From an uncultured Archangium sp. (GTDB taxonomy: Bacteria; Myxococcota; Myxococcia; Myxococcales; Myxococcaceae): 64,000 nucleotides of DNA. Positions 1 through 64,000 of the stretch are shown one piece after another (position 1 is the stretch's first letter; each line of letters begins with the position of its first letter). The position numbers were made by a program, and so were the translations under genes. The DNA lies in NCBI GenBank assembly GCA_903905455.1, contig CAIVGN010000050.1, positions 1 to 64,000 of the forward strand, in the 5' to 3' direction. Below the pieces are notes generated by a model that saw nothing but the letters and a program-made list of their open reading frames with translations, ran no database searches and was not told the origin of the DNA.

Positions 1-493
1 CCGGGGCGGCGCGTGCCACGGGCTGCGCTCCCACGGGAGGTGCGGCGCGCGCCACAGGCGGTGCACCCGCGGGCGCAGCGGCGTGCGGCGGGGCCCCGTG
101 AGGTGCAGGCGGCGCAGCGATCGGCGTGGCGACGCGAGGCGCCGACGCCGGGCGCGGGGCACCGGCCGGCGGAGCGATCCCCGCGGGCGGGGCGTTCAGC
201 TCGCCGGTCAGACTGCGCGGCGCGGGCGGCCGAGGCGGCGCGACCTGCGGCTGGGCTGCCACCGTGGCGACGCCCGAGGCGGTGCGCGGCGGCGGAGGCG
301 CGACCGCGCGCGTGGGCTGCGTCGGGAGTTCGGCCAGGTTCGGCCGCGGCACCTGCTGCGTCGGCGCGTTGTCGAGCTGCAGCTCATCGAAGGTCGGTCC
401 GCGCGTGCGCCGGTCGAGCGACAGCTCCTTCTGCAGGAGATCCGGCGTCTGGGGAGGCGGGGCGTCGAACGGCTTCTTGGGATCGCTGCTCAC
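1..493 (-). CDS. Partial Pro/Ala-rich protein, N-terminal part (runs off the window)
   Basis: The reading frame opens with GTG at 493 (peptide begins M-S-S-D-P-K-K-P-F-D-A) and stays open to the window edge, giving 164 codons without a stop. The visible part is a low-complexity, disordered-looking Pro/Ala-rich segment with near repeats of A-P-P-V-(A/G). No signal peptide or membrane segment is seen, so it is probably cytoplasmic or the linker of a larger protein. It lies 60 bp downstream of rsmE on the same strand and may be the third gene of that operon. A G-run sits directly before the GTG, so the exact start is uncertain. Function is not recognisable. Confidence 0.6.
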   Translation of the reverse strand, partial: MSSDPKKPFDAPPPQTPDLLQKELSLDRRTRGPTFDELQLDNAPTQQVPRPNLAELPTQPTRAVAPPPPRTASGVATVAAQPQVAPPRPPAPRSLTGELNAPPAGIAPPAGAPRPASAPRVATPIAAPPAPHGAPPHAAAPAGAPPVARAAPPVGAQPVARAAP

Positions 494-552
494 CCCCCGA
501 TGAGACGCCGAGAGTGCGGGGCCCGCAAGAAAACCCACAGTGTCCTACCTGC

Positions 553-1275
553 TCAGCCGAGTTCGCCCTCCAGGTGCCGGAGCACGCTGAGGGCCGCCAG
601 GGCCGCCGTCTCGGTGCGCAAGATGAGCCGTCCCAGCGTCACCGGCAGGGCGCCCTTCGCGAGCAGCGCGGCCACCTCTTCCCGGGCGAGCCCGCCTTCC
701 GGGCCGATGATCAGCGCCAACGGTCGATCTCCCAGGGAGCCCATGGCCACCGACAAGGGCAGGGCGCGCTCCTCTTCATCGAGCACCAGCAGCGCGGTGC
801 CTTCGGGCAGGGCCTCGATGGCGCGCAGCAGCGGGGCGGGCGGGTACACCTCGGGCACGTCGGCGCGGCCACACTGACGGGCGGCCTCTTCGACGATGCG
901 CTGCCACCTCGCCCGCTTCACCTCTTCCTTCCCGTCGAGCTTCACCACGCTGCGCGCACACGCCGCGGGCACGAAGCCGCTGGCGCCCAGCTCGGTGCCC
1001 TTCTGCAGCACCAGCTCGAGCTTGTCGGCCTTGGGCAACCCCTGGACGATGGTGATGGAGCGCGGCAACGGCGCCTGCCGCTCGTTCTCCAGGCGCAGCA
1101 CCGCGGCCTCGGCGGTCAGCGTCTGCACCCGGCCATCGAAGCGCTTGCCTGCGCCGTCGAAGATCTCCAGCGCGTCACCCACGGCCAGCCGCAGCACCCG
1201 CGAGAGGTAGTGCAGCCGCTGCCCGTCGACGGTGAGCTCGCCTGCTGCCGCGTGGGGAACGAGGAGGCGGATCAT
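553..1275 (-). CDS. rsmE: 16S rRNA (uracil(1498)-N3)-methyltransferase RsmE
   Basis: 240 residues, the usual length for RsmE, a SPOUT-superfamily enzyme that methylates N3 of U1498 in 16S rRNA using SAM. The N-terminal PUA-like part starts MIRLLVP and contains HYLSRVLRL. The C-terminal knot region carries the family signatures IIGPEGG near residue 195 and LGRLILRTETA near residue 215, which form the SAM-binding trefoil knot. The ATG follows the prmA stop directly (TGAATG), so the two rRNA/ribosomal-protein methyltransferase genes are translationally coupled, an arrangement seen in many bacteria. No residues look abnormal. Confidence 0.95.
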   Translation of the reverse strand: MIRLLVPHAAAGELTVDGQRLHYLSRVLRLAVGDALEIFDGAGKRFDGRVQTLTAEAAVLRLENERQAPLPRSITIVQGLPKADKLELVLQKGTELGASGFVPAACARSVVKLDGKEEVKRARWQRIVEEAARQCGRADVPEVYPPAPLLRAIEALPEGTALLVLDEEERALPLSVAMGSLGDRPLALIIGPEGGLAREEVAALLAKGALPVTLGRLILRTETAALAALSVLRHLEGELG

Positions 1276-2139
1276 TCAGCGGCGATCGAACTCGATGCGG
1301 ATCCACTCACCGTTGATCTCGTCGCTGCCGTGCGTCAGCCCGCAGGCGACGTAGGCGGCGGTCACCTCCGCGGCTTGCGGCACCAGCACGCCGGCGACCA
1401 CCAGGCGGTGCTTCACCTTGGGCACGATGAGCGGGGCCAGCTCGACCAGGGTGTTGGCCACGATGTTGGCGAGCACCAGGTCGAAGGTGCCCTCGATGTT
1501 GGTGAGCGCCTTCGTCGAAAGCTCCACGCCCTCGATGCCGTTCTCCTGCGCGCACTCTTTCGCCAGCTCGACCGAGACCGGGTCGTTGTCCACGCCGACG
1601 CAGCGGCCCGCGCCCAGCTTCTTCGCCGCGAAGGCCAGCACGCCGGTGCCGGTGCCGACGTCGAGCACCGAGGCGCCGGCGTGGGCGCCGAGGTAGCCGT
1701 CGACGGCCTTGAGGCACAGCGAGGTGGTGGGGTGGTCGCCGGTGCCGAAGGCCATCTTGGGCTCGACGAAGATGCACACCTTGTCCGTGGGGGCCGTCGC
1801 CTTTTCCCAGGGCGGCCCGACCCACAGGCGGCCGACGGTGACGCTCTTGATCTGGTTGCGCCACTCGACGCTCCAGTCGCGCTCCACCACGTCTTCCAGC
1901 GCGAAGCGGGCGCTGGGCATGGTTTCCGTCAGCTCTTCCTGCGCGGCAACGGCGTCGGCCTGGTCGTCGAAGTAGCCGATGACCATCGCCTCGCCGGGGG
2001 CCGGGGCGCGCACCGTGGGCATGGTCTTGTTGGCCGAGTCGCGCACCTCGAGGCCCGAGGCGCCGTGGTCCTGGAGCACGCTCTGGCACAGTTCGCTGTG
2101 TTCTTCGGGGACATCGACAGTCAGGGAGTACCAGGCCAT
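1276..2139 (-). CDS. prmA: Ribosomal protein L11 methyltransferase PrmA
   Basis: 287 residues. PrmA trimethylates ribosomal protein L11 with SAM. Key motifs are present: FGTGDHPTT before the SAM fold, motif I VLDVGTGTGVLAF near residue 158, and the LANIVANTL segment that carries the N-[IL]-x-A signature of protein and nucleic-acid amino methyltransferases. It is the first gene of the minus-strand group prmA-rsmE-(partial ORF). There is no convincing Shine-Dalgarno sequence; a TAGAGC box on the minus strand lies 13 nt upstream of the ATG (see the leaderless-promoter finding). Confidence 0.95.
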   Translation of the reverse strand: MAWYSLTVDVPEEHSELCQSVLQDHGASGLEVRDSANKTMPTVRAPAPGEAMVIGYFDDQADAVAAQEELTETMPSARFALEDVVERDWSVEWRNQIKSVTVGRLWVGPPWEKATAPTDKVCIFVEPKMAFGTGDHPTTSLCLKAVDGYLGAHAGASVLDVGTGTGVLAFAAKKLGAGRCVGVDNDPVSVELAKECAQENGIEGVELSTKALTNIEGTFDLVLANIVANTLVELAPLIVPKVKHRLVVAGVLVPQAAEVTAAYVACGLTHGSDEINGEWIRIEFDRR

Positions 2140-2174
2140 GCGGGGCGCTCTATCACGGCTATGCTGCCGCGCTC

Positions 2175-2531
2175 GTGCGAGCCGTGGCCCCCGTCCTCTT
2201 CCTTCTCTGCGCCTGCGTGGGTCCCCCCGCGCCCGACGTCGAGCTTTGCCGTGACGTCATCACCCGCCTGTGTGCCGAGCCGGTGTGCAGCGGGGTCACC
2301 GCCAAGCTGAACACCCCTGCCATGGGCTGCGAGGCCGAGCTGCAGCGCCGGTCGGGCTGCGACGTGGCCGAGTTCGCCTTCACCACGCCCACCCGGGATC
2401 GCGTGCTCGAGTGCCGGCTCCCGCTGGTGCGCGAGAGCAACCTGGTGGTGGCCCACCCGCCTTGCGAATACGTCGACGAGACGTTCCGCAACTGCCCCGA
2501 TCTCGTCGGGTTCCTCGGAGGTACGCCGTGA
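2175..2531 (+). CDS. Small Cys-rich putative lipoprotein
   Basis: 118 residues from GTG 2175. The N-terminus MRAVAPVLFLLCACVGPP is a short lipoprotein-type signal with L-C-A-C as a possible lipobox. The mature part contains about eight cysteines, suggesting disulfides in the envelope. The stop overlaps the next start (GTGA at 2528), so it is coupled to the START-like protein. I do not recognise a family. The style resembles the small Cys-rich lipoprotein at 11006-11296, and such proteins are common in Myxococcota. Confidence 0.7.
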   Translation: MRAVAPVLFLLCACVGPPAPDVELCRDVITRLCAEPVCSGVTAKLNTPAMGCEAELQRRSGCDVAEFAFTTPTRDRVLECRLPLVRESNLVVAHPPCEYVDETFRNCPDLVGFLGGTP

Positions 2532-3142
2532 ACGCGCTCTTGCTGGTGGTGTTGGCCCAGTTCCCCACCGACGTGTTCGAGAACCAGGGCGCCTTCGAAG
2601 CGCTGGAGGACCGGGACGGGGTGAAGGTCAGCCGCCGCGAGGTGAAGGGCAGCGCCTACTGGGAAAACCGCGTGGAGAGCGCCACCACCTTCGCCGTGGC
2701 CGACCTCTGCGAGGGCATCTACGAGTGGGGCACGCGGGCCAACGACGGGCCGGGCATCGTGCTGAACAAGCTGCTCACCGACGGCGAAGATCTCCGCGTG
2801 GTCTACAACCAGATCTCCAAGCCGGTGGTGGCCAACCGCGACTACGTCTTGACCATCATCCGCGAGCACCGCGACGACGGCTCGTGCCGCATCCGGTTCC
2901 GCACCACCAACGAGCTCGCGCCGCCCAAGCCCGCCGGCTTCGTGCGCATGGACAAGCTGTGGGGCGAGTGGATCCTCGAGCCGGTGGCCGCTGGCGGCTC
3001 GAAGGTCACCTACACGCTCTTCTCCGACCCCGCCGGCTCGGTGCCCGCCTTCCTGGTGCACGGCGCGGCGCGCGACTCGACCCGCGAGGCGCTGCTGGTG
3101 GGCTTCGCGAAGACCCGGCGCCTGGTCGAGGGCCGCAAGTGA
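2528..3142 (+). CDS. START/Bet v1-like domain protein, probably exported
   Basis: 204 residues from GTG 2528, which overlaps the preceding stop. A longer upstream frame exists but would run through the preceding lipoprotein gene, so it is rejected. The N-terminus MNALLLVVLAQFPTDVF looks like a short signal peptide. The body resembles bacterial START-domain proteins: G-V-K-V-S-R-R-E, then Y-N-Q-I-S-K-P-V-V-A-N-R-D-Y, then W-I-L-E-P-V and the closing V-P-A-F-L-V-H segment before the C-terminal helix. START domains form a hydrophobic pocket for lipids or other apolar ligands. The partner may be the lipoproteins encoded on either side. The ligand is unknown. Confidence 0.75.
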   Translation: MNALLLVVLAQFPTDVFENQGAFEALEDRDGVKVSRREVKGSAYWENRVESATTFAVADLCEGIYEWGTRANDGPGIVLNKLLTDGEDLRVVYNQISKPVVANRDYVLTIIREHRDDGSCRIRFRTTNELAPPKPAGFVRMDKLWGEWILEPVAAGGSKVTYTLFSDPAGSVPAFLVHGAARDSTREALLVGFAKTRRLVEGRK

Positions 3143-4398
3143 AGCGACTGGGCGCATTGGTGCTCCTGCCGCTGCTCGCCGGGTGCACCACCATCGAGAG
3201 CAACACCCGCATCGAGCGCGGCCCGCTGCTGCGCACCTTCGAGCGCCCGGTGCTCCTCGAGGGCAGCATCACCGCCGACGTGCGCGCCGACTGGCCCTGG
3301 CTCAAGCTCACCGTGGTCAGCAACGACGTGTGCCGCGCGCAGCAGGTCGAAGAGTACGCCGAGGAGCACATCACCGAGCGCACCTCGGCCGCCGTGGGCC
3401 CCGCGCTGTCGACGGGCATCGCCAACGTGCTGGCCAGCGCGGTGTTGCTGGGGTCGAGCTTCATCGTCACCTCCACCGCCGACACCAAGCTCATCGACGC
3501 CAGCGGCCACTATGGGCCCTCCACGCGCCAGTACCTCCAGGGCGCGAGCATCGTCACCCTGGGCATCGGGCTGCCGTCGCTGGTGGTGGGGCTCATCGGC
3601 AAGCTGCGCACCGGCGACGACGTGGTGACCAAGCGAGCAGAGCAGGTGGTGAGCCAGAAGGACGCGCGCTGCAACGAGCGGCCGGCGACGGGCCCGATGA
3701 CCCTGGTCTCGGCGCAGGGCGTGGCCGTGCCCTTCCAGTCGGTCGACGGGGCGATTGACGTCGACGGCACGAAGCTCGCGGTGGTGCCCGAGGCGCTGCG
3801 CTTCGCCGAGCGCGAGGTCGAGCTCACCGAAGAGGCGCGGGCCACCTTCGCCGCGTGGGCCGCCTGCGTGTCGCTCGAGCAGGACAAGGCGAAGACCCTC
3901 GAGTCGTTGTCCGAGAGCGGGCTGTTGACCCGGGCCGAGCGGCTGCGCGAGTGCCGGAAGATTCGTGGCGACGCGCTCGCCGAGCCGGTGCGCCTCATCG
4001 ACGCCGAGCTGGGCCGCCGCCGCGAGACCGGGAGCCCCGCCGCCTGGGCGCCGGGCACCAACGTGTCGAGCTTCGAAGAGGCCGTCTCTGCCTACGCGCC
4101 CACCCTGAAGCTGGCGGTCAACTCGAAAGACCTGGCCATCCTCGACACGCCGGAGTCGGCCGAGGGCCGCGCGGTGCTCCTCGAGGGCCTCGTGGGCGAA
4201 GGGCTCACCGAGAACATCGGCGTCATCCAGGTGGGAGAGCGCCAGGTGTTCCTCTTCATCCCCCCCAGGAAGTCCTGGGGCGGCACCTTCCCCAACGGCA
4301 CGCGGGTGGAGGTCGTCGCCCTGCTCTCGGGTCGCCAGACGCTCGGCGAGAAGACGTTGCCGCTGCTGCGCGCGGTGTGGATGCGCACCGCCTGGTGA
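3139..4398 (+). CDS. Putative lipoprotein of unknown function
   Basis: 419 residues from GTG 3139, overlapping the previous stop (GTGA), so it is the third gene of a coupled trio. The signal is V-K-R-L-G-A-L-V-L-L-P with lipobox L-L-A-G-C, giving a lipidated Cys near residue 16. After an N-terminal beta-rich stretch there are two hydrophobic segments, roughly residues 90-115 (GIANVLASAVLLGSSF) and 130-155 (GASIVTLGIGLPSLVVGLIG), that may be membrane-embedded. The C-terminal part ends in a beta-rich, possibly SH3-like stretch (G-T-F-P-N-G-T-R-V-E-V). No family is recognised. Confidence 0.7.
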   Translation: MKRLGALVLLPLLAGCTTIESNTRIERGPLLRTFERPVLLEGSITADVRADWPWLKLTVVSNDVCRAQQVEEYAEEHITERTSAAVGPALSTGIANVLASAVLLGSSFIVTSTADTKLIDASGHYGPSTRQYLQGASIVTLGIGLPSLVVGLIGKLRTGDDVVTKRAEQVVSQKDARCNERPATGPMTLVSAQGVAVPFQSVDGAIDVDGTKLAVVPEALRFAEREVELTEEARATFAAWAACVSLEQDKAKTLESLSESGLLTRAERLRECRKIRGDALAEPVRLIDAELGRRRETGSPAAWAPGTNVSSFEEAVSAYAPTLKLAVNSKDLAILDTPESAEGRAVLLEGLVGEGLTENIGVIQVGERQVFLFIPPRKSWGGTFPNGTRVEVVALLSGRQTLGEKTLPLLRAVWMRTAW

Positions 4399-4417
4399 GC
4401 GGCGCGCCGGGGCTCAC
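4395..4417. terminator. Small inverted repeat between convergent genes
   Basis: GTGAGC at 4395-4400 pairs with GCTCAC at 4412-4417 across a GC-rich loop that contains its own palindrome (GGCGCGCC). It overlaps the stop region of the two convergent genes. There is no T-run, so an intrinsic terminator function is only a possibility. Confidence 0.25.
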
Positions 4418-7400
4418 AGCCGGCCGGTGACGGTCAGCGCCCCGAACAACCAGAAGCGCTGCAGGTCGGCCGGGCCACCGAAGTAGTACGACAGCGGCAC
4501 CTCGGCGCCGATGGCGAGGTTGCGGATCACCCGGAACTCCACGCCCACCGCGCCGCCGACGCCCACCATGGGGCCGGCGGCCGCGAAGAACACCGGCACC
4601 TCCAGCGAGACCAGCGGCCGCACGCGCCCGCTCGCGTTGAAGGGGACCCAGGTGCCGCGGGCCATCACCCCCACGGGAGAGGCGATGACCGCGCCCAGGC
4701 CGAGCGAGAAGGCCTCGGAGAAGCTCCAGTCGACGTGCACCACGAAGGCCCCCAGCGGCCGCGGCGACAGGTTCAGGGGCGACAGCTGCCCGCGCACGGT
4801 GAGGCCGAAGTGGGTCCCGTCGAGCTCGGTGGAACCCGGCGAGGCGCTGAGGTCACCCTGGGGACCTCCCGCGGCCACCTCCGGCGCTGGTGCAGGGAAG
4901 AGCGCGGCGACGGTCGGGGGGATCGCGTCGAGGAAGGCCTCCTCGCTCACGTTCTTCACCCGCTCGGTGTGCCGCACGACCTCGCTGCCCTCGAGCTCGA
5001 TGACGGTGGTGCTGAGCACCGCCGACCCCCCCAGGCGCGCGACGGAGCCGAAGGTAATCTTGTCGACGCCCAGCGCGTTGCCGATCTCCACCATGCACTG
5101 CATGTTGTCGGCGCAGCCGCTGGCGCCGAGCATCTCGCGCTGGCGCTCGAAGCTCAGCCGCGCCGCGACGTCGCGCGACGAGGTCACCTCGAGGTCCTTG
5201 TGCGTGGCGAGGGCCGAGGCGATGGCGTCGGTGATCACCCCGGCGAGTTCCTTCTGCACGCCCGGGCCGCACTCGAGGGGCAATACCGCGACCTTGATGC
5301 GGCGATGGGGATCCCTCGGAGTGGCCGCCTTCGTCGGCGTGGGCGTGGGGGCGACCGTCGCCGCAGGGGGCGGGGCCTCGACGGGAGGCGCTTCGACCTT
5401 CGGAGCGATCTCGGGCGCCGGCGCCGGGACCTGCTTGCCCGCCGCCTTCGTCACCTTGCCGCTCTTCGGCTTCACCGGCTCGGCGCGCGAGGTGAGTGGG
5501 AGCATGGTCAGTGCCGCCACCATCACCATGCCCGCCGGGCTGCGCCGGCGAACGGCGAACAGCAGCATCAGCACGCCCGGCCACACGAGGCTCGAGCCCG
5601 AGGCTCCGCTCGCACCGCACAGGCAGCCGTAGAGACCCGGAGCGGGCGTCGTCCCGCCGTCAGTCCCGTCACCCGCGTCCGCCGGGTTGGTGGTGCCGGC
5701 GTCGGGAGGCGTGCCGGCGTCGGCCATGGACCCGGCGTCGACTTCGACCGACGCATCCAGTTGGCCCGCGTCGACGGTGCCCGCGTCGACGGTGCCTGCG
5801 TCGACGGTGCCCGCGTCGACGGTGCCCGCGTCGACGGTGCCCGCGTCGATGGAGCCTGCGTCGGGGACCATGACCATGCCCGCGTCAACCCCCGCGTCGA
5901 CGGTGCCGGCATCGACCGGCACGCCGACGAAGAGCGGTCGCCCGGGGCCGGTGATGCCGTTGACGTTGGCGCGCAGCCAGTACCAGCCGCTCGGTGCCTG
6001 GGGCGGAATGCGGGCGTCGGTGGTGGTGCCGGTCCAGTTCGAGATGGGGGCGAAGAAGCGCTGCTCGTTGCCCTGTCGCTCCATGGTGATGAGGGGGAAG
6101 TTGCTCGCCGGGCTGCCTCGCGAGCCGCCCATGCCGATGTGCAGGCCCGCGAAGCCGGTGCCGGTCAACGCGACCGTGGTGCCGGGAGGCGCCGAGGTGA
6201 CGGAGAGCGGATCGAGCACCGGCACCGAGCCGGGCACGGGGTTGCGACCCTCGTCGAAGCGCTCGACGTTGACCTCGTTGGGGCCGATGGGCGTGCTGCC
6301 CCCGGCGATGAGCACCTGGCCGGAGGGCAACAGCGTGGCCGTGCCTCCCTCGTGCCCAGTGACGGTGAGGGCGGGGCTCGTCCACTGGCCCGTCTCGAGG
6401 TCGAAGATGTCGAGGGCCCGGACGGCGCCCGTCGCCGCGAGGCCTCCGCCGGCGAGCATCACCTGGTTGTTGGCGAGCACCACCGCGGCGTGCCGGGCGC
6501 GGGCGCGGGGCAGGGCCGGCAGCGCGGTCCAGCCCGTCGCGGCTTCCCACACGGCGGCCGAGGTGGTCTCGAGCCCGCTGGGGGTGGTGACCCCGCCGGC
6601 GATCAACACCGCGCCGGAGCCGAGCAAGGTCGCGGTGGCGTCGTACACGGGGAAGGGCAGTGGCTGCCCCGGGTTGCTCCACGTGTTGGCCTGGGGGTCG
6701 TAGAGCTCGGTGGAGTTGAGCGCCGAGGTGCCCGACTTGCCCGAGGCGACCAGGACGCGCCCGTCGGAGAGCAGCGTGGCGACGTGATTCGAGCGCTGGT
6801 TGCCCTGGAAGGTGCCCGCCGGCGACCAGCCCCAGCCGCCGTCGACCGGGCCGTAGCGCTCGGCAGACTTGATGGCCCCGCCGGTCGCGCCCAGTCCGCC
6901 GGCCACCACGACCGTGCCGTCGGGGAGGGCGGTGGCGGTGTGAAACGCGCGCGCCGCGGTGAGCGACGGCCCGGGTGACCAGGTCCCTGACGTGGGGTCG
7001 TAGAGCTCGACGGTGGCGGTGGCCGCGGCGCCTGTGTTGCCGCCGACGACGAGCACCCGGCCGTCGTGAAGCAGCGTGGCGGTGTGGCCGATGCGGGGGG
7101 TGCCCATGGGCAGGCCGGGGAGGGCGCCGCCGTCGAGGTAGAGCTGCACGTTGGTGGTCGGGGTGGCGCCGCTGGCCGCACCGCCGGCGAGCAACACCGC
7201 ACCGGTGTTGAGCAGGGTGGCGGTCTGGTTCGTGACGCCCTGGGGCAGGGTCCCGCCGTCGATGACGAAGGGCGCGGTGATGTCGATGATGCCCACGCGG
7301 GTGGTGCCCGGCTTGTCGATGCCGTTGAAGATGCCGCCGATGATCAGGGTCTTGCCGTTGGGCATGAGCACGGCGTTGGTCTGGAAGAACCAGTCACTGT

Positions 7401-8814
7401 AGTTCGTGCTCGTGTCGATCAGCGAGAACGTCGTGGCGGTGGGGCTGGTGATGATCCCGCAGCCGGGGTTGGTGTAGTTGGTCTCCTGTCCGCTGCAGCT
7501 GACGAAGCTCCCGTTGGCGAGCATGCCCGCGCTGCTGAAGGTGCCGCGGGTGTTGGGCTGCAGCGCCGGTCGTTCGACCCAGCCGGTGCCGAGCGTGTTG
7601 CTGGTGACCGGGGCATTGTTGCCACCGCCGTGCAGGATCAGCGTGCCGTCCGCGAAGCGCCCCGCGCCGCCGGCCAGCGAGCGGTAGGCGTTACCCGCTT
7701 GCGGCACCATCGCCTCGGTGGCCCAGGTTCCATTGAGCGGGTCATACACCTGGGCCGTGGAGAGGTAGGTCGAGCCCGAGAGGCCGACGGCCAGGAGCAC
7801 CTGGTAGTCACCGTCGAGGGGACCGATGAGCTGGAAGTTGCCTGCGTTGTGGGGCGAGACGGGCTGCATCGACAGCGGCGTCCACGTGTTGTTCGCCGGG
7901 TTGTACTGCTCGACGGTGCCACCCAGCACCAGCGCGTTCCCGTTGGGCAGCAGGGTCATCAGGTGATCGGTGTGGGCGGTCTGGATCGCGAGCGTGCCGG
8001 CGTCGAAGCCGTTGACCGCGGGGTCATAGAGCTCGGAGTAGAGAACGCCGGTTCCGCCCGAGAGCAAGGCCTTGCCGTTGCGCAACAGCACGCCGGAGAA
8101 GTTCTCTCGGGTGAAGCGCATCGGGTTCGCCGCGGGCGTCCACTTCGCGGTGATCGGGTCGTAGGTCTCCGCGGTGTTGAGCGGCGTCTCCGTGGCGTCG
8201 GGGTAGACGAACGTCTGGAGCACGCCACCGGCCGCGAGCACCTTGCCATCGGCCAGCAGCACCAGGGCGAGCTTGCGGCGGGAAACGAGCGTGGACGGGG
8301 CGCGTCGCCAGGCAGGGTCGATGAGCGCGCGCTGCCCGGCCGCGTCGACATGCACCTCGAGCACCTGCCCGCGGGCGACGAGGCGCGTGGCCACGAGGCG
8401 CTCGGGGCTGACGTACGAGCGCGGCGCGGTGACCTCCAGCCGGCCCTCTCCGCGCTCGTCCTCGACGGTGAAGTGACCGGCTTCCTCCTTGAGCGTCCCC
8501 CCTTCGATGGTCCACCGCGCGGCCACGCCGTCGGCGGGAACGTCGGTCAACAGCCACTCTTCCTGTCCCTGGGCCGTCGAGGTCCAGAACGCGGTGGCGC
8601 CCGGCGCGTCTTCTCGAACCCGAACCGAGAAGTCCTCGTCACTGAGCACGAAGTGCCCGTCGCCCTGGAGGGCGAGACTGATCGGGCCGCGCGTGGCGCC
8701 TGCGAGGATCTGCTCGGCCAGTCCGGGGAACGACGCCCTCAGCTCTTCGGTGGGAGACGGTCGCTTCTGGGCACACGACACCAGCACCAGTACCGCCAGG
8801 AGGCTCAGACGCAT
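4414..8814 (-). CDS. Giant kelch-repeat lipoprotein fused through a MYXO-CTERM-like segment to an outer-membrane/assembly module
   Basis: 1466 residues from ATG 8814, chosen because an AAGGA Shine-Dalgarno lies 10 nt upstream and the product starts with a lipoprotein signal (MRLSLLAVLVLVSC). Residues about 30-190 are an N-terminal domain ending in A-L-I-D-P-A-W-R-R. About 190-860 are kelch/galactose-oxidase-type blades, each with G-(K/R)-V-L-(V/A)-x-G-G and E-x-Y-D-P. About 870-970 are an early-set/DUF1929-like domain. About 978-1055 are DAGT-repeat linkers. About 1058-1092 form a Cys-containing, hydrophobic, Arg-ended sorting-signal-like segment. The frame then continues from Met1096 with a second signal-like stretch, a P/A-rich linker, an I-K-V-A-V-L-P-L-E module and a C-terminal beta-barrel-like region. 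It may be a true fusion, or two genes joined by loss of a stop. Confidence 0.8.
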   Translation of the reverse strand: MRLSLLAVLVLVSCAQKRPSPTEELRASFPGLAEQILAGATRGPISLALQGDGHFVLSDEDFSVRVREDAPGATAFWTSTAQGQEEWLLTDVPADGVAARWTIEGGTLKEEAGHFTVEDERGEGRLEVTAPRSYVSPERLVATRLVARGQVLEVHVDAAGQRALIDPAWRRAPSTLVSRRKLALVLLADGKVLAAGGVLQTFVYPDATETPLNTAETYDPITAKWTPAANPMRFTRENFSGVLLRNGKALLSGGTGVLYSELYDPAVNGFDAGTLAIQTAHTDHLMTLLPNGNALVLGGTVEQYNPANNTWTPLSMQPVSPHNAGNFQLIGPLDGDYQVLLAVGLSGSTYLSTAQVYDPLNGTWATEAMVPQAGNAYRSLAGGAGRFADGTLILHGGGNNAPVTSNTLGTGWVERPALQPNTRGTFSSAGMLANGSFVSCSGQETNYTNPGCGIITSPTATTFSLIDTSTNYSDWFFQTNAVLMPNGKTLIIGGIFNGIDKPGTTRVGIIDITAPFVIDGGTLPQGVTNQTATLLNTGAVLLAGGAASGATPTTNVQLYLDGGALPGLPMGTPRIGHTATLLHDGRVLVVGGNTGAAATATVELYDPTSGTWSPGPSLTAARAFHTATALPDGTVVVAGGLGATGGAIKSAERYGPVDGGWGWSPAGTFQGNQRSNHVATLLSDGRVLVASGKSGTSALNSTELYDPQANTWSNPGQPLPFPVYDATATLLGSGAVLIAGGVTTPSGLETTSAAVWEAATGWTALPALPRARARHAAVVLANNQVMLAGGGLAATGAVRALDIFDLETGQWTSPALTVTGHEGGTATLLPSGQVLIAGGSTPIGPNEVNVERFDEGRNPVPGSVPVLDPLSVTSAPPGTTVALTGTGFAGLHIGMGGSRGSPASNFPLITMERQGNEQRFFAPISNWTGTTTDARIPPQAPSGWYWLRANVNGITGPGRPLFVGVPVDAGTVDAGVDAGMVMVPDAGSIDAGTVDAGTVDAGTVDAGTVDAGTVDAGQLDASVEVDAGSMADAGTPPDAGTTNPADAGDGTDGGTTPAPGLYGCLCGASGASGSSLVWPGVLMLLFAVRRRSPAGMVMVAALTMLPLTSRAEPVKPKSGKVTKAAGKQVPAPAPEIAPKVEAPPVEAPPPAATVAPTPTPTKAATPRDPHRRIKVAVLPLECGPGVQKELAGVITDAIASALATHKDLEVTSSRDVAARLSFERQREMLGASGCADNMQCMVEIGNALGVDKITFGSVARLGGSAVLSTTVIELEGSEVVRHTERVKNVSEEAFLDAIPPTVAALFPAPAPEVAAGGPQGDLSASPGSTELDGTHFGLTVRGQLSPLNLSPRPLGAFVVHVDWSFSEAFSLGLGAVIASPVGVMARGTWVPFNASGRVRPLVSLEVPVFFAAAGPMVGVGGAVGVEFRVIRNLAIGAEVPLSYYFGGPADLQRFWLFGALTVTGRL
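5536..5640 (-). other. Internal MYXO-CTERM-like sorting signal within the kelch fusion protein
   Basis: About residues 1058-1092 of the kelch protein read G-L-Y-G-C-L-C-G, then a G/S/A spacer, then a hydrophobic span (W-P-G-V-L-M-L-L-F-A-V) and R-R-R. Cys motif, membrane span and basic tail in this order are the architecture of MYXO-CTERM signals, which are processed by myxosortases and normally sit at the extreme C-terminus. Here about 370 residues follow in the same frame. The match is by eye. Confidence 0.6.
5768..5857. repeat. Six tandem 15-bp repeats coding for DAGTV units
   Basis: The unit gcgtcgacggtgccc repeats six times with one or two substitutions. Read on the minus strand it encodes D-A-G-T-V linker repeats of the kelch protein. 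Units are multiples of three, so copy-number change by slippage would alter linker length without shifting the frame. Confidence 0.9.
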
Positions 8815-8968
8815 GGGGCAAGTATCCTTCATTCCCCGGGTCTCTCGAAGGTCATCTCGCGGGCGCATGACTGAACCTCCACGCTGAGGCACGCAGCCCC
8901 ACGCGCAACGGTCCAGCAGCGACTGGCAGGCGCAGGCCTCGCAGTGGCCGTCCGCGGTGCGCCGTGCG

Positions 8969-8974
8969 TAAGGT
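8969..8974 (+). promoter_or_regulatory. Possible -10 box (TAAGGT) for a short or leaderless transcript
   Basis: TAAGGT begins 16 nt before the ATG at 8985, and no Shine-Dalgarno sequence is present. It matches the TAnnnT pattern seen before several other starts in this window. There is no experimental support. Confidence 0.35.
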
Positions 8975-8984
8975 CCGCGCGGTC

Positions 8985-9869
8985 ATGGTGTCGCGCCCCG
9001 TTCCACGAGACTCGTCCGAAGAACCCACCGAGAAGCGTGCCGATCGCGCCTCTGCCGGTGCGGAGGACACGGTCGCCTCGGGGCCGCGCGTTTCTTCGAC
9101 CCCCCTCTCGCTGCTCGACGACCCGAACCCGCGCTTCCGCGAGTCGGCGCTGAGCATGGGCTTCAACGGCGCCACGGCGCTGTGGAGTCGCGGCCGCCGC
9201 GGCGAGGGCCTGGCGATGGCCAAGCGGTTCTTCGAGGCCGCGAAGGACTCCTGTGACCAGCCGGAGGTGCGCGCGCTCCGAGCCTGCCTCGCGGCGACCC
9301 AGGGCTACGCGTCCCTCCTCGCCTGGGAAGACGACCCCGCGTACCCCGCGTTGCGGGCGCGCTCGGTGACGCTGCAGGCGCTGGTGTTGGAACGCGACGC
9401 CGACTCGAGCACCAGCCGCTACGACGCGATGGTGGCGAGCTTCGAGCGCGGGGACTTCGAGGAGGCGCACCGCTTCGCCATCGAGCTGCGCAGCCGCGAC
9501 GCCGCGGCGTGGGCCACCGAGATGGGCCCCCTCGCCGCCGCGCTGAGCGGTCAGCTCGACGAGGTCGATGCCTGGGCGCCGCTGGTCACCGGGGGCGGGA
9601 CGGGCTCGCGCGTCGCGCTGGGCCTGCGCGACGCGGCCCGCGGCCGGTACCGGGATGCGGCCCGGACGCTGCGGTCCATCGACGCGCAGAAGCTGTGGTT
9701 CGACATCTCGTGGAGCCCACACCCCGCGGTTTCGCTGAAGCTGCCGGCGGCGGCGCAACCCTCGTTCGAGATCTTCCTCGCCGATTTCACCCGGGCCTAT
9801 GGCGCGGCGGACATGCCCGCCCTCGGGGCCAGCGTGGAGCAGCTCGCGAGCGCCCTCGACGCATTGTGA
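8985..9869 (+). CDS. Hypothetical protein, helical-repeat-like
   Basis: 294 residues from ATG 8985. A GTG at 8964 is in frame but lies upstream of the putative -10 box, so the ATG is preferred. The first 50 residues are charged and disordered. From L-D-D-P-N-P-R-F onward the protein is Ala-rich and helical, with pair-like helices (for example F-E-R-G-D-F-E-E-A-H-R-F-A) that suggest TPR- or Sel1-like repeats. No signal peptide is seen, so it is probably cytoplasmic. The start is divergent from the kelch protein and the gene runs 16 bp upstream of the arginase-family gene. I do not recognise the family. Confidence 0.7.
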   Translation: MVSRPVPRDSSEEPTEKRADRASAGAEDTVASGPRVSSTPLSLLDDPNPRFRESALSMGFNGATALWSRGRRGEGLAMAKRFFEAAKDSCDQPEVRALRACLAATQGYASLLAWEDDPAYPALRARSVTLQALVLERDADSSTSRYDAMVASFERGDFEEAHRFAIELRSRDAAAWATEMGPLAAALSGQLDEVDAWAPLVTGGGTGSRVALGLRDAARGRYRDAARTLRSIDAQKLWFDISWSPHPAVSLKLPAAAQPSFEIFLADFTRAYGAADMPALGASVEQLASALDAL

Positions 9870-9885
9870 AGTAAAGCCCAGGCCC

Positions 9886-10983
9886 ATGAGCCCCATCGAC
9901 GAGCTGGCCACGCTGCTGCGCCCCGCCGGGGGCGGCTTGTTCCTGGTCAGCACCGGCCGCGCCGAGCAGGAGTCGCTGCAGCAGCGGCTCTACGGCGCCT
10001 CGACCCCCGCGCAGGTGAAGCAGAAGTTCCTCGACGCGCTGGGCATGCTGGGCACCGCGAAGGGCGTGCTGGTCGGCGTGCCCTCGGACGTCGGCGCGGG
10101 CTTCCGGCGCGGGGCGAACCTGGGTCCCCAGGCGATCCGACTCCAGCTGCTCGACGCCGGGGTGGATCTCGCGAGCCGGGGGGTGGTCGATCTCGGCGAC
10201 GTCTTCGTGGTGCCGCAGTTGTTGTCCGACGACATGCTCAACGAGGCGCAGCTCGAGGCGAGCCGCCGCGCGGTGTACCCCGACGTCGCGCCCGAGGTGC
10301 GCCGCACGCTGCCCGTCTCGCCCCTGTCCATCGAGCGCCGCGTCTTCGAGCTCGTCTTCCAGGTGAACCCGCGTCTCAAGCCCTTCGTCATCGGCGGGGA
10401 TCATTCGACCGCGCTGCCCGTGGTGCAGGCGCTCGACGCGGTGGCCCCGAAGCCGTGGGGCATCGTGCAGCCCGACGCGCACACCGATCTCCTCGAGACG
10501 CGGCTGGGCATCCAGCACTGCTTCGCCACCTGGAGCTGGCACGCCAACGAGTTGCTGGGGCGCAAGGGCCGGCTCACCCAGGTGGGCACCCGCGCCTCGG
10601 GCCGGGACCGCGCGCACTGGGAAGCGACCCTCGACGTGCGGCAGTTCTGGGCCCACGAGGTGCTGGCCGATCCGCAAGGCCAGCTCGACGCGCTGCTGGC
10701 CCACGTGAAAGCGAGCGGGGTGCGCGGCGTGTACTTCAGCAACGACATCGACGGCACCGACGCGAAGTGGGCGGACGCCACGGGCACGCCGGAGCTGGGC
10801 GGCCTCGAGCCTGACTGGGTGGTGGAGTTGATTCGCCGGCTGGGGCGCGAAGTGGGGCTGCTGGGCGGCGACGTGATGGAGGTCGCCCCGTCACTCACCC
10901 CGACGCCCGACAGCGCGCCCCGCACCGTGGCGCTCGCCGCGCGCTACCTGGTGGAGACCATCGATGCTGCGCTCCCGAAGTGA
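9886..10983 (+). CDS. Arginase/agmatinase-family ureohydrolase
   Basis: 365 residues from ATG 9886. Ureohydrolases cleave arginine, agmatine or formiminoglutamate at a binuclear manganese centre. The three metal-binding signatures are visible: G-G-D-H-S near residue 170, D-A-H-T-D near residue 197, and N-D-I-D-G-T-D near residue 287, which corresponds to the D-x-D of S-F-D-x-D-x-x-D. Upstream, V-P-S-D-V-G-A-G-F-R-R-G-A matches the family substrate-loop start. The N-terminal 60 residues are longer than in typical agmatinases, and the substrate cannot be assigned from sequence. A TAAAGC box lies 14 nt before the start. The preceding hypothetical gene may be co-transcribed. Confidence 0.88.
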   Translation: MSPIDELATLLRPAGGGLFLVSTGRAEQESLQQRLYGASTPAQVKQKFLDALGMLGTAKGVLVGVPSDVGAGFRRGANLGPQAIRLQLLDAGVDLASRGVVDLGDVFVVPQLLSDDMLNEAQLEASRRAVYPDVAPEVRRTLPVSPLSIERRVFELVFQVNPRLKPFVIGGDHSTALPVVQALDAVAPKPWGIVQPDAHTDLLETRLGIQHCFATWSWHANELLGRKGRLTQVGTRASGRDRAHWEATLDVRQFWAHEVLADPQGQLDALLAHVKASGVRGVYFSNDIDGTDAKWADATGTPELGGLEPDWVVELIRRLGREVGLLGGDVMEVAPSLTPTPDSAPRTVALAARYLVETIDAALPK

Positions 10984-11005
10984 GTGTGGCAGGGTGCCCG
11001 GCTCG

Positions 11006-11296
11006 ATGCGCTTCGCCGTCCTCGCCGCCCTCTCGTCGCTGCTCCTCGTCACCGGTTGCAAGAGCAACTGCCGCCAGTTGTCCGAGAAGCTGTGCGACTG
11101 CACCACCAGCACCACCGAGAAGACGTCGTGCCTGCAGTACGCGGCCAGCAAGGAGACGGCGTCGGGTGTCATCGTCACCGCCGCCGACGAGGACCTGTGC
11201 GCCTCGTTGCTGACCCAGTGTGACTGCCGCCTCATCGACACGCCCGAAGGCAAGGTGAAGTGCGGCCTGGCCGTGAGCCCCGACGGCGGGTTGTAA
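11006..11296 (+). CDS. Small Cys-rich lipoprotein
   Basis: 96 residues from ATG 11006. The signal peptide MRFAVLAALSSLLLVTGC has a good lipobox (L-V-T-G-C). About nine cysteines follow in spaced pairs (C-R-Q-L-S-E-K-L-C-D-C; C-D-C-R), suggesting a disulfide-stabilised outer-membrane or periplasmic protein. It lies 22 bp downstream of the arginase-family gene. A CAGGGT box lies 16 nt before the ATG. Function is unknown. Confidence 0.75.
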   Translation: MRFAVLAALSSLLLVTGCKSNCRQLSEKLCDCTTSTTEKTSCLQYAASKETASGVIVTAADEDLCASLLTQCDCRLIDTPEGKVKCGLAVSPDGGL

Positions 11297-11298
11297 GA

Positions 11299-11318
11299 GC
11301 AGGCGCCGTTCCGCCTGC
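11299..11318. terminator. Hairpin between convergent genes
   Basis: GCAGGCG at 11299-11305 pairs perfectly with CGCCTGC at 11312-11318 over a six-base loop. It lies between a plus-strand stop (11296) and a minus-strand stop (11339), and so could end both transcripts. There is no T-run on either side. Confidence 0.4.
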
Positions 11319-11338
11319 CCTCACCCTGCGACCTGCCT

Positions 11339-12922
11339 TCAGCCGCGCTGCACCTTGACCAGCAGGCGGCGCAGGTCCTCGTTCACCTTGATGAACTCGG
11401 TCTTGCCGCGCTCATCGGAGACCTGCTTCTCGAGCGCCGGCAGTGACTTGCGGGCGCCGGCCATGGCGTCCTTCGAGTCGTCGATGAGCCAGTCCGCGCC
11501 CTGGATGATGGCGAGGCGGGTATCGAGGTTCTTCTCCGGGAGGCGCTTCATCAGCTCGTCGATGAGGGCCGCGTTGCCGCTGCGCCCGATCTCGTAGGCC
11601 GCGCGCTCACGCACGCCCTCGTCCTTCGCGTCGAGGTGCTTGACCCAGCAGGCGCCGTCGCTCTTGCACTCGGCGGCGGCGACCACGCGGTTCTTGTAGG
11701 CGAGGATCTTCTCCTGGTGCTTCTTCACCGAGGCCGCCACGTCCTTGCACTCCTCGTAGCCCTCGTCTTCCTTGCACTCGGCCTCGAAGAGCTTCTGCTC
11801 GGCGGCCGCGAACTTGTCGAACGAGCCCGGGTCTTCCCCGAGCATCGCCGCGCCGCGCATGGACTCTTCCCGCGCGCCCCAGGGGCCCTTGCCCGCGGTC
11901 TCGACCAGCTTGGCCACCCCGTCCTTGCCGCCGATGCGCGCCAGCGACCACACGTATTCCTTGCGGGCGTTGGCTTCGTTCTCGTCGAGCAGCGCGGCCA
12001 GCGGCTTCACGCCTTCCTTGCTGCGCATGCGGCCCAGCGCGTCAGCAGCGCGCATGCGCATGATGAGCTTGATGTCGTCGAAGTCGGACTTGAAGTTCAG
12101 GTAGCCGACGATGGTCTTCTCGGAGCGCTTGTCGTGGAGATCGCCGAGCACCTGCACGCCCTTGGCGAGCAGCGCGACGTCCTTGATGTTGTTCTTCGCC
12201 GCCCACTCGGTGAGCTCCTTGTCCTTGCCCTCGACGACGGGCACCAGGAGGTCGGCCGCGGGGGTCCCGATCTGGTAGAGGGCGAACGACGACTCCATGT
12301 AGAAGCTGATGCCCTTGCGCTCCTTGAACATGGCGCGAATGAGGCCCGGTACCGCGCGGGGGTCGGCCATCTCGCCCAGCGAGACGATGGCCTTCTTGGT
12401 GATGAAGGGCTCGATCGCGTCGTCGGTGGCGATGGAATACAGCGCGTCGAACGACTCCTTGGCGCGCAGGTCACCGAGCGACTCGATGGCCGCGATGACC
12501 GTGTAGTTGTCCTTGGTCTTGAGCAGCTTGCTCAGGGCCGCCACGCCGCGGGGGTCGTTGATCTTCCCCAGGGCAATGGCGATCTCCTTGTTGAGGTTCT
12601 TCGCGTCGGAGTCGCTGGCCGCCGGATCCATCGCCTCAGACAGCGCGTCGACGGACGAGGGCAACTTGGCCTCGCCCAGGATGCGCGCGATGGCCGCCTT
12701 CACCTCGGCCTTCTTCTCGTCGCCCAGGCGCTTCTCGAGCATCGGCACCATCGTCGGGCCCATGTGATGCTCGCGCAGCTCGGCCACGGCCTTGAGCTTC
12801 TCCTTCTGGCCCTTGGCTCCGCTGATCCGCTTCTCCCAGGTCTCCGGGAGGGCCGGGTCGCTCTTACAGGCCGACGTGAGGAGAGCGATCGAGAGCAGTC
12901 CACCAACGACGATTCGACGCAT
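11339..12922 (-). CDS. HEAT-repeat lipoprotein
   Basis: 527 residues from ATG 12922, with an AAAGGGG Shine-Dalgarno about 8 nt upstream. The signal MRRIVVGGLLSIALLTSAC ends in lipobox L-T-S-A-C. The mature protein is built of HEAT-type helical pairs: A-V-A-E-L-R-E-H-H, A-I-A-R-I-L-G-E-A, A-I-E-S-L-G-D-L-R-A, A-I-V-S-L-G-E-M-A-D-P-R-A and others through about residue 340. A Cys-containing Lys/Glu-rich region (E-C-K-E-D-E-G-Y-E-E-C-K-D) and a final helical part follow. HEAT solenoids are protein-interaction scaffolds. It probably sits on the periplasmic face of a membrane. Partners are unknown. It is divergent from the 13163 gene across 240 bp. Confidence 0.85.
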   Translation of the reverse strand: MRRIVVGGLLSIALLTSACKSDPALPETWEKRISGAKGQKEKLKAVAELREHHMGPTMVPMLEKRLGDEKKAEVKAAIARILGEAKLPSSVDALSEAMDPAASDSDAKNLNKEIAIALGKINDPRGVAALSKLLKTKDNYTVIAAIESLGDLRAKESFDALYSIATDDAIEPFITKKAIVSLGEMADPRAVPGLIRAMFKERKGISFYMESSFALYQIGTPAADLLVPVVEGKDKELTEWAAKNNIKDVALLAKGVQVLGDLHDKRSEKTIVGYLNFKSDFDDIKLIMRMRAADALGRMRSKEGVKPLAALLDENEANARKEYVWSLARIGGKDGVAKLVETAGKGPWGAREESMRGAAMLGEDPGSFDKFAAAEQKLFEAECKEDEGYEECKDVAASVKKHQEKILAYKNRVVAAAECKSDGACWVKHLDAKDEGVRERAAYEIGRSGNAALIDELMKRLPEKNLDTRLAIIQGADWLIDDSKDAMAGARKSLPALEKQVSDERGKTEFIKVNEDLRRLLVKVQRG

Positions 12923-13162
12923 TTGCGAACCCCTTTGACAGGTGCAGCGGGAAAGAACGGGGCGTTCGTAGACTCCCGTCCCCCGAGGGTCAACGACACT
13001 CGAGGAATTCTGCAGGGTTGATGTCGGCCGTGAGGTCTGTGTAGGGAAACAGGCAACTCTGTCGGCGAACTGTCGACACTCCCTGCACAGAAGCAGTCAG
13101 CGCGGTGTTGATCCGCTAACTTCACGAGCCTCTTTCGCAGCCCACCCTTTGGGGGAATTTCG

Positions 13163-14884
13163 ATGACGGTCAAGATTCAGCGCGGTCGGCAGTTCCTCGC
13201 AGGCGATGCCACGGCCCAGCTCTTCGACGACAAGGGCAGGGCCGGCAGCTACCTCAACAAGGCCAGCGACAAGCTCGTGGCGCAGGGCAACACGGTGCTG
13301 CTCAAGAAGGGCACCACCACCGTCAAGCTGGCCTCGGCCGAAGACTGGAAGAAGTTCCTCACCGAGAACGCCTCGACCAGGACCCAGACCAGGGACTTCG
13401 GGGCGAAGTTCGGCATCACCTTCGAAGACTTCTGCAACCTCGTCGACGACCTCGCGGTCAGCGACGACAAGGGCCTCGCGCTCAACCTCTCGCCTCGCGG
13501 CAACCTCGCCAAGGCGCTCTCGCTGGACAAGGTCGAGGGCAACTACGCCTCGAAGATGACGGCCGAGACCACGGTGAAGCTCGGCGGCATCGGCGGCGTG
13601 AAGTCGGAAGCGAAGCTCGTGCCCAGCCCGGCCATCGGCCCCGAGGTGCTCGCCAAGCCGCCCGACATGGGGTGGGACCGCAACCGCGTGGAGCAGGAGG
13701 CCTGGGCCGACTTCAAGATGGGTGACGGCGCCAGCAAGCTCTTCCACGCCACCAACACCGTCAGCGTGTTCGCCGGCCTGACCGAGCCCAAGTGGGACGA
13801 CCCGGCGGCCATGGCGCTGGCCGACAAGTTCACCATGCCGATGCACCTGGAGATGACCACCAAGCCGGACGGCACGCGCTCGTCGCAGGACAAGGACGAG
13901 ATGTTCCGCGAGACCTACTTCGACGACGCCTCCGGGGCGCTCGGGAAGGCCGGCGCCTCGGTGCGCGCCCGCGTGCGCTTCGACGACAAGGAACCCTTCA
14001 CCGTCACCCGCGTGCTGATCCAGGGCAAGGAAGGCCGCGCGGTCGACGAGGCGGGCAACTCGGCGGTGCACAAGTTCGAGAAGCGCTTCGAGGGCACCTA
14101 CTCGGCCGACGAGGCCAAGGCCCAGGAGCTGCTGCGCACCGGCAAGGACACCGACGGTGACGTGCTCGGCGTCGCGGCGATCCTCTACAAGACGGCCCAG
14201 GACAAGGGCACGCTGCCCCCCGACAAGAACCTCCGCCTCGACCCCAAGAGCATCGTGCTGCAGAAGCGCACGCGCTCGCACATGCAGTTCGAGAGCGTCA
14301 GCGACGTGCAGACCAAGCGCACCGCGCTCAAGACCCAGATGGACGCGCTGACCACCGCGGGCACGCCCATCCCCCCCGCCATGCAGAAGTACGCCGACAA
14401 GCTCGCCGCCAACGAGAAGTTCCTCACCGAGGCCAGCGACCTGCTGCGCAAGCACGGGCAGTACATGCCCAGCAACACCGACGGGTTCATCATCTCGGCC
14501 GATCGCTACTCGGTCTACGACCCCGCTTCCCGCGCCGCCCCGCCCACCGACATCGACGACGAGACCGGCCGCGTGGGTCGTGGGCTCCACCTCGAGGCCG
14601 AGTGGGACACCGCCTCGTCGGACCCCTTCGAGAAGGCGCGCAAGACCATCACCGAGAAGCTCGCCGCGACCCCTCCCCCGGCCAACAAGGCGGAGCTCGA
14701 GGGCGACCTCGCGAAGCTCAACGACATCAGCAAGACCATCCTCAAGGACGTCGCCACGGCCGTGGACATGATGAAGCTGAAGATGCAGTCCGCCGGGCTC
14801 AAGAGCGACGACCGGCACCTGTCGAAGGAAGAGCGCGCCGCGGAGTTCATGCAGCGCCCCGACCGCCCCGTCATCTGGCAGTGA
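13163..14884 (+). CDS. Large hypothetical protein with CYTH-like (triphosphate-tunnel) segments
   Basis: 573 residues from ATG 13163, with GGGGGAA about 8 nt upstream as Shine-Dalgarno. There is no signal peptide or membrane segment; the composition is Lys/Asp-rich and soluble. In the middle (about residues 230-380) the order H-L-E-M-T-T-K, then R-E-T-Y-F-D-D-A-S-G-A-L-G-K-A-G-A-S-V-R-A-R-V-R, then an I-V-L-Q-K-R-T-R strand resembles the CYTH fold (ExExK strand, Y-F-D-T loop and R-x-R strand), which binds triphosphates or polyphosphate. Flanking regions are unassigned. The similarity is by eye and weak. The gene is monocistronic, ending at a good terminator. Confidence 0.75.
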   Translation: MTVKIQRGRQFLAGDATAQLFDDKGRAGSYLNKASDKLVAQGNTVLLKKGTTTVKLASAEDWKKFLTENASTRTQTRDFGAKFGITFEDFCNLVDDLAVSDDKGLALNLSPRGNLAKALSLDKVEGNYASKMTAETTVKLGGIGGVKSEAKLVPSPAIGPEVLAKPPDMGWDRNRVEQEAWADFKMGDGASKLFHATNTVSVFAGLTEPKWDDPAAMALADKFTMPMHLEMTTKPDGTRSSQDKDEMFRETYFDDASGALGKAGASVRARVRFDDKEPFTVTRVLIQGKEGRAVDEAGNSAVHKFEKRFEGTYSADEAKAQELLRTGKDTDGDVLGVAAILYKTAQDKGTLPPDKNLRLDPKSIVLQKRTRSHMQFESVSDVQTKRTALKTQMDALTTAGTPIPPAMQKYADKLAANEKFLTEASDLLRKHGQYMPSNTDGFIISADRYSVYDPASRAAPPTDIDDETGRVGRGLHLEAEWDTASSDPFEKARKTITEKLAATPPPANKAELEGDLAKLNDISKTILKDVATAVDMMKLKMQSAGLKSDDRHLSKEERAAEFMQRPDRPVIWQ

Positions 14885-14905
14885 GCTGAACGTCCACGCC
14901 GTACG

Positions 14906-14940
14906 AAGCGCCGGAGCCCACGCTGGCCCCGGCGCTTTTT
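14906..14940 (+). terminator. Intrinsic terminator after the CYTH-like gene
   Basis: AAGCGCCGG at 14906-14914 pairs with CCGGCGCTT at 14929-14937 around a 14-base loop and is followed by TTT. It lies 22 bp after the stop at 14884 and before fmt. It is the clearest intrinsic terminator in the window. Confidence 0.85.
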
Positions 14941-14968
14941 CGCGTCTTGGGGTACACGCTGACGCGAC

Positions 14969-15892
14969 ATGCGCATCGTCTTCATGGGCACTCCTTCGTT
15001 CGCGGTGAAGTCACTCGAGGCCTGCCTGCGGTTGGGCGAGGTGGTCGCCGTGGTGACCCAGCCCGACAAGCCCCGGGGGCGCGGCCAGGAGGTGAGCTTC
15101 TCCCCGGTCAAGGAACTCGCTGTCGCCCGCGGCATCCCCGTGCTGCAGCCGGTGAAGATCCGCGGCACCGACTTCGCGGAGGTCCTCCGGAAGCTCGAGG
15201 CCGACGTCGCGGTGGTGACCGCCTACGGGAAGATCCTCCCCCAGGACGTGCTCGACGCCCCGCGCCGGGGCTGCGTCAACGTGCACGCCTCGCTGCTCCC
15301 GCGCTTCCGGGGCGCCGCGCCGATCCAGTGGGCCCTGGCCGCCGGCGACGAGAAGTCGGGCGTGTGCCTGATGCAGATGGATGCGGGCATGGACACCGGG
15401 GGCATCATCGACCGGGCGGAGCTGACCATCGGCGCCGACGACACCTCGGCCTCGCTGCACGACACGCTCTCGGACCTGGGCGGCGTGGTGCTCGAGCGCT
15501 CGTTGGCCCGGTACGTCGCAGGCGAGTTGCCCGTGGTGCCCCAGCCCACTCAGGGCGTGGTGATGGCGCCGATGATCAAGAAGGAAGACGGCAAGCTCGA
15601 CTGGTCGAAGCGCGCGGTGGAGCTCGAGCGCCGCCTGCGCGCCTTCACCCCGTGGCCGGGCGCGTTCTGCACCTTCGAGGGCAGCCTGCTCAAGGTGGCG
15701 AAGGCGGCCGCGGGGCAGGGCCTGGGCGCGCCGGGCACGGTGCTCGCCGCGTCGGCCGCGGGCGTCGAGGTGGCGTGCGCCGAGGGCTCGTTGCTGCTCC
15801 TCTCGCTGCAGCCCGAGGGCAAGCGCGCCATGACGGCCCAGGAGTTCCTCGCGGGCCGCAAGCTCGTCGTGGGCACCACCCCGTTCTCGTGA
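14969..15892 (+). CDS. fmt: Methionyl-tRNA formyltransferase
   Basis: 307 residues, typical for Fmt, which formylates Met-tRNA(fMet) using 10-formyl-THF for translation initiation. The N-terminus MRIVFMGTPSFAV is the family signature. The catalytic/folate region N-V-H-A-S-L-L-P-R-F-R-G-A-A-P-I lies near residues 107-123 and the G-M-D-T-G-G motif near residue 145. The C-terminal OB-like domain starts at the R-A-F-T-P-W-P-G segment. A TACACG box lies 16 nt before the ATG with no Shine-Dalgarno. The stop overlaps the next start (GTGA). Confidence 0.96.
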   Translation: MRIVFMGTPSFAVKSLEACLRLGEVVAVVTQPDKPRGRGQEVSFSPVKELAVARGIPVLQPVKIRGTDFAEVLRKLEADVAVVTAYGKILPQDVLDAPRRGCVNVHASLLPRFRGAAPIQWALAAGDEKSGVCLMQMDAGMDTGGIIDRAELTIGADDTSASLHDTLSDLGGVVLERSLARYVAGELPVVPQPTQGVVMAPMIKKEDGKLDWSKRAVELERRLRAFTPWPGAFCTFEGSLLKVAKAAAGQGLGAPGTVLAASAAGVEVACAEGSLLLLSLQPEGKRAMTAQEFLAGRKLVVGTTPFS

Positions 15893-16479
15893 CCGAAGCG
15901 GAAGCACTGGAGCAGGCGGTGGCGCGCGCCGAGGCGGAGGTGGCCGAGCTCAAGGCCGCGCTGGCCACCGGCGAGGCGATGCGCCACGCGCTGACCGTCG
16001 AGGCGCTGACGAAGGCGCAGGCCGGGCGCGACGCGCTGGTGGCCGCCGAGGCGGAGTTGCTGGCCCAGGCCGCGCTGTTGCGCACCGAGCGTGACGCGTT
16101 GCAGGCGAAGGCCGAGCGCCCCGCGGTGCACCTGCCGCTCTTCATCGGTGGGCCGCTGCGCTGGTACCTGCGCACCACCGGCCTGGCGATCTTCCTGGGC
16201 AGCGTCGTCGCCGCGAACCGCTACGTGCACAGCCCGGGCCTCGTCCTCGCGCTGTTGGTGGGGATGCCGGTGGCCTTCGTGCTGGTGCTGGTGGCAGGCT
16301 CGCTGCGTGAGTCGGGAATTGAGGACGCGCCTCGAGGAAGCCCAGGCCCGGGTGCAGGACCTGCGCAGCTGCCTGCCGACGATGGACGTGTCGAGCCCGC
16401 TGCCGGAGGACCTGGCGCGGCTCACGTCGCTGGGCCAGCAGACGACGGCGCTGGAGCTGCGGATGGAGAAGGCCCGTGA
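15889..16479 (+). CDS. Coiled-coil membrane protein (real coding probably ends near 16310)
   Basis: From GTG 15889, which overlaps the fmt stop. Residues 1-75 are an Ala/Glu-rich coiled coil (A-L-E-Q-A-V-A-R-A-E-A-E-V-A-E). Two membrane helices follow: about 90-105 (L-R-T-T-G-L-A-I-F-L-G-S-V-V-A) and 115-138 (L-V-L-A-L-L-V-G-M-P-V-A-F-V-L-V-L-V-A-G). After codon 140 this frame turns into Gly/Pro/Ala-rich filler up to the stop at 16479, while good coding continues in another frame from GTG 16307. So either the end is wrong because of a one-base error, or this and the next ORF form one protein split by a frameshift. Function is unknown. Confidence 0.6.
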   Translation: MTEAEALEQAVARAEAEVAELKAALATGEAMRHALTVEALTKAQAGRDALVAAEAELLAQAALLRTERDALQAKAERPAVHLPLFIGGPLRWYLRTTGLAIFLGSVVAANRYVHSPGLVLALLVGMPVAFVLVLVAGSLRESGIEDAPRGSPGPGAGPAQLPADDGRVEPAAGGPGAAHVAGPADDGAGAADGEGP

Positions 16480-16750
16480 GACGCGCGAGCTGCTCTTGCG
16501 CGACCGCGATGCCGCCGAGCGCGCCGTGCTGCGCCAGGAACCCCCTCCGGCCGGCGTGGGCTCCGCGCTGCCCGCGATGTTGCTGCTCGGCTTCGGCACC
16601 GGCGGGGTGCTCATCCATTCGTGGCTCGATTCTCCGTTCGGTCGCCTCTGGCCGCGCACGGCCGTCGCGTTCGCCTTCGGCGCGAGCTCGCTGTGGTTGC
16701 TGCGCAGCGCCTGGCGCATCGGCCGCGTGTCCGGTGCGCGTGGGGCCTGA
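16307..16750 (+). CDS. Coiled-coil membrane protein, or second half of a frameshifted gene
   Basis: 147 residues if translated from GTG 16307 (M-S-R-E-L-R-T-R-L-E-E-A-Q-A-R-V-Q). A short coiled coil (to about residue 75) is followed by two predicted membrane helices: A-L-P-A-M-L-L-L-G-F-G-T-G-G-V-L, and A-V-A-F-A-F-G-A-S-S-L-W-L-L. The architecture copies that of the preceding ORF, which suggests either tandem paralogues joined by overlapping GTGA start/stop signals or one protein with two coiled-coil/double-TM units. A TGA at 16308-16310, in the third frame, would have been the natural stop of the upstream gene. Function is unknown. Confidence 0.6.
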   Translation: MSRELRTRLEEAQARVQDLRSCLPTMDVSSPLPEDLARLTSLGQQTTALELRMEKARETRELLLRDRDAAERAVLRQEPPPAGVGSALPAMLLLGFGTGGVLIHSWLDSPFGRLWPRTAVAFAFGASSLWLLRSAWRIGRVSGARGA

Positions 16751-16753
16751 GCT

Positions 16754-18877
16754 GTGAGGCGCTGGGGCCTGCTGGTGCTGCTCGCCGCCGGGCGCGTCGG
16801 GGCGCAGGAGGACGCGGGCGCCCGCTTCGAGACCACCGTGTCGAGCGCGCCCGCGGAGGTGCCCTCGGAGCGCGCCGCGAGCGAGGTGCGACAGGGTGAC
16901 CTCGAGCGCCGGCTCCCCCGCCGCGCGCCCGACGCCCTGCGCTTCGAGCCGGGGGTCTTCATTCAACAGACCGCCCACGGCCAGGCCTCGGCCTACCTGC
17001 GCGGCCTCACCGGGCAGCAGACGGTGCTGCTCTTCGACGGCGTGCGCCTCAACACCAGCACCTGGCGCCAGGGGCCCAACCAGTACTTCTTCACCCTCGA
17101 CGCGGCCACCGTCGACGCCATCGAGGTGCTGCGCGGCGGCGCCTCGACGCGCTTCGGCAGCGACGCGTTGGGCGGCGTCATCTCCGCCACGCCCCTCGAG
17201 GCGCCGGTCGCGGACGGGCGCTTCCGCTTGAGCCCGGTGCTCACCTTGAAGGGCACCACCGCCGACAGCGAGGCCGGCGGGCGGGTGTCGGTCTCGGGCA
17301 CGGCGGGGCCGGTGGGCTTCATCGGCGGGGTGGGGCTGCGACGCGTGGGGTTGCTGCAGAGCGCGGGCACGGTGCGCAGCCCGCTGGATGGCCGGCCCCC
17401 CGACGTGCCGCGCTTCGCCCCCGACGGAAGAACCCAGCTGGGCACCGGCTTCAACGAGCTCACCGCCGATGGTCGCTTCACGGTGCACCCTTCGGCGAGC
17501 CACGAGCTGACGCTCGCCTCGCAGGCCTACCGCCAGTTCGACGCCCCGCGCACCGACCAGTGCCCGCCGGCCTTCGCGCGCAGCGACGAGTGCCTCACGT
17601 ACAAGGAGCAGTTCCGCACCCTGACCTGGGCGAGCTGGAAGGCGCGCCTCGGGGTGGACGTCGAGACGCTCAAGCTCACCGCCTCGTGGCAGCGGCAACA
17701 CGAGGTGCGCGAGGGCGCCCGGCCCGCCTCCTTCGTGCTCAACACCGGGCGCGACGTGGTCGACACCTTCGGCGCTGCGTTCACCCTCGGCTCGCGGTCC
17801 TTCCTCGTCAGCGACGCGGTGCAGTGGTCGCTGCAGGCCGGCCTCGATTCGTACCTCGACCTCGTCGACTCGCAGGCCTTCGTGTCCTTCACCGACATCG
17901 CCGTCACGCGGCAGCAGTCGCGCGGGCAGTACGTGGCGGGAAGCCGTTCGCTCACCGGGGGGCTCTTCGCCGACGCCACGCTGCGGCTCGGGGCGAGGCT
18001 CACCGTGCGGGCCGGGGGACGCGTGGGCTGGGCGTCGCTCTCGTCGCCCGGTGACGCCGCGTCGCAGTCACAGCCCATCGCGGCGAGCTGGGCCCCGCTG
18101 GCCGGCCACCTCGGCGTGGAGTGGGCCGTGGCGAGCCCCCTGTCGCTGCTGGTCAACGTGGATCGTTCGTTTCGCGCGCCGAACCTCGACGATCTCACCT
18201 CGCGGCAGCAGACCGGTCCGGGGTTCCAGTTCGAGAACCCGGCGCTGCGGCCAGAGACCGCGCTCACCGCCGAACTCGGCGCGCGGCTGCGGCTCGACTG
18301 GCTCTCGCTCGAGGGCTGGGGTTTCCAGACGTGGCTCGACGGGGCGATGCTCAAGCAGCCGCGCGACGTCGCCGAGTGTCCGCCCTCGAGCGCGGCGTGC
18401 GGGGCGTCGTGGTTCCGCTACCAGTTGGTCAACGCCGTGGGGCTCTCCGAGGTGCGCGGCGTCGAAGGCAGCGTGCGGGCGCGGCTCCCTTCGGGGTTCG
18501 GGGCGCGGGCCACGGCGGCGTACACCTGGGGGCAGGGACCGGGGCAGGTGCCGTTGAGCCGCATTCCCCCGGCCAACGGGCACCTCGAGCTCTCGTGGCG
18601 TCACGACTTCGGCTTCACCGGCGCCGCGGTGCTGCGCTGGGCCGGGCCACAGACGAGACTCGCGCTGGCCGACCTCTCCGATGCCCGCATTCCGCTCGGG
18701 GGGACACCGGGCTACGCGGTGGTCGATCTCCGGGCCTCGCTGCGCGTGTCGGCGGTGGTGCTCTCGCTTGTGCTGGAGAACCTCTTCGACAGCCCGTGGC
18801 GGGCACATGGCTCGTCGATCAACGGGGCTGGCCGGGGCGTGATGTTCCTCGCCACCTTCCGCCCGCCCTCGCCTTGA
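16754..18877 (+). CDS. TonB-dependent outer-membrane receptor
   Basis: 707 residues from GTG 16754, four bases after the previous stop. The signal peptide MRRWGLLVLLAAGRVGAQ precedes a plug domain (about residues 50-160) with Y-L-R-G-L-T-G-Q-Q-T-V-L-L-F-D-G-V-R, I-E-V-L-R-G-G-A-S and F-G-S-D-A-L-G-G-V-I. The remainder is a beta-barrel with alternating aromatic strands, including N-V-D-R-S-F-R-A-P-N-L-D-D-L, the usual barrel motif. It takes up a siderophore, vitamin or metal complex across the outer membrane, driven by TonB. The substrate is not evident. The C-terminus ends F-R-P-P-S-P rather than in the usual terminal aromatic. The lipoprotein gene downstream (18910) may be its accessory. Confidence 0.93.
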   Translation: MRRWGLLVLLAAGRVGAQEDAGARFETTVSSAPAEVPSERAASEVRQGDLERRLPRRAPDALRFEPGVFIQQTAHGQASAYLRGLTGQQTVLLFDGVRLNTSTWRQGPNQYFFTLDAATVDAIEVLRGGASTRFGSDALGGVISATPLEAPVADGRFRLSPVLTLKGTTADSEAGGRVSVSGTAGPVGFIGGVGLRRVGLLQSAGTVRSPLDGRPPDVPRFAPDGRTQLGTGFNELTADGRFTVHPSASHELTLASQAYRQFDAPRTDQCPPAFARSDECLTYKEQFRTLTWASWKARLGVDVETLKLTASWQRQHEVREGARPASFVLNTGRDVVDTFGAAFTLGSRSFLVSDAVQWSLQAGLDSYLDLVDSQAFVSFTDIAVTRQQSRGQYVAGSRSLTGGLFADATLRLGARLTVRAGGRVGWASLSSPGDAASQSQPIAASWAPLAGHLGVEWAVASPLSLLVNVDRSFRAPNLDDLTSRQQTGPGFQFENPALRPETALTAELGARLRLDWLSLEGWGFQTWLDGAMLKQPRDVAECPPSSAACGASWFRYQLVNAVGLSEVRGVEGSVRARLPSGFGARATAAYTWGQGPGQVPLSRIPPANGHLELSWRHDFGFTGAAVLRWAGPQTRLALADLSDARIPLGGTPGYAVVDLRASLRVSAVVLSLVLENLFDSPWRAHGSSINGAGRGVMFLATFRPPSP

Positions 18878-18909
18878 CGCACGCACGGTCTTATTGCAGA
18901 GGGTCGCCC

Positions 18910-19989
18910 ATGCGAGCTCTCGGTGTCCTCTGGGTGGTGTTGCTGTGCGCGTGTCCCGGGCCCTCCCCAGTGCCGACCGATGCGGGCGTCGACGGCGCCG
19001 ATGCAGGAGGCACCTTCTGCCAGCCTCCACCTGCGTATGCCGAGGTGCTCTCGAGCTGCCTCCCGCTCGCCAGTGACTACACGCCGCGGGTCAGCGCCTC
19101 GTCGACGGACGCCTGGCCCGCGTGCATCAGCGACACCAACCTCTTCACGCCCCTCAACCCGAACATCTCGAGCATTGCGCGCGTGACGGCCTTCGAGGAG
19201 ATCGCTGCGTTGCTGTGGCGCGACGGCGTGCGGCCGTCACCCGACGACTTCGTGAGCGCGCGGGTGGCCTACGCGGTGGACCAGGGCATCGACTCGCGGG
19301 TGCAGCGTCGCGAAGACGTGCACGTGGCGGAGGCCCCCATGCCCTGCAGCACCGCCGGCATCCCCGAGCAGTACCCCGAGCGCTGCGCGGGCCCGACCAA
19401 GCTCCTGCCGGTGCTCAACGACGCCTTCGCCAAGGGCGCGACGGGCGAGAATCCGCGCGTGCACGCGGCGCGCATCGAGGCGGCGCTCACCTGGTTCTTC
19501 TACCTCTCGTCGCTCTCGGAGGTGATGTCGTGCACCACCAAGCCACAGGACTGTGACTCGAGCTGGGCCTACTACGCAGGGGGCACGCCGCGAGCCGCGC
19601 CGCTGGGCCTGGGCAAGACGATCCGCGCGCTGGGCGTCGAGACCCACGACCGCGTGTACGACGCGACGCTCGCGGTGCGCTGCTGGCGCAACCTCGACCA
19701 CGAGACAGGCGTGGCCACCGACCTCGTGCAGCGCGACACCGCGCGGGAGCAGCTCGACCGCGCGTTGTTGCGGGGCGTGGCGCTCATCGTGCGGCAGCGA
19801 CTGACCGAGCTGGGGTGCACCACCGGCGAGGTGCACGCGGCGAACCTCGCGTTCCTCGAGACCCTGCTCCCCTGGCTCGATCGCGCGGCCCGGGCGCGGG
19901 ACCCGGTGCAGGCCTCTGCGCTTCAGGGCTGGACCCTCGACGTGCCCGCGGCGCTCGCGGCCCTCGACCGCCTCTTTCCCTGCCCCTGA
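18910..19989 (+). CDS. Lipoprotein of unknown function next to the TonB-dependent receptor
   Basis: 359 residues from ATG 18910, 32 bp after the receptor gene. The signal MRALGVLWVVLLCAC has an L-C-A-C lipobox, followed by a short T-D-A-G-V-D-G linker. The body is helical with several Cys and a central hydrophobic block (A-A-L-T-W-F-F-Y-L-S-S-L-S-E-V) followed by W-A-Y-Y-A-G-G. This is loosely reminiscent of imelysin or DUF4856-like lipoproteins that accompany iron receptors, but I cannot confirm the family. Being placed after a TonB-dependent receptor suggests a role in the same uptake system (inference). Confidence 0.65.
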   Translation: MRALGVLWVVLLCACPGPSPVPTDAGVDGADAGGTFCQPPPAYAEVLSSCLPLASDYTPRVSASSTDAWPACISDTNLFTPLNPNISSIARVTAFEEIAALLWRDGVRPSPDDFVSARVAYAVDQGIDSRVQRREDVHVAEAPMPCSTAGIPEQYPERCAGPTKLLPVLNDAFAKGATGENPRVHAARIEAALTWFFYLSSLSEVMSCTTKPQDCDSSWAYYAGGTPRAAPLGLGKTIRALGVETHDRVYDATLAVRCWRNLDHETGVATDLVQRDTAREQLDRALLRGVALIVRQRLTELGCTTGEVHAANLAFLETLLPWLDRAARARDPVQASALQGWTLDVPAALAALDRLFPCP

Positions 19990-20002
19990 CGAGACCCGCG
20001 CA

Positions 20003-20040
20003 TGAAAAGGCCCTCGTCCCGGTGCGGGGCGAGGGCCTTC
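20003..20040 (-). terminator. Intrinsic terminator between convergent genes
   Basis: A perfect 10-bp stem (AAGGCCCTCG at 20007-20016 and CGAGGGCCTT at 20030-20039) surrounds a 13-base loop. On the minus strand the stem runs into CCTTTTC, giving a short U-tract after the 20063 gene. It may also stop transcription from the plus-strand lipoprotein gene ending at 19989. Confidence 0.75.
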
Positions 20041-20062
20041 GCGATTCATGCCGGGGCGCTGC

Positions 20063-20863
20063 TTACCGCGCGTCGTAGCCGAAGGTGAGCATCGGGGTGA
20101 CGGTGGTCGCCAGTTCGGTGGTGGTCACGCTGCCGGTGCTGGTGCCGTTGACGGTCTTCTCGCGAACGACGGTGGAGTTGGGGTGGAAGAGGATCAACGC
20201 GTCGACGCCCAGGTTGAAGCCGCCGCGGCGGAACGAGGGCGAGCGTGCCTTGCCGAAGCCGAGGCCGAGGCGAAGGTCGATGCCCGGCATGAGCCCGCCG
20301 TGCGCGATGGCGATCGCCTCCGCGTTGCCGTTCGAGGAGCCGCTGCCCGAGATGCCGGCGAGGCCACCGTTGGCGATGACCGGACCCGCACCGACGTAGA
20401 AGAGGTCGGCCAGCATCACCTCGCCGATGGCGCCGAAGTAGTAATACGAGAGTGCGGTGATGCTCGCGCTGACGCCGGAGACGGTGACGCTGGCCCCGAT
20501 GCCGAAGCCCGCGGTCGCGCCGACGGTGGCGTAGAGCGAGAACAGGTTGCTGAACTGGTAGCCGACGCGGCCTTCAGCGCCGATGGTGAACGCCGACTGC
20601 GGCGCGTGCCAGCCGATGTTGCCGGAGATGCCCCAGCGCACACGCCCGCCGGGATCTTCCATCGGCGCGTCGGCAGGCATCTGGGCAATCGGCTGCGGTT
20701 GCGCCGCGTACGGCTGCGGCGCTCCGTAGGGCTGCGGCTGCGGCGCTCCATACGGCTGCGGCGCTCCATACGGCTGCGGCTGGGGAGGCGGAGGCGGCGG
20801 GGCAGTTTCTTGAGCGAACGCGCTCGCGGACACGAGGGCGGTCAGCAGCAGGGTCTTGTTCAT
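20063..20863 (-). CDS. Outer-membrane beta-barrel-like protein with N-terminal QPYGAP repeats
   Basis: 266 residues from ATG 20863. The signal peptide MNKTLLLTALVSASAFA is cleaved before Q-E-T-A. Residues 20-65 are a Pro/Gln/Tyr linker with about four Q-P-Y-G-A-P units. From about residue 70 the protein is Gly/Ala/Tyr-rich with alternating strand pattern (G-R-V-G-Y-Q-F, A-T-V-G-A-T-A-G-F-G-I-G-A, S-Y-Y-Y-F-G-A), ending L-T-F-G-Y-D-A-R. This is the pattern of small Myxococcota outer-membrane barrel proteins. No transport function can be assigned. Confidence 0.75.
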   Translation of the reverse strand: MNKTLLLTALVSASAFAQETAPPPPPPQPQPYGAPQPYGAPQPQPYGAPQPYAAQPQPIAQMPADAPMEDPGGRVRWGISGNIGWHAPQSAFTIGAEGRVGYQFSNLFSLYATVGATAGFGIGASVTVSGVSASITALSYYYFGAIGEVMLADLFYVGAGPVIANGGLAGISGSGSSNGNAEAIAIAHGGLMPGIDLRLGLGFGKARSPSFRRGGFNLGVDALILFHPNSTVVREKTVNGTSTGSVTTTELATTVTPMLTFGYDAR

Positions 20864-20994
20864 GGGTGGGGCCTCGACGACGGGGGGAGGGAAGGAATTC
20901 GCGCGGGATTGTGCCGAGTCTCGTCAGCGCGTCTACGAAAAGACTCGGCGTTCGTCCTCGACGCGGCGCGCCAGCACCCTTAAACCTTGCGCCT

Positions 20995-21858
20995 ATGTCT
21001 TTCCCGGTGCTGGTGCTGCATGGGCCGAACCTTCTGTTGCTCGCCGATGAGGAAATCGATCCACGCCTCGAGGCGCGGGCCGACGAGCTCGGCGTCGAGT
21101 TGGTCATCGTGCAGGCCAACGGGGAAGAGGGGCTGCTCAACGCGCTCCACGAGCACGCGGCCGACGTGGAGGCCGTGCTGGTGAACCCCGGGGTCCTCGC
21201 CCCGAGCGCCTGGTCGCTCGCCGAGGGGCTCCAGCTGCTGAAGCTCCCGGCCATCGAGGTGCTGCTGCAGAAGCTCGCCCCCGAGCGCGGGCCCTCTTCG
21301 CTGACAGGTGTCGTCAAGCAGCAGGTGCACGGGCTGGGCGTTGACGGCTACGTGCGCGCGCTCGAGGCGCTGGTGCCCGGTGACCTGGTGCGCGCCGGCG
21401 CCGACGCGCCCGAAGAAGAGGAAGAAGAAGACGCGGCCCCGCGCCGCAAGAGCCTCGGCCGCGCCGCTCCCGCGAAGACGGCGGAGCCTGCGCGCACCGG
21501 CAAGAGCATCGGCCGCAAGGTGGCGACGGTGAGCGAGCCGGTGGAGCCCGCGGTGCGCGGCAAGACCATCGGCCGAGGGGCGCCGAAGCAGGCCGCAACG
21601 GCGATGTTGCTCGAGTCTCCGTCGGGGCGGCTGACCCGCGCGCAGGTCAAGGGCCGCATCGCCCTGCGCCTCAAGGGCACGCTGGGGCCCGAGGCGCTCG
21701 CGCAGTGGGCGCGGGACGCGTGGTCGGGGCTGCAGAAGGGCGCGGCCGTCGAGCCCGGCGCCAAGGACGTCATCGAGAACGTGTTGCTCACCCTGATGGC
21801 CGGCGCGAAGGCCAGCGACGCCATCCTCATCGCGCAGATGGCGAAGCTGGATCCATGA
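20995..21858 (+). CDS. Type II dehydroquinase-like pseudoenzyme with K-[ST]-[IL]-G-R repeat tail
   Basis: 287 residues from ATG 20995, with a TAAACC box 14 nt upstream. Residues 1-126 follow the type II 3-dehydroquinate dehydratase (AroQ) pattern: V-L-V-L-H-G-P-N-L-L-L-L at 5-16, Q-A-N-G-E-E-G at 40-46, N-P-G at 64-66, I-E-V at 87-89 and G-Y-x-x-A-L-E-A-L at 118-126. The AroQ catalytic Arg and Tyr after the first motif, and both active-site His (from Y-T-H-T-S and E-V-H), are replaced, so dehydratase activity is unlikely. Residues about 130-205 form an acidic/basic linker with three K-(S/T)-(L/I)-G-R units. A helical C-terminal domain follows. The stop overlaps the rsmB start (ATGA). Confidence 0.8.
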   Translation: MSFPVLVLHGPNLLLLADEEIDPRLEARADELGVELVIVQANGEEGLLNALHEHAADVEAVLVNPGVLAPSAWSLAEGLQLLKLPAIEVLLQKLAPERGPSSLTGVVKQQVHGLGVDGYVRALEALVPGDLVRAGADAPEEEEEEDAAPRRKSLGRAAPAKTAEPARTGKSIGRKVATVSEPVEPAVRGKTIGRGAPKQAATAMLLESPSGRLTRAQVKGRIALRLKGTLGPEALAQWARDAWSGLQKGAAVEPGAKDVIENVLLTLMAGAKASDAILIAQMAKLDP

Positions 21859-23228
21859 AGAAGATTGCTCCGCCCAAGGCCCCGAAGGTCAAGGCCCCGC
21901 CCCCGAAGAAGATGCCCGCCACCGCGCGCACCGTCGCCATCCAGGTGCTGGCGCGGGTCGCCGCCACCGACGCCTACTTGAACGTGGTGCTCGACACCGT
22001 GCTCGACGAGCAGAAGTTGAAGGACCCGCGCGACGCGGGCCTCGTCACCGAGCTCTGCTACGGCACCACCCGCCGCCGCCTCACCATCGACGCGGTGCTG
22101 CGCCTGTTCGCCGACCGTGCCCTCGACACCATCGAAGACCGGGTGCTCGCCGCGCTGCGCCTGGGCGTCTACCAGCTGTTCTTCATGCGCGTGCCCAGGC
22201 ACGCCGCGGTGGGCGAGACCGTCGACGCGCTCAAGGCCGTGGGCGTGGAGCGCGCCGCGGGCTTCGTCAACGCCATCCTCCGCAAGGCCTCGGCGCTGCC
22301 CGAGCTTCCGAAGCCGGAGGGCGACGAGATCGCCGTGCTCGAGTTCGAGACCAGCCACCCCCAGTGGCTCATCAAGCGGTGGATTCGCCAGTTCGGCCCC
22401 GAGCGGGCGCGCATCATGCTCGCCGCCGACAACGAGGCCCCCAGCCTCGTGGTGCGCACCAACACCTCCAAGGTGACCCGCGACGAGCTGCTCGCGCAGC
22501 TCCTCGAGGCGGGGCTCCAGTGCAAGGCCACCACGCTCTCGCCCCTGGGCATCGTCTTCGAGTCGCCGGGCCGGGTCGAAGAGCTCTACGGCTACGCCGA
22601 GGGCCTGTGGCAGGTGCAGGACGAGGCGGCGCAGCTGGTGACGGTGTTCGCCCAGTTGCCGCCCAACGCCCGCGTGCTGGACGCCTGCGCCGCGCCGGGC
22701 GGCAAGGCCTGCCACGCCGCGCAGACCAACGACGTGGTGGCGCTCGACCTCTACGCCAACAAGCTGCCGAAGATCGAGAGCGAGGCCAAGCGCCTGCACC
22801 TGCGCCAGCGCATGACCCTGGTGAAGGCCGACGCCTCGAAGCCCTTGCCCGAGTCGCTGGGCGAGTTCGACGCGGTGATGGTGGACGCGCCGTGCGCGGG
22901 CCTGGGCACGCTGCGCCGGCACCCCGAGCTGCGCTACCGCCGCGAAGAGAAGGACATCGCCGAGCTGGCCGCGCTGCAGCGCGAGATCCTCGAGCAGTGC
23001 CAGCTGGTGCTCAAGCCGGGCGGGCTGTTGATCTACGCGGTGTGCAGCACCGACACCGCCGAGGGCCCCGACCAGGTCGAGATGTTCCTGCGCTCGCACC
23101 CCGACTTCACGGCCGAGCCGCCCCGCGGCCTGGCCGCGCTGCCCACGTACCAGGGCTACCTGCGCACGCTGCCCGGGCCCGAGGGCCTCGATGGCTTCTT
23201 CGCGGCGCGCCTGCGCAAGATGTACTGA
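21855..23228 (+). CDS. rsmB: 16S rRNA (cytosine(967)-C5)-methyltransferase RsmB-like
   Basis: 457 residues from ATG 21855, overlapping the previous stop. After a Lys/Pro-rich N-terminal tail (about 20 residues) comes a NusB-like RNA-binding domain (A-I-Q-V-L-A-R-V; E-L-C-Y-G-T-T-R-R-R; V-E-R-A-A-G-F-V-N-A-I-L-R). A Rossmann methyltransferase domain follows, with the SAM motif V-L-D-A-C-A-A-P-G-G-K near residue 275. Both RNA m5C-methyltransferase cysteines are present: Cys347 in D-A-P-C-A-G-L-G and Cys397 in A-V-C-S-T. The enzyme methylates C967 of 16S rRNA in E. coli. Specificity here is inferred from architecture. Confidence 0.92.
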   Translation: MKKIAPPKAPKVKAPPPKKMPATARTVAIQVLARVAATDAYLNVVLDTVLDEQKLKDPRDAGLVTELCYGTTRRRLTIDAVLRLFADRALDTIEDRVLAALRLGVYQLFFMRVPRHAAVGETVDALKAVGVERAAGFVNAILRKASALPELPKPEGDEIAVLEFETSHPQWLIKRWIRQFGPERARIMLAADNEAPSLVVRTNTSKVTRDELLAQLLEAGLQCKATTLSPLGIVFESPGRVEELYGYAEGLWQVQDEAAQLVTVFAQLPPNARVLDACAAPGGKACHAAQTNDVVALDLYANKLPKIESEAKRLHLRQRMTLVKADASKPLPESLGEFDAVMVDAPCAGLGTLRRHPELRYRREEKDIAELAALQREILEQCQLVLKPGGLLIYAVCSTDTAEGPDQVEMFLRSHPDFTAEPPRGLAALPTYQGYLRTLPGPEGLDGFFAARLRKMY

Positions 23229-23256
23229 GCAGCACCGACTCGTCGTCCCAGGGAGC

Positions 23257-23952
23257 ATGCGCATGCGCGGTTGGCTCGTCATCGGACTGGTGTTCGTGGG
23301 TTGTGCCTCGCAGCAGCGCGTCGCCCGGGCGCCCCTGCCTCCGCGCATCGCCGCGCTCGACGAGGTGCTGGCCCGCGCGGAGCAGTCCCCGTGCGTCGCC
23401 GGCCTCCACGCCGTGCCCGCGAGCGTGGTGGAGCTCGGCGTCTTCAAGGATGTCCCCTACCAGTCGTTCAGCAACGGCAACGTGGAGCTCAACGCCTACG
23501 GCGACCCCGGCGATCTCGTCGGGCTCGAGGCCGGCTCGCGCAACGAAGACCCGGCGCTGCAGCAGTGCCTCATCTCCTTCATCGCCGCCCAGGCGTTGAC
23601 GGGGGCCGACCAGCAGCGCGTGCTGCGCTTCACGCCCGCGCCGGCGCTCGACGCGCAGCCCGGGCTCACCGTGGAGGTCACGCCGCGCACCGCGCCCGAC
23701 GCCGCCGACGCCTGGTGGATCTCCCTCGAGCGCCCCGAGTCCATCGCGCAGGCGAAGGCCACCCCCGAGGAGCTGGCCACCGTCTCGCAACCGCAGGCCC
23801 AGTGGGCGCCGCCGCCCACCACGTACTACCGGCGCCCGCCGCGGGTGTACGTGCGGTACCCGACCTACCGGGTCCCGGCGCCGCGGGTGTACGTGCCGGG
23901 CTTCTCCCGCCGCGCGGGGGTGTACGTCCACGGGGCGATCCGCGCCCGCTGA
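23257..23952 (+). CDS. Putative lipoprotein with a Tyr/Pro/Arg-rich tail
   Basis: 231 residues from ATG 23257. The signal MRMRGWLVIGLVFVGC has lipobox V-G-C. The middle part contains L-D-E-V-L-A-R-A-E-Q-S-P-C-V-A-G-L-H and a beta-rich section. The C-terminal 45 residues are strongly Tyr/Pro/Arg-rich (Y-Y-R-R-P-P-R-V-Y-V-R-Y-P-T-Y-R-V-P), a basic, possibly peptidoglycan- or nucleic-acid-binding tail. It follows rsmB by 28 bp but is unlikely to share its function. The family is not recognised. Confidence 0.7.
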   Translation: MRMRGWLVIGLVFVGCASQQRVARAPLPPRIAALDEVLARAEQSPCVAGLHAVPASVVELGVFKDVPYQSFSNGNVELNAYGDPGDLVGLEAGSRNEDPALQQCLISFIAAQALTGADQQRVLRFTPAPALDAQPGLTVEVTPRTAPDAADAWWISLERPESIAQAKATPEELATVSQPQAQWAPPPTTYYRRPPRVYVRYPTYRVPAPRVYVPGFSRRAGVYVHGAIRAR

Positions 23953-23982
23953 GCCGAAAGGTGCGTGCTAAACGCGCCCCTC

Positions 23983-26001
23983 ATGCTCGCTCTGCTCGTC
24001 GTGATGTTGGCCGCGGCCCCGGTCGCGAAGAAGCCGTACACCGTCCAGGACCAGGTCTCGCTCAAGCGCGTGTCCGGCTTCCGCGTGTCGCCCGACGGCA
24101 CGAAGGTCGTCTTCGGCCTGCGCACCACCGACCTTGAGGCCAACAAGGGCCGCCTCGACCTGTGGCTGGTGGGCACCGACGGCCAGGGCCTCAAGCAGCT
24201 CACCACCCACGAGGGCAACGAGACCGACCCGGTGTGGGCCCCCGACGGCACCGCCCTCTACTTCCTCTCGGCGCGCTCGGGCTCGAACCAGGTGTGGCGG
24301 CTGCCGCTCGACGGCGGCGAGGCCGCGCAGGTCACGAGGCTGCCGCTGGACGTCGACGCGTTCCAGCTGACGCGTGACGGCGCCACGCTGGTCTTCGCGG
24401 CCGAGGTGTACGTCGACTGCGACACGCTGGAGTGCACCGCCAAGCGCCTGGAAGAGAAGAGCAAGAAGAAGACGACGGCCCAGGTCTACGACTCGCTGAT
24501 GTTCCGCCACTGGGACACCTGGAAGGACGGTCGCCGCGCGCACCTCTTCGCCCAGAAACTCGGCGGCGGGCCGGTGGTGAACCTGCAGAAGAAGCAGAAC
24601 GCCGACGCGCCCAGCAAGCCCTTCGGCGGCAGCGAAGACTTCACGCTCGCGCCCGACGGCAAGTCCGTCGTCTACGTGGCCCGCGACGCCGGCCGCGAGG
24701 AGGCCTGGAGCACCGACCTCGACCTCTTCTCCGCGCCCCTCGACGGGAAGATGGCGGCCATCAAGCTGACGCTGACCAACCGCGCCACCGACGCCAACCC
24801 CGTGTTCTCGCCTGACGGCAAGCAGCTCGCGTACCTCGCCATGAGCCGCCCGAAGTTCGAGGCCGACAAGCAGCGGGTGATGGTGCGCGACCTGGCCACC
24901 GGCAAGGACCGCTCGCTGACCGACGCGTGGGATCGCTCGGCCTCGTCGCTGGCCTGGAGCGCCGACGGCAAGACGCTCTTCGTCACCGCCGACGACCTCG
25001 GGCAGCACGGCGTCTTCTCCATCGACGTGAGCCGGGGCGAGGTGACGAAGCTGCACAGCGACGGCAACGTGAGCGAGCTGTCCGTGGCGAAGGACGGCCT
25101 GGTGGTGGCCCACGACTCGCTGGTCTCGGCCTCCGACCTCTACCTGCTGCCCTTCGACGGTAAGGGGGGCTTGAAGCGCCTCACCGACGTCAACGCCGCG
25201 GCCTTCGCCGGCTTCTCGCTGGGCACCCCCGAGCAGTTCAGCTTCAAGGGCGCGCTCGACGACACGGTCTACGGCTACGTGGTCAAGCCCGTCGGCTTCG
25301 ACCCGAAGAAGAAGTACCCCCTGGCGTTCCTCATTCACGGCGGGCCGCAGGGCAGCTTCGGCAACCACTGGCACTACCGCTGGAACCCCCAGAGCTACGC
25401 GGCCCACGGCTACGTGGCGGTGATGATCGACTTCCACGGGTCCACTGGCTACGGGCAGGCCTTCACCGACGCCATCACCGGCGACTGGGGCGGCAAGCCG
25501 CTCGAGGACCTGCAGAAGGGCCTTCAGGCGGCGCTCCAGAAGTACCCCTTCATCGACAAGTCGAAGATGTGCGCGCTCGGCGCCAGCTACGGCGGCTTCA
25601 TGGTCAACTGGATCGCCGGGAACTGGAGCGAGCCCTGGAAGTGCCTCGTCAGCCACGACGGCAACCTCGACGAGCGCTTCGCCTATTTCGACACCGAGGA
25701 ACTCTGGTTCCCCGAGTGGGAGCACGGCGGCACGCCCTGGGAGAACCCCGCAGGCTACAGCAAGCACAACCCCATCGACCACGTGGCGAAGTGGAAGACC
25801 CCGATGCTGGTGGTGCACGGCGGCAAGGACTTCCGCGTGGTCGAAACCCACGGCATGGCCACCTTCACCGCGCTGCAGCGCAAGGGCGTGCCGTCCAGGT
25901 TCCTCTACTTCCCCGACGAGAACCACTGGGTGCTCAAGCCGGCGAACTCCATCGTGTGGCACGAGACGGTGCTCGGCTGGCTCGACCAGTGGACGAAGTG
26001 A
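23983..26001 (+). CDS. S9-family prolyl oligopeptidase / acylaminoacyl-peptidase, exported
   Basis: 672 residues from ATG 23983, preferred because a TAAACG box lies 14 nt upstream. An in-frame GTG at 23965 would add six residues. The signal-like start MLALLVVMLAAAPVA suggests export. Residues about 30-400 form a WD/TolB-like beta-propeller (V-S-P-D-G-T-K-V-V-F; W-A-P-D-G-T-A; F-S-P-D-G-K-Q-L). About 410-672 are the alpha/beta hydrolase: nucleophile Ser in G-A-S-Y-G-G-F-M near residue 536, H-G-G-P-Q-G-S-F as oxyanion region, and acid/base in V-H-G-G-K-D-F-R-V and D-E-N-H-W-V. It cleaves short peptides. Substrate preference is not predictable. Confidence 0.92.
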   Translation: MLALLVVMLAAAPVAKKPYTVQDQVSLKRVSGFRVSPDGTKVVFGLRTTDLEANKGRLDLWLVGTDGQGLKQLTTHEGNETDPVWAPDGTALYFLSARSGSNQVWRLPLDGGEAAQVTRLPLDVDAFQLTRDGATLVFAAEVYVDCDTLECTAKRLEEKSKKKTTAQVYDSLMFRHWDTWKDGRRAHLFAQKLGGGPVVNLQKKQNADAPSKPFGGSEDFTLAPDGKSVVYVARDAGREEAWSTDLDLFSAPLDGKMAAIKLTLTNRATDANPVFSPDGKQLAYLAMSRPKFEADKQRVMVRDLATGKDRSLTDAWDRSASSLAWSADGKTLFVTADDLGQHGVFSIDVSRGEVTKLHSDGNVSELSVAKDGLVVAHDSLVSASDLYLLPFDGKGGLKRLTDVNAAAFAGFSLGTPEQFSFKGALDDTVYGYVVKPVGFDPKKKYPLAFLIHGGPQGSFGNHWHYRWNPQSYAAHGYVAVMIDFHGSTGYGQAFTDAITGDWGGKPLEDLQKGLQAALQKYPFIDKSKMCALGASYGGFMVNWIAGNWSEPWKCLVSHDGNLDERFAYFDTEELWFPEWEHGGTPWENPAGYSKHNPIDHVAKWKTPMLVVHGGKDFRVVETHGMATFTALQRKGVPSRFLYFPDENHWVLKPANSIVWHETVLGWLDQWTK

Positions 26002-26017
26002 GCTTCGGCGCTTCAGC

Positions 26018-26941
26018 TCACTCGCGCAGCGGCACTTCGACGCTGAACCCGTCGTAGGCCACGTCGATCGGCCCGCTGAACTCCTGCCTGGCCTGCTCGA
26101 GCAGGGGCCGCGGGTCGACGTCGTGGCGGGATGAGAGGTGGGTGAGCACCAGGCGCTTCGCCTTGGCTTCCTGGGCCACCCTGGCGGCCTCGCGGGCGGT
26201 GGAGTGCCGGGTCTCGATGGCCCGGGCCTGCTCGTCGTCGCTGAAGGTCGACTCGTGGATGAGCAGGTCGGCCCCGCGCGAGGCCTCGACCATGGCCGCG
26301 CAGGGCCGGGTGTCGCCGGAGATGATCACCCGGCGGCCGGGGCGCGTGCTGCCCATCACCTGCTCGGGCTTGATCTCGGTGCCGTCGGGAAGGGTGATGG
26401 TCTGGCCCTTCTGCAGCCGCCCGAAGTCGGGGCCCGAGGGCACGCCCAGCAGCCGCGCGGCCTCGGGGTCGAAGCGGCCCGGGCGCACGTCTTCTTCGAG
26501 CGCGTAGCCCAGGGCGTTGACCCGGTGGTCGACCCGGATGGCGCGCACGCCGTAGCCCTTGCGGGCGATGATCTCGCCGCCGCGGAGCTCCTGGACGTCC
26601 ACGGGGAAGGCGAGGCGCTCGACCCCCAGGTGGATCGCCGCGTCGAGGATCTTCCGCGCCGGCGCCGGCCCGTAGAGCGTCAGCGGCTGCTCGCGGCCGC
26701 CCATGCCCAGGGTGCGCAGGAACCCGATGATGCCCAGGTAGTGATCGGCGTGAAAGTGCGTGAAGAACACCGCGTCCACCGAGAAGCCGGTGCCGAAGCG
26801 GATCATCTGCCGCTGGCTGCCCTCGCCGCAGTCGAAGAGCAGCAGGTCGCTGTCGGCCTTCACCGCGAGGCCCGACACGTTCCGGTGCAACGTCGGCATC
26901 GCGGCCGAGGTGCCGAGGAAGGTCAGCCGCAGAATCGACAT
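26018..26941 (-). CDS. rnz: Ribonuclease Z
   Basis: 307 residues from ATG 26941 (MSILRLTFLGTSAA, the canonical start). An in-frame GTG at 26956 lies 15 nt from a TAGGTG box and could be the real leaderless start. It is a metallo-beta-lactamase-fold endonuclease that matures tRNA 3' ends. Zinc ligands are in F-T-H-F-H-A-D-H-Y-L-G near residue 60, S-G-D-T-R-P near residue 205 and the late H-L-S-S-R-H motif near residue 265. The G-E-G-S-Q-R-Q motif near residue 40 is typical. Length matches the bacterial short form. Confidence 0.94.
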   Translation of the reverse strand: MSILRLTFLGTSAAMPTLHRNVSGLAVKADSDLLLFDCGEGSQRQMIRFGTGFSVDAVFFTHFHADHYLGIIGFLRTLGMGGREQPLTLYGPAPARKILDAAIHLGVERLAFPVDVQELRGGEIIARKGYGVRAIRVDHRVNALGYALEEDVRPGRFDPEAARLLGVPSGPDFGRLQKGQTITLPDGTEIKPEQVMGSTRPGRRVIISGDTRPCAAMVEASRGADLLIHESTFSDDEQARAIETRHSTAREAARVAQEAKAKRLVLTHLSSRHDVDPRPLLEQARQEFSGPIDVAYDGFSVEVPLRE

Positions 26942-26981
26942 GCCAGACGAGCTCACGGGCCAGCGCACCTAGCACACCCGC

Positions 26982-27027
26982 AAGTGAAACGGCCGCCCCC
27001 GGTTCCCCTGGGGCGGCCGCTCACACT
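26982..27027 (-). terminator. Large perfect hairpin after the pyrophosphatase gene
   Basis: CGGCCGCCCC (26990-26999) pairs with GGGGCGGCCG (27010-27019) over a 10-base loop, and flanking AAGTG/CACTT bases can extend pairing. On the minus strand it lies 26 bp after the hppA stop and is followed by GTTTCAC, a weak U-tract. Confidence 0.6.
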
Positions 27028-27044
27028 TCACCAGGCTCGAAGAC

Positions 27045-29534
27045 TCAGGCTTCCGACTTCACGCCGGTCTCGATGCGCATGCCGTAGAACGACCGGTACA
27101 CGAACACCGTGGAGATGAGGAAGAACACCGTCGCCAGGCCGATGGTCATGGAGTTGGCCTTGAAGATGTAGACGGCCTTGCCATCGATCATCCGGCCCGA
27201 GGGGTCGACGACCTTGCCCAGCTCGTACGCCAGCTCGACGGCCAGGAGGCCGAAGAGGGTGGTGAACTTGATGACCGGGTTCAGGGCGACCGACGAGGTG
27301 TCCTTGAAGGGGTCGCCGACGGTGTCGCCCACCACGCAGGCCGCGTGGAGGTCGGTGCCCTTGGCCTTGAGCTCGGTCTCGACGAGCTTCTTCGCGTTGT
27401 CCCAGGCGCCGCCCGCGTTCGCCATGAAGACGGCCTGGTAGAGGCCGCTGATGGCGATGGAGATGAGGTAGCCGATGAAGAAGTAGGGCTCGACGCAGGC
27501 GAAGGCCAGCGTGCTGAAGAAGATCGTGAAGAAGATGTTGATCATGCCGGCCTGCGCGTACTTGGTGCAGATCTCGACGACCTTGCGCGAGTCAGCGACC
27601 GACGCCTTCTCGGCGCCCTCGAGCTTGATGTTCTTCTTGATGAACTCCACCGCGCGGTACGCGCCCGTGGACACGGCCTGCATGGACGCGCCGGTGAACC
27701 AGTAGATCACCGCGCCGCCGAGGATGAGGCCCAGCAGGAACGGCGCGTGGACCAGCGAGATGTTCTCCAGGCCGACCTGCAGCCCGTTGGTGATCGAGAA
27801 GAGGATCGAGAAGATCATCGTGGTGGCGCCGACGACGGCGGTGCCGATGAGCACCGGCTTGGCGGTCGCCTTGAAGGTGTTGCCCGCGCCGTCGTTCTCT
27901 TCGAGGAACTGCTTGCCCAGCTCGAAGTTCGGGGTGAACCCGAAGTCCTTCTTGATCTCTTCCGAGACGTTGGGGACCTGCTCGATGAGCGAGAGCTCGT
28001 AGACCGACTGCGCGTTGTCCGTCACCGGGCCGTAGGAGTCGACGGCGATGGTCACCGGGCCCATGCCCAGGAAGCCGAAGGCCACCAGGCCGAAGGCGAA
28101 GACCGGCGAGGGGTCGATGTTGCCCGCGATGGGGAAGAGCACCTTGAGGCCGAGCGTCGAGACGCCGTAGGCCGCGCCCATGAGGATCACCAGGGTGACG
28201 CCCAGCCAGTAGGCCGAGAAGTTACCCGCCACGAGGCCGGAGATGACGTTCAGCGAGGGGCCACCTTCCTTCGACGCCGTCACCACTTCGCGCACGTGGC
28301 GCGACTCGGTGGACGTGAAGACCTTGACCAGCTCGGGGATGATCGCGCCGGCGGCCGTGCCGCAGGTGATGATCGTCGAGAGCTTCCACCACATCTCGGA
28401 GTCGCCCGCGATGGTGGGGATGAGGAGCTTGGAGGCCACGAAGGTCACGATCACCGAGAGCACCGAGGTGAGGATGACCAGCTGCGTGAGCGGGTGCTCG
28501 AAGTTCATCTTGTCGGCCTTGAGGTAGCGGGCCTTGGCGATGGCGTCGTTGACCGCGTACGAGACGAACGAGGTGATGACCATCATCACGCGCATCACGA
28601 AGATCCACACCAGCAGCTGCACCTGCACCGCGGGGTCGTTGGCCGCGAGGAGGATGAAGACGATGAGCGCCACGCCGGTCACGCCGTAGGTCTCGAAGCC
28701 GTCGGCCGAGGGGCCGACCGAGTCGCCCGCGTTGTCGCCCACGCAGTCGGCGATCACGCCGGGGTTGCGCGCGTCGTCTTCCTTGATCTTGAAGACGATC
28801 TTCATCAGGTCGGACCCGATGTCGGCGATCTTGGTGAAGATGCCACCGGCGATGCGGAGCACCGAGGCGCCCAGCGACTCACCGACCGCGAAGCCGATGA
28901 AGCACGAACCCGCGAGCTCGCGGGGCACGAAGCAGAGGATGGCGAGCATCAGCAGCAGCTCGGTGCTGATGAGCATCATGCCGATGGACATGCCGGCCTT
29001 GAGCGGGATGGCGTAGGTGCCGAAGGGCTTGCCGGTCAGCGAGCTGAAGGCGGCGCGCGAGTTGGCGAAGGTGTTGACGCGGATGCCGTACCAGGCGACG
29101 CCGTAGCTGCCGGCGATGCCGACGAGCGAGAACGCGAGGATGATGGCGACGCGCAGGGCGGTCGGCCACTGGGCCGCGGGGCCCTCGACGTGGGCCATGG
29201 AGAAGTACACGGCGATGACCGCGCCGATGAACACCCACAGCATCATGATGAACTTGCCCTGGGTGATCAGGTACTGCTTGCAGGTCTCGTAGATCAGCTC
29301 GGAGATCTCGAGCATCGCGCGGTGCACCGGCAACGCCTTGAGCTGCATGTACTGCACGAGCCCGAACGCCAGCCCCAGGACCGAGACCACGATGCCCGAC
29401 ATCAGCAGGGCGCGACCGTTGATCCCCAGGAACATCTGGGACTCGAGGTCGGGCAGCGAGAGGTTCGCTTCATTCGCGAACGCGAGAACAGGCGCGAGCA
29501 ATGCAGCGACGCCCGCAAGTCTTGAGAGTTTCAT
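27045..29534 (-). CDS. hppA: Membrane-bound ion-translocating pyrophosphatase (divergent subfamily)
   Basis: 829 residues from ATG 29534, with AGGGA about 11 nt upstream. It is a multi-helix membrane protein that hydrolyses PPi and pumps H+ and/or Na+. A signal-like first helix (A-G-V-A-A-L-L-A-P-V-L-A-F-A) is followed by about 16 membrane spans. The cytoplasmic PPi/Mg site reads K-E-D-D-A-R-N-P-G-V-I-A-D-C-V-G-D-N-A-G-D-S-V-G, then P-S-A-D-G-F-E-T-Y-G-V-T. This differs from the D-N-V-G-D-N-V-G-D-C-A-G of canonical enzymes and matches the divergent lineage seen in several non-phototrophic phyla. The ion specificity and K+ dependence cannot be assigned by eye. Confidence 0.92.
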   Translation of the reverse strand: MKLSRLAGVAALLAPVLAFANEANLSLPDLESQMFLGINGRALLMSGIVVSVLGLAFGLVQYMQLKALPVHRAMLEISELIYETCKQYLITQGKFIMMLWVFIGAVIAVYFSMAHVEGPAAQWPTALRVAIILAFSLVGIAGSYGVAWYGIRVNTFANSRAAFSSLTGKPFGTYAIPLKAGMSIGMMLISTELLLMLAILCFVPRELAGSCFIGFAVGESLGASVLRIAGGIFTKIADIGSDLMKIVFKIKEDDARNPGVIADCVGDNAGDSVGPSADGFETYGVTGVALIVFILLAANDPAVQVQLLVWIFVMRVMMVITSFVSYAVNDAIAKARYLKADKMNFEHPLTQLVILTSVLSVIVTFVASKLLIPTIAGDSEMWWKLSTIITCGTAAGAIIPELVKVFTSTESRHVREVVTASKEGGPSLNVISGLVAGNFSAYWLGVTLVILMGAAYGVSTLGLKVLFPIAGNIDPSPVFAFGLVAFGFLGMGPVTIAVDSYGPVTDNAQSVYELSLIEQVPNVSEEIKKDFGFTPNFELGKQFLEENDGAGNTFKATAKPVLIGTAVVGATTMIFSILFSITNGLQVGLENISLVHAPFLLGLILGGAVIYWFTGASMQAVSTGAYRAVEFIKKNIKLEGAEKASVADSRKVVEICTKYAQAGMINIFFTIFFSTLAFACVEPYFFIGYLISIAISGLYQAVFMANAGGAWDNAKKLVETELKAKGTDLHAACVVGDTVGDPFKDTSSVALNPVIKFTTLFGLLAVELAYELGKVVDPSGRMIDGKAVYIFKANSMTIGLATVFFLISTVFVYRSFYGMRIETGVKSEA

Positions 29535-29652
29535 CGGTTTGGGATCCCTGGAAAGAGAGAGGCGGCGCGCTCGTAGCACACAGCCCCCTACGCGCAACGG
29601 TTTCCCCCCCCCGCGTCAGGGCAATGACATCGCGGCGGCGCAGGGGGCTCCT

Positions 29653-29658
29653 TACCGT
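29653..29658 (+). promoter_or_regulatory. Possible -10 box (TACCGT) of a leaderless transcript
   Basis: TACCGT begins 13 nt before the ATG at 29666. There is no Shine-Dalgarno between them. It fits the TAnnnT pattern recurring in this window. Confidence 0.35.
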
Positions 29659-29665
29659 TGGGACC

Positions 29666-30685
29666 ATGAGTCACGACGTAGATCAGGTGATCGATACCTT
29701 GGCCGGGGTGATCCGCGATTACGGACGCCACGCCTTCGACCTCGAGCGGCAAGACGCGCGCAAGACGCAGACCACCTTCGACCAGTGGGCGCAGCACGTG
29801 CTCACCGGCGTCGCCGCCCCCGGCCAGAAGACCACGGGCGGGGCCCGCAACTACGCCGAGCTGCGCCAGCAGTTCCTCTCGCTGCGCAAGCAGGAGCAGA
29901 CCGAGTTCAGCCAGGGCCAGGACGCCCTGCGCGACGTGGTGTGGATGTTCGTCAGCTCGCTCAACCGCGAGGTGACCGCCGACCGCGCCGAAGACGCCCA
30001 GTTGAGCCGCACCCTCTCGGGGGTGACCACGGTGCTGCAGACCGCCGCCCCGGCCGACATCCGCCGCCTCGCGTTCCAGGCCGTCAAGGAGGTGCAGGAG
30101 GTGCTCGCCACGCGCCGCGAACGCCAGCAGAAGCAGGTCGCGGATCTCGCCGGCAAGCTCGAGGCCCTGGGCTCGCAGCTGGAGATCGCGCGGCGCGAGT
30201 CGACCATCGACGGCCTCACCCAGCTCTACAACCGCAAGGCCTTCGACGAGCAGCTGGCGCGCACCGTCGATCTCGCGGCCCTGCGCGTGGGCGGCGAGGC
30301 GCTGCTGATCATCGACATCGATCTCTTCAAGAAGGTCAACGACACCTGGGGGCACCCGGCCGGCGACGCGGTGATCAAGGCCGTGGCCCACGCCTGCGTG
30401 CGCGTCTTCAAGCGCAAGGGCGACTTCGTGGCGCGCTACGGCGGCGAAGAACTGGTGGTGCTGGTGCGCGACGTGACCCACGCCGAGGCCATCGCCCTGG
30501 GGGATCGCGCCCGCGAGGCCATCGCCGCCACCCGGGTGCTCCACGAAGAGCAGGTGCTCCAGGTGACCGTCTCGGCCGGCGTCGCCAGCTGGGAGCGGGG
30601 CGAGAGCGCCGAGCACTGGCTCTCGCGGGCCGACGCCGCCCTCTACCGCGCCAAGAACGGCGGCCGGAACCGCGTCGAAGGGTGA
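29666..30685 (+). CDS. GGDEF diguanylate cyclase
   Basis: 339 residues from ATG 29666. Residues 1-165 are an alpha-helical N-terminal sensor/dimerisation region without membrane spans. A coiled coil (V-A-D-L-A-G-K-L-E-A-L-G-S-Q-L-E) follows. The GGDEF domain spans about 180-335, with S-T-I-D-G-L-T-Q-L-Y-N-R-K-A-F at its start, D-I-D-L-F-K-K-V-N-D-T-W-G-H and the active loop R-Y-G-G-E-E-L near residue 258. An R-K-G-D five residues before GGEEL is a product-inhibition I-site. It should make c-di-GMP in the cytoplasm. The PilZ gene at 51704 and the regulator downstream may act in the same signalling network (inference). Confidence 0.93.
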   Translation: MSHDVDQVIDTLAGVIRDYGRHAFDLERQDARKTQTTFDQWAQHVLTGVAAPGQKTTGGARNYAELRQQFLSLRKQEQTEFSQGQDALRDVVWMFVSSLNREVTADRAEDAQLSRTLSGVTTVLQTAAPADIRRLAFQAVKEVQEVLATRRERQQKQVADLAGKLEALGSQLEIARRESTIDGLTQLYNRKAFDEQLARTVDLAALRVGGEALLIIDIDLFKKVNDTWGHPAGDAVIKAVAHACVRVFKRKGDFVARYGGEELVVLVRDVTHAEAIALGDRAREAIAATRVLHEEQVLQVTVSAGVASWERGESAEHWLSRADAALYRAKNGGRNRVEG

Positions 30686-30766
30686 CCACCCCGTTCCAGC
30701 GGGGCAGTCGCGGGCACTTCCCGTGACGCCGGGCGCCGTCGTGGCAGACTGCGTCCCGGTGAGTTC

Positions 30767-32536
30767 ATGAGCCAGGACGTACGCGTCCTCATCATCGATG
30801 CGGACACGGGGCCGGCCCAGAAGATGGGCCTCGCCCTCGACAATGCCGGTTTCCCCGTGACCTGGTGCACCTTCGCGGCCAGCGACGTGGCCGAGAACCT
30901 GCGCGACTTCCGCCCCACGATGCTGCTGGTGCACGCGGAGATCTCGTCGTCGCAGCTGGCGGCGCTGCTGGCCCGCCTCGAGTCCACGCCCGTGCCCGTG
31001 ACCCTGCTGTGCCGCGACGTGGCCGAGGAGCCCTTCGTGCGCACCATGCGCGCCGGCGTGGTGGACCTGCTGCAGGAGCCCTTCAGCGCCCGCCAGCACA
31101 TCGCGCGGCTGCGCCAGGTGGTGGCCGAGCTCCCGCAGCGCACCGGCGAGCTGAGCGGTCGCGGCGGGGGCCGGGAGATCAGCGAGCTGGTGCAGCACCT
31201 GATGCGCACCAGGCGCACCGGCGGCCTCGCCGTCGGCGACGATGGCCGGGCCTTCTTCGTGCGCGGCGTGCTCAAGGCGGCGCGGCTGCGCGACCTGACG
31301 ATGCAGAGCGCCCTGGCGGCGATGACCCGCGAGACCGGCGCCTGGACCTTCACCGAGGGCGCCGACGGGGCCTCGGGGCTGGTGGACTTCATGGGGGAAG
31401 AGGAGCCCTTCGTCGTCACCTACCGCGAGAACGGCGACTCCAAGGTGATGCACGTGCCGACGCAGCCGCCGGCCGAAGACCTGGACACCGGCTCGCCCTT
31501 CAGCGTGCTCCAGCAGGCCTTCAAGTCGCCGCCGCCCGGGCCGCCCGCGCACACCCCCACGCCGCAAGACCCCGACGCGCCGCGCACCCCCATCCTCTTC
31601 GTGGACGACGACCCGGCCGTGGTCACCATGCTCTCGGGCTACTTCGCGAAGAAGGGCTACCCGGTGGCCACCGCCTCCGACGGCCTGGAGGCGATGAACC
31701 TGCTCATCGGGCGCAGCTTCGAGGTGGTGATCGCCGACCTCAACATGCCGCGCCTCGACGGCTGGGGCCTGCTGCGCCTGGTGCGGGAAGACCTGCGTAC
31801 CCACGAGGTGCCCATGGCCCTCTTCTCGGCCCAGGACAACTACCGCGAGTCGCTGCGGCTGCTGCACGCCGGGGCCCAGGCCTACTTCCCCAAGACGCTG
31901 CGGCTCTCGGCGCTGGAGGTGCAGGTGCGCGAGCTGTGCGAGCCCAGGCGGCGCTTCAAGCGGCTCATCGCCACCGACGGGGGCATCGAGTTCGACTTCG
32001 GCTCGCTGGGGCCCCAGTGGGTGCTCAAGGCGCTCACCGTCACCGGCTACAGCGGCCAGGTCGACGCGCACGACGGCTGGGCGAACTGGCGCCTGTGGTT
32101 CGAGGCCGGGCGCCTGGTGCAGTGCACCGCGCACCTCACCACCGCCGCCCTCTCCGGCGACCGCGCGCTCTCGAGCTACCTCACCTCGAAGCAGGCAAGA
32201 GGGTCGCTGACCAAGGGCACCCCCTCGCCCGAGGAGGGCTTCGGCGGCCAGTCCACGGCGCTGAGCCTCGCGCGCCTCGTGCCCTGGCTCAACGACGAGC
32301 AGAAGCGGGCCGCCGAGGGCCAGCTCTCCCGCGCCCGCGCCCTGCAGGTCAACGACGAGCTCTACCGGCTCTTCCTCACCGTGGGCCCCCCGGCGTGGCA
32401 GCCCATCGTGCGCATGCTCTGCGAGCAGAAGCTGACGCCCGCGGAGGTCATCGCCCGGCTGCAGGTGACCCCCATGGAGGTCGCCGCCGTGGTGAAGGAA
32501 CTGCTCCGTCGTGGGGTGGCTTCTCTGCAGGCTTGA
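30767..32536 (+). CDS. Double-receiver regulator with DUF4388 domains
   Basis: 589 residues from ATG 30767, with GGTGAG 4-9 nt upstream. Domains in order: a degenerate receiver at 1-120 (V-L-I-I-D-A-D, but the phospho-acceptor Asp strand reads M-L-L-V-H-A-E-I), a DUF4388 domain at about 135-215 (G-G-L-A-V-G-D-D-G-R-A-F-F-V-R-G), a Pro-rich linker, then a canonical receiver at about 275-395 (F-V-D-D-D-P, acceptor Asp in V-I-A-D-L-N-M-P-R-L-D-G, Lys in Y-F-P-K). A second DUF4388-like part runs about 405-500, with a helical tail. There is no DNA-binding or enzymatic output, so it probably works through protein contacts. Confidence 0.85.
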   Translation: MSQDVRVLIIDADTGPAQKMGLALDNAGFPVTWCTFAASDVAENLRDFRPTMLLVHAEISSSQLAALLARLESTPVPVTLLCRDVAEEPFVRTMRAGVVDLLQEPFSARQHIARLRQVVAELPQRTGELSGRGGGREISELVQHLMRTRRTGGLAVGDDGRAFFVRGVLKAARLRDLTMQSALAAMTRETGAWTFTEGADGASGLVDFMGEEEPFVVTYRENGDSKVMHVPTQPPAEDLDTGSPFSVLQQAFKSPPPGPPAHTPTPQDPDAPRTPILFVDDDPAVVTMLSGYFAKKGYPVATASDGLEAMNLLIGRSFEVVIADLNMPRLDGWGLLRLVREDLRTHEVPMALFSAQDNYRESLRLLHAGAQAYFPKTLRLSALEVQVRELCEPRRRFKRLIATDGGIEFDFGSLGPQWVLKALTVTGYSGQVDAHDGWANWRLWFEAGRLVQCTAHLTTAALSGDRALSSYLTSKQARGSLTKGTPSPEEGFGGQSTALSLARLVPWLNDEQKRAAEGQLSRARALQVNDELYRLFLTVGPPAWQPIVRMLCEQKLTPAEVIARLQVTPMEVAAVVKELLRRGVASLQA

Positions 32537-32551
32537 GGCTAAGGCTGGTCC

Positions 32552-33859
32552 GTGGCTGCTGACGACGACTCGAGGCTCTCTACCGGCCGCTTCGCGCGGC
32601 TCGCCCGGCTGGCGACGATGTCCGCGAAGCTCTCGACCGACGTCGTGGCGCGCGGCGTCCGGCGCTTCACCGGCAAGGAAGACGAGTCGATCCTCGGCGA
32701 GGGCGCGGCCGAGAAGCTGGTGGCCACCCTGGGCGAGCTCAAGGGCCTGGCGATGAAGTTAGGCCAGCAGGTGAGCATGGACCCCGACCTGCTCACCCCC
32801 GAGGTGCGCGCGGTGGTGGCGCGCCTGCAGAACCAGGCGCCGCCCATGCCGTACACCCAGGTGCGCGAGGTGGTGGTGCAGGAGCTCGGCCGCCCGCCCG
32901 GAGAGATCTACGCGCAGTTCGACGAGGTCCCCATCGCCGCGGCGAGCCTGGGCCAGGTGCACCGGGCGGTGACCAGGGACGGCCGCGAGGTCGCGGTGAA
33001 GGTGCAGTACCCCGACATCGCCCGCGCGCTGAAGTCGGACCTGGACAACCTCGGCGCCATGGTCAGCGTCTTCGCCGCCTCGACGCGCATGGTGCAGGGC
33101 AAGGCCTACTACGCGGAGCTGCGCGACAGCCTGCTCGAGGAGCTCGACTACCGCCAGGAGGCCGGCCGGGCGCTGCAGTTCGAGGCCGCGGCGAAGGCCC
33201 TGCCGGACGTGAAGGTGCCGCACTGCCTGCCCGAGCTGACCGGCGAGAAGGTGCTGACGCTCGAGCTGCTCAAGGGGCCCACGCTCAAGGAGTTCCTGCT
33301 CCACCTGGACACCCACTCGAACGAGGAGCGCTTCCGCGTCTCGCGGCTCATCACCCGCGCGGTGTGGGGCCCGCTGCTGCTCTCGGGGGTGATCCACGCC
33401 GACCCGCACCCCGGCAACTTCATGGTCTTGCCCGACGGGCGCGTGGGGGTGCTCGACTTCGGAGCCATCAAGAAGTTCTCGCCGGCGTGGCTCGACGTGA
33501 ACCGCGAGCTCTTCACCCGGGTGGTGAAGGAAGAGCCCATCGACGTCATCACGCTGTCCGAGGCCTGCGGCTTTCAGTTCGACGATCGCGAGGCCGGCCG
33601 GCCCTTCGTGCGCGAGGTGCTCGACATCGCCACCCGCCCGCCGCGATCGCGCGACTTCGACTTCGGCAAGGCCTTCATCAGCCGTGACATGAGAAACCTC
33701 TTCCTGAAGAACGCCACGCGCATCGGCGGCATCAAGCCCCCCAAAGAGTCAGTGCAGTTCTACCGCGCGGTCGGCGGCCTCTCGCAGAATCTCGAGACCA
33801 TCGGCGCGCGGGGTGACTTCAAGAGTGTCTACGAAGAGATGTTGGCGTTGGTGCCCTGA
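32552..33859 (+). CDS. ABC1/UbiB-family (AarF/COQ8-like) atypical kinase
   Basis: 435 residues from GTG 32552, with a TAAGGC box 12 nt upstream. Family hallmarks are all present: the K-x-G-Q motif in L-A-M-K-L-G-Q-Q-V-S near residue 73, the Ala-rich loop A-A-A-S-L-G-Q-V-H near residue 132, V-A-V-K-V-Q-Y-P, the catalytic H-A-D-P-H-P-G-N-F near residue 283 and metal-binding L-D-F-G-A-I. There are no C-terminal membrane helices, unlike UbiB proper, so it may be soluble. The family supports ubiquinone or other isoprenoid-lipid metabolism by an unresolved ATP-dependent mechanism. No ubiquinone genes lie nearby. Confidence 0.9.
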   Translation: MAADDDSRLSTGRFARLARLATMSAKLSTDVVARGVRRFTGKEDESILGEGAAEKLVATLGELKGLAMKLGQQVSMDPDLLTPEVRAVVARLQNQAPPMPYTQVREVVVQELGRPPGEIYAQFDEVPIAAASLGQVHRAVTRDGREVAVKVQYPDIARALKSDLDNLGAMVSVFAASTRMVQGKAYYAELRDSLLEELDYRQEAGRALQFEAAAKALPDVKVPHCLPELTGEKVLTLELLKGPTLKEFLLHLDTHSNEERFRVSRLITRAVWGPLLLSGVIHADPHPGNFMVLPDGRVGVLDFGAIKKFSPAWLDVNRELFTRVVKEEPIDVITLSEACGFQFDDREAGRPFVREVLDIATRPPRSRDFDFGKAFISRDMRNLFLKNATRIGGIKPPKESVQFYRAVGGLSQNLETIGARGDFKSVYEEMLALVP

Positions 33860-33877
33860 GCGCTTGAGGCGAGCCCT

Positions 33878-35905
33878 GTGCGCGTGACGCCCTCGAGGTT
33901 CGTCTGGGGTTCGGGCCTGCGGCTCGCGGGCGTGGTGCTCGCGCTGCACCTGGGGTCGCTCGCGTGGTGGGTGGTGCCTTCGGTCAGCGGCCTGGCGCTG
34001 CGCGTGCGCGAGGCGTTCTCGGGCATCACCCCGCACCTCGTGGCGCTGCAGGTGCAGGTGGCCCTGGCGCTGGGGGCGCTGGCCTTCGGGGGGGGCGCGG
34101 CCGTGGCCCTGGCGATGCTCGCGGTGGGCGCGCGCCGCTCGCGGCGCTGGAGCTTCGGCCTGTCGCTGGGCCTGGTGGCGCTGGGGCTCGGCCGGGAGAT
34201 CGCCCGCCGGCCCGCGCTCTTCGAAGACCTGCTGTGGCGCCAGGGCTCGCTGCGCGCCCAGGTGCAGGTGTTCCTCGCCGAGCGGGTCGGCTCCCTCGCC
34301 ATCGACCGGTTGCTGGCGGCGCTGGGCCTCGCGTGGCTGCTGGCAGCGCTGCTGCGACAGCAGGGGCGGGCGCGGTGGGCATGGGCGGGCGTCGCGGTGG
34401 TGAGCCTCGGCGCCTTCGCCGGGCCCTCGCTGCGCTGGCCGCGCCGGGTGCACGTCTCGGGCACGCCGATCATCGTGCTCGCCGCCGACTCGCTGCGGCG
34501 CGATCACCTCTCGGGCCTGGGCTACCCCGCGGCCACCACGCCCCACCTCGACGCGCTCCTCGCCCGAGGGGCCAGCCCGGCCGAGCTCTTCGTGCCCCTC
34601 GCCAGCACCACCGCGTCGTGGACGACGTTCCTCACCGGGCTCTACCCGCACCAGCACGGCGTGCGCGACCTGTTCCCCCGTGCAGACCAGACGCACCTCC
34701 ACGTGCCCACCGTGCCGCGCGTGCTGCGCGAGGCGGGGTACTCGACGTCGGTGGTCAGCGACTACGCGGGCGAGACCTTCAGCCGCATCGACTTCGGCTT
34801 CGAGCACCGCGACGTGCCCCCGGCCACCAGCCTCGAGGTGTTCGCCGACCGCGAGGCCTTCCAGCGGCTGCCCTTCGCGCTGGCGTTCCTCACCGGCGCC
34901 TGGGGGCAGCGGCTGTTCCCCGTGGGCAAGTACCTCCCGGTCAACGCCGACCCGAGCGCGCTGACCGACCGCGTGGAAGCCGAGCTGACGCGGCTCGAGG
35001 GCGAGGGGAAGCCGTTCTTCCTCGTGGCCTTCTACTCGGTGACGCACCTGCCCTTCGCGGCCCCCATGCCCGACGCCACCCGCTTCACCAGCGCCGCGTA
35101 CGGCGGGCCCAGCCGCTACGGCTACGAGCTGCAGCAGCTCGGTGACGTCGCGCGCCTCGGCGGCCGCCCGTCGGACGAGGAGATCGCCCAGGTGCGCGGC
35201 CTCTACGACGGCAGCCTCTTCGCCTTCGATCGCGAGGTGGGCCGGGTGCTGCAGCGGCTCGACGACGACGGCCTCACCAACCGCGTGGTGGTGGTGATGG
35301 GCGACCACGGCGAGAACCTCTTCGAGCCCGGGAGCACCACCGAGCACGGCAAGTGGTTCAAGGGCGGCGCGATGGCCAACCGGACCCTCTTCCTCGTCGA
35401 TGCCCCGGGCCAGCACCTGGTGACGCCGCCGCGGCTCAGCGGGGTCGAGGTGATGCCCCTGTGGTTGTCGTGGGCAGGGCTCGGCGCGCCGGGGCCCACC
35501 TTCGCGCCGGCGCGGCCCTTCTTCGGCGAGACCGCGTTGTGGTTGGGCGGCGCGGCGAGCACGCCTCCGGGGGCGATGGCCTACCCGCCGCTGGTCGACC
35601 TGCTGGAGGTCGAGGCCGAGTCGCACGCGCTGGTGCTGCGCGAGCGCTCGGTGGACCAGACGGTGACCGCCAAGCTGCGCGCGGTCACCGAGCCCCCGTG
35701 GTTGCTGGTGTACACGCCCATGGCCGAGCGCGCCGGGTTCGAGCTCTTCGACCTCGTCAACGACCCCTGGGCCGAGCGCGACGTCTCGGCCGTGCAGCCC
35801 GAGGTGACGACGCGCCTCTCGGGCGAGCTGCTGGGCTGGCTCGAAGAAGACCCGCTGCGCTGGCTCGACGCGAAGCAGCACCTGGTGCGGAGGGCCGAAC
35901 AATGA
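33878..35905 (+). CDS. Membrane-anchored sulfatase-fold protein (Thr-type, probable phosphotransferase/hydrolase)
   Basis: 675 residues from GTG 33878, with GAGG about 9 nt upstream. Residues 10-190 hold about five membrane helices (A-G-V-V-L-A-L-H-L-G-S-L; A-L-A-L-G-A-L-A-F-G-G-G). An alkaline-phosphatase/sulfatase domain follows: A-D-S-L-R-R-D-H-L near residue 205, then S-T-T-A-S-W-T-T-F-L-T-G-L-Y-P near 245, and G-D-H-G-E-N-L near 475. Aligning on L-T-G places Thr where formylglycine sulfatases have Cys/Ser, and the C-x-P-x-R signature is absent. This resembles the LTA-synthase/phosphoethanolamine-transferase branch. The stop overlaps the next start (ATGA), so the two genes are coupled. 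Confidence 0.85.
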   Translation: MRVTPSRFVWGSGLRLAGVVLALHLGSLAWWVVPSVSGLALRVREAFSGITPHLVALQVQVALALGALAFGGGAAVALAMLAVGARRSRRWSFGLSLGLVALGLGREIARRPALFEDLLWRQGSLRAQVQVFLAERVGSLAIDRLLAALGLAWLLAALLRQQGRARWAWAGVAVVSLGAFAGPSLRWPRRVHVSGTPIIVLAADSLRRDHLSGLGYPAATTPHLDALLARGASPAELFVPLASTTASWTTFLTGLYPHQHGVRDLFPRADQTHLHVPTVPRVLREAGYSTSVVSDYAGETFSRIDFGFEHRDVPPATSLEVFADREAFQRLPFALAFLTGAWGQRLFPVGKYLPVNADPSALTDRVEAELTRLEGEGKPFFLVAFYSVTHLPFAAPMPDATRFTSAAYGGPSRYGYELQQLGDVARLGGRPSDEEIAQVRGLYDGSLFAFDREVGRVLQRLDDDGLTNRVVVVMGDHGENLFEPGSTTEHGKWFKGGAMANRTLFLVDAPGQHLVTPPRLSGVEVMPLWLSWAGLGAPGPTFAPARPFFGETALWLGGAASTPPGAMAYPPLVDLLEVEAESHALVLRERSVDQTVTAKLRAVTEPPWLLVYTPMAERAGFELFDLVNDPWAERDVSAVQPEVTTRLSGELLGWLEEDPLRWLDAKQHLVRRAEQ

Positions 35906-38106
35906 ACCGCGTCGCCTGGCTGACGCTCGCCCTGGCGCTGGTGGGCCCTGCCTGCCACGAAGCCCGGCCCGTGGCCCCCGTGCCGGCGCGGCTGACCGCG
36001 TGGCTGGCGAGCGCGCTCGAGGTGCCGGCGCCGGTGCGGACGCCGCGCGTGCTCCACCTCGACGCCCCCGGCGCGGCCGCGGGTGCGCGCTGGTCGATGA
36101 CCCAACCCGTGGAGGCGGGCCGCGAGCTGGTGCTCCGCGCGCGCTTGCCGCTGGTGGGCGGCGAGCCGGCGCGACTGCTGGTCTATGCCGCCGCCTCGGG
36201 GGTTGCCGACGCCGGGCCCCGGCCGCTCACCGCGCTCCCGGCCGCGGCGCCGCTGGGCGAGTGCCTGCGCCAGTCGACCGGCCCGCGGGAGATCGTCTGC
36301 CAGCTGCGCTTCACCGTGCCCGCCCCGGCGACGGCGCTGCTGCTGGTGGCCGAACACGCCGAGCGCGGGGTGTCGTCGGTGGACGTCTTCGAGGCCGAGT
36401 TGAACGACTTCCGCGCGGCCGATGGGCCCCGCCTGGCGCCGCTCGTCAAGCGCACCTCGCTCCTCTCGGAGGGCGGGGTGAGCTGGCAGACCGCCCTGAG
36501 CGCGAGACCCGGCGGGCGCTACGTGTTCCCGCTCGAGCTGGGGCAAGACGCGCAGCTGGTCTTCTCCACGGGGCACGAGCACGGCAGCGCCGCGGCGCCG
36601 GTGCGCTTCGTGGTCCGCCAGGACGAGCGCGTGCTGCTCGACGAGACCGTCGCGCCCGACGGGCGCTGGCACCCGCACCGGCTGACCCTCAGTGGCCTTC
36701 CCGGCGCGTCGAGCCGGCTCACGCTCGAGAGCTTCCCGGTGCCGGGCGCCCTGGGACAGGCGCGGGGGCTGTGGGGGGCGCCGCGGGTGGTGAGCCCCAC
36801 CGACAAGCCCAACGTCTTGCTCATCTCCATCGACGCCCTGCGCCCCGACCACCTCAGCGTCTCGGGGTACCCGCGCGACACCTCTCCGTTCCTCGAGCGC
36901 TTCGCCACGGTCTCGACGCGCTTCGACCGGGCGACGGCGCAGGCGGGGCGCACCTGGGAGTCGATGTCGTCGCTGCTCACCGGGCGCTACCCGGCCCACA
37001 GCGGCGTGCGCGAGCGCGGCGTGGCGTTGCCCCGCGACGTGCCCACGCTGGCTGACGTGCTCTCCGCCGCCGGCTACGACACCTACGCCGGGGGCGACGT
37101 GGCGATGTTCCCCTCGTCGACCTTCGCCACCTTCGACGAGCAGGTGCTGGCGCCCAAGCCGCCGGGCCGCCAGTACACGACGGTGCCGCAGGTCGCGCAG
37201 TGGGCCCCGCGGATGAAGCAGGGCGGGGTGTTCGCGTGGCTGCACCTCGAGCACCCGCACTACGAGCTCGTTCCCACCGAGCCGGGGCGCTACGGGGCCG
37301 GCCTCGAGGGCCGCTTCAACGAGCGCTACACCATGGCCGACAAGGCGCGCTTCGAGTTCACCGACACGCTCACGCCGGCAGAGCAGCAGCAGGTCATCGC
37401 GCTCTACGACGCGTCGATTCGCGACGCCGACCGCGAGGTGGGCCAGGTGCTCGAGGTGCTCGAGAACGCGGGCGCCGCCGACAACACCATCATCATCATC
37501 ACCGCCGATCACGGCGAGAACCTCGGCGAACACGAGTTCACCCTCGAGCACGAGACCCCGTGGGACGCGGTGCTCCACGTGCCCCTGTTCATCGCCTGGC
37601 CGGGTCACCTGCCGGGCGGCCAGGCGGTGGGCACCGGGGTACAGTTGATCGACCTCGCCCCCACGGTGCTTTCGCTGGCGGGGTTGCCACCCGCGCCGGA
37701 GCTCGACGGCCGGGACCTGTCGGGCGCGCTGCGCGGTGGGCCGCTCGCGGAGCAGCCGTCGATCGCCGAGTTCCACGCGCAGATGTACTCGGTGTACTTC
37801 GGCCGCCAGCACCTGCTGCTCAACCCGCTGGGCGGGCGCATCGTGATGCACGGCCGCGCGCTGACCTTCGAGAAGGAGGCCCTCTTCGCGCTCGACGAAG
37901 ATCCCCGCGAGCTGCACAACCTCATCGGCGGCGCGCCTCCCGCGGCCCGGGCGTTGGTGGGCCGCGCCGAGCAGGAGCTGCAGCGCTTGAACCAGCTCGC
38001 CGAGACCCGGGGCACCGCCGCGCCCGGCCAGGCCGCGCTCGAGGCGCTCCGGCAGGCGGGCTACCTCCAGGATGAGCCGGCCCCGACGGCGGCTGGCGCC
38101 CCCTGA
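35902..38106 (+). CDS. Sulfatase-fold lipoprotein (Thr-type)
   Basis: 734 residues from ATG 35902. The signal MNRVAWLTLALALVGPAC has lipobox G-P-A-C. Residues about 30-290 are a beta-rich N-terminal region (two jelly-roll-like halves). The sulfatase domain starts at N-V-L-L-I-S-I-D-A-L-R-P-D-H-L near residue 305. The nucleophile region A-Q-A-G-R-T-W-E-S-M-S-S-L-L-T-G again has Thr at the Cys/Ser position and lacks C-x-P-x-R. Metal ligands are present in A-D-H-G-E-N-L-G-E-H-E near residue 535. It is coupled to the membrane-anchored paralogue upstream. The pair could modify an envelope glycolipid, one in the inner membrane and one as a lipoprotein (inference). Confidence 0.85.
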   Translation: MNRVAWLTLALALVGPACHEARPVAPVPARLTAWLASALEVPAPVRTPRVLHLDAPGAAAGARWSMTQPVEAGRELVLRARLPLVGGEPARLLVYAAASGVADAGPRPLTALPAAAPLGECLRQSTGPREIVCQLRFTVPAPATALLLVAEHAERGVSSVDVFEAELNDFRAADGPRLAPLVKRTSLLSEGGVSWQTALSARPGGRYVFPLELGQDAQLVFSTGHEHGSAAAPVRFVVRQDERVLLDETVAPDGRWHPHRLTLSGLPGASSRLTLESFPVPGALGQARGLWGAPRVVSPTDKPNVLLISIDALRPDHLSVSGYPRDTSPFLERFATVSTRFDRATAQAGRTWESMSSLLTGRYPAHSGVRERGVALPRDVPTLADVLSAAGYDTYAGGDVAMFPSSTFATFDEQVLAPKPPGRQYTTVPQVAQWAPRMKQGGVFAWLHLEHPHYELVPTEPGRYGAGLEGRFNERYTMADKARFEFTDTLTPAEQQQVIALYDASIRDADREVGQVLEVLENAGAADNTIIIITADHGENLGEHEFTLEHETPWDAVLHVPLFIAWPGHLPGGQAVGTGVQLIDLAPTVLSLAGLPPAPELDGRDLSGALRGGPLAEQPSIAEFHAQMYSVYFGRQHLLLNPLGGRIVMHGRALTFEKEALFALDEDPRELHNLIGGAPPAARALVGRAEQELQRLNQLAETRGTAAPGQAALEALRQAGYLQDEPAPTAAGAP

Positions 38107-38122
38107 GCCTGCACCGCCGACC

Positions 38123-40078
38123 TCAGGCGTCGCGGGCCCGGGGCGCGAACTCGCCCTTCCAGTTGCGCCACGAGAGCGCCGCCAGCGCCAGCGCGCCGAC
38201 CGAGGCCACGCCGAAGATCTGCCCCTCGAGGCCGGGCGCGAAGTACGACGCCACCAGGCCCACCGCCATCGGCACCACCGACCAGTAGAAGCCCGAGTGC
38301 AGGGTGATGCCGCCGGTGATGCAGATCGCGCCGACGTAGACGAAGTTGTGGAACACCGTCGAGCGGGGGTCCTGGTTGAGGCTCGCCGCCAACAGCCGCT
38401 GGACCAGGGCGCCCATGCCCGCCATGCCCACGATGCCCATCAGGCGGCGGTTGAGGCGCGTCGAGAGCAGCGAGCGCCGTCCCAGCCACAGCGCCAGCGA
38501 GAAGAAGGTCATCACCACGGCCAGCAGGCTCGAGAGGTACCAGCGGCCGGCGAGCGTGACGTGGAGCGCGGGGAACAGCTGCGGCAGGAAGATGACGATG
38601 AAGATTCCCACCGTCGTGGCGAGGAAGGCGAACACCCGCTGCCGGAGGGCGACCGCCGGGTCCATCTCCTGGCTGAGGTGCGCGAAGCGCTGTTGCTGCC
38701 GCTGGGCCTCGGCCGCACCCCGCTCGAGCTTCACCAGCGCCTCGTGGAGATCCGCGGGCACCTGCTCCAGTTCGCTGATCAGCGAGCGCGCGGCCACGAG
38801 GTTGCCCTGGGCCAGCTCGTAGCGCGCGGTGGCCTCGATGCACCGCGAGAGCCCGCGCCGCGCGGCCTCGTTGTCGGGCCACTCGCGCAGCGCCTGGCTG
38901 AAGCCGAAGCGGCACTCCGAGAGCAGCGGGTAGACCTTCTCGTGCGCGGTGGTCTGCAGCGTGGCGATCAGCGCCTGGAGCCGTTCGTCGGCCGCCTTCG
39001 CCAGCTGCACCGAGCCCCGGTGGCGCAGGAAGCCGCCGAGGGCCTCGCGGAACTCGAGGGCCGTGGCGTAGCGGCCTGACGGCTCCACGGACATGGCCTT
39101 GGCGCAGATGGCGACCAGCTCTTCGGGCGCGGAAGGCGGGGGCGGCGCGGGCTTGCAGTCCCAGGCGGCCTCGAGCACCCCGCGGAGATCGGGGCCGGAC
39201 CACGGCGGGTTGCCAGTCAGCAGCTCGTAGAGCGTCGCCCCGAGCAGGAAGATGTCCGTGCGCTCGTCCATCTGCGCGTCGTCGCCGGTCACCATCTCCG
39301 GGGCCATGTACACCGGGCTGCCCACGAGGCTCGGCTTGCGCTTCTCGCCCGGCTTGACCTTGCGCGTGGCGATGCCCCAGTCGGCCACGTACACCTCGCC
39401 AAACTCCCCGATGAGGATGTTGGCGGGCTTGATGTCGCGGTGGAGCACGCCCTTGCGGTGCGCGTAGGCGATGGCGTTGCACACGTGACGCAAGAGCTCG
39501 ACGTGGGTCTCGATGCGGTCTCCGCCCGACGAGGCGATGCGGTTCCAGGCCGGGTCTTCCGCGTGGCGAATGAGCATGCTCCACGACACGCCGTCGACGC
39601 GCTTCATCACCAGCGCCGGGCGGCCCTCGGCGTCGCTGGCCAGCGAGTACACGGGGATGACGCCGGGGTGCTCGAGCGCGCCGGTGGTCTTGGCCTCGTG
39701 CAGCAGCGCGTTGATGGTGCCCTTCGAGGCGTTGGTGCGCGGCACCTTCACCGCCACGTCGCGGCCCAGCGAGGCCTGGCGCGCGAGCAGCACCCGGCCC
39801 ATGCCCCCTTCGCCCAACAGGCCGGTGACCACGAGGTCCCGGTGCAGCAGCTCCTGCCGGGCCTCGGTCTGCCCCGGCGGGGTCAACGAGAGCCGGGGGA
39901 GGTCTTCGCGCTCGGTGTCGACCACCGGCAGGCTCGCTTCGCCCGAGCGGATGGTGGCCTCTTCCCAGTCGCGCACCCGGGTGCTGTCGAGGCCCACGGC
40001 GGTGCCCGCGTCGGCCGGCAACGAGTCGAGCCCGAGCGAGTTCCACAGCTGGTTGAGGGTCGAGGAATCGCCGCGCAT
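38123..40078 (-). CDS. Membrane Ser/Thr protein kinase with C-terminal multi-helix domain
   Basis: 651 residues from ATG 40078; TAAGGT/AGGTGA lies 13 nt upstream. An upstream in-frame start exists but runs over the divergent gene. The kinase domain spans about 75-340: G-E-G-G-M-G-R-V, V-A-V-K-V, catalytic H-R-D-I-K-P-A-N-I-L near residue 210, and G-S-P-V-Y-M-A-P-E. The DFG motif reads D-W-G (V-A-D-W-G-I-A). A helical linker follows (about 350-475, rich in L-x-E-L-x-Q). About six membrane helices come at 480-640 (V-F-A-F-L-A-T-T-V-G-I-F-I-V-I-F; L-L-A-V-V-M-T-F-F-S-L-A-L). It is probably an inner-membrane signalling kinase. The 38106 gene converges on it, 16 bp apart. Confidence 0.92.
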   Translation of the reverse strand: MRGDSSTLNQLWNSLGLDSLPADAGTAVGLDSTRVRDWEEATIRSGEASLPVVDTEREDLPRLSLTPPGQTEARQELLHRDLVVTGLLGEGGMGRVLLARQASLGRDVAVKVPRTNASKGTINALLHEAKTTGALEHPGVIPVYSLASDAEGRPALVMKRVDGVSWSMLIRHAEDPAWNRIASSGGDRIETHVELLRHVCNAIAYAHRKGVLHRDIKPANILIGEFGEVYVADWGIATRKVKPGEKRKPSLVGSPVYMAPEMVTGDDAQMDERTDIFLLGATLYELLTGNPPWSGPDLRGVLEAAWDCKPAPPPPSAPEELVAICAKAMSVEPSGRYATALEFREALGGFLRHRGSVQLAKAADERLQALIATLQTTAHEKVYPLLSECRFGFSQALREWPDNEAARRGLSRCIEATARYELAQGNLVAARSLISELEQVPADLHEALVKLERGAAEAQRQQQRFAHLSQEMDPAVALRQRVFAFLATTVGIFIVIFLPQLFPALHVTLAGRWYLSSLLAVVMTFFSLALWLGRRSLLSTRLNRRLMGIVGMAGMGALVQRLLAASLNQDPRSTVFHNFVYVGAICITGGITLHSGFYWSVVPMAVGLVASYFAPGLEGQIFGVASVGALALAALSWRNWKGEFAPRARDA

Positions 40079-40085
40079 GAAAGTC

Positions 40086-40091
40086 ACCTTA
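40086..40091 (-). promoter_or_regulatory. Possible -10 box (TAAGGT) before the membrane kinase gene
   Basis: On the minus strand TAAGGT begins 13 nt before the ATG at 40078. It also contains AGGTGA, which could act as a Shine-Dalgarno, so its role is ambiguous. Confidence 0.3.
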
Positions 40092-40122
40092 CCCACATCG
40101 GGCTGAGCCACACTCAGGGTCT

Positions 40123-40968
40123 GTGAATTGCCCTGCATGCGGGTACTACAACCCCTCGGGCCAGCAGGCGTGTTTTCACTGCGCGCTGCCCCTGCCGATG
40201 CCCGCCGGTGACGCCTTCTGCGCGGCCCACCCCGAGGTGCGCGCCACCGGCTCGTGTTCCCGCTGCGGCACCTTCGGCTGCGGCGCCTGCCTCGAGCAGC
40301 GCGGCGCCGACTGGCTGTGCCCCCGGTGCCGGGCGCGCGTCTCGGTGCTCCCGTGGGACGAGCGCGAGTCGCTGGGCCTGTGGCGGGCGTGGTGGCGCAC
40401 CTCGGTGCAGCTGCTCTCGAGTCCCACCCAGACCCTGGGCGGGGCCGCGCCCGACGCCCCGCTCGGCAGCTCCATGCTCTACGCCGCGCTGAGCACCGCC
40501 GCCGGCTTCGGGCCGACCCTCTTGATGTACGCGGTCATCTACATTCCCCTGGCGCAGCTGGGCTCGAAGGGCGCCGGCTTCGGGGTGGCCAGCGCCGTGG
40601 TGCCGGTGGTGATGGTGGCCTACCTCCTGTTCCTGATGGCCATGCAACTGGCAGGCGTGCTCGTCCTGTCCGGGCTCGATCACCTCGGGCTGATGCTCGC
40701 CGGCGCGCAGCCGAAGGCGTACACGGTGACGGTGCGGGCCCACGCGCTGTCCATGGCGCCGTACCTGGTGGGCCTGGTGCCGGTGTGCGGCTTCTACGTC
40801 TTCCCGGTGTGGTCGCTGGTGGTGCGGGTCATGGCCAACCTCCACTTTCACCGCACCACGGCGGGCAAGGCCGCGGGGGCGGTGCTCCTGCCGCTGCTGT
40901 TGCTGTGCGGCGGGGTGCTGGGGATCTCCGCGGTGGTGTTGTCGCTCACGCTGGGCGCCGCGCGCTGA
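40123..40968 (+). CDS. Zinc-ribbon Yip1-type integral membrane protein
   Basis: 281 residues from GTG 40123, divergent from the kinase gene. Residues 1-72 hold three Cys pairs of treble-clef/zinc-ribbon type: C-P-A-C near 3-6, C-x-x-C at about 18-21, and later C-S-R-C, C-G-A-C and C-P-R-C (residues 43-67), so two or three zinc sites. From about residue 95 there is a Yip1/DUF-type membrane domain with five or six helices ([34 protein letters not shown]). It may regulate or anchor a partner at the inner membrane. Function is unknown. Confidence 0.85.
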
Positions 40969-40974
40969 TACGGT
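40969..40974 (+). promoter_or_regulatory. Possible -10 box (TACGGT) before deoC
   Basis: TACGGT begins 16 nt before the deoC ATG at 40985, overlapping the previous stop region (TGA at 40966). No Shine-Dalgarno sequence is visible between it and the start. Confidence 0.35.
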
Positions 40975-40984
40975 CTGCGGCCTC

Positions 40985-41899
40985 ATGTCCAACGAAGTCA
41001 ACGCCCTGGTCGAAGACATCACCGAGCGCGTGAAGCGCCGCCTCGATTCGCTCCGCGTCGGCAAGGAAGAGCCCTGCACCACGGGCCCCGCGAAGCCCCA
41101 CGGCGACGCGACCGGCTCGGCGCCCGAGTGCGCGCCGGCCTGCAGCCAGTGCACCAACCACGACACCTGCGGCACCTCGCTGTCGGTGCGCGCCGGCCTG
41201 ACCTCGCGGGTGACGCCCGACAAGCTGCGCACCAGCCAGGACATCGCCCAGTTCATCGACCACACCCTGCTCAAGCCCGAGGCCACCCGCGAAGAGGTGC
41301 TCAAGCTGTGCGAGGAGGCCAAGAAGTACGGCTTCGCCACGGTGTGCGTGAACTCCATCAACGTGGGCACGGCCGCCCGCGCGCTCCACGGCTCGCCGGT
41401 GATCGCCATCGCCGTCGTCGGCTTCCCCCTAGGCGCCGGCATCCCCACCGCCAAGGCCTTCGAGACCCGCGAGGCCGTGCGCTGCGGCGCGAAGGAGATC
41501 GACACCGTCATCAACATCGGCGCGCTCAAGGGCAAGGACTACGCGCTGGTGCAGAAGGACATCGAGGCGGTGGTCAACGCCGCGAAGCCCTGGCCGGTGA
41601 AGGTCATCCTCGAGACCTCGCAGCTGACCAACGAAGAGAAGATCATCGGCTGCGCGCTCTCCAAGGCGGCCGGCGCGGCGTTCGTGAAGACCTCCACCGG
41701 CTTCGCGCAGGGCGGGGCGACGGTCGAAGACGTGGCCCTCATGCGCCGCATCGTCGGCGAAGACGTCGGGGTGAAGGCCTCGGGCGGCGTGCGATCGACC
41801 GAAGACGCGATGAAGATGATCTCCGCGGGCGCCAACCGCATCGGGGCCTCGGCGTCGATCGCCATCGTCACCGGCGCCAAGTCGAACTCGAAGTACTGA
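40985..41899 (+). CDS. deoC: Deoxyribose-phosphate aldolase with Cys-rich N-terminal extension
   Basis: 304 residues from ATG 40985. DeoC converts 2-deoxyribose-5-phosphate to glyceraldehyde-3-phosphate and acetaldehyde. The core (residues about 85-304) has [12 protein letters not shown] near residue 90, [13 protein letters not shown] and the Schiff-base Lys235 in F-V-K-T-S-T-G-F. Residues 1-24 form an amphipathic helix ([15 protein letters not shown]), and residues 49-62 hold C-x3-C-x2-C-x5-C with a further Cys31. Typical DeoC is about 220 residues, so roughly 80 residues are extra. The helix resembles microcompartment encapsulation peptides, but no shell genes are in the window. The pentose-mutase gene follows, a logical pathway neighbour. 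Confidence 0.93.
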
Positions 41900-41942
41900 G
41901 CATTTCTTCCCGCGTGCCCCCGGTTGCCGTATTCCCGGGAAC

Positions 41943-43685
41943 ATGGACCTTGAACGCCTGGCAACCGTCGCCGCCGCGTGGGCCGGCGGCGACCCCGACC
42001 CGAAGACCGCAGCTGAAGTTCGCGCGCTGATCGCTGCGAAGGACGTGGCCGCGCTGGAAGACCGCTTCGGCGCGTCGCTCGAGTTCGGCACCGCGGGGCT
42101 GCGCGGCGTGCTCGGCGGCGGCACCAACCGCATGAACCTCGCGGTGGTGCGCCGCACCTCGGCCGGCCTCGCGCGCTACCTGAAGGCCCAGGTGCCCGAC
42201 GTCGCGAAGCGCGGGGTGGTCATCGGCCGTGATGGGCGGCACATGAGCCTCGAGTTCGCCCGCGAGACCGCCCTGGTCTTCGCCGCCGAGGGGGTGCCCG
42301 CGCACGTGTTCGCGGGCGTGTCGCCCACCCCGGTCACCGCCTTCGCGCTCACGAGCCTCGGCGCGGCCGCGGCGGTGATGGTGACCGCGAGCCACAACCC
42401 CCCCGAGTACAACGGGTACAAGGTGTACTGGGGCAACGGCGCGCAGATCGTCCCCCCGCATGACCTGGGCATCGCGGCGGCCATCGACGCGGTGGGCCCG
42501 GCCAACACCGTGGCGCTGCTCGACGAGGCGACCGCCCGGTCGAAGGGGCTGTGGGTCGACGTGCCCGCGGCCGTCGAGCGCCAGTACCTCGACGCCATCC
42601 TCGCCCTGCGCCCCACGAAGCAGGCCGGCGATCTTTCCATCGTCTACACCGCGATGCACGGCGTCGGCGGCCGCTGGGTGCTCGCGGCGCTCCAGGAGGC
42701 CGGCTTCACCCGCGTGGCCCCGGTGCCGCAGCAGCAGGAGCCCGACGGCGACTTCCCCACGGTGCGCTTCCCCAACCCGGAAGAGAAGGGCGCGATGGAC
42801 CTGTCGACCGCGCTCGCCGAGCAGCTGCAGGCCGACGTGGTGCTCGCCAACGATCCCGACGCCGATCGCCTCGCGGTGATGGCGCGTGACGCGAAGGGCG
42901 CGCTGCGCATGCTCACCGGCAACGAAGTCGGCGTGCTGCTCGGCCACTACATGCTCACCCAGGTCCCCACGCCCCACGCCCTGGTGATCACCACCATCGT
43001 CTCGTCGGTGCAGCTCAAGGCCATCGCCGCCGCGAAGGGCGCGCGCTTCGAAGAGACGCTCACCGGGTTCAAGTGGATCGCCAACCGCGCCCTGGAGCTG
43101 CTCCCCGAGGGGGCCCGCTTCGTCATGGGGTACGAGGAGGCGCTCGGCTACACGGTGGGCACGGTGGTGCGCGACAAGGACGGCGTCGGCGCGGCGCTGG
43201 TGCTGGCCGACATGGCCGCCTGGTGCAAGGCGCGCGGCACCACGCTGCTGGGCTACCTCGAGGAGATCCAGCGCGAGCACGGCCTCTTCGTCGCCTCGCA
43301 GTTCAACGCCACGCTCAAGGGCACCAGCGGGGCGGCGCAGATCCGCGCGTTGATGGAGGCCTTCCGGGCGCGGCCCATCGAGCGCATCGGGGCGATGACC
43401 ATCTCCGCGGCCAACGACTACCAGGCCCAGGTGCGCGTCACCGGCGGCGTCAGCTCGAAGCTCACGCTGCCGAAGTCGAACGTGCTGGCCTGGGAGCTCG
43501 CCGGAGGCAGCCGCGTCACGCTGCGGCCGTCGGGCACCGAGCCGAAGATCAAGGTGTACTTCGAGTGGCGCGAGGCGCTGCAGCCGGGCGAGGCAATGGC
43601 CACGGCGAAGGCCCGCGCGGCGCAGCAGCTGGGCGCGCTCGAGCAGGCTTTTCTCACGCTGGCCAAGGAACGGGGTCTCCCATGA
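41943..43685 (+). CDS. Phosphohexomutase/phosphopentomutase (alpha-D-phosphomutase superfamily)
   Basis: 580 residues from ATG 41943, with a TATTCC box 13 nt upstream. Superfamily motifs in order: F-G-T-A-G-L-R-G near residue 52, the phosphoserine loop V-T-A-S-H-N-P-P-E near residue 150, metal loop D-P-D-A-D-R near residue 307, substrate loop G-Y-E-E-A-L-G-Y near residue 397, and phosphate-binding R-P-S-G-T-E-P-K near residue 530. The length fits the PGM2/phosphopentomutase-type group rather than the 450-residue ManB group. Next to deoC it plausibly makes deoxyribose-5-phosphate from the 1-phosphate (inference); phosphoglucomutase activity is also possible. Confidence 0.9.
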   Translation: MDLERLATVAAAWAGGDPDPKTAAEVRALIAAKDVAALEDRFGASLEFGTAGLRGVLGGGTNRMNLAVVRRTSAGLARYLKAQVPDVAKRGVVIGRDGRHMSLEFARETALVFAAEGVPAHVFAGVSPTPVTAFALTSLGAAAAVMVTASHNPPEYNGYKVYWGNGAQIVPPHDLGIAAAIDAVGPANTVALLDEATARSKGLWVDVPAAVERQYLDAILALRPTKQAGDLSIVYTAMHGVGGRWVLAALQEAGFTRVAPVPQQQEPDGDFPTVRFPNPEEKGAMDLSTALAEQLQADVVLANDPDADRLAVMARDAKGALRMLTGNEVGVLLGHYMLTQVPTPHALVITTIVSSVQLKAIAAAKGARFEETLTGFKWIANRALELLPEGARFVMGYEEALGYTVGTVVRDKDGVGAALVLADMAAWCKARGTTLLGYLEEIQREHGLFVASQFNATLKGTSGAAQIRALMEAFRARPIERIGAMTISAANDYQAQVRVTGGVSSKLTLPKSNVLAWELAGGSRVTLRPSGTEPKIKVYFEWREALQPGEAMATAKARAAQQLGALEQAFLTLAKERGLP

Positions 43686-44335
43686 AGACGGTGCTGACGC
43701 TGATCGTGATGCTGGCGGGCGCTGCCTTCGCCGCCGACGAGGTGAAGGCCGAAGACCTCAACGCGGGCCAGGCCTGGAGCGCCATCGGGCCGAAGACCGT
43801 GGCCCAGGGCAGCAACGTCATCGAGGGCTCGCTGGGGTACTCGGCGATCTCCGCCAGCTACCTGCGAGGCTTCGTGCCCGGCCTCAACCTGGGCGTGCGC
43901 CTGGGCTTCGTCTACGGCGTCGAGGGCATGTTCCGCGAGCCTTCGCCGGGCTTCAAAGGCCAGCTGCTGCTCAAGTGGCGCTTCCTCGAGTCGGGCCGGG
44001 TCTCGCTGGGCCTGACCTTCGAGCCCGGGGTGTTCACCTACGGCTCGTACCTCCAGGGCTCGCGCACCGGCCTCTCGCTCCCCATCGGCCTGCGCCTGGG
44101 CATCGCGGCGTCGAGCGCGCTCTCGGTGGCGGTGCTCGTCGATCTGCCGATGTGGGTCGAGTTCGGCACCTTCGGCGGCTTCAACTTCCCCATCCTCACC
44201 GGCGGTGGCGCCGAGTACTTCCTCACCAGCCAGTTCGCCGTCTTCGCCCGCGCGCGCATCGGACCCACGCTGCGCACCCTGCGTCCCGCCGAGGTGACCT
44301 TCGACGCGTCGGTGGGCGTGGCGTACCGCTTCTGA
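43682..44335 (+). CDS. Outer-membrane beta-barrel-like protein
   Basis: 217 residues from ATG 43682, overlapping the mutase stop (ATGA). The signal peptide MKTVLTLIVMLAGAAFA is cleaved before A-D-E-V. The rest shows alternating amphipathic strands (L-N-L-G-V-R-L-G-F-V-Y-G; L-L-L-K-W-R-F; S-L-G-L-T-F-E-P-G-V-F) and ends V-G-V-A-Y-R-F, the terminal Phe typical of outer-membrane barrels. It may be translationally coupled to the mutase by position only. Function is unknown. Confidence 0.75.
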   Translation: MKTVLTLIVMLAGAAFAADEVKAEDLNAGQAWSAIGPKTVAQGSNVIEGSLGYSAISASYLRGFVPGLNLGVRLGFVYGVEGMFREPSPGFKGQLLLKWRFLESGRVSLGLTFEPGVFTYGSYLQGSRTGLSLPIGLRLGIAASSALSVAVLVDLPMWVEFGTFGGFNFPILTGGGAEYFLTSQFAVFARARIGPTLRTLRPAEVTFDASVGVAYRF

Positions 44336-44347
44336 TCAGCGGCCGGC

Positions 44348-45784
44348 TCAATACAGCGACGCGCCGCGCCCCGAGGACCGCAGGGACTCGGTCTTCATCT
44401 GCTTGACGGCCTCGCGGCGCATCTCCGGCGCGGCGCTGGGGGCCGACGTCGACAGCCCGTAGATGGCGCTGTTGGTCTTGCGCTCGTCGGCCATGGAGTC
44501 CTTGCCGGCGACCGCGTCGGCCTCGAAGAAGATGGCGTCGTTGGCCTGCAGCGAGCGCTGCGCCCCGCCGTAGTCGCCGCGGTCGATGGCCTCGGCGGCC
44601 TTCTGGTAGTTCATCGCGGCGCGCGCCTTTCCCGCCACCACCACCGCGCCCTTGTCGCGGTTGCGCAGGGCCAGCGTGCCGTCTTCGGTGACCATCGCCG
44701 CCAGCGAGAGCCGCGCGTCGGCCGGCTTCTCGGTGAGCAGGTCGGTGTACGCGAGCTGGAACCCGGCGATGTCCACCGAGCCCGAACGCACCATGGGCGA
44801 CGCGGTGAGGTGCACCACCAGCTTCTCGACCTGGCGCGCCGAGAAGTCGGGCAGGGTGATGGAGACCGCGTTGCCCACCTGCGACACCGGGCGGCCGTAG
44901 ACCTCCACGAAGCGCACGCCCTCGGGCAGCGTGAAGCTCAACGACGCGGTGCGCGCCACCATGGTGCCCGCCTGCTCGAGGTCCTTCTGGAAGAGGGTGG
45001 CCATGGCCGCCGCGTCGCTGATGAAGCCGTACGAGCCACCGCCCACGTCGGCCAGGCGCTGCATCAGGTCTTCGTTGAAGTCGGCGCCCACGCCCAGCGA
45101 GGTCACCGAGATGCCCGAGTCGCGGATGCGGCGCACCACGTTGGCGAGGCCGGTGGCGCTGGTGATGCCCACGGTGGGCTGCCCATCGGACAGCAGCAGC
45201 AGGCGGTTGACGCGGAAGTCGGTCCTGGCGCGCTCGATGTGCCGGGCGCCGGCGGCCAGCCCCTCGCCGATGTTGGTGCCGCCCTCGTCGGCGATGTTGG
45301 CGATGAAGCGCTTGAGCTTGAGCTTGTTCTCGGGCGTGGCGAAGACGCCGCCCAGGGCCGCGACGTCAGTGCCGTAGTGCACCACCGAGAGGCGATCGTT
45401 CTCGTCGAGCAGGTCGACCAGGCGGCTCGCCGCGCGCCGGGCGTTGTCGATCTTCGCGCCCGACATCGAGCCCGAACGATCGATGACCACCGCGAGGTTG
45501 ACCGGCGCGCGCTTGCTGCCCGGCACGTCGACGGCCGTCACCTCGAGCGTCGCGAAGACGTCGCTGGTGCCGGGCACGAGATAGGGGTGCGAGAGGCGGC
45601 CCGTCAGCGACAGCGAGCCGGGGTTCGTCGCGGGGACCGGGGTGGGCGGGGGCGGGGGCGCGTCGACGATGGGCTGCGGCGCCTGGGGGACCGGCGCGGG
45701 GCCCGTGACGCGCGGCAGGCCGACGATGACGGCGGTGAGCAGCAGGGCAGCCGCGACAGCGAGGAATCCAGTCGTCCGGTTCAT
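44348..45784 (-). CDS. VWA-domain protein, membrane-anchored or secreted
   Basis: 478 residues from ATG 45784. An N-terminal hydrophobic segment (A-A-A-L-L-L-T-A-V-I-V-G-L) acts as signal or anchor, followed by a Pro-rich linker. The von Willebrand factor A domain lies at about 95-270, with the full MIDAS: D-R-S-G-S-M-S near residue 100, Thr in G-G-T-N-I-G-E and Asp in L-L-S-D-G-Q-P-T. C-terminally there is a YfbK/Vault-like beta-region and a basic tail. It likely binds a protein ligand in a metal-dependent way at the periplasmic side. It is divergent from the kinase-WD40 gene 105 bp away, which may share signalling context. Confidence 0.88.
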   Translation of the reverse strand: MNRTTGFLAVAAALLLTAVIVGLPRVTGPAPVPQAPQPIVDAPPPPPTPVPATNPGSLSLTGRLSHPYLVPGTSDVFATLEVTAVDVPGSKRAPVNLAVVIDRSGSMSGAKIDNARRAASRLVDLLDENDRLSVVHYGTDVAALGGVFATPENKLKLKRFIANIADEGGTNIGEGLAAGARHIERARTDFRVNRLLLLSDGQPTVGITSATGLANVVRRIRDSGISVTSLGVGADFNEDLMQRLADVGGGSYGFISDAAAMATLFQKDLEQAGTMVARTASLSFTLPEGVRFVEVYGRPVSQVGNAVSITLPDFSARQVEKLVVHLTASPMVRSGSVDIAGFQLAYTDLLTEKPADARLSLAAMVTEDGTLALRNRDKGAVVVAGKARAAMNYQKAAEAIDRGDYGGAQRSLQANDAIFFEADAVAGKDSMADERKTNSAIYGLSTSAPSAAPEMRREAVKQMKTESLRSSGRGASLY

Positions 45785-45888
45785 GGTCGACCCTGAAACG
45801 CGCCGGGGCCGAAACGGATCTGCGCGGTGGTGCATTCAACGAAAAGCGACCAAGAATCAGCCGGTTCCGATTTCAGCGAGGGTGTTTC

Positions 45889-48789
<2,901 letters not shown>

Positions 48790-48843
48790 TCGGTGCGCGT
48801 TGTCACGACGCACCTCGTCACGAACTTCCCGCCGCGCCATGGT

Positions 48844-48849
48844 TAGGGT
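48844..48849 (+). promoter_or_regulatory. Possible -10 box (TAGGGT) of a leaderless transcript
   Basis: TAGGGT begins 15 nt before the ATG at 48859, with no Shine-Dalgarno sequence in between. It is one of the exact TAnnnT matches seen upstream of starts. Confidence 0.35.
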
Positions 48850-48858
48850 GAGTGCGTC

Positions 48859-50031
48859 ATGGCCAGCGCGAAACGGATCCTCGTCATTGATGACGCCGAC
48901 GATGTCCGGCTGCTCGTTCAGCGGCAGCTGAACCACCTCGGTTACGAGACGCGCGGCGCGTCGAACGGGGAGGACGGCCTGGCCGCCATCGACGCCGACC
49001 CGCCGGACTTGGTGCTCTGCGACTTGCGCATGCCGCGCCTCGACGGCCTGGGGGTGCTCACGGCGCTCAAGGCGAAGCACCCCGGGCTGCCGGTGATCGT
49101 CATCTCCGGAGAAGGCGTGCTCAACGACGCGGTGGCGGCCCTGCGGCTCGGCGCGTGGGACTACATCACCAAGCCCATCGGCGGCATCGCGGTGCTCGAG
49201 CACGCGGTGGGCAAGGTGCTCGAGAAGGCCGAGCTCATCCTGGAAAACCAGCACCAGCGCACCAAGCTCGAGCAGCTCTACCGCGAGCTCGCCGAAGACC
49301 AGGCCGCGGGGCGCCGGCTCCAGTTGGGGCTGCTGCCGGAGAACGGCGCGCGCCTGGGCACCTTCACCCTGACCCGCGAGCTGCTCCCCTCGACCTACCT
49401 GAGCGGCGACTTCCTCGACGTGTTCACCGTCGACGCGCACCGCTGGGGCTTCTACCTCGCCGACGTCGCCGGCCATGGCGTGCCCTCGGCCCTGGTGACC
49501 GCGATGCTCCGCACGCTGGTCGAGCGCAAGGTGGCCGAGGCCCGGGAGCGCGACCTGGGCCGCCTCGCGCCGGCGCGCTTCCTGCGCGAGCTCAACGCCG
49601 CGCTGCTCAAGCAGGGCCACGAGAAGCACGTCGCGTTGTTCTACGGCCTGGTCGACGAGGGGCGACAGGAGCTGCACTGCGGCAACGCCGGGTGTTTCCC
49701 CTGGCCGGTGCTGCTGCAGGGCGGCACGGCGACGGCCATCGAGCTCCCCGGCATGCCCCTGGGGTTGATGCCCACCGCCGACTACGACGAGCGCACCTTC
49801 GAGCTGCTCCCCGACGCGAAGCTCGTGGCCTGCACCGACGGGGTGTTCGAGGTCATGGGCGAAGGCACGGTCGACGAGAAGAGCCGCCGCATCGCCGAGG
49901 TGGCCAGGACGTGTGACTCGGCCTCCGAGTTGGTGCGCGCGCTGGGGCTCGACGCCGGGCGCCCCCGGCCCGACGACGTGGCGGTGTTGATGCTGAAGCG
50001 AGGAGGACGCGATGCGCTACGGACACCATGA
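48859..50031 (+). CDS. Response regulator with PP2C (RsbU-type) phosphatase output
   Basis: 390 residues from ATG 48859. The receiver spans 1-125 (V-I-D-D-A-D-D, acceptor Asp in V-L-C-D-L-R-M-P-R-L-D-G, Lys in Y-I-T-K-P). A coiled linker runs to about 155 (Q-H-Q-R-T-K-L-E-Q-L-Y). The SpoIIE/PP2C domain runs to the end, with S-G-D-F, D-V-A-G-H-G-V-P-S-A, G-N-A-G, T-D-G-V-F-E and D-D-V-A-V-L-M, which carry the metal-binding Asp residues. Such proteins dephosphorylate STAS anti-anti-sigma factors. The next gene encodes one and overlaps by 20 bp, so the pair is a partner-switching input. No anti-sigma kinase lies in the window. Confidence 0.94.
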   Translation: MASAKRILVIDDADDVRLLVQRQLNHLGYETRGASNGEDGLAAIDADPPDLVLCDLRMPRLDGLGVLTALKAKHPGLPVIVISGEGVLNDAVAALRLGAWDYITKPIGGIAVLEHAVGKVLEKAELILENQHQRTKLEQLYRELAEDQAAGRRLQLGLLPENGARLGTFTLTRELLPSTYLSGDFLDVFTVDAHRWGFYLADVAGHGVPSALVTAMLRTLVERKVAEARERDLGRLAPARFLRELNAALLKQGHEKHVALFYGLVDEGRQELHCGNAGCFPWPVLLQGGTATAIELPGMPLGLMPTADYDERTFELLPDAKLVACTDGVFEVMGEGTVDEKSRRIAEVARTCDSASELVRALGLDAGRPRPDDVAVLMLKRGGRDALRTP

Positions 50032-50497
50032 TCAACTCTCGTGGCTCTGCTTCGACGGAGTCATCCGCTACACCGGGGCGCGCGAGCTCAAGGCCTTCCT
50101 CGACCGCGTGGTGCTGCCCGAGATGGGCGACACCATGGTCATCGACCTGCGCGACGTGTCGAGCATCGACAGCACGGGCCTGGGCCTGCTCGCCAGCATC
50201 GGCCGCCACAGCCTCTCGCACTTCAGCCGGCGCGCGGTGATCCTCTGCCCCGACGGGCCCGTCACCCAGTGCCTCAAGGCGATGCAATTCGACAAGCTCT
50301 TCACCCTGACCGGCGCCCTCGAGCCTCCCGGCGATCTCCCGCTCGCGGACGTGAGCGGCGCGCCGCCCCAGGAGCCGCTCGTCTCAGTGATGCTCGACGC
50401 GCACAAGGAGCTCTCTCAGCTCGACGAGGTCAATCGCTCGCGCTTCAGCGACGTGGTCGACGTGCTCGAGCAGGCCGTGGCCCGCCGTCACTCGTGA
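50012..50497 (+). CDS. STAS-domain anti-sigma factor antagonist-like protein
   Basis: 161 residues from ATG 50012, overlapping the PP2C gene by 20 bp. The STAS domain fills about residues 5-105. Its conserved loop S-S-I-D-S-T-G-L-G-L-L has the Ser that anti-sigma kinases phosphorylate in SpoIIAA/RsbV proteins. The C-terminal 50 residues are an extra Pro-rich segment and helix (D-A-H-K-E-L-S-Q-L). It is probably the substrate of the adjacent phosphatase. The sigma or other target is unknown. Confidence 0.9.
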   Translation: MRYGHHDQLSWLCFDGVIRYTGARELKAFLDRVVLPEMGDTMVIDLRDVSSIDSTGLGLLASIGRHSLSHFSRRAVILCPDGPVTQCLKAMQFDKLFTLTGALEPPGDLPLADVSGAPPQEPLVSVMLDAHKELSQLDEVNRSRFSDVVDVLEQAVARRHS

Positions 50498-50503
50498 AGC
50501 GCG

Positions 50504-51673
50504 TCAGCGAACGTCGGCGTACAGGCTGGCGGTGCGACGCGCGGCCTCACCCCAGGTGAACCCCGCGGCCCGGCGCCCGGCGCGCGCAGCCCACGCGGCC
50601 CGTTCGTCCGGCCTGGTGAGCCACGACGACAGCTGCTGCGCCAGCCCCCCGACGTCATCGGGCCCGACCTGCCACGCGCCGTCGCCGCAGACCTCCGGCA
50701 GCGAGCCCTCGGTGGAGATGATGGTGGGCACGCCCAGGCGCATCGCCTCGAGGGGCGGCAACCCGAAGCCCTCGTAACGGGAGGGGAAGACGAACACGCC
50801 GGCGCGCTTCATCAGCGCGTAGAAGACCGGGTCGGCGAGGTAACCCAGGGGGCGCACGTCGATGCCCCGCTCGCGCACCCGCAGCAGCTCCTTCTCGATG
50901 CGGCCCGACCCGAACCAGCGCTGGCCGGCGAGCACCAGGGTGACCTTCTGGCCGCCGTCGTAGAGCCGCTCCACCGCGCGCACCACCAGCTCCACGTTCT
51001 TCCGCGCGTCGAGGGCGCCGGCGTAGAGCACCCATGGCGACTCGAGGCCCAGGGCATCCAGCCACTTCACCGTGGTCGCGTCGGGCGGCGCCACGCGGTC
51101 CACGTGATCGACCCCGTGGTGCACCACGTGGAGCTTGCGCGGGTCGACGTCGAAGCGCTGGAGCACGCTCTCTCGCGCGGTCTCGCTCACGCAGATGACC
51201 TGCTGCGCGACCTGCAGGCTCCGCGCGAGCCACAGGCGGAACTGCCAGCGGAACCGGGCGGACACGGTGTCCGGCAGCAGCAGCGGCACCAGGTCGTGCA
51301 CCGTGAGCACGTAGGGCACGCCGCGGGTGCGCAGCAGGGGCAGGTTGAAGTTCGAGACCGCGTGGAAGAGCGTCGGGGCGCGCGCCTGCAGCCAGTAGGG
51401 CAGCTCGCCCAGCGTCCACCCGGTGCGGCTCATCTCGCCGCGGGGCGCCTCGCCGCTCTTGCGGGCGCCCCAGCGGTGCACGTCGAGCCCGGTGGTGACC
51501 AGCGCGCGGTGCAGCTCACGCGTGTACAGGCCGATCCCGGTGATGGGTTCGTCCCAGAGAGTGGCGTCGAAGGCGACCGGCACGGCACCGCGGCTCGTAG
51601 TCGAAGCACTCCCCTCGCGGAAGCGCCGCCTCACGTCCCCCGCGCGACCCGGCGGCCCGGGGGGGCTTGTCAT
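50504..51673 (-). CDS. Glycosyltransferase family 1/4 (GT-B)
   Basis: 389 residues from ATG 51673. A GTG at 51583, just before V-P-V-A-F-D-A-T-L-W, gives 359 residues and is a strong alternative, because the first 30 residues are atypical. The N-terminal half has G-I-G-L-Y-T-R-E-L and V-L-T-V-H-D-L-V-P. The C-terminal donor-binding half has V-L-Y-A-G-A-L-D-A-R-K-N near residue 215, and the GT4 signature F-P-S-R-Y-E-G-F-G-L-P-P-L-E near residue 295. It is a retaining sugar transferase, likely cytoplasmic and membrane-associated. The stop converges on the STAS gene stop six bases away. It is divergent from the PilZ gene. Confidence 0.92.
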   Translation of the reverse strand: MTSPPGPPGRAGDVRRRFREGSASTTSRGAVPVAFDATLWDEPITGIGLYTRELHRALVTTGLDVHRWGARKSGEAPRGEMSRTGWTLGELPYWLQARAPTLFHAVSNFNLPLLRTRGVPYVLTVHDLVPLLLPDTVSARFRWQFRLWLARSLQVAQQVICVSETARESVLQRFDVDPRKLHVVHHGVDHVDRVAPPDATTVKWLDALGLESPWVLYAGALDARKNVELVVRAVERLYDGGQKVTLVLAGQRWFGSGRIEKELLRVRERGIDVRPLGYLADPVFYALMKRAGVFVFPSRYEGFGLPPLEAMRLGVPTIISTEGSLPEVCGDGAWQVGPDDVGGLAQQLSSWLTRPDERAAWAARAGRRAAGFTWGEAARRTASLYADVR

Positions 51674-51703
51674 TCTGCCCCCGCGACGGCATTGATCCGC
51701 CCC

Positions 51704-51973
51704 ATGAGCTTCCTCGTGCAGTTCCAGGCCTCGGTCGATGACGGTTTCCAGGTCGACTACGGCAGCCAGCTCTCGCGAGGCGGCCTCTTCATCTCGACGC
51801 AGTTGGCCATCGAGCCGAAGGCGACGCTGCACGTGCAGTTCGCGCCCCGGCGCGACGCGCGGCTGGTGAGCGCGTTCTGCCGGGTGAAGGAAGTGACCGC
51901 CGGGGGCGTGAGCGCCGAGTTCGTCGGCCTCGACCCCGAGTCGGAGCAGCTCATCATCTCGGCCCTGGCCTGA
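51704..51973 (+). CDS. Stand-alone PilZ-domain protein
   Basis: 89 residues from ATG 51704, a single PilZ domain. The core motif Q-L-S-R-G-G-L-F-I (the D/N-x-S-x-x-G position) is present. The upstream R-x-x-x-R part is not evident, so c-di-GMP binding is uncertain. Stand-alone domains of this type are abundant in Myxococcota (TIGR02266-type). Located between glycosyltransferase genes, it could control glycan export or gliding (inference). Confidence 0.85.
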   Translation: MSFLVQFQASVDDGFQVDYGSQLSRGGLFISTQLAIEPKATLHVQFAPRRDARLVSAFCRVKEVTAGGVSAEFVGLDPESEQLIISALA

Positions 51974-52029
51974 GCACCGGGGCCCCAAGTTTCCCCGCCG
52001 CGAGACGGCCGATGAAGTAAGCGCGGCGC

Positions 52030-54264
52030 GTGGCAAGGGTTCACCAGCTCATCCCCTGTTTCACGCCGTCCGACGCCATGGGCCAGGCCGCGGTCGCGTG
52101 GCAACGCGTGCTCCGTCACCTCGGTCACAACGGCGAGCTCTACGCCGACGAGGTCGCTCCCGCCTGGCGCTCGCTGGTGCGGCCGGCCTCGGAGCTCAAG
52201 CCCGCCGCCGACGACTTCGTCCTCTACCACCACGGCATCGCCTCGCCGTTGGCCAGCCGGCTGCTGCACCTGCCGTGTCGCAAGGGCCTGGTGTTCCACA
52301 ACGTGACGCCCGCGCGATTCTACGAGGGCACGCGGCTGGCGGGGCCTCTCATCGCCGGTCGGGCGCAGCTCGCGGCGATGGCGGACTTCGTCGACGTGTC
52401 CATCGGCGTCTCGCAGTTCAACGCGCGCGAGCTCGAGGTGGCCGGGCACCGCCACGTGAAGGTGGTGCCGCTCTTCGTCGAGCCGGAGCGCTTCGTGGGG
52501 GCCTGCGCCGATGGGCGCATGAACTCGCGACTCTCTGGCGCCGGGCGGCCGCGCGTGGTGTCGGTCAGCCGGGTGGTGCCGCACAAGCGCATGGAGGACC
52601 TCATCGCGCTCCACGAGGAGCTGCGGCGCATCGCCCCGCGCGCGGAGCTGTGGGTGGTCGGCGGCTATGCCCCGGGCAACGCGGCGTTCAAGGCGCTCCA
52701 GCGGCGCGCCGACGCGGTCGGGGGCGTCACCTTCCTGGGCCGGGTGAGCCACGCCGAGCTCGTCGCCGCCTACCGCAGCGCCGACGTCTTCGTGTCGATG
52801 TCCGAGCACGAGGGTTTCGGGGTGCCGCTGGTGGAGGCGATGGCGGCGGATCTCCCGGTCATCGCGTTCGGCGCCGCCGCGGTGCCCGAGACCATGGGTG
52901 GGCGAGGCATCGTGTTCGACGAGAAGCACTTCGCCGCGCTGGCCGAGCTGGTGCACCTGGTGAGCCACGACGCCGAGCTGCGGAGCACGCTCATCGAGGG
53001 GCAGCGCCAGCGGGTGGCCGAGCTCTCGTTCGAAGCGACGCGCGACGCGCTCCGGGACGCACTCCCGGTCTCCGTGGGCGAGGGGACGACCACCCGCACC
53101 CGCCGCCGCGTGGCCCTCGTGGTCCAGCGCTACGGCGAGCACATCACCGGGGGCGCGGAGTCGCTCGCCCGCCAGGTGGTGCAGCACCTGGCCCCGCACG
53201 CAGACGTGGAGGTCCTCACCACCTGCGCGGTCGACCACCTCACCTGGGCCAACGAGCTCCCCGCGGGCACGTCGCGAGACGGCGACCTCACGGTGCATCG
53301 CTACCCGGTGCGTCGCCCGCGCCGCATGCGCGAGTTCAACCGGCTCTCCGACGCGCTCTTCAACAAGCCGCTCGACTTCGTGACCGAGACGCACTGGCTG
53401 GCCGAGCAGGGCCCCTTCGCGCCCGGGCTGTTCGACGCCATCTCCGCGCGGGCAGCCGACTTCGACGCCTTCCTCTTCTTCACCTACCTCTACGCGCCGA
53501 CGGCCTGGGGTGTGCCGATGGTGGCGAAGAAGGCGATCGTCATCCCCACGGCGCACGACGAGGCGCCGCTCGCGTTCGGCGCGCTGAAGGACGTCTTCGA
53601 GTGTCCCCGCGTGCTGCTCACCAACACCCCCGAGGAGGCCGAGCTCATCGCCTCGCGTTTCCCGAAGGTGGTGCGGCAGCGCGAGGTGGGCGTAGGCATC
53701 GAGCCGCTCGAGGGCCAGCCGCAGCGCTTCCGCGAGCACTTCGGGTTGACCACGCCGTACCTGCTCTACGTGGGCCGCATGGAGGCCGGGAAGGGCGTCG
53801 ACGAGCTGCTGCGTCGCCACCAGGCCCTGGTGCGGCAGTTCCACGACGCGCCGGCGCTGGTGCTCGCGGGCAGCGGAGATCTCAAGCCCACGGGCACGCG
53901 GGTCATCTACGTGGGGCGCATCGACGAAGAGGCGAAGTGGGACGCGCTCACCGGCGCGCTCGCGGTGGTGGTGCCCAGCCGCTACGAGAGCCTCTCGCTG
54001 TTGACCCTCGAGGCCTTCGCCGTGGGCACCCCGGTCATCGGCAACGCGGCGTCGGACGTGGTGCGAGGGCAGCTCGAGCGCAGCGGCGCGGGCCTGCCCT
54101 TCGTGCTCGAAGACGACGCGAGCTTCGGCGAGGCGGTGCGCCGCGTCGGCGACGAGCGCGACATGCTGAGCGCGGCCGGCAAGAAGTTCGCGAAGAAGTA
54201 CCGCTGGGACGCGGTGGTGCGCGCGTACCTCGAAGAGATCGACCTCATCCGGAGACAGTCATGA
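52030..54264 (+). CDS. Tandem double glycosyltransferase (two GT-B modules)
   Basis: 744 residues from GTG 52030, with a TAAGCG box 12 nt upstream. The first GT-B module (about 1-350) has G-V-S-Q-F-N-A-R-E-L, V-S-R-V-V-P-H-K-R-M near residue 180, and the donor signature S-E-H-E-G-F-G-V-P-L-V-E-A-M. The second module (about 360-744) starts V-A-L-V-V-Q-R-Y-G-E-H-I-T-G-G-A-E and has L-L-Y-V-G-R-M-E-A-G-K-G near residue 580, then P-S-R-Y-E-S-L-S-L-L-T-L-E. It probably adds two successive sugars. The stop overlaps the following gene (ATGA). Confidence 0.92.
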   Translation: MARVHQLIPCFTPSDAMGQAAVAWQRVLRHLGHNGELYADEVAPAWRSLVRPASELKPAADDFVLYHHGIASPLASRLLHLPCRKGLVFHNVTPARFYEGTRLAGPLIAGRAQLAAMADFVDVSIGVSQFNARELEVAGHRHVKVVPLFVEPERFVGACADGRMNSRLSGAGRPRVVSVSRVVPHKRMEDLIALHEELRRIAPRAELWVVGGYAPGNAAFKALQRRADAVGGVTFLGRVSHAELVAAYRSADVFVSMSEHEGFGVPLVEAMAADLPVIAFGAAAVPETMGGRGIVFDEKHFAALAELVHLVSHDAELRSTLIEGQRQRVAELSFEATRDALRDALPVSVGEGTTTRTRRRVALVVQRYGEHITGGAESLARQVVQHLAPHADVEVLTTCAVDHLTWANELPAGTSRDGDLTVHRYPVRRPRRMREFNRLSDALFNKPLDFVTETHWLAEQGPFAPGLFDAISARAADFDAFLFFTYLYAPTAWGVPMVAKKAIVIPTAHDEAPLAFGALKDVFECPRVLLTNTPEEAELIASRFPKVVRQREVGVGIEPLEGQPQRFREHFGLTTPYLLYVGRMEAGKGVDELLRRHQALVRQFHDAPALVLAGSGDLKPTGTRVIYVGRIDEEAKWDALTGALAVVVPSRYESLSLLTLEAFAVGTPVIGNAASDVVRGQLERSGAGLPFVLEDDASFGEAVRRVGDERDMLSAAGKKFAKKYRWDAVVRAYLEEIDLIRRQS

Positions 54265-54854
54265 AGCTGATGGGCAAGGACATCACGACGGCGAAGGTCA
54301 TGGCCTTCGTCGGAGACAGGCTCGCGGCGCGTGGGCTCTTCGCGCCGGCCCCAAGCGATCTCACCCCCGAAGGCGTGGCCGCCCGGGTCGACCCGCTCTC
54401 GTACAACGTGCAGGCGCTCGAAGAGAACGCCGACGCCACGCGCGGGCTGCCGCTCGAGACGCACCGCGACGGGCTGGCGGGCCGCGCCGTGGTGCTGGCC
54501 AAGCAGCTCTTCCGCAAGGCGGGGCAGGTGTTCATCAACGAGGCCCTCGGCCGCCAGGGCGTGTTCAACGGGCACGTGCGCGACTCGTACGCGCAGCTCT
54601 CGGCGGAGGTGATCAAGCTCCGGCAGCGCGTCGCCGAACTGGAGCAGCAGAAGGTCGTCGCTGCGCCGCCCGTGCCCTTGCCGGCGCCGGTCCTCGCCAA
54701 GCCGCTCCCGCCTCCGCCCCCCGCGCCGAAGCAGCCCGTGGCCGCGAAGGCGCCTGCGAAGGCCGCGCCCGTGGCGAAGAAGCCCACCCGGCCCGTGCCT
54801 GCGCCGCCGTCGGCCCCGCGCCCCCCGCCGCGCAACTCGCGCCGCGGGAAGTAA
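54261..54854 (+). CDS. Coiled-coil accessory protein of the glycosyltransferase locus
   Basis: 197 residues from ATG 54261, overlapping the previous stop. Residues 40-130 resemble the N-terminal helical module found ahead of some polysaccharide-locus methyltransferases (D-P-L-S-Y-N-V-Q-A-L-E-E-N-A-D; P-L-E-T-H-R-D-G-L; F-N-G-H-V-R-D-S-Y-A-Q-L). A coiled coil (K-L-R-Q-R-V-A-E-L-E-Q) follows. The last 70 residues are a Pro/Ala/Lys-rich basic tail ending S-R-R-G-K. Here the module stands alone with no methyltransferase domain. It is probably a scaffold or partner of the double transferase (inference). Confidence 0.7.
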   Translation: MKLMGKDITTAKVMAFVGDRLAARGLFAPAPSDLTPEGVAARVDPLSYNVQALEENADATRGLPLETHRDGLAGRAVVLAKQLFRKAGQVFINEALGRQGVFNGHVRDSYAQLSAEVIKLRQRVAELEQQKVVAAPPVPLPAPVLAKPLPPPPPAPKQPVAAKAPAKAAPVAKKPTRPVPAPPSAPRPPPRNSRRGK

Positions 54855-54880
54855 TCAGCGCGCAGGCCCGTCAGCGCGGC

Positions 54881-56881
54881 TCACCGCTTCGCGTCCTGGA
54901 GCTCCACCAGCTCGCGTACCGAGGCGTAGTCCGCCTCTCGCGCCGAGACGAAGCCCGAGATGCGCTCCATCGTCCCGCGTGGTTGCTCAGCGGGGGGCCG
55001 GTAGCTGAGGACCGCCTCGAGCAGCGCCGCCGCATCCGCCGGGGCCACCCCGGGACCGGCGACGATGCTGTCCTGCGGCGCGTGACCGGTGAGGGCGACC
55101 TGGCGAAGCCCCGTGGCCTCGACGCCCTGGGTCACCGCGCTGAGCAGGGCCGCCGAGTACGTCGCGCCTGCCTGGCATCGGCCTTCGAGCACGTCGCGCA
55201 ACACCTGCAGGTGGTTGCCGCTCGTGACGACGGTGACGTCCTTCGACCAGTCGAGGCCCGCCTTCCGCGCGGCGACCTGGGGAAACAGCATGCCGGTGGT
55301 GGACTCCGCGTCAGGCACGCACAGCGACTTCCCCTTGAGGTCGGCGACCGTCGTGATGCCCGACGAGTCGAGGGCGACGAGGACGCCATCGTTGCCGGAG
55401 CTGCCCCCGACCAGCTTGAGCGCCAGCGCGTGGATGCGTGGCTCGCGCTTCGCCGTGCGAACGAACAGCGCCGGGGGCATCGCCGCGAATTCGACCCCGC
55501 CGTCGAGGAGCTGATCGGCGAGCTCGTGGTAGCTCGCGGTGAACACGAACGAGACGGGACGACCGGTCTGCCGCTCGAGATGCAGCCGCATCGGCTCGAT
55601 GTCGGTGGACAGCACCTGCTGGTCGAGGGTGGGAGGCCAGCCGACGCGCAGCGCCGGCCCCTCGAGCACCGGATGTCGAAACACGACGAAGCCCGCAGAC
55701 GCGCCCACGCTCACGGCGAAGACCGCGACCAGCGCCGCCAGCTTCCAGAGTCCCCGCTTCGGGGCCGGAGCCGCGACGACCGGAGCACGCGGCAGCAGCC
55801 CCGGAGCGAGCTTGCGGCTGGGAGGGGAGACGCTGGGCAGCGTCTGCGTCACGTGCTTCGTGGTGACGGGCTCGTCGTTGGAGAAGCCATCCCGCTTCAC
55901 GCGTTCGACCGCCGCCCTCACTGCGGCCTCGTTCGACTTGAGCTGCTCGTCCACCAGGCCGTGCACGTACGCCCCGACCTCGTCGGCCCCGTGTCGGATC
56001 CCCGCGTCGTCCGCCGCGGACTCGAGCGCCCGTCGAAGCTCGTCAGCGGTGGCGAAGCGCTCGTCGCGCGCCACGCGGAGCGCCTTCATCACCACTTTCG
56101 AGAGCGCGGGTGGAAGGCCCGCGCGCACGCGCCCCGGGTCCTGGCTCTCTCCGCCGGTGATGGCCTGCATGGTGGCCAGTTCGTTCTCGCGCTTGAAGAG
56201 CCGGTGGAGCGTGAGCAACTCCCAGGCGACGATGCCGAGCGCGAACACGTCGCAGCGGCGATCGAGCTTCTCCATGAGCACCTGCTCCGGCGCCATGTAG
56301 TGCACCTTGCCCTTGAGCGCGCCCGTGCGCGTGGTGTCGGCGCCGTGCTCGGTGGCCTTGGCGATGCCGAAGTCGAGCAGCTTCACGTGACCGCCACCCG
56401 TCACCATCAGGTTGTGCGGCGAGATGTCGCGGTGCACCAGCCCGAGCAGCTTCCCCTGCGGGTCCGCCAGCTCGTGCGCCGCGTGCGCGCCGGCACAGGC
56501 TTGCGCGATGAGCCCGATGACGACCCCGAGCGGGATCTCCTTCCCTTCGTCGGCCGCCGTCCTGACCAGGTCGCGGAGGCTGACCCCGCTGACGTGCTCC
56601 ATCGCGATGAACGCCGTGCCGTCGACTTCGCCCAGCTCGTAGACCTGCACGATGTTGGGGTGGTTGAGGCGCGCGACCCAGCGGGCCTCCTGCAGGAACA
56701 TCTCGCGGAAGTCGGCCTTCTGGGCGAGGTGCGGCAGGGCGCGCTTGATGACCACCACGCGCTCGAAGTCGTGGAGCCCGCGCTCGAGCGCGAGGAAGAT
56801 CTCCGCCATGCCGCCGACCTCGAGGCGGTGCACCAGCTCGAAGCGGCCGAGGTGCACCCGGGGCGAACTGGAGTCCGACAT
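54881..56881 (-). CDS. Receptor-type Ser/Thr kinase with periplasmic PhnD-like binding domain
   Basis: 666 residues from ATG 56881. The kinase domain spans about 12-285: V-G-G-M-A-E-I-F, V-V-I-K-R-A, H-R-D-I-S-P-H-N-L near residue 150, D-F-G, and Y-M-A-P-E. A Pro-rich linker and one membrane helix at about 377-400 (A-A-L-V-A-V-F-A-V-S-V-G-A-S-A-G-F-V) follow. The external domain (about 405-640) has the pattern of PhnD/phosphonate-type periplasmic binding proteins: L-D-Q-Q-V-L-S-T-D-I-E-P-M, F-T-A-S-Y-H-E-L, L-K-G-K-S-L-C-V-P-D-A-E-S-T-T-G, S-G-N-H-L-Q-V-L and A-T-Y-S-A-A-L-L. It looks like a one-protein sensor that couples ligand binding to protein phosphorylation. The ligand is unknown. Confidence 0.93.
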   Translation of the reverse strand: MSDSSSPRVHLGRFELVHRLEVGGMAEIFLALERGLHDFERVVVIKRALPHLAQKADFREMFLQEARWVARLNHPNIVQVYELGEVDGTAFIAMEHVSGVSLRDLVRTAADEGKEIPLGVVIGLIAQACAGAHAAHELADPQGKLLGLVHRDISPHNLMVTGGGHVKLLDFGIAKATEHGADTTRTGALKGKVHYMAPEQVLMEKLDRRCDVFALGIVAWELLTLHRLFKRENELATMQAITGGESQDPGRVRAGLPPALSKVVMKALRVARDERFATADELRRALESAADDAGIRHGADEVGAYVHGLVDEQLKSNEAAVRAAVERVKRDGFSNDEPVTTKHVTQTLPSVSPPSRKLAPGLLPRAPVVAAPAPKRGLWKLAALVAVFAVSVGASAGFVVFRHPVLEGPALRVGWPPTLDQQVLSTDIEPMRLHLERQTGRPVSFVFTASYHELADQLLDGGVEFAAMPPALFVRTAKREPRIHALALKLVGGSSGNDGVLVALDSSGITTVADLKGKSLCVPDAESTTGMLFPQVAARKAGLDWSKDVTVVTSGNHLQVLRDVLEGRCQAGATYSAALLSAVTQGVEATGLRQVALTGHAPQDSIVAGPGVAPADAAALLEAVLSYRPPAEQPRGTMERISGFVSAREADYASVRELVELQDAKR

Positions 56882-57102
56882 CGGCGACGAGCCTATTCCC
56901 GAACCGCCCCGGGACGGGCGCGTTCCGGTTCTTTCAGCGGGTCACGCCTCGAGCACGCGGAAGCCGGCGGCGTGGTCTCCGGGGTGTGCCGGGAGGCGCG
57001 CCTCGGCGGAGGCAGCGGTGCCGCGAGGGTTCCCCGGGACCCGTGCCAGCGCCGCCGACGGACCCGCGTCCCCTGCCGCGCAGTTCGCGCCAGGGGGCGT
57101 GC

Positions 57103-58455
57103 TCAGAGCGTATTGCCCGCCAGCGTCTCGAGCAGTGCGCGCAGCGTCGCGTTGGCTGGCTCGAGCGTGACGGGGTAGGGCCGCGACCAGCCCGTGCTGC
57201 CGGTACAGCCCGCGCCGAAGACCAGCGGGGCGGTGCTGTCGCTGGTGGTCACCAGGCCCACGCCATCGAGGGTGCCGTTGGTCTCGCAGCGCGTGGCGTC
57301 ATTGGCCTGCGAGAGCGCGTCCTTGAGCTGCGGCGTGCGGCGGAAGAGGGACTGCTCGACGCGCATGCGGGCCAAGTCCTGCGACTGGGCTCCGAAGCTC
57401 TCGCGGTAGGGCGCGAGGTACAGCCAATCGTACATGTGCCAGTCGTCGAAGAAGCAGTCCCACAGGTCGACGATGCCGTAGCGGGCCTGCGGGTGCCGGC
57501 GCCCGGTGCCCTTGAAGTAGCTGTGGTGCCAGGAGATGGTGATCGCCGCGTCGACCATCTGCGAGGCGTCGCCGTTGCCCACCAGCAACACCTTCTCCCA
57601 GTTCTCGAAGCGCAGCCACGCCAGCGTGATGTCCTTGCTCCCGAAGATGACCGACATGGCCTCGTCGACGTGTGACGAGTCTCCGTTGTTGCCCGTGGCG
57701 CGGAAGGTGACGTGGTCCACCACCACGCGCTCTGAAGGCCCGAGGGTCGGGTCGCCGATGCGCAGCCCATCTTCTGATTGCAGGTTCACGTCGACGATCG
57801 CGAGGTTGGTGATGATCACCTCGTCGCTCCCCGCGAGGATGAGGCCGCGGTTGGTCAGCGTGATGGAGTGGCCCCGGCCGTCGATGGTGATGTTCGAGGG
57901 CACGAGCAGCGAGCTGAGCAGGGTGATGGTGCCGTCCACCTGGAAACGGACGAGGCGCGGGCCGGGCGGGTTGTTGAGCCCCTCGCGCAGGGAGCCGGGG
58001 CCCGAGTCGTTCAGGGTGGTGACGAAGTACTCGTCGTAGCCGGGCTGCCAGCCGCCCTTCGTGGCCGCGCCGAAGCCTTCGATGGGGAAGTCGGGGCCGA
58101 GGCCGGCATCGAGTGGCGCGCCTGCGTCGGTGGATGGGCCCGCGTCGAGCATGACGCCTGCGTCGGCGGTCGGGCCTGCGTCGAGCATCGCTCCCGCGTC
58201 GAGTGTTGCTCCCGCGTCGAGTGTTGCTCCCGCGTCGAGTGTTGCTCCCGCGTCGAGTGTTGCTCCCGCGTCGAGTGTTGCTCCCGCGTCGGGTGTTGCT
58301 CCCGCGTCGGGTGTTGCTCCCGCGTCGGCGGTCGTGCCTGCGTCGGCGGGTGCGCCCGCATCGCCTTCAGGCTCCACCGGGGTGGGCGCTCCGCAGGCGG
58401 CGAGAACAAGAGAAAGGGCGAGGGCGATTCGTCGCACCCCCGCCCTCAAGCACAT
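57103..58455 (-). CDS. Pectate-lyase-like (PL1) lipoprotein with DAG-repeat linker
   Basis: 450 residues from ATG 58455 (an upstream in-frame TTG at 58473 is possible). The signal MCLRAGVRRIALALSLVLAAC has lipobox L-A-A-C. Residues about 25-110 are D-A-G-A-T/L repeats. The rest is a right-handed beta-helix: L-R-E-G-L, I-T-I-D-G-R-G, D-E-A-M-S-V near residue 240, F-E-N-W-E-K-V-L-L-V-G near residue 255, and W-H-H-S-Y-F-K-G-T-G-R-R-H-P-Q-A-R-Y-G, which carries the R-x-P-x-x-R catalytic signature of family 1 lyases. Substrate could be pectate or another uronide. It is on the same strand as secA, 69 bp downstream, with a palindrome between. Confidence 0.9.
   Translation of the reverse strand: MCLRAGVRRIALALSLVLAACGAPTPVEPEGDAGAPADAGTTADAGATPDAGATPDAGATLDAGATLDAGATLDAGATLDAGATLDAGAMLDAGPTADAGVMLDAGPSTDAGAPLDAGLGPDFPIEGFGAATKGGWQPGYDEYFVTTLNDSGPGSLREGLNNPPGPRLVRFQVDGTITLLSSLLVPSNITIDGRGHSITLTNRGLILAGSDEVIITNLAIVDVNLQSEDGLRIGDPTLGPSERVVVDHVTFRATGNNGDSSHVDEAMSVIFGSKDITLAWLRFENWEKVLLVGNGDASQMVDAAITISWHHSYFKGTGRRHPQARYGIVDLWDCFFDDWHMYDWLYLAPYRESFGAQSQDLARMRVEQSLFRRTPQLKDALSQANDATRCETNGTLDGVGLVTTSDSTAPLVFGAGCTGSTGWSRPYPVTLEPANATLRALLETLAGNTL
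58196..58321. repeat. Seven tandem 18-bp repeats coding for the DAGATL linker
   Basis: The unit gcgtcgagtgttgctccc occurs seven times: the first five identical, and the last two with one change (gggtgt). On the minus strand it encodes A-T-L/P-D-A-G units of the pectate-lyase-like lipoprotein. The near-identity of copies points to recent expansion by slippage or recombination, in steps that keep the frame. Confidence 0.95.
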
Positions 58456-58478
58456 CGGTACGGGCTGCGGCAAATCGG

Positions 58479-58518
58479 CCCCTCACCCTGGCCCTCTCCC
58501 CGCGCGCGGGGAGAGGGA
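58479..58518. repeat. REP-like intergenic palindrome (CCCTCTCCCC/GGGGAGAGGG)
   Basis: A perfect 26-bp palindrome (58492-58517) sits after a CCCCTCACCCTGG lead. It lies between the secA stop (58526-58524) and the start of the PL1 gene (58455) on the same strand. The same kind of CCCTCACC-N-GGCCCTCTCCCC element is repeated in intergenic regions of many proteobacterial genomes (from general knowledge). It may fold in the mRNA and lower read-through from secA. Confidence 0.7.
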
Positions 58519-58523
58519 ACTCG

Positions 58524-61334
<2,811 letters not shown>

Positions 61335-61450
61335 GGGGGTCCTTCTTTCGGAAAGCTGGGCCGATTGCCACAGCAGAGTTGAACGTCAAAACGGGCGCGG
61401 GCCCTCGACGGGCCGTGCTGGGGAAAACCACGAAGGGACCTGCGGTTTGC

Positions 61451-61726
61451 TCAGGTCGCCTGGCGGCGCTGGTGCTGCACGAAGCGCAACGCGCGCGCGC
61501 TCGAGCCTTCGGGGCTCGCGGGCTCGACGACGTCACTGCGTGAAGACCACCGGTGCGTGCCGGCCAGGCTCGGCGCCACCATCGCGCTCGACGCCGTGCT
61601 CGCCACGCTGTGCCGCACCGCGCTGCTGACCACCGAGTACCCACCCGACGGCAGCTCCACGCGCGCGACCAGGCTCTGTGCCACGAGCACAGGGAGGCCG
61701 AACGCCAGGAGCAACAGCACGCGCAT
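61451..61726 (-). CDS. Small putative secreted protein
   Basis: 91 residues from ATG 61726. The N-terminus MRVLLLLAFGLPVLVA-QS is a plausible signal peptide. The rest is Ser/Ala/Val-rich with no recognisable motif and ends R-F-V-Q-H-Q-R-R-Q-A-T. Overlapping frames exist, but only this one begins with a signal sequence. There is no Shine-Dalgarno. It lies between secA and the rRNA methyltransferase gene. Real coding is plausible but not certain. Confidence 0.45.
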   Translation of the reverse strand: MRVLLLLAFGLPVLVAQSLVARVELPSGGYSVVSSAVRHSVASTASSAMVAPSLAGTHRWSSRSDVVEPASPEGSSARALRFVQHQRRQAT

Positions 61727-61868
61727 GCGGGGCGCACCATGACACAGCTTGCGCGCACGTCACGCTTCACCCGCCCAGACGGAGAGTTTGGCTCAGCCCC
61801 GCCGCGCCGGCCCCACGTCCCCGGGACTGCGCCTCGCCACGCGGCACACCTCGTGCGATACGCGGCCC

Positions 61869-62993
61869 ATGAAGAAGGGCAACCAGCGAAAGCACGAGAC
61901 CCGCGACTCGTGGCACGTGTCCCCCGAGCAGAAGCGCCCGCCGCCGCCCAAGGTCGAGCCGCCCAAGCGCATCAAGGTGCCGCCCATGCCCGCGGTGACC
62001 ATCGTGCCCGAGCCCGGCCGCTGGCTGTGGACCTGCCGCGCCGGCTTCGAGGCCCAGCTCTGGGAAGAGCTCGCGTGGGGCAAGAAGAACCCCTTCCTCC
62101 TCGGGCCGGGCCTGGTGTCGTCCGACCCGTTCACCGGCGAGAACCCGCTGCCCCAGCCGCCCACCTTCGCGCGCATGGGCTTCATGATCAGCGACGTGGT
62201 GCGCACCCCCGCCGACGCCGCGGCCTCGCTGCCCGACGAGCCCACCAAGGTGCAGGTCTGGGTGCCCGACACCGACGTGGCCAACGCCCGCTCCGGTGAG
62301 GCCGCTGCGTGGGAAGACACCATCGCCGCCATCCGCGCCGAAGAGGGCCTGGTCGACCCCGAGACCCCGTGGAAGGCGAGCGAGGCCGGTGGGTGGCTGG
62401 GCCAGGTGTGCCTCATCGGCCCCGGCGTGGCCGTGGTCGGCCGGGTGCGCGCCCGCGACGCGATCTCCCTGAGCGCCGGTGGCCGGGCCCGCATGAAGCG
62501 CACCCAGGACGCCCCGTCGCGCGCCGCCATGAAGCTCGACGAGGCCATCGACTGGTACAACGTCACGCCCGGCAAGGGCGACCTGTGCGTCGATCTCGGC
62601 AGCGCCCCCGGCGGCTGGACGCGTCGCCTCGTCGAGCGTGGCGCCCGCGTGTGGAGCGTGGACCCGGCCAGCCTCTCGCCCGACGTCCTCAAGCTCCCCC
62701 GGGTGAAGCACTTCCAGGAGAGCGCCTTCGACTTCACCCCCGAGCACCCCGTCGACTGGCTGTTCTGCGACATGGCCTGGCGGCCCCTCGAGGTGGCTCA
62801 GCTGCTCGGCAAGTGGTGCCGCAAGGGCTACGCCGCGCAGCTCATCGCCAACATCAAGCTGCCCATGAAGGACAAGCTGCCCACGCTCTTCCGCGTGCGG
62901 CACACCCTGGTCGAGGCCGGGTGGAAGCAGGTGCGCATGCGCCAGCTCTACCATGACCGCGACGAGATCACGGTGACCGCCCGAAGGGTGTGA
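61869..62993 (+). CDS. RlmM-like 23S rRNA 2'-O-methyltransferase (RrmJ/FtsJ fold)
   Basis: 374 residues from ATG 61869, with a TACGCG box 10 nt upstream. It starts with a basic tail (K-K-G-N-Q-R-K-H-E). Residues about 45-200 form the THUMP-like N-terminal part. The methyltransferase part has S-R-A-A-M-K-L-D-E near residue 220, V-D-L-G-S-A-P-G-G-W-T near residue 242, D-W-L-F-C-D-M near residue 297, N-I-K-L-P-M-K near residue 335, and H-D-R-D-E-I-T-V near the end, consistent with the K-D-K-E tetrad of this fold. RlmM of E. coli methylates C2498. The same target here is an inference. Confidence 0.88.
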   Translation: MKKGNQRKHETRDSWHVSPEQKRPPPPKVEPPKRIKVPPMPAVTIVPEPGRWLWTCRAGFEAQLWEELAWGKKNPFLLGPGLVSSDPFTGENPLPQPPTFARMGFMISDVVRTPADAAASLPDEPTKVQVWVPDTDVANARSGEAAAWEDTIAAIRAEEGLVDPETPWKASEAGGWLGQVCLIGPGVAVVGRVRARDAISLSAGGRARMKRTQDAPSRAAMKLDEAIDWYNVTPGKGDLCVDLGSAPGGWTRRLVERGARVWSVDPASLSPDVLKLPRVKHFQESAFDFTPEHPVDWLFCDMAWRPLEVAQLLGKWCRKGYAAQLIANIKLPMKDKLPTLFRVRHTLVEAGWKQVRMRQLYHDRDEITVTARRV

Positions 62994-63035
62994 AGGCCCT
63001 TGAAGTCGGCGCGCCTTCAGGGTGCAGTCCGGCCA

Positions 63036-64000
63036 ATGTTCAGCCCCCTGCTCCTGCTCGTGCTCGCCGCGGACCCCACCCCCGGCCTGGCGGTGATGGA
63101 CTTCGCCGTCGAAGGTGCGCCCCCGGAGATCGGCGCCGCCACGTCGGGCCTCGTGGCCCACGAGCTCGAGCGGCTGCAGCTCTTCCGCGTCACCACCGCC
63201 GAGACCACCCGCGTCATCCTCGGAGTCGAGCGGCAGCGGCAGCTGCTGGGCTGTGACAACTGCTCGGGCGGCAGCCTGGGCGAGCTGACCAGCTTCGAGT
63301 ACCTGGTGACCGGCAAGCTGCTGCGCACCGGGCCGGCCAAGGAGCCGAAGTACAACCTCATGCTCACCCTGATGAAGGTCGGCAGCGCCTCGCCGCTCTC
63401 GTCGGTGCGCGTCGAGGCGAAGGGCGAAGAGAAGCTCCTGCAGGAAGTGCCGCCGGCCACGCTCAAGCTGGTGGGCAAGCTGCTCGAGGGGCGCCAGGGC
63501 TCGATGGTGGTCGCCTCGTCCGAGGTCGGCGCCGCGGTGAAGATCGACGACACCCAGGTGGGCACCACGCCGCTGCAGGCCCGCGTACCCGTCGCCGCCG
63601 GCCCCCACCTGCTCACCGTCGAGAAAGACGGCTTCTCGCAGGTGCGCAAGGAAGTCCGCGTCAGCGCCGACCAGGTGTCCGACGAGTTCGTGCGCCTCGT
63701 GCCCAGCCCCGACATGGCCGAGCAGTACGAGGCCCGGGCCGCCCGCTTCCGCGCCCTGGCGTGGACGGCCACCGGCCTGGGCGTGGCGGGCCTCGCGGCC
63801 TTCGTCACCGGCACCGTGGTGGCCAACCAGAAGTACGGCGACCCGCAGACGGTCAACACCTTCGCCTGGCACCGCAAGTTCGTCTCCGAGGGCATCGAGG
63901 CCGACCTCGGCTGCGACACCTCCAGCTCCACCACCCCGTTGCCCTGCGATCACCGCGGCAGCGCCGGCGCGCTCAAGGCGGAGATCGAGACCTTCCAGAC
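63036..64000 (+). CDS. PEGA-domain protein (truncated by the window end)
   Basis: 321 codons are present from ATG 63036; the C-terminus is outside. The signal MFSPLLLLVLAAD precedes an N-terminal module (about 15-125; L-A-V-M-D-F, then E-L-E-R, L-G-C-D-N-C, L-G-E-L) that matches in layout the module after Met1096 of the kelch fusion protein. A PEGA domain follows at about 165-235 (V-G-A-A-V-K-I-D-D-T-Q-V-G-T-T-P-L; L-T-V-E-K-D-G-F). One membrane helix at about 245-270 (A-W-T-A-T-G-L-G-V-A-G-L-A-A-F-V-T) comes next. It is a probable envelope protein. The full length is unknown. Confidence 0.82.
   Translation, partial: MFSPLLLLVLAADPTPGLAVMDFAVEGAPPEIGAATSGLVAHELERLQLFRVTTAETTRVILGVERQRQLLGCDNCSGGSLGELTSFEYLVTGKLLRTGPAKEPKYNLMLTLMKVGSASPLSSVRVEAKGEEKLLQEVPPATLKLVGKLLEGRQGSMVVASSEVGAAVKIDDTQVGTTPLQARVPVAAGPHLLTVEKDGFSQVRKEVRVSADQVSDEFVRLVPSPDMAEQYEARAARFRALAWTATGLGVAGLAAFVTGTVVANQKYGDPQTVNTFAWHRKFVSEGIEADLGCDTSSSTTPLPCDHRGSAGALKAEIETFQ

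Follow-up and report, generated by a model that had tools for sequence, protein, structure and literature searches.

The window, by which we mean the whole 64,000-nucleotide stretch of DNA analysed (positions 1 to 64,000 of contig CAIVGN010000050.1 from an uncultured Archangium sp.), contains an open reading frame (ORF) whose product begins like a type II dehydroquinase (AroQ) and ends in a long tail. An earlier note, made from the sequence, had proposed that this protein is a pseudoenzyme coupled to rsmB and recruited to a protein-binding or regulatory role. We examined if the protein could still be a dehydroquinase, which enzyme might serve that step in its place, and what the tailed protein might do instead.

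The AroQ-like domain and its active site

The frame and both ends of the ORF were confirmed on re-check, and the parts of its product and the flanking genes are given in Table 1. The N-terminal ~126 residues had been read as following the type II dehydroquinase pattern, and a Pfam search of the ORF protein bore this out, matching DHquinase_II over residues 5–126 with 61.6 bits; the NCBIfam AroQ models were all far under cut-off (the best at 63 vs 130 bits). A structure model made with AlphaFold2 from an input of 26 aligned homologues was confident for the N-terminal domain, except at the shortened lid region, and for the helical end, with very low confidence for residues 135–198. Residues 1–134 were modelled as the AroQ fold, and the superposition on AroQ that the earlier note had proposed as a check matched the domain to type II dehydroquinases of solved structure (Foldseek E 5.8e-10; Z 19.4 and rmsd 2.0 across 131 residues). 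The window protein thus has the fold, and clear sequence homology, in common with type II 3-dehydroquinate dehydratase (AroQ, PF01220).

Table 1. Positions, within the window, of the tailed AroQ-like gene, its parts and the two genes discussed with it
Feature	Position	Strand	Size or basis
Whole ORF: AroQ-like pseudoenzyme, motif tail and helical C-domain	20995..21858	+	287 aa
AroQ-like (type II dehydroquinase fold) domain, residues 1-126	20995..21372	+	Pfam DHquinase_II; Z 19.4 vs solved AroQ
Site of deleted catalytic lid loop (M. tuberculosis AroQ Arg19, Tyr24)	21034..21057	+	alignments
Predicted disordered linker, residues 135-198	21397..21588	+	pLDDT < 50
Motif copy 1, KSLGR, residues 152-156	21448..21462	+	
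Motif copy 2, KSIGR, residues 170-174	21502..21516	+	
Motif copy 3, KTIGR, residues 190-194	21562..21576	+	
Four-helix C-terminal domain, residues 213-287	21631..21855	+	
rsmB, 16S rRNA methyltransferase; start overlaps pseudoenzyme stop	21855..23228	+	Pfam RsmB/F and NusB
fmt, usual upstream neighbour in relatives; here ~5 kb away	14969..15892	+	

The lid Arg, the lid Tyr and an Asp from the neighbouring subunit are essential in type II dehydroquinase (PMC6011038). Unlike AroQ, the window protein has lost by deletion the catalytic lid loop of ~10 residues that bears the Arg and the Tyr, as judged from alignments; both His are replaced (His81 by Pro, His101 by Leu), and Asp88, which in AroQ comes from the neighbouring subunit, has become Glu. 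The earlier note had the active-site Arg, Tyr and both His as replaced, which stands for the two His residues and not for the Arg and Tyr, where the lid is deleted instead. Three of the nine key residues are left (Asn12, Asn75 and Arg112, the call for Arg112 falling in a gapped region of the alignment).

The same loss runs through the relatives that carry the tail. Tyr24 was absent from all 28 aligned tailed proteins, and was present in every canonical AroQ for which the N-terminus was covered; the canonical copies of related genomes retained 8 or 9 of the nine residues, and three copies that were cut N-terminally at extraction retained 6 of 6 that could be scored. Loss among the tailed proteins was graded, from 7 of 9 residues retained in two early-branching members to 0 of 9 in one, and no common set of replacement residues was found across the family, the His81 and His101 columns varying more than the domain average. 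The most degenerate copy (L020, genome G036), with none of the nine residues, kept the motif, the C-domain and the rsmB neighbour. Because the essential catalytic features were looked for and found to be missing, we class the window protein as an AroQ-fold pseudoenzyme, outside the enzyme family; this reading is well supported, at the level of sequence and modelled structure, by the fold match, the universal loss of the Tyr, conservation across the family and the other dehydroquinase candidate in the genome (see below).

The tail, the family and the rsmB neighbour

The window protein further differs from AroQ in having an extra motif linker and C-domain. The three K-(S/T)-(L/I)-G-R units that had been noted in a disordered tail were all located, the linker that holds them is predicted to be disordered, and the helical domain said to follow is predicted as four helices. 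The K-[ST]-[IL]-G-R motif occurred in 133 copies in 52 homologues (about six of these proteins being the same genome present in two collections), vs 0.16 expected in shuffled linkers, and each of the 52 had at least one copy. The copy closest to the C-domain is the most conserved in position, and the linker outside the motif was poorly alignable across the family. A DNA pattern for two motif copies 20–50 nt apart found no second site in the window's 8.6 Mb genome. The motif may resemble the N-terminal LGRGL element of ParB. In the open-access literature we found no relevant account of a dehydroquinase pseudoenzyme, nor of the motif in Myxococcus. Supply of the missing catalytic residues from the tail was rejected, since the tail has no conserved His/Tyr/Arg set, the motif itself apart.

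The C-domain, predicted alone, gave four helices with a mean pLDDT of 84. It had no supported Pfam match (single weak ones, best E 0.0057), no noteworthy PDB sequence match and no significant PDB structure match (best Z 4.7), which is proof of neither novelty nor kinship. When scanned for with an alignment narrower than all C-domains, it was found in 34 of 60 related genomes (a set that counts the window's own), once per genome, and it belonged to a tailed AroQ-like protein in all cases examined.

Almost every Myxococcaceae-like genome sampled has a member of the tailed family, which is also present in a few related families; named members come from Myxococcus, Corallococcus, Pyxidicoccus, Archangium, Hyalangium and Citreicoccus. 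Tailed and canonical proteins fell on the two sides of one branch of the tree (support 99/97), the tailed proteins forming a single clade. The canonical AroQ of three genomes (L032, L033 and L037, of G033, G032 and G008, respectively) sits on a long branch of its own, 0.74 changes per column; it was possibly acquired by transfer, and the same genomes also contain the candidate divergent type I enzyme described below. For close pairs dN/dS was 0–0.30 in the AroQ domain, with higher values in the linker, showing that the gene is under purifying selection; this, together with conservation across the family, rules out a decaying pseudogene.

In the window the ORF stop overlaps the start of the rRNA methyltransferase gene, as had been noted, in an ATGA at 21855–21858, and Pfam confirmed the latter gene as rsmB. 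The coupling to rsmB holds family-wide: a search for homologues with the same repeat tail and rsmB neighbour, as suggested in the earlier note, recovered the family with a downstream, same-strand rsmB at each of 56 loci (about seven of which duplicate a genome already counted); the distance was at most 600 nt at 55 of them, and at 39 an in-frame rsmB start overlapped the tailed gene. In Archangium lansinium a gap of ~3.3 kb separates the two genes. Upstream, 46 of 55 loci had a same-strand fmt, in most cases no more than ~110 nt away, and most loci where it was not seen had short flanks only, so that the order in most genomes is fmt, pseudo-AroQ, rsmB. Apart from fmt, the other genes of the window were not conserved as neighbours across the loci. 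Between fmt and the pseudo-AroQ gene, the window (15893–20994) holds a TonB receptor, other ORFs and, on the minus strand, one ORF having no Pfam match. In the window's family the tailed gene was found in 31 of 32 genomes with an above-cut-off rsmB and in 0 of 4 without one (several being drafts); the exception, G001, has rsmB and no tailed gene within 1.5 kb of it. The RsmB of the window starts with a Lys/Pro-rich extension of ~22 residues (MKKIAPPKAPKVKAPPPKKMPATAR, 21855–21926), which is missing from Myxococcus and Corallococcus RsmB.

A candidate for the working dehydroquinase

A search for a true aroQ elsewhere in the window's genome returned none, the ORF being the only PF01220 match, and no ordinary type I dehydroquinase was found there by Pfam. 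Matches to aroB and aroC, and a weak one to aroE, lie together on contig C65, where a 593-aa fusion (5434–7215, + strand; L108 of the window's genome, G000) joins a middle domain to shikimate kinase on one side and shikimate dehydrogenase on the other, as AroK-AroD-AroE. The arrangement is AROM-like and is followed by aroC, aroB and aroA; other genomes have an AroD-AroE fusion and a free-standing AroK. The middle domain contains the type I elements ExRxD, SFH, VKHVEP and APGQ, and in 14 aligned middle domains E28, R30, D32, H86 and K110 (the Glu/Arg/Asp motif, the catalytic His and the Schiff-base Lys) were invariant. Profile alignment with ordinary type I enzymes gave a probability of 95.7% (E 8.4e-9). 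A relative (G027) passed the PF01487 cut-off, 23.0 vs 22.2 bits, and the window genome's own domain gave no match to that model. Since a direct profile search of PDB sequences with the middle domain found nothing at E 0.01, what supports the assignment is the profile comparison, together with residue conservation and the identity of the fusion partners; on this sequence evidence we take the middle domain as a candidate divergent type I dehydroquinase.

A profile of the middle domain found it in 32 of 60 genomes, again including the window's own. Among the tailed genomes without it, four (G011, G025, G031 and G036) have a canonical AroQ and one (G037) has an ordinary type I enzyme in its place; no other dehydroquinase was found in two drafts (G014 and G056), the first of which also gave no aroB or aroC match.

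Possible role, and comparison with known systems

From the computed fold, the loss of catalytic residues, the single clade, the conserved motif, the purifying selection and the gene order, we infer that an AroQ-derived pseudoenzyme, replaced in its pathway, serves as a multivalent scaffold in translation initiation or 30S maturation, with a probability of roughly 45%. In this reading, a second type II dehydroquinase copy that had diverged and was sited upstream of rsmB would have lost its catalytic Tyr early and gained the K-[ST]-[IL]-G-R linker and four-helix domain; the dehydroquinase step would have been taken over in most genomes by the divergent type I domain within AroK-AroD-AroE or AroD-AroE fusions, and in the remainder by a canonical AroQ or an ordinary type I enzyme. 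Type II dehydroquinases form dodecamers (PMC9074039), and such assembly, with several motifs and a helical domain on each chain, suggests a multivalent binding platform: the AroQ-like domain may keep a trimer or dodecamer and, as a non-catalytic hub, offer a partner the motif and helical domain in many copies. That the gene lies between fmt and rsmB hints at a link with initiator tRNA or 30S maturation, since the m5C967 made by RsmB reportedly stabilises fMet-tRNA in the 30S pre-initiation complex (PMC12690207). Candidate partners would be RsmB, Fmt, the 30S subunit or initiator tRNA, and translational coupling would keep pseudo-AroQ in step with RsmB; membership of one operon is in itself no proof that functions are shared. 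That the family goes further and controls RsmB action or initiator-tRNA handling, as an accessory factor of a type so far unrecognised, is a tentative extension that we hold to be rather doubtful. The recruited protein-binding or regulatory role proposed in the earlier note is consistent with the conserved motifs, purifying selection and operon position.

The gene might instead be a functional, co-expressed passenger with an unrelated role, its place by fmt and rsmB being a relic of an old aro/rsmB neighbourhood. Several genomes of sister families without the tailed gene have a canonical aroQ after aroB, 1–7 kb upstream of rsmB, so that the pseudo-AroQ location may be old and partly historical; moreover, in the window fmt is separated from the gene. 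In L036, L043 and L194 (genomes G046 and G040) the order is aroB, canonical aroQ, a gene for a TerC-like membrane protein, then rsmB, possibly the ancestral neighbourhood of the pseudo-AroQ gene. Against a mere passenger, rsmB remains adjacent though the other flanks change and the overlapping start is widely retained, and we regard this explanation as unlikely, though the strongest of the alternatives. We consider it less probable still that the degenerate pocket is a ligand sensor, which would bind a shikimate-pathway or folate-related metabolite and relay aromatic or folate status to initiation and to the making of fMet-tRNA. In its favour, the folate cofactor of Fmt derives from chorismate, and the pocket region keeps Asn12 (24 of 28 proteins), Asn75 (19 of 28) and Glu99 (27 of 28); against it, the columns that contact ligand (His81, His101 and Ser103) rank with the most variable of the family, and several branches have lost the lid by deletion. 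That the tailed protein still dehydrates dehydroquinate, or carries out a related reaction, through rearranged residues is very improbable: the two least degenerate members, the constraint on the AroQ domain and the sole PF01220 match in the window's genome would favour it, but the essential Tyr (PMC6011038) is gone from every member, the window protein has neither lid nor catalytic His, and the genome holds a type I candidate in which the expected catalytic residues are in place.

The scaffold reading aside, the family is a natural example of a core metabolic enzyme turned non-catalytic: graded intermediates survive in present-day lineages, and there is a candidate for the enzyme that replaced it. 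An annotator who relied solely on the AroQ domain would give an enzyme's name to a protein that is not one, and would overlook what is probably the working dehydroquinase of these bacteria. Should the link to translation be true, myxobacteria have an unrecognised accessory factor beside Fmt and RsmB. The pseudo-AroQ gene adjoins rsmB, whereas the AroQ gene belongs to an aro cluster. In E. coli and other Gammaproteobacteria fmt and rsmB form an operon (PMC12690207), being neighbours as in myxobacteria, which differ in carrying the pseudo-AroQ gene between them. The nearest published case that we found is Aro1 of Candida albicans, in which the type I dehydroquinase domain is dead by active-site substitutions and the type II enzyme Dqd1 works (PMC9074039). 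In both systems one dehydroquinase type is dead and the other does, or in myxobacteria would do, the step; the myxobacterial case is the mirror image, with type II dead and a type I candidate present, and its dead copy, unlike the Aro1 domain, has gained new parts.
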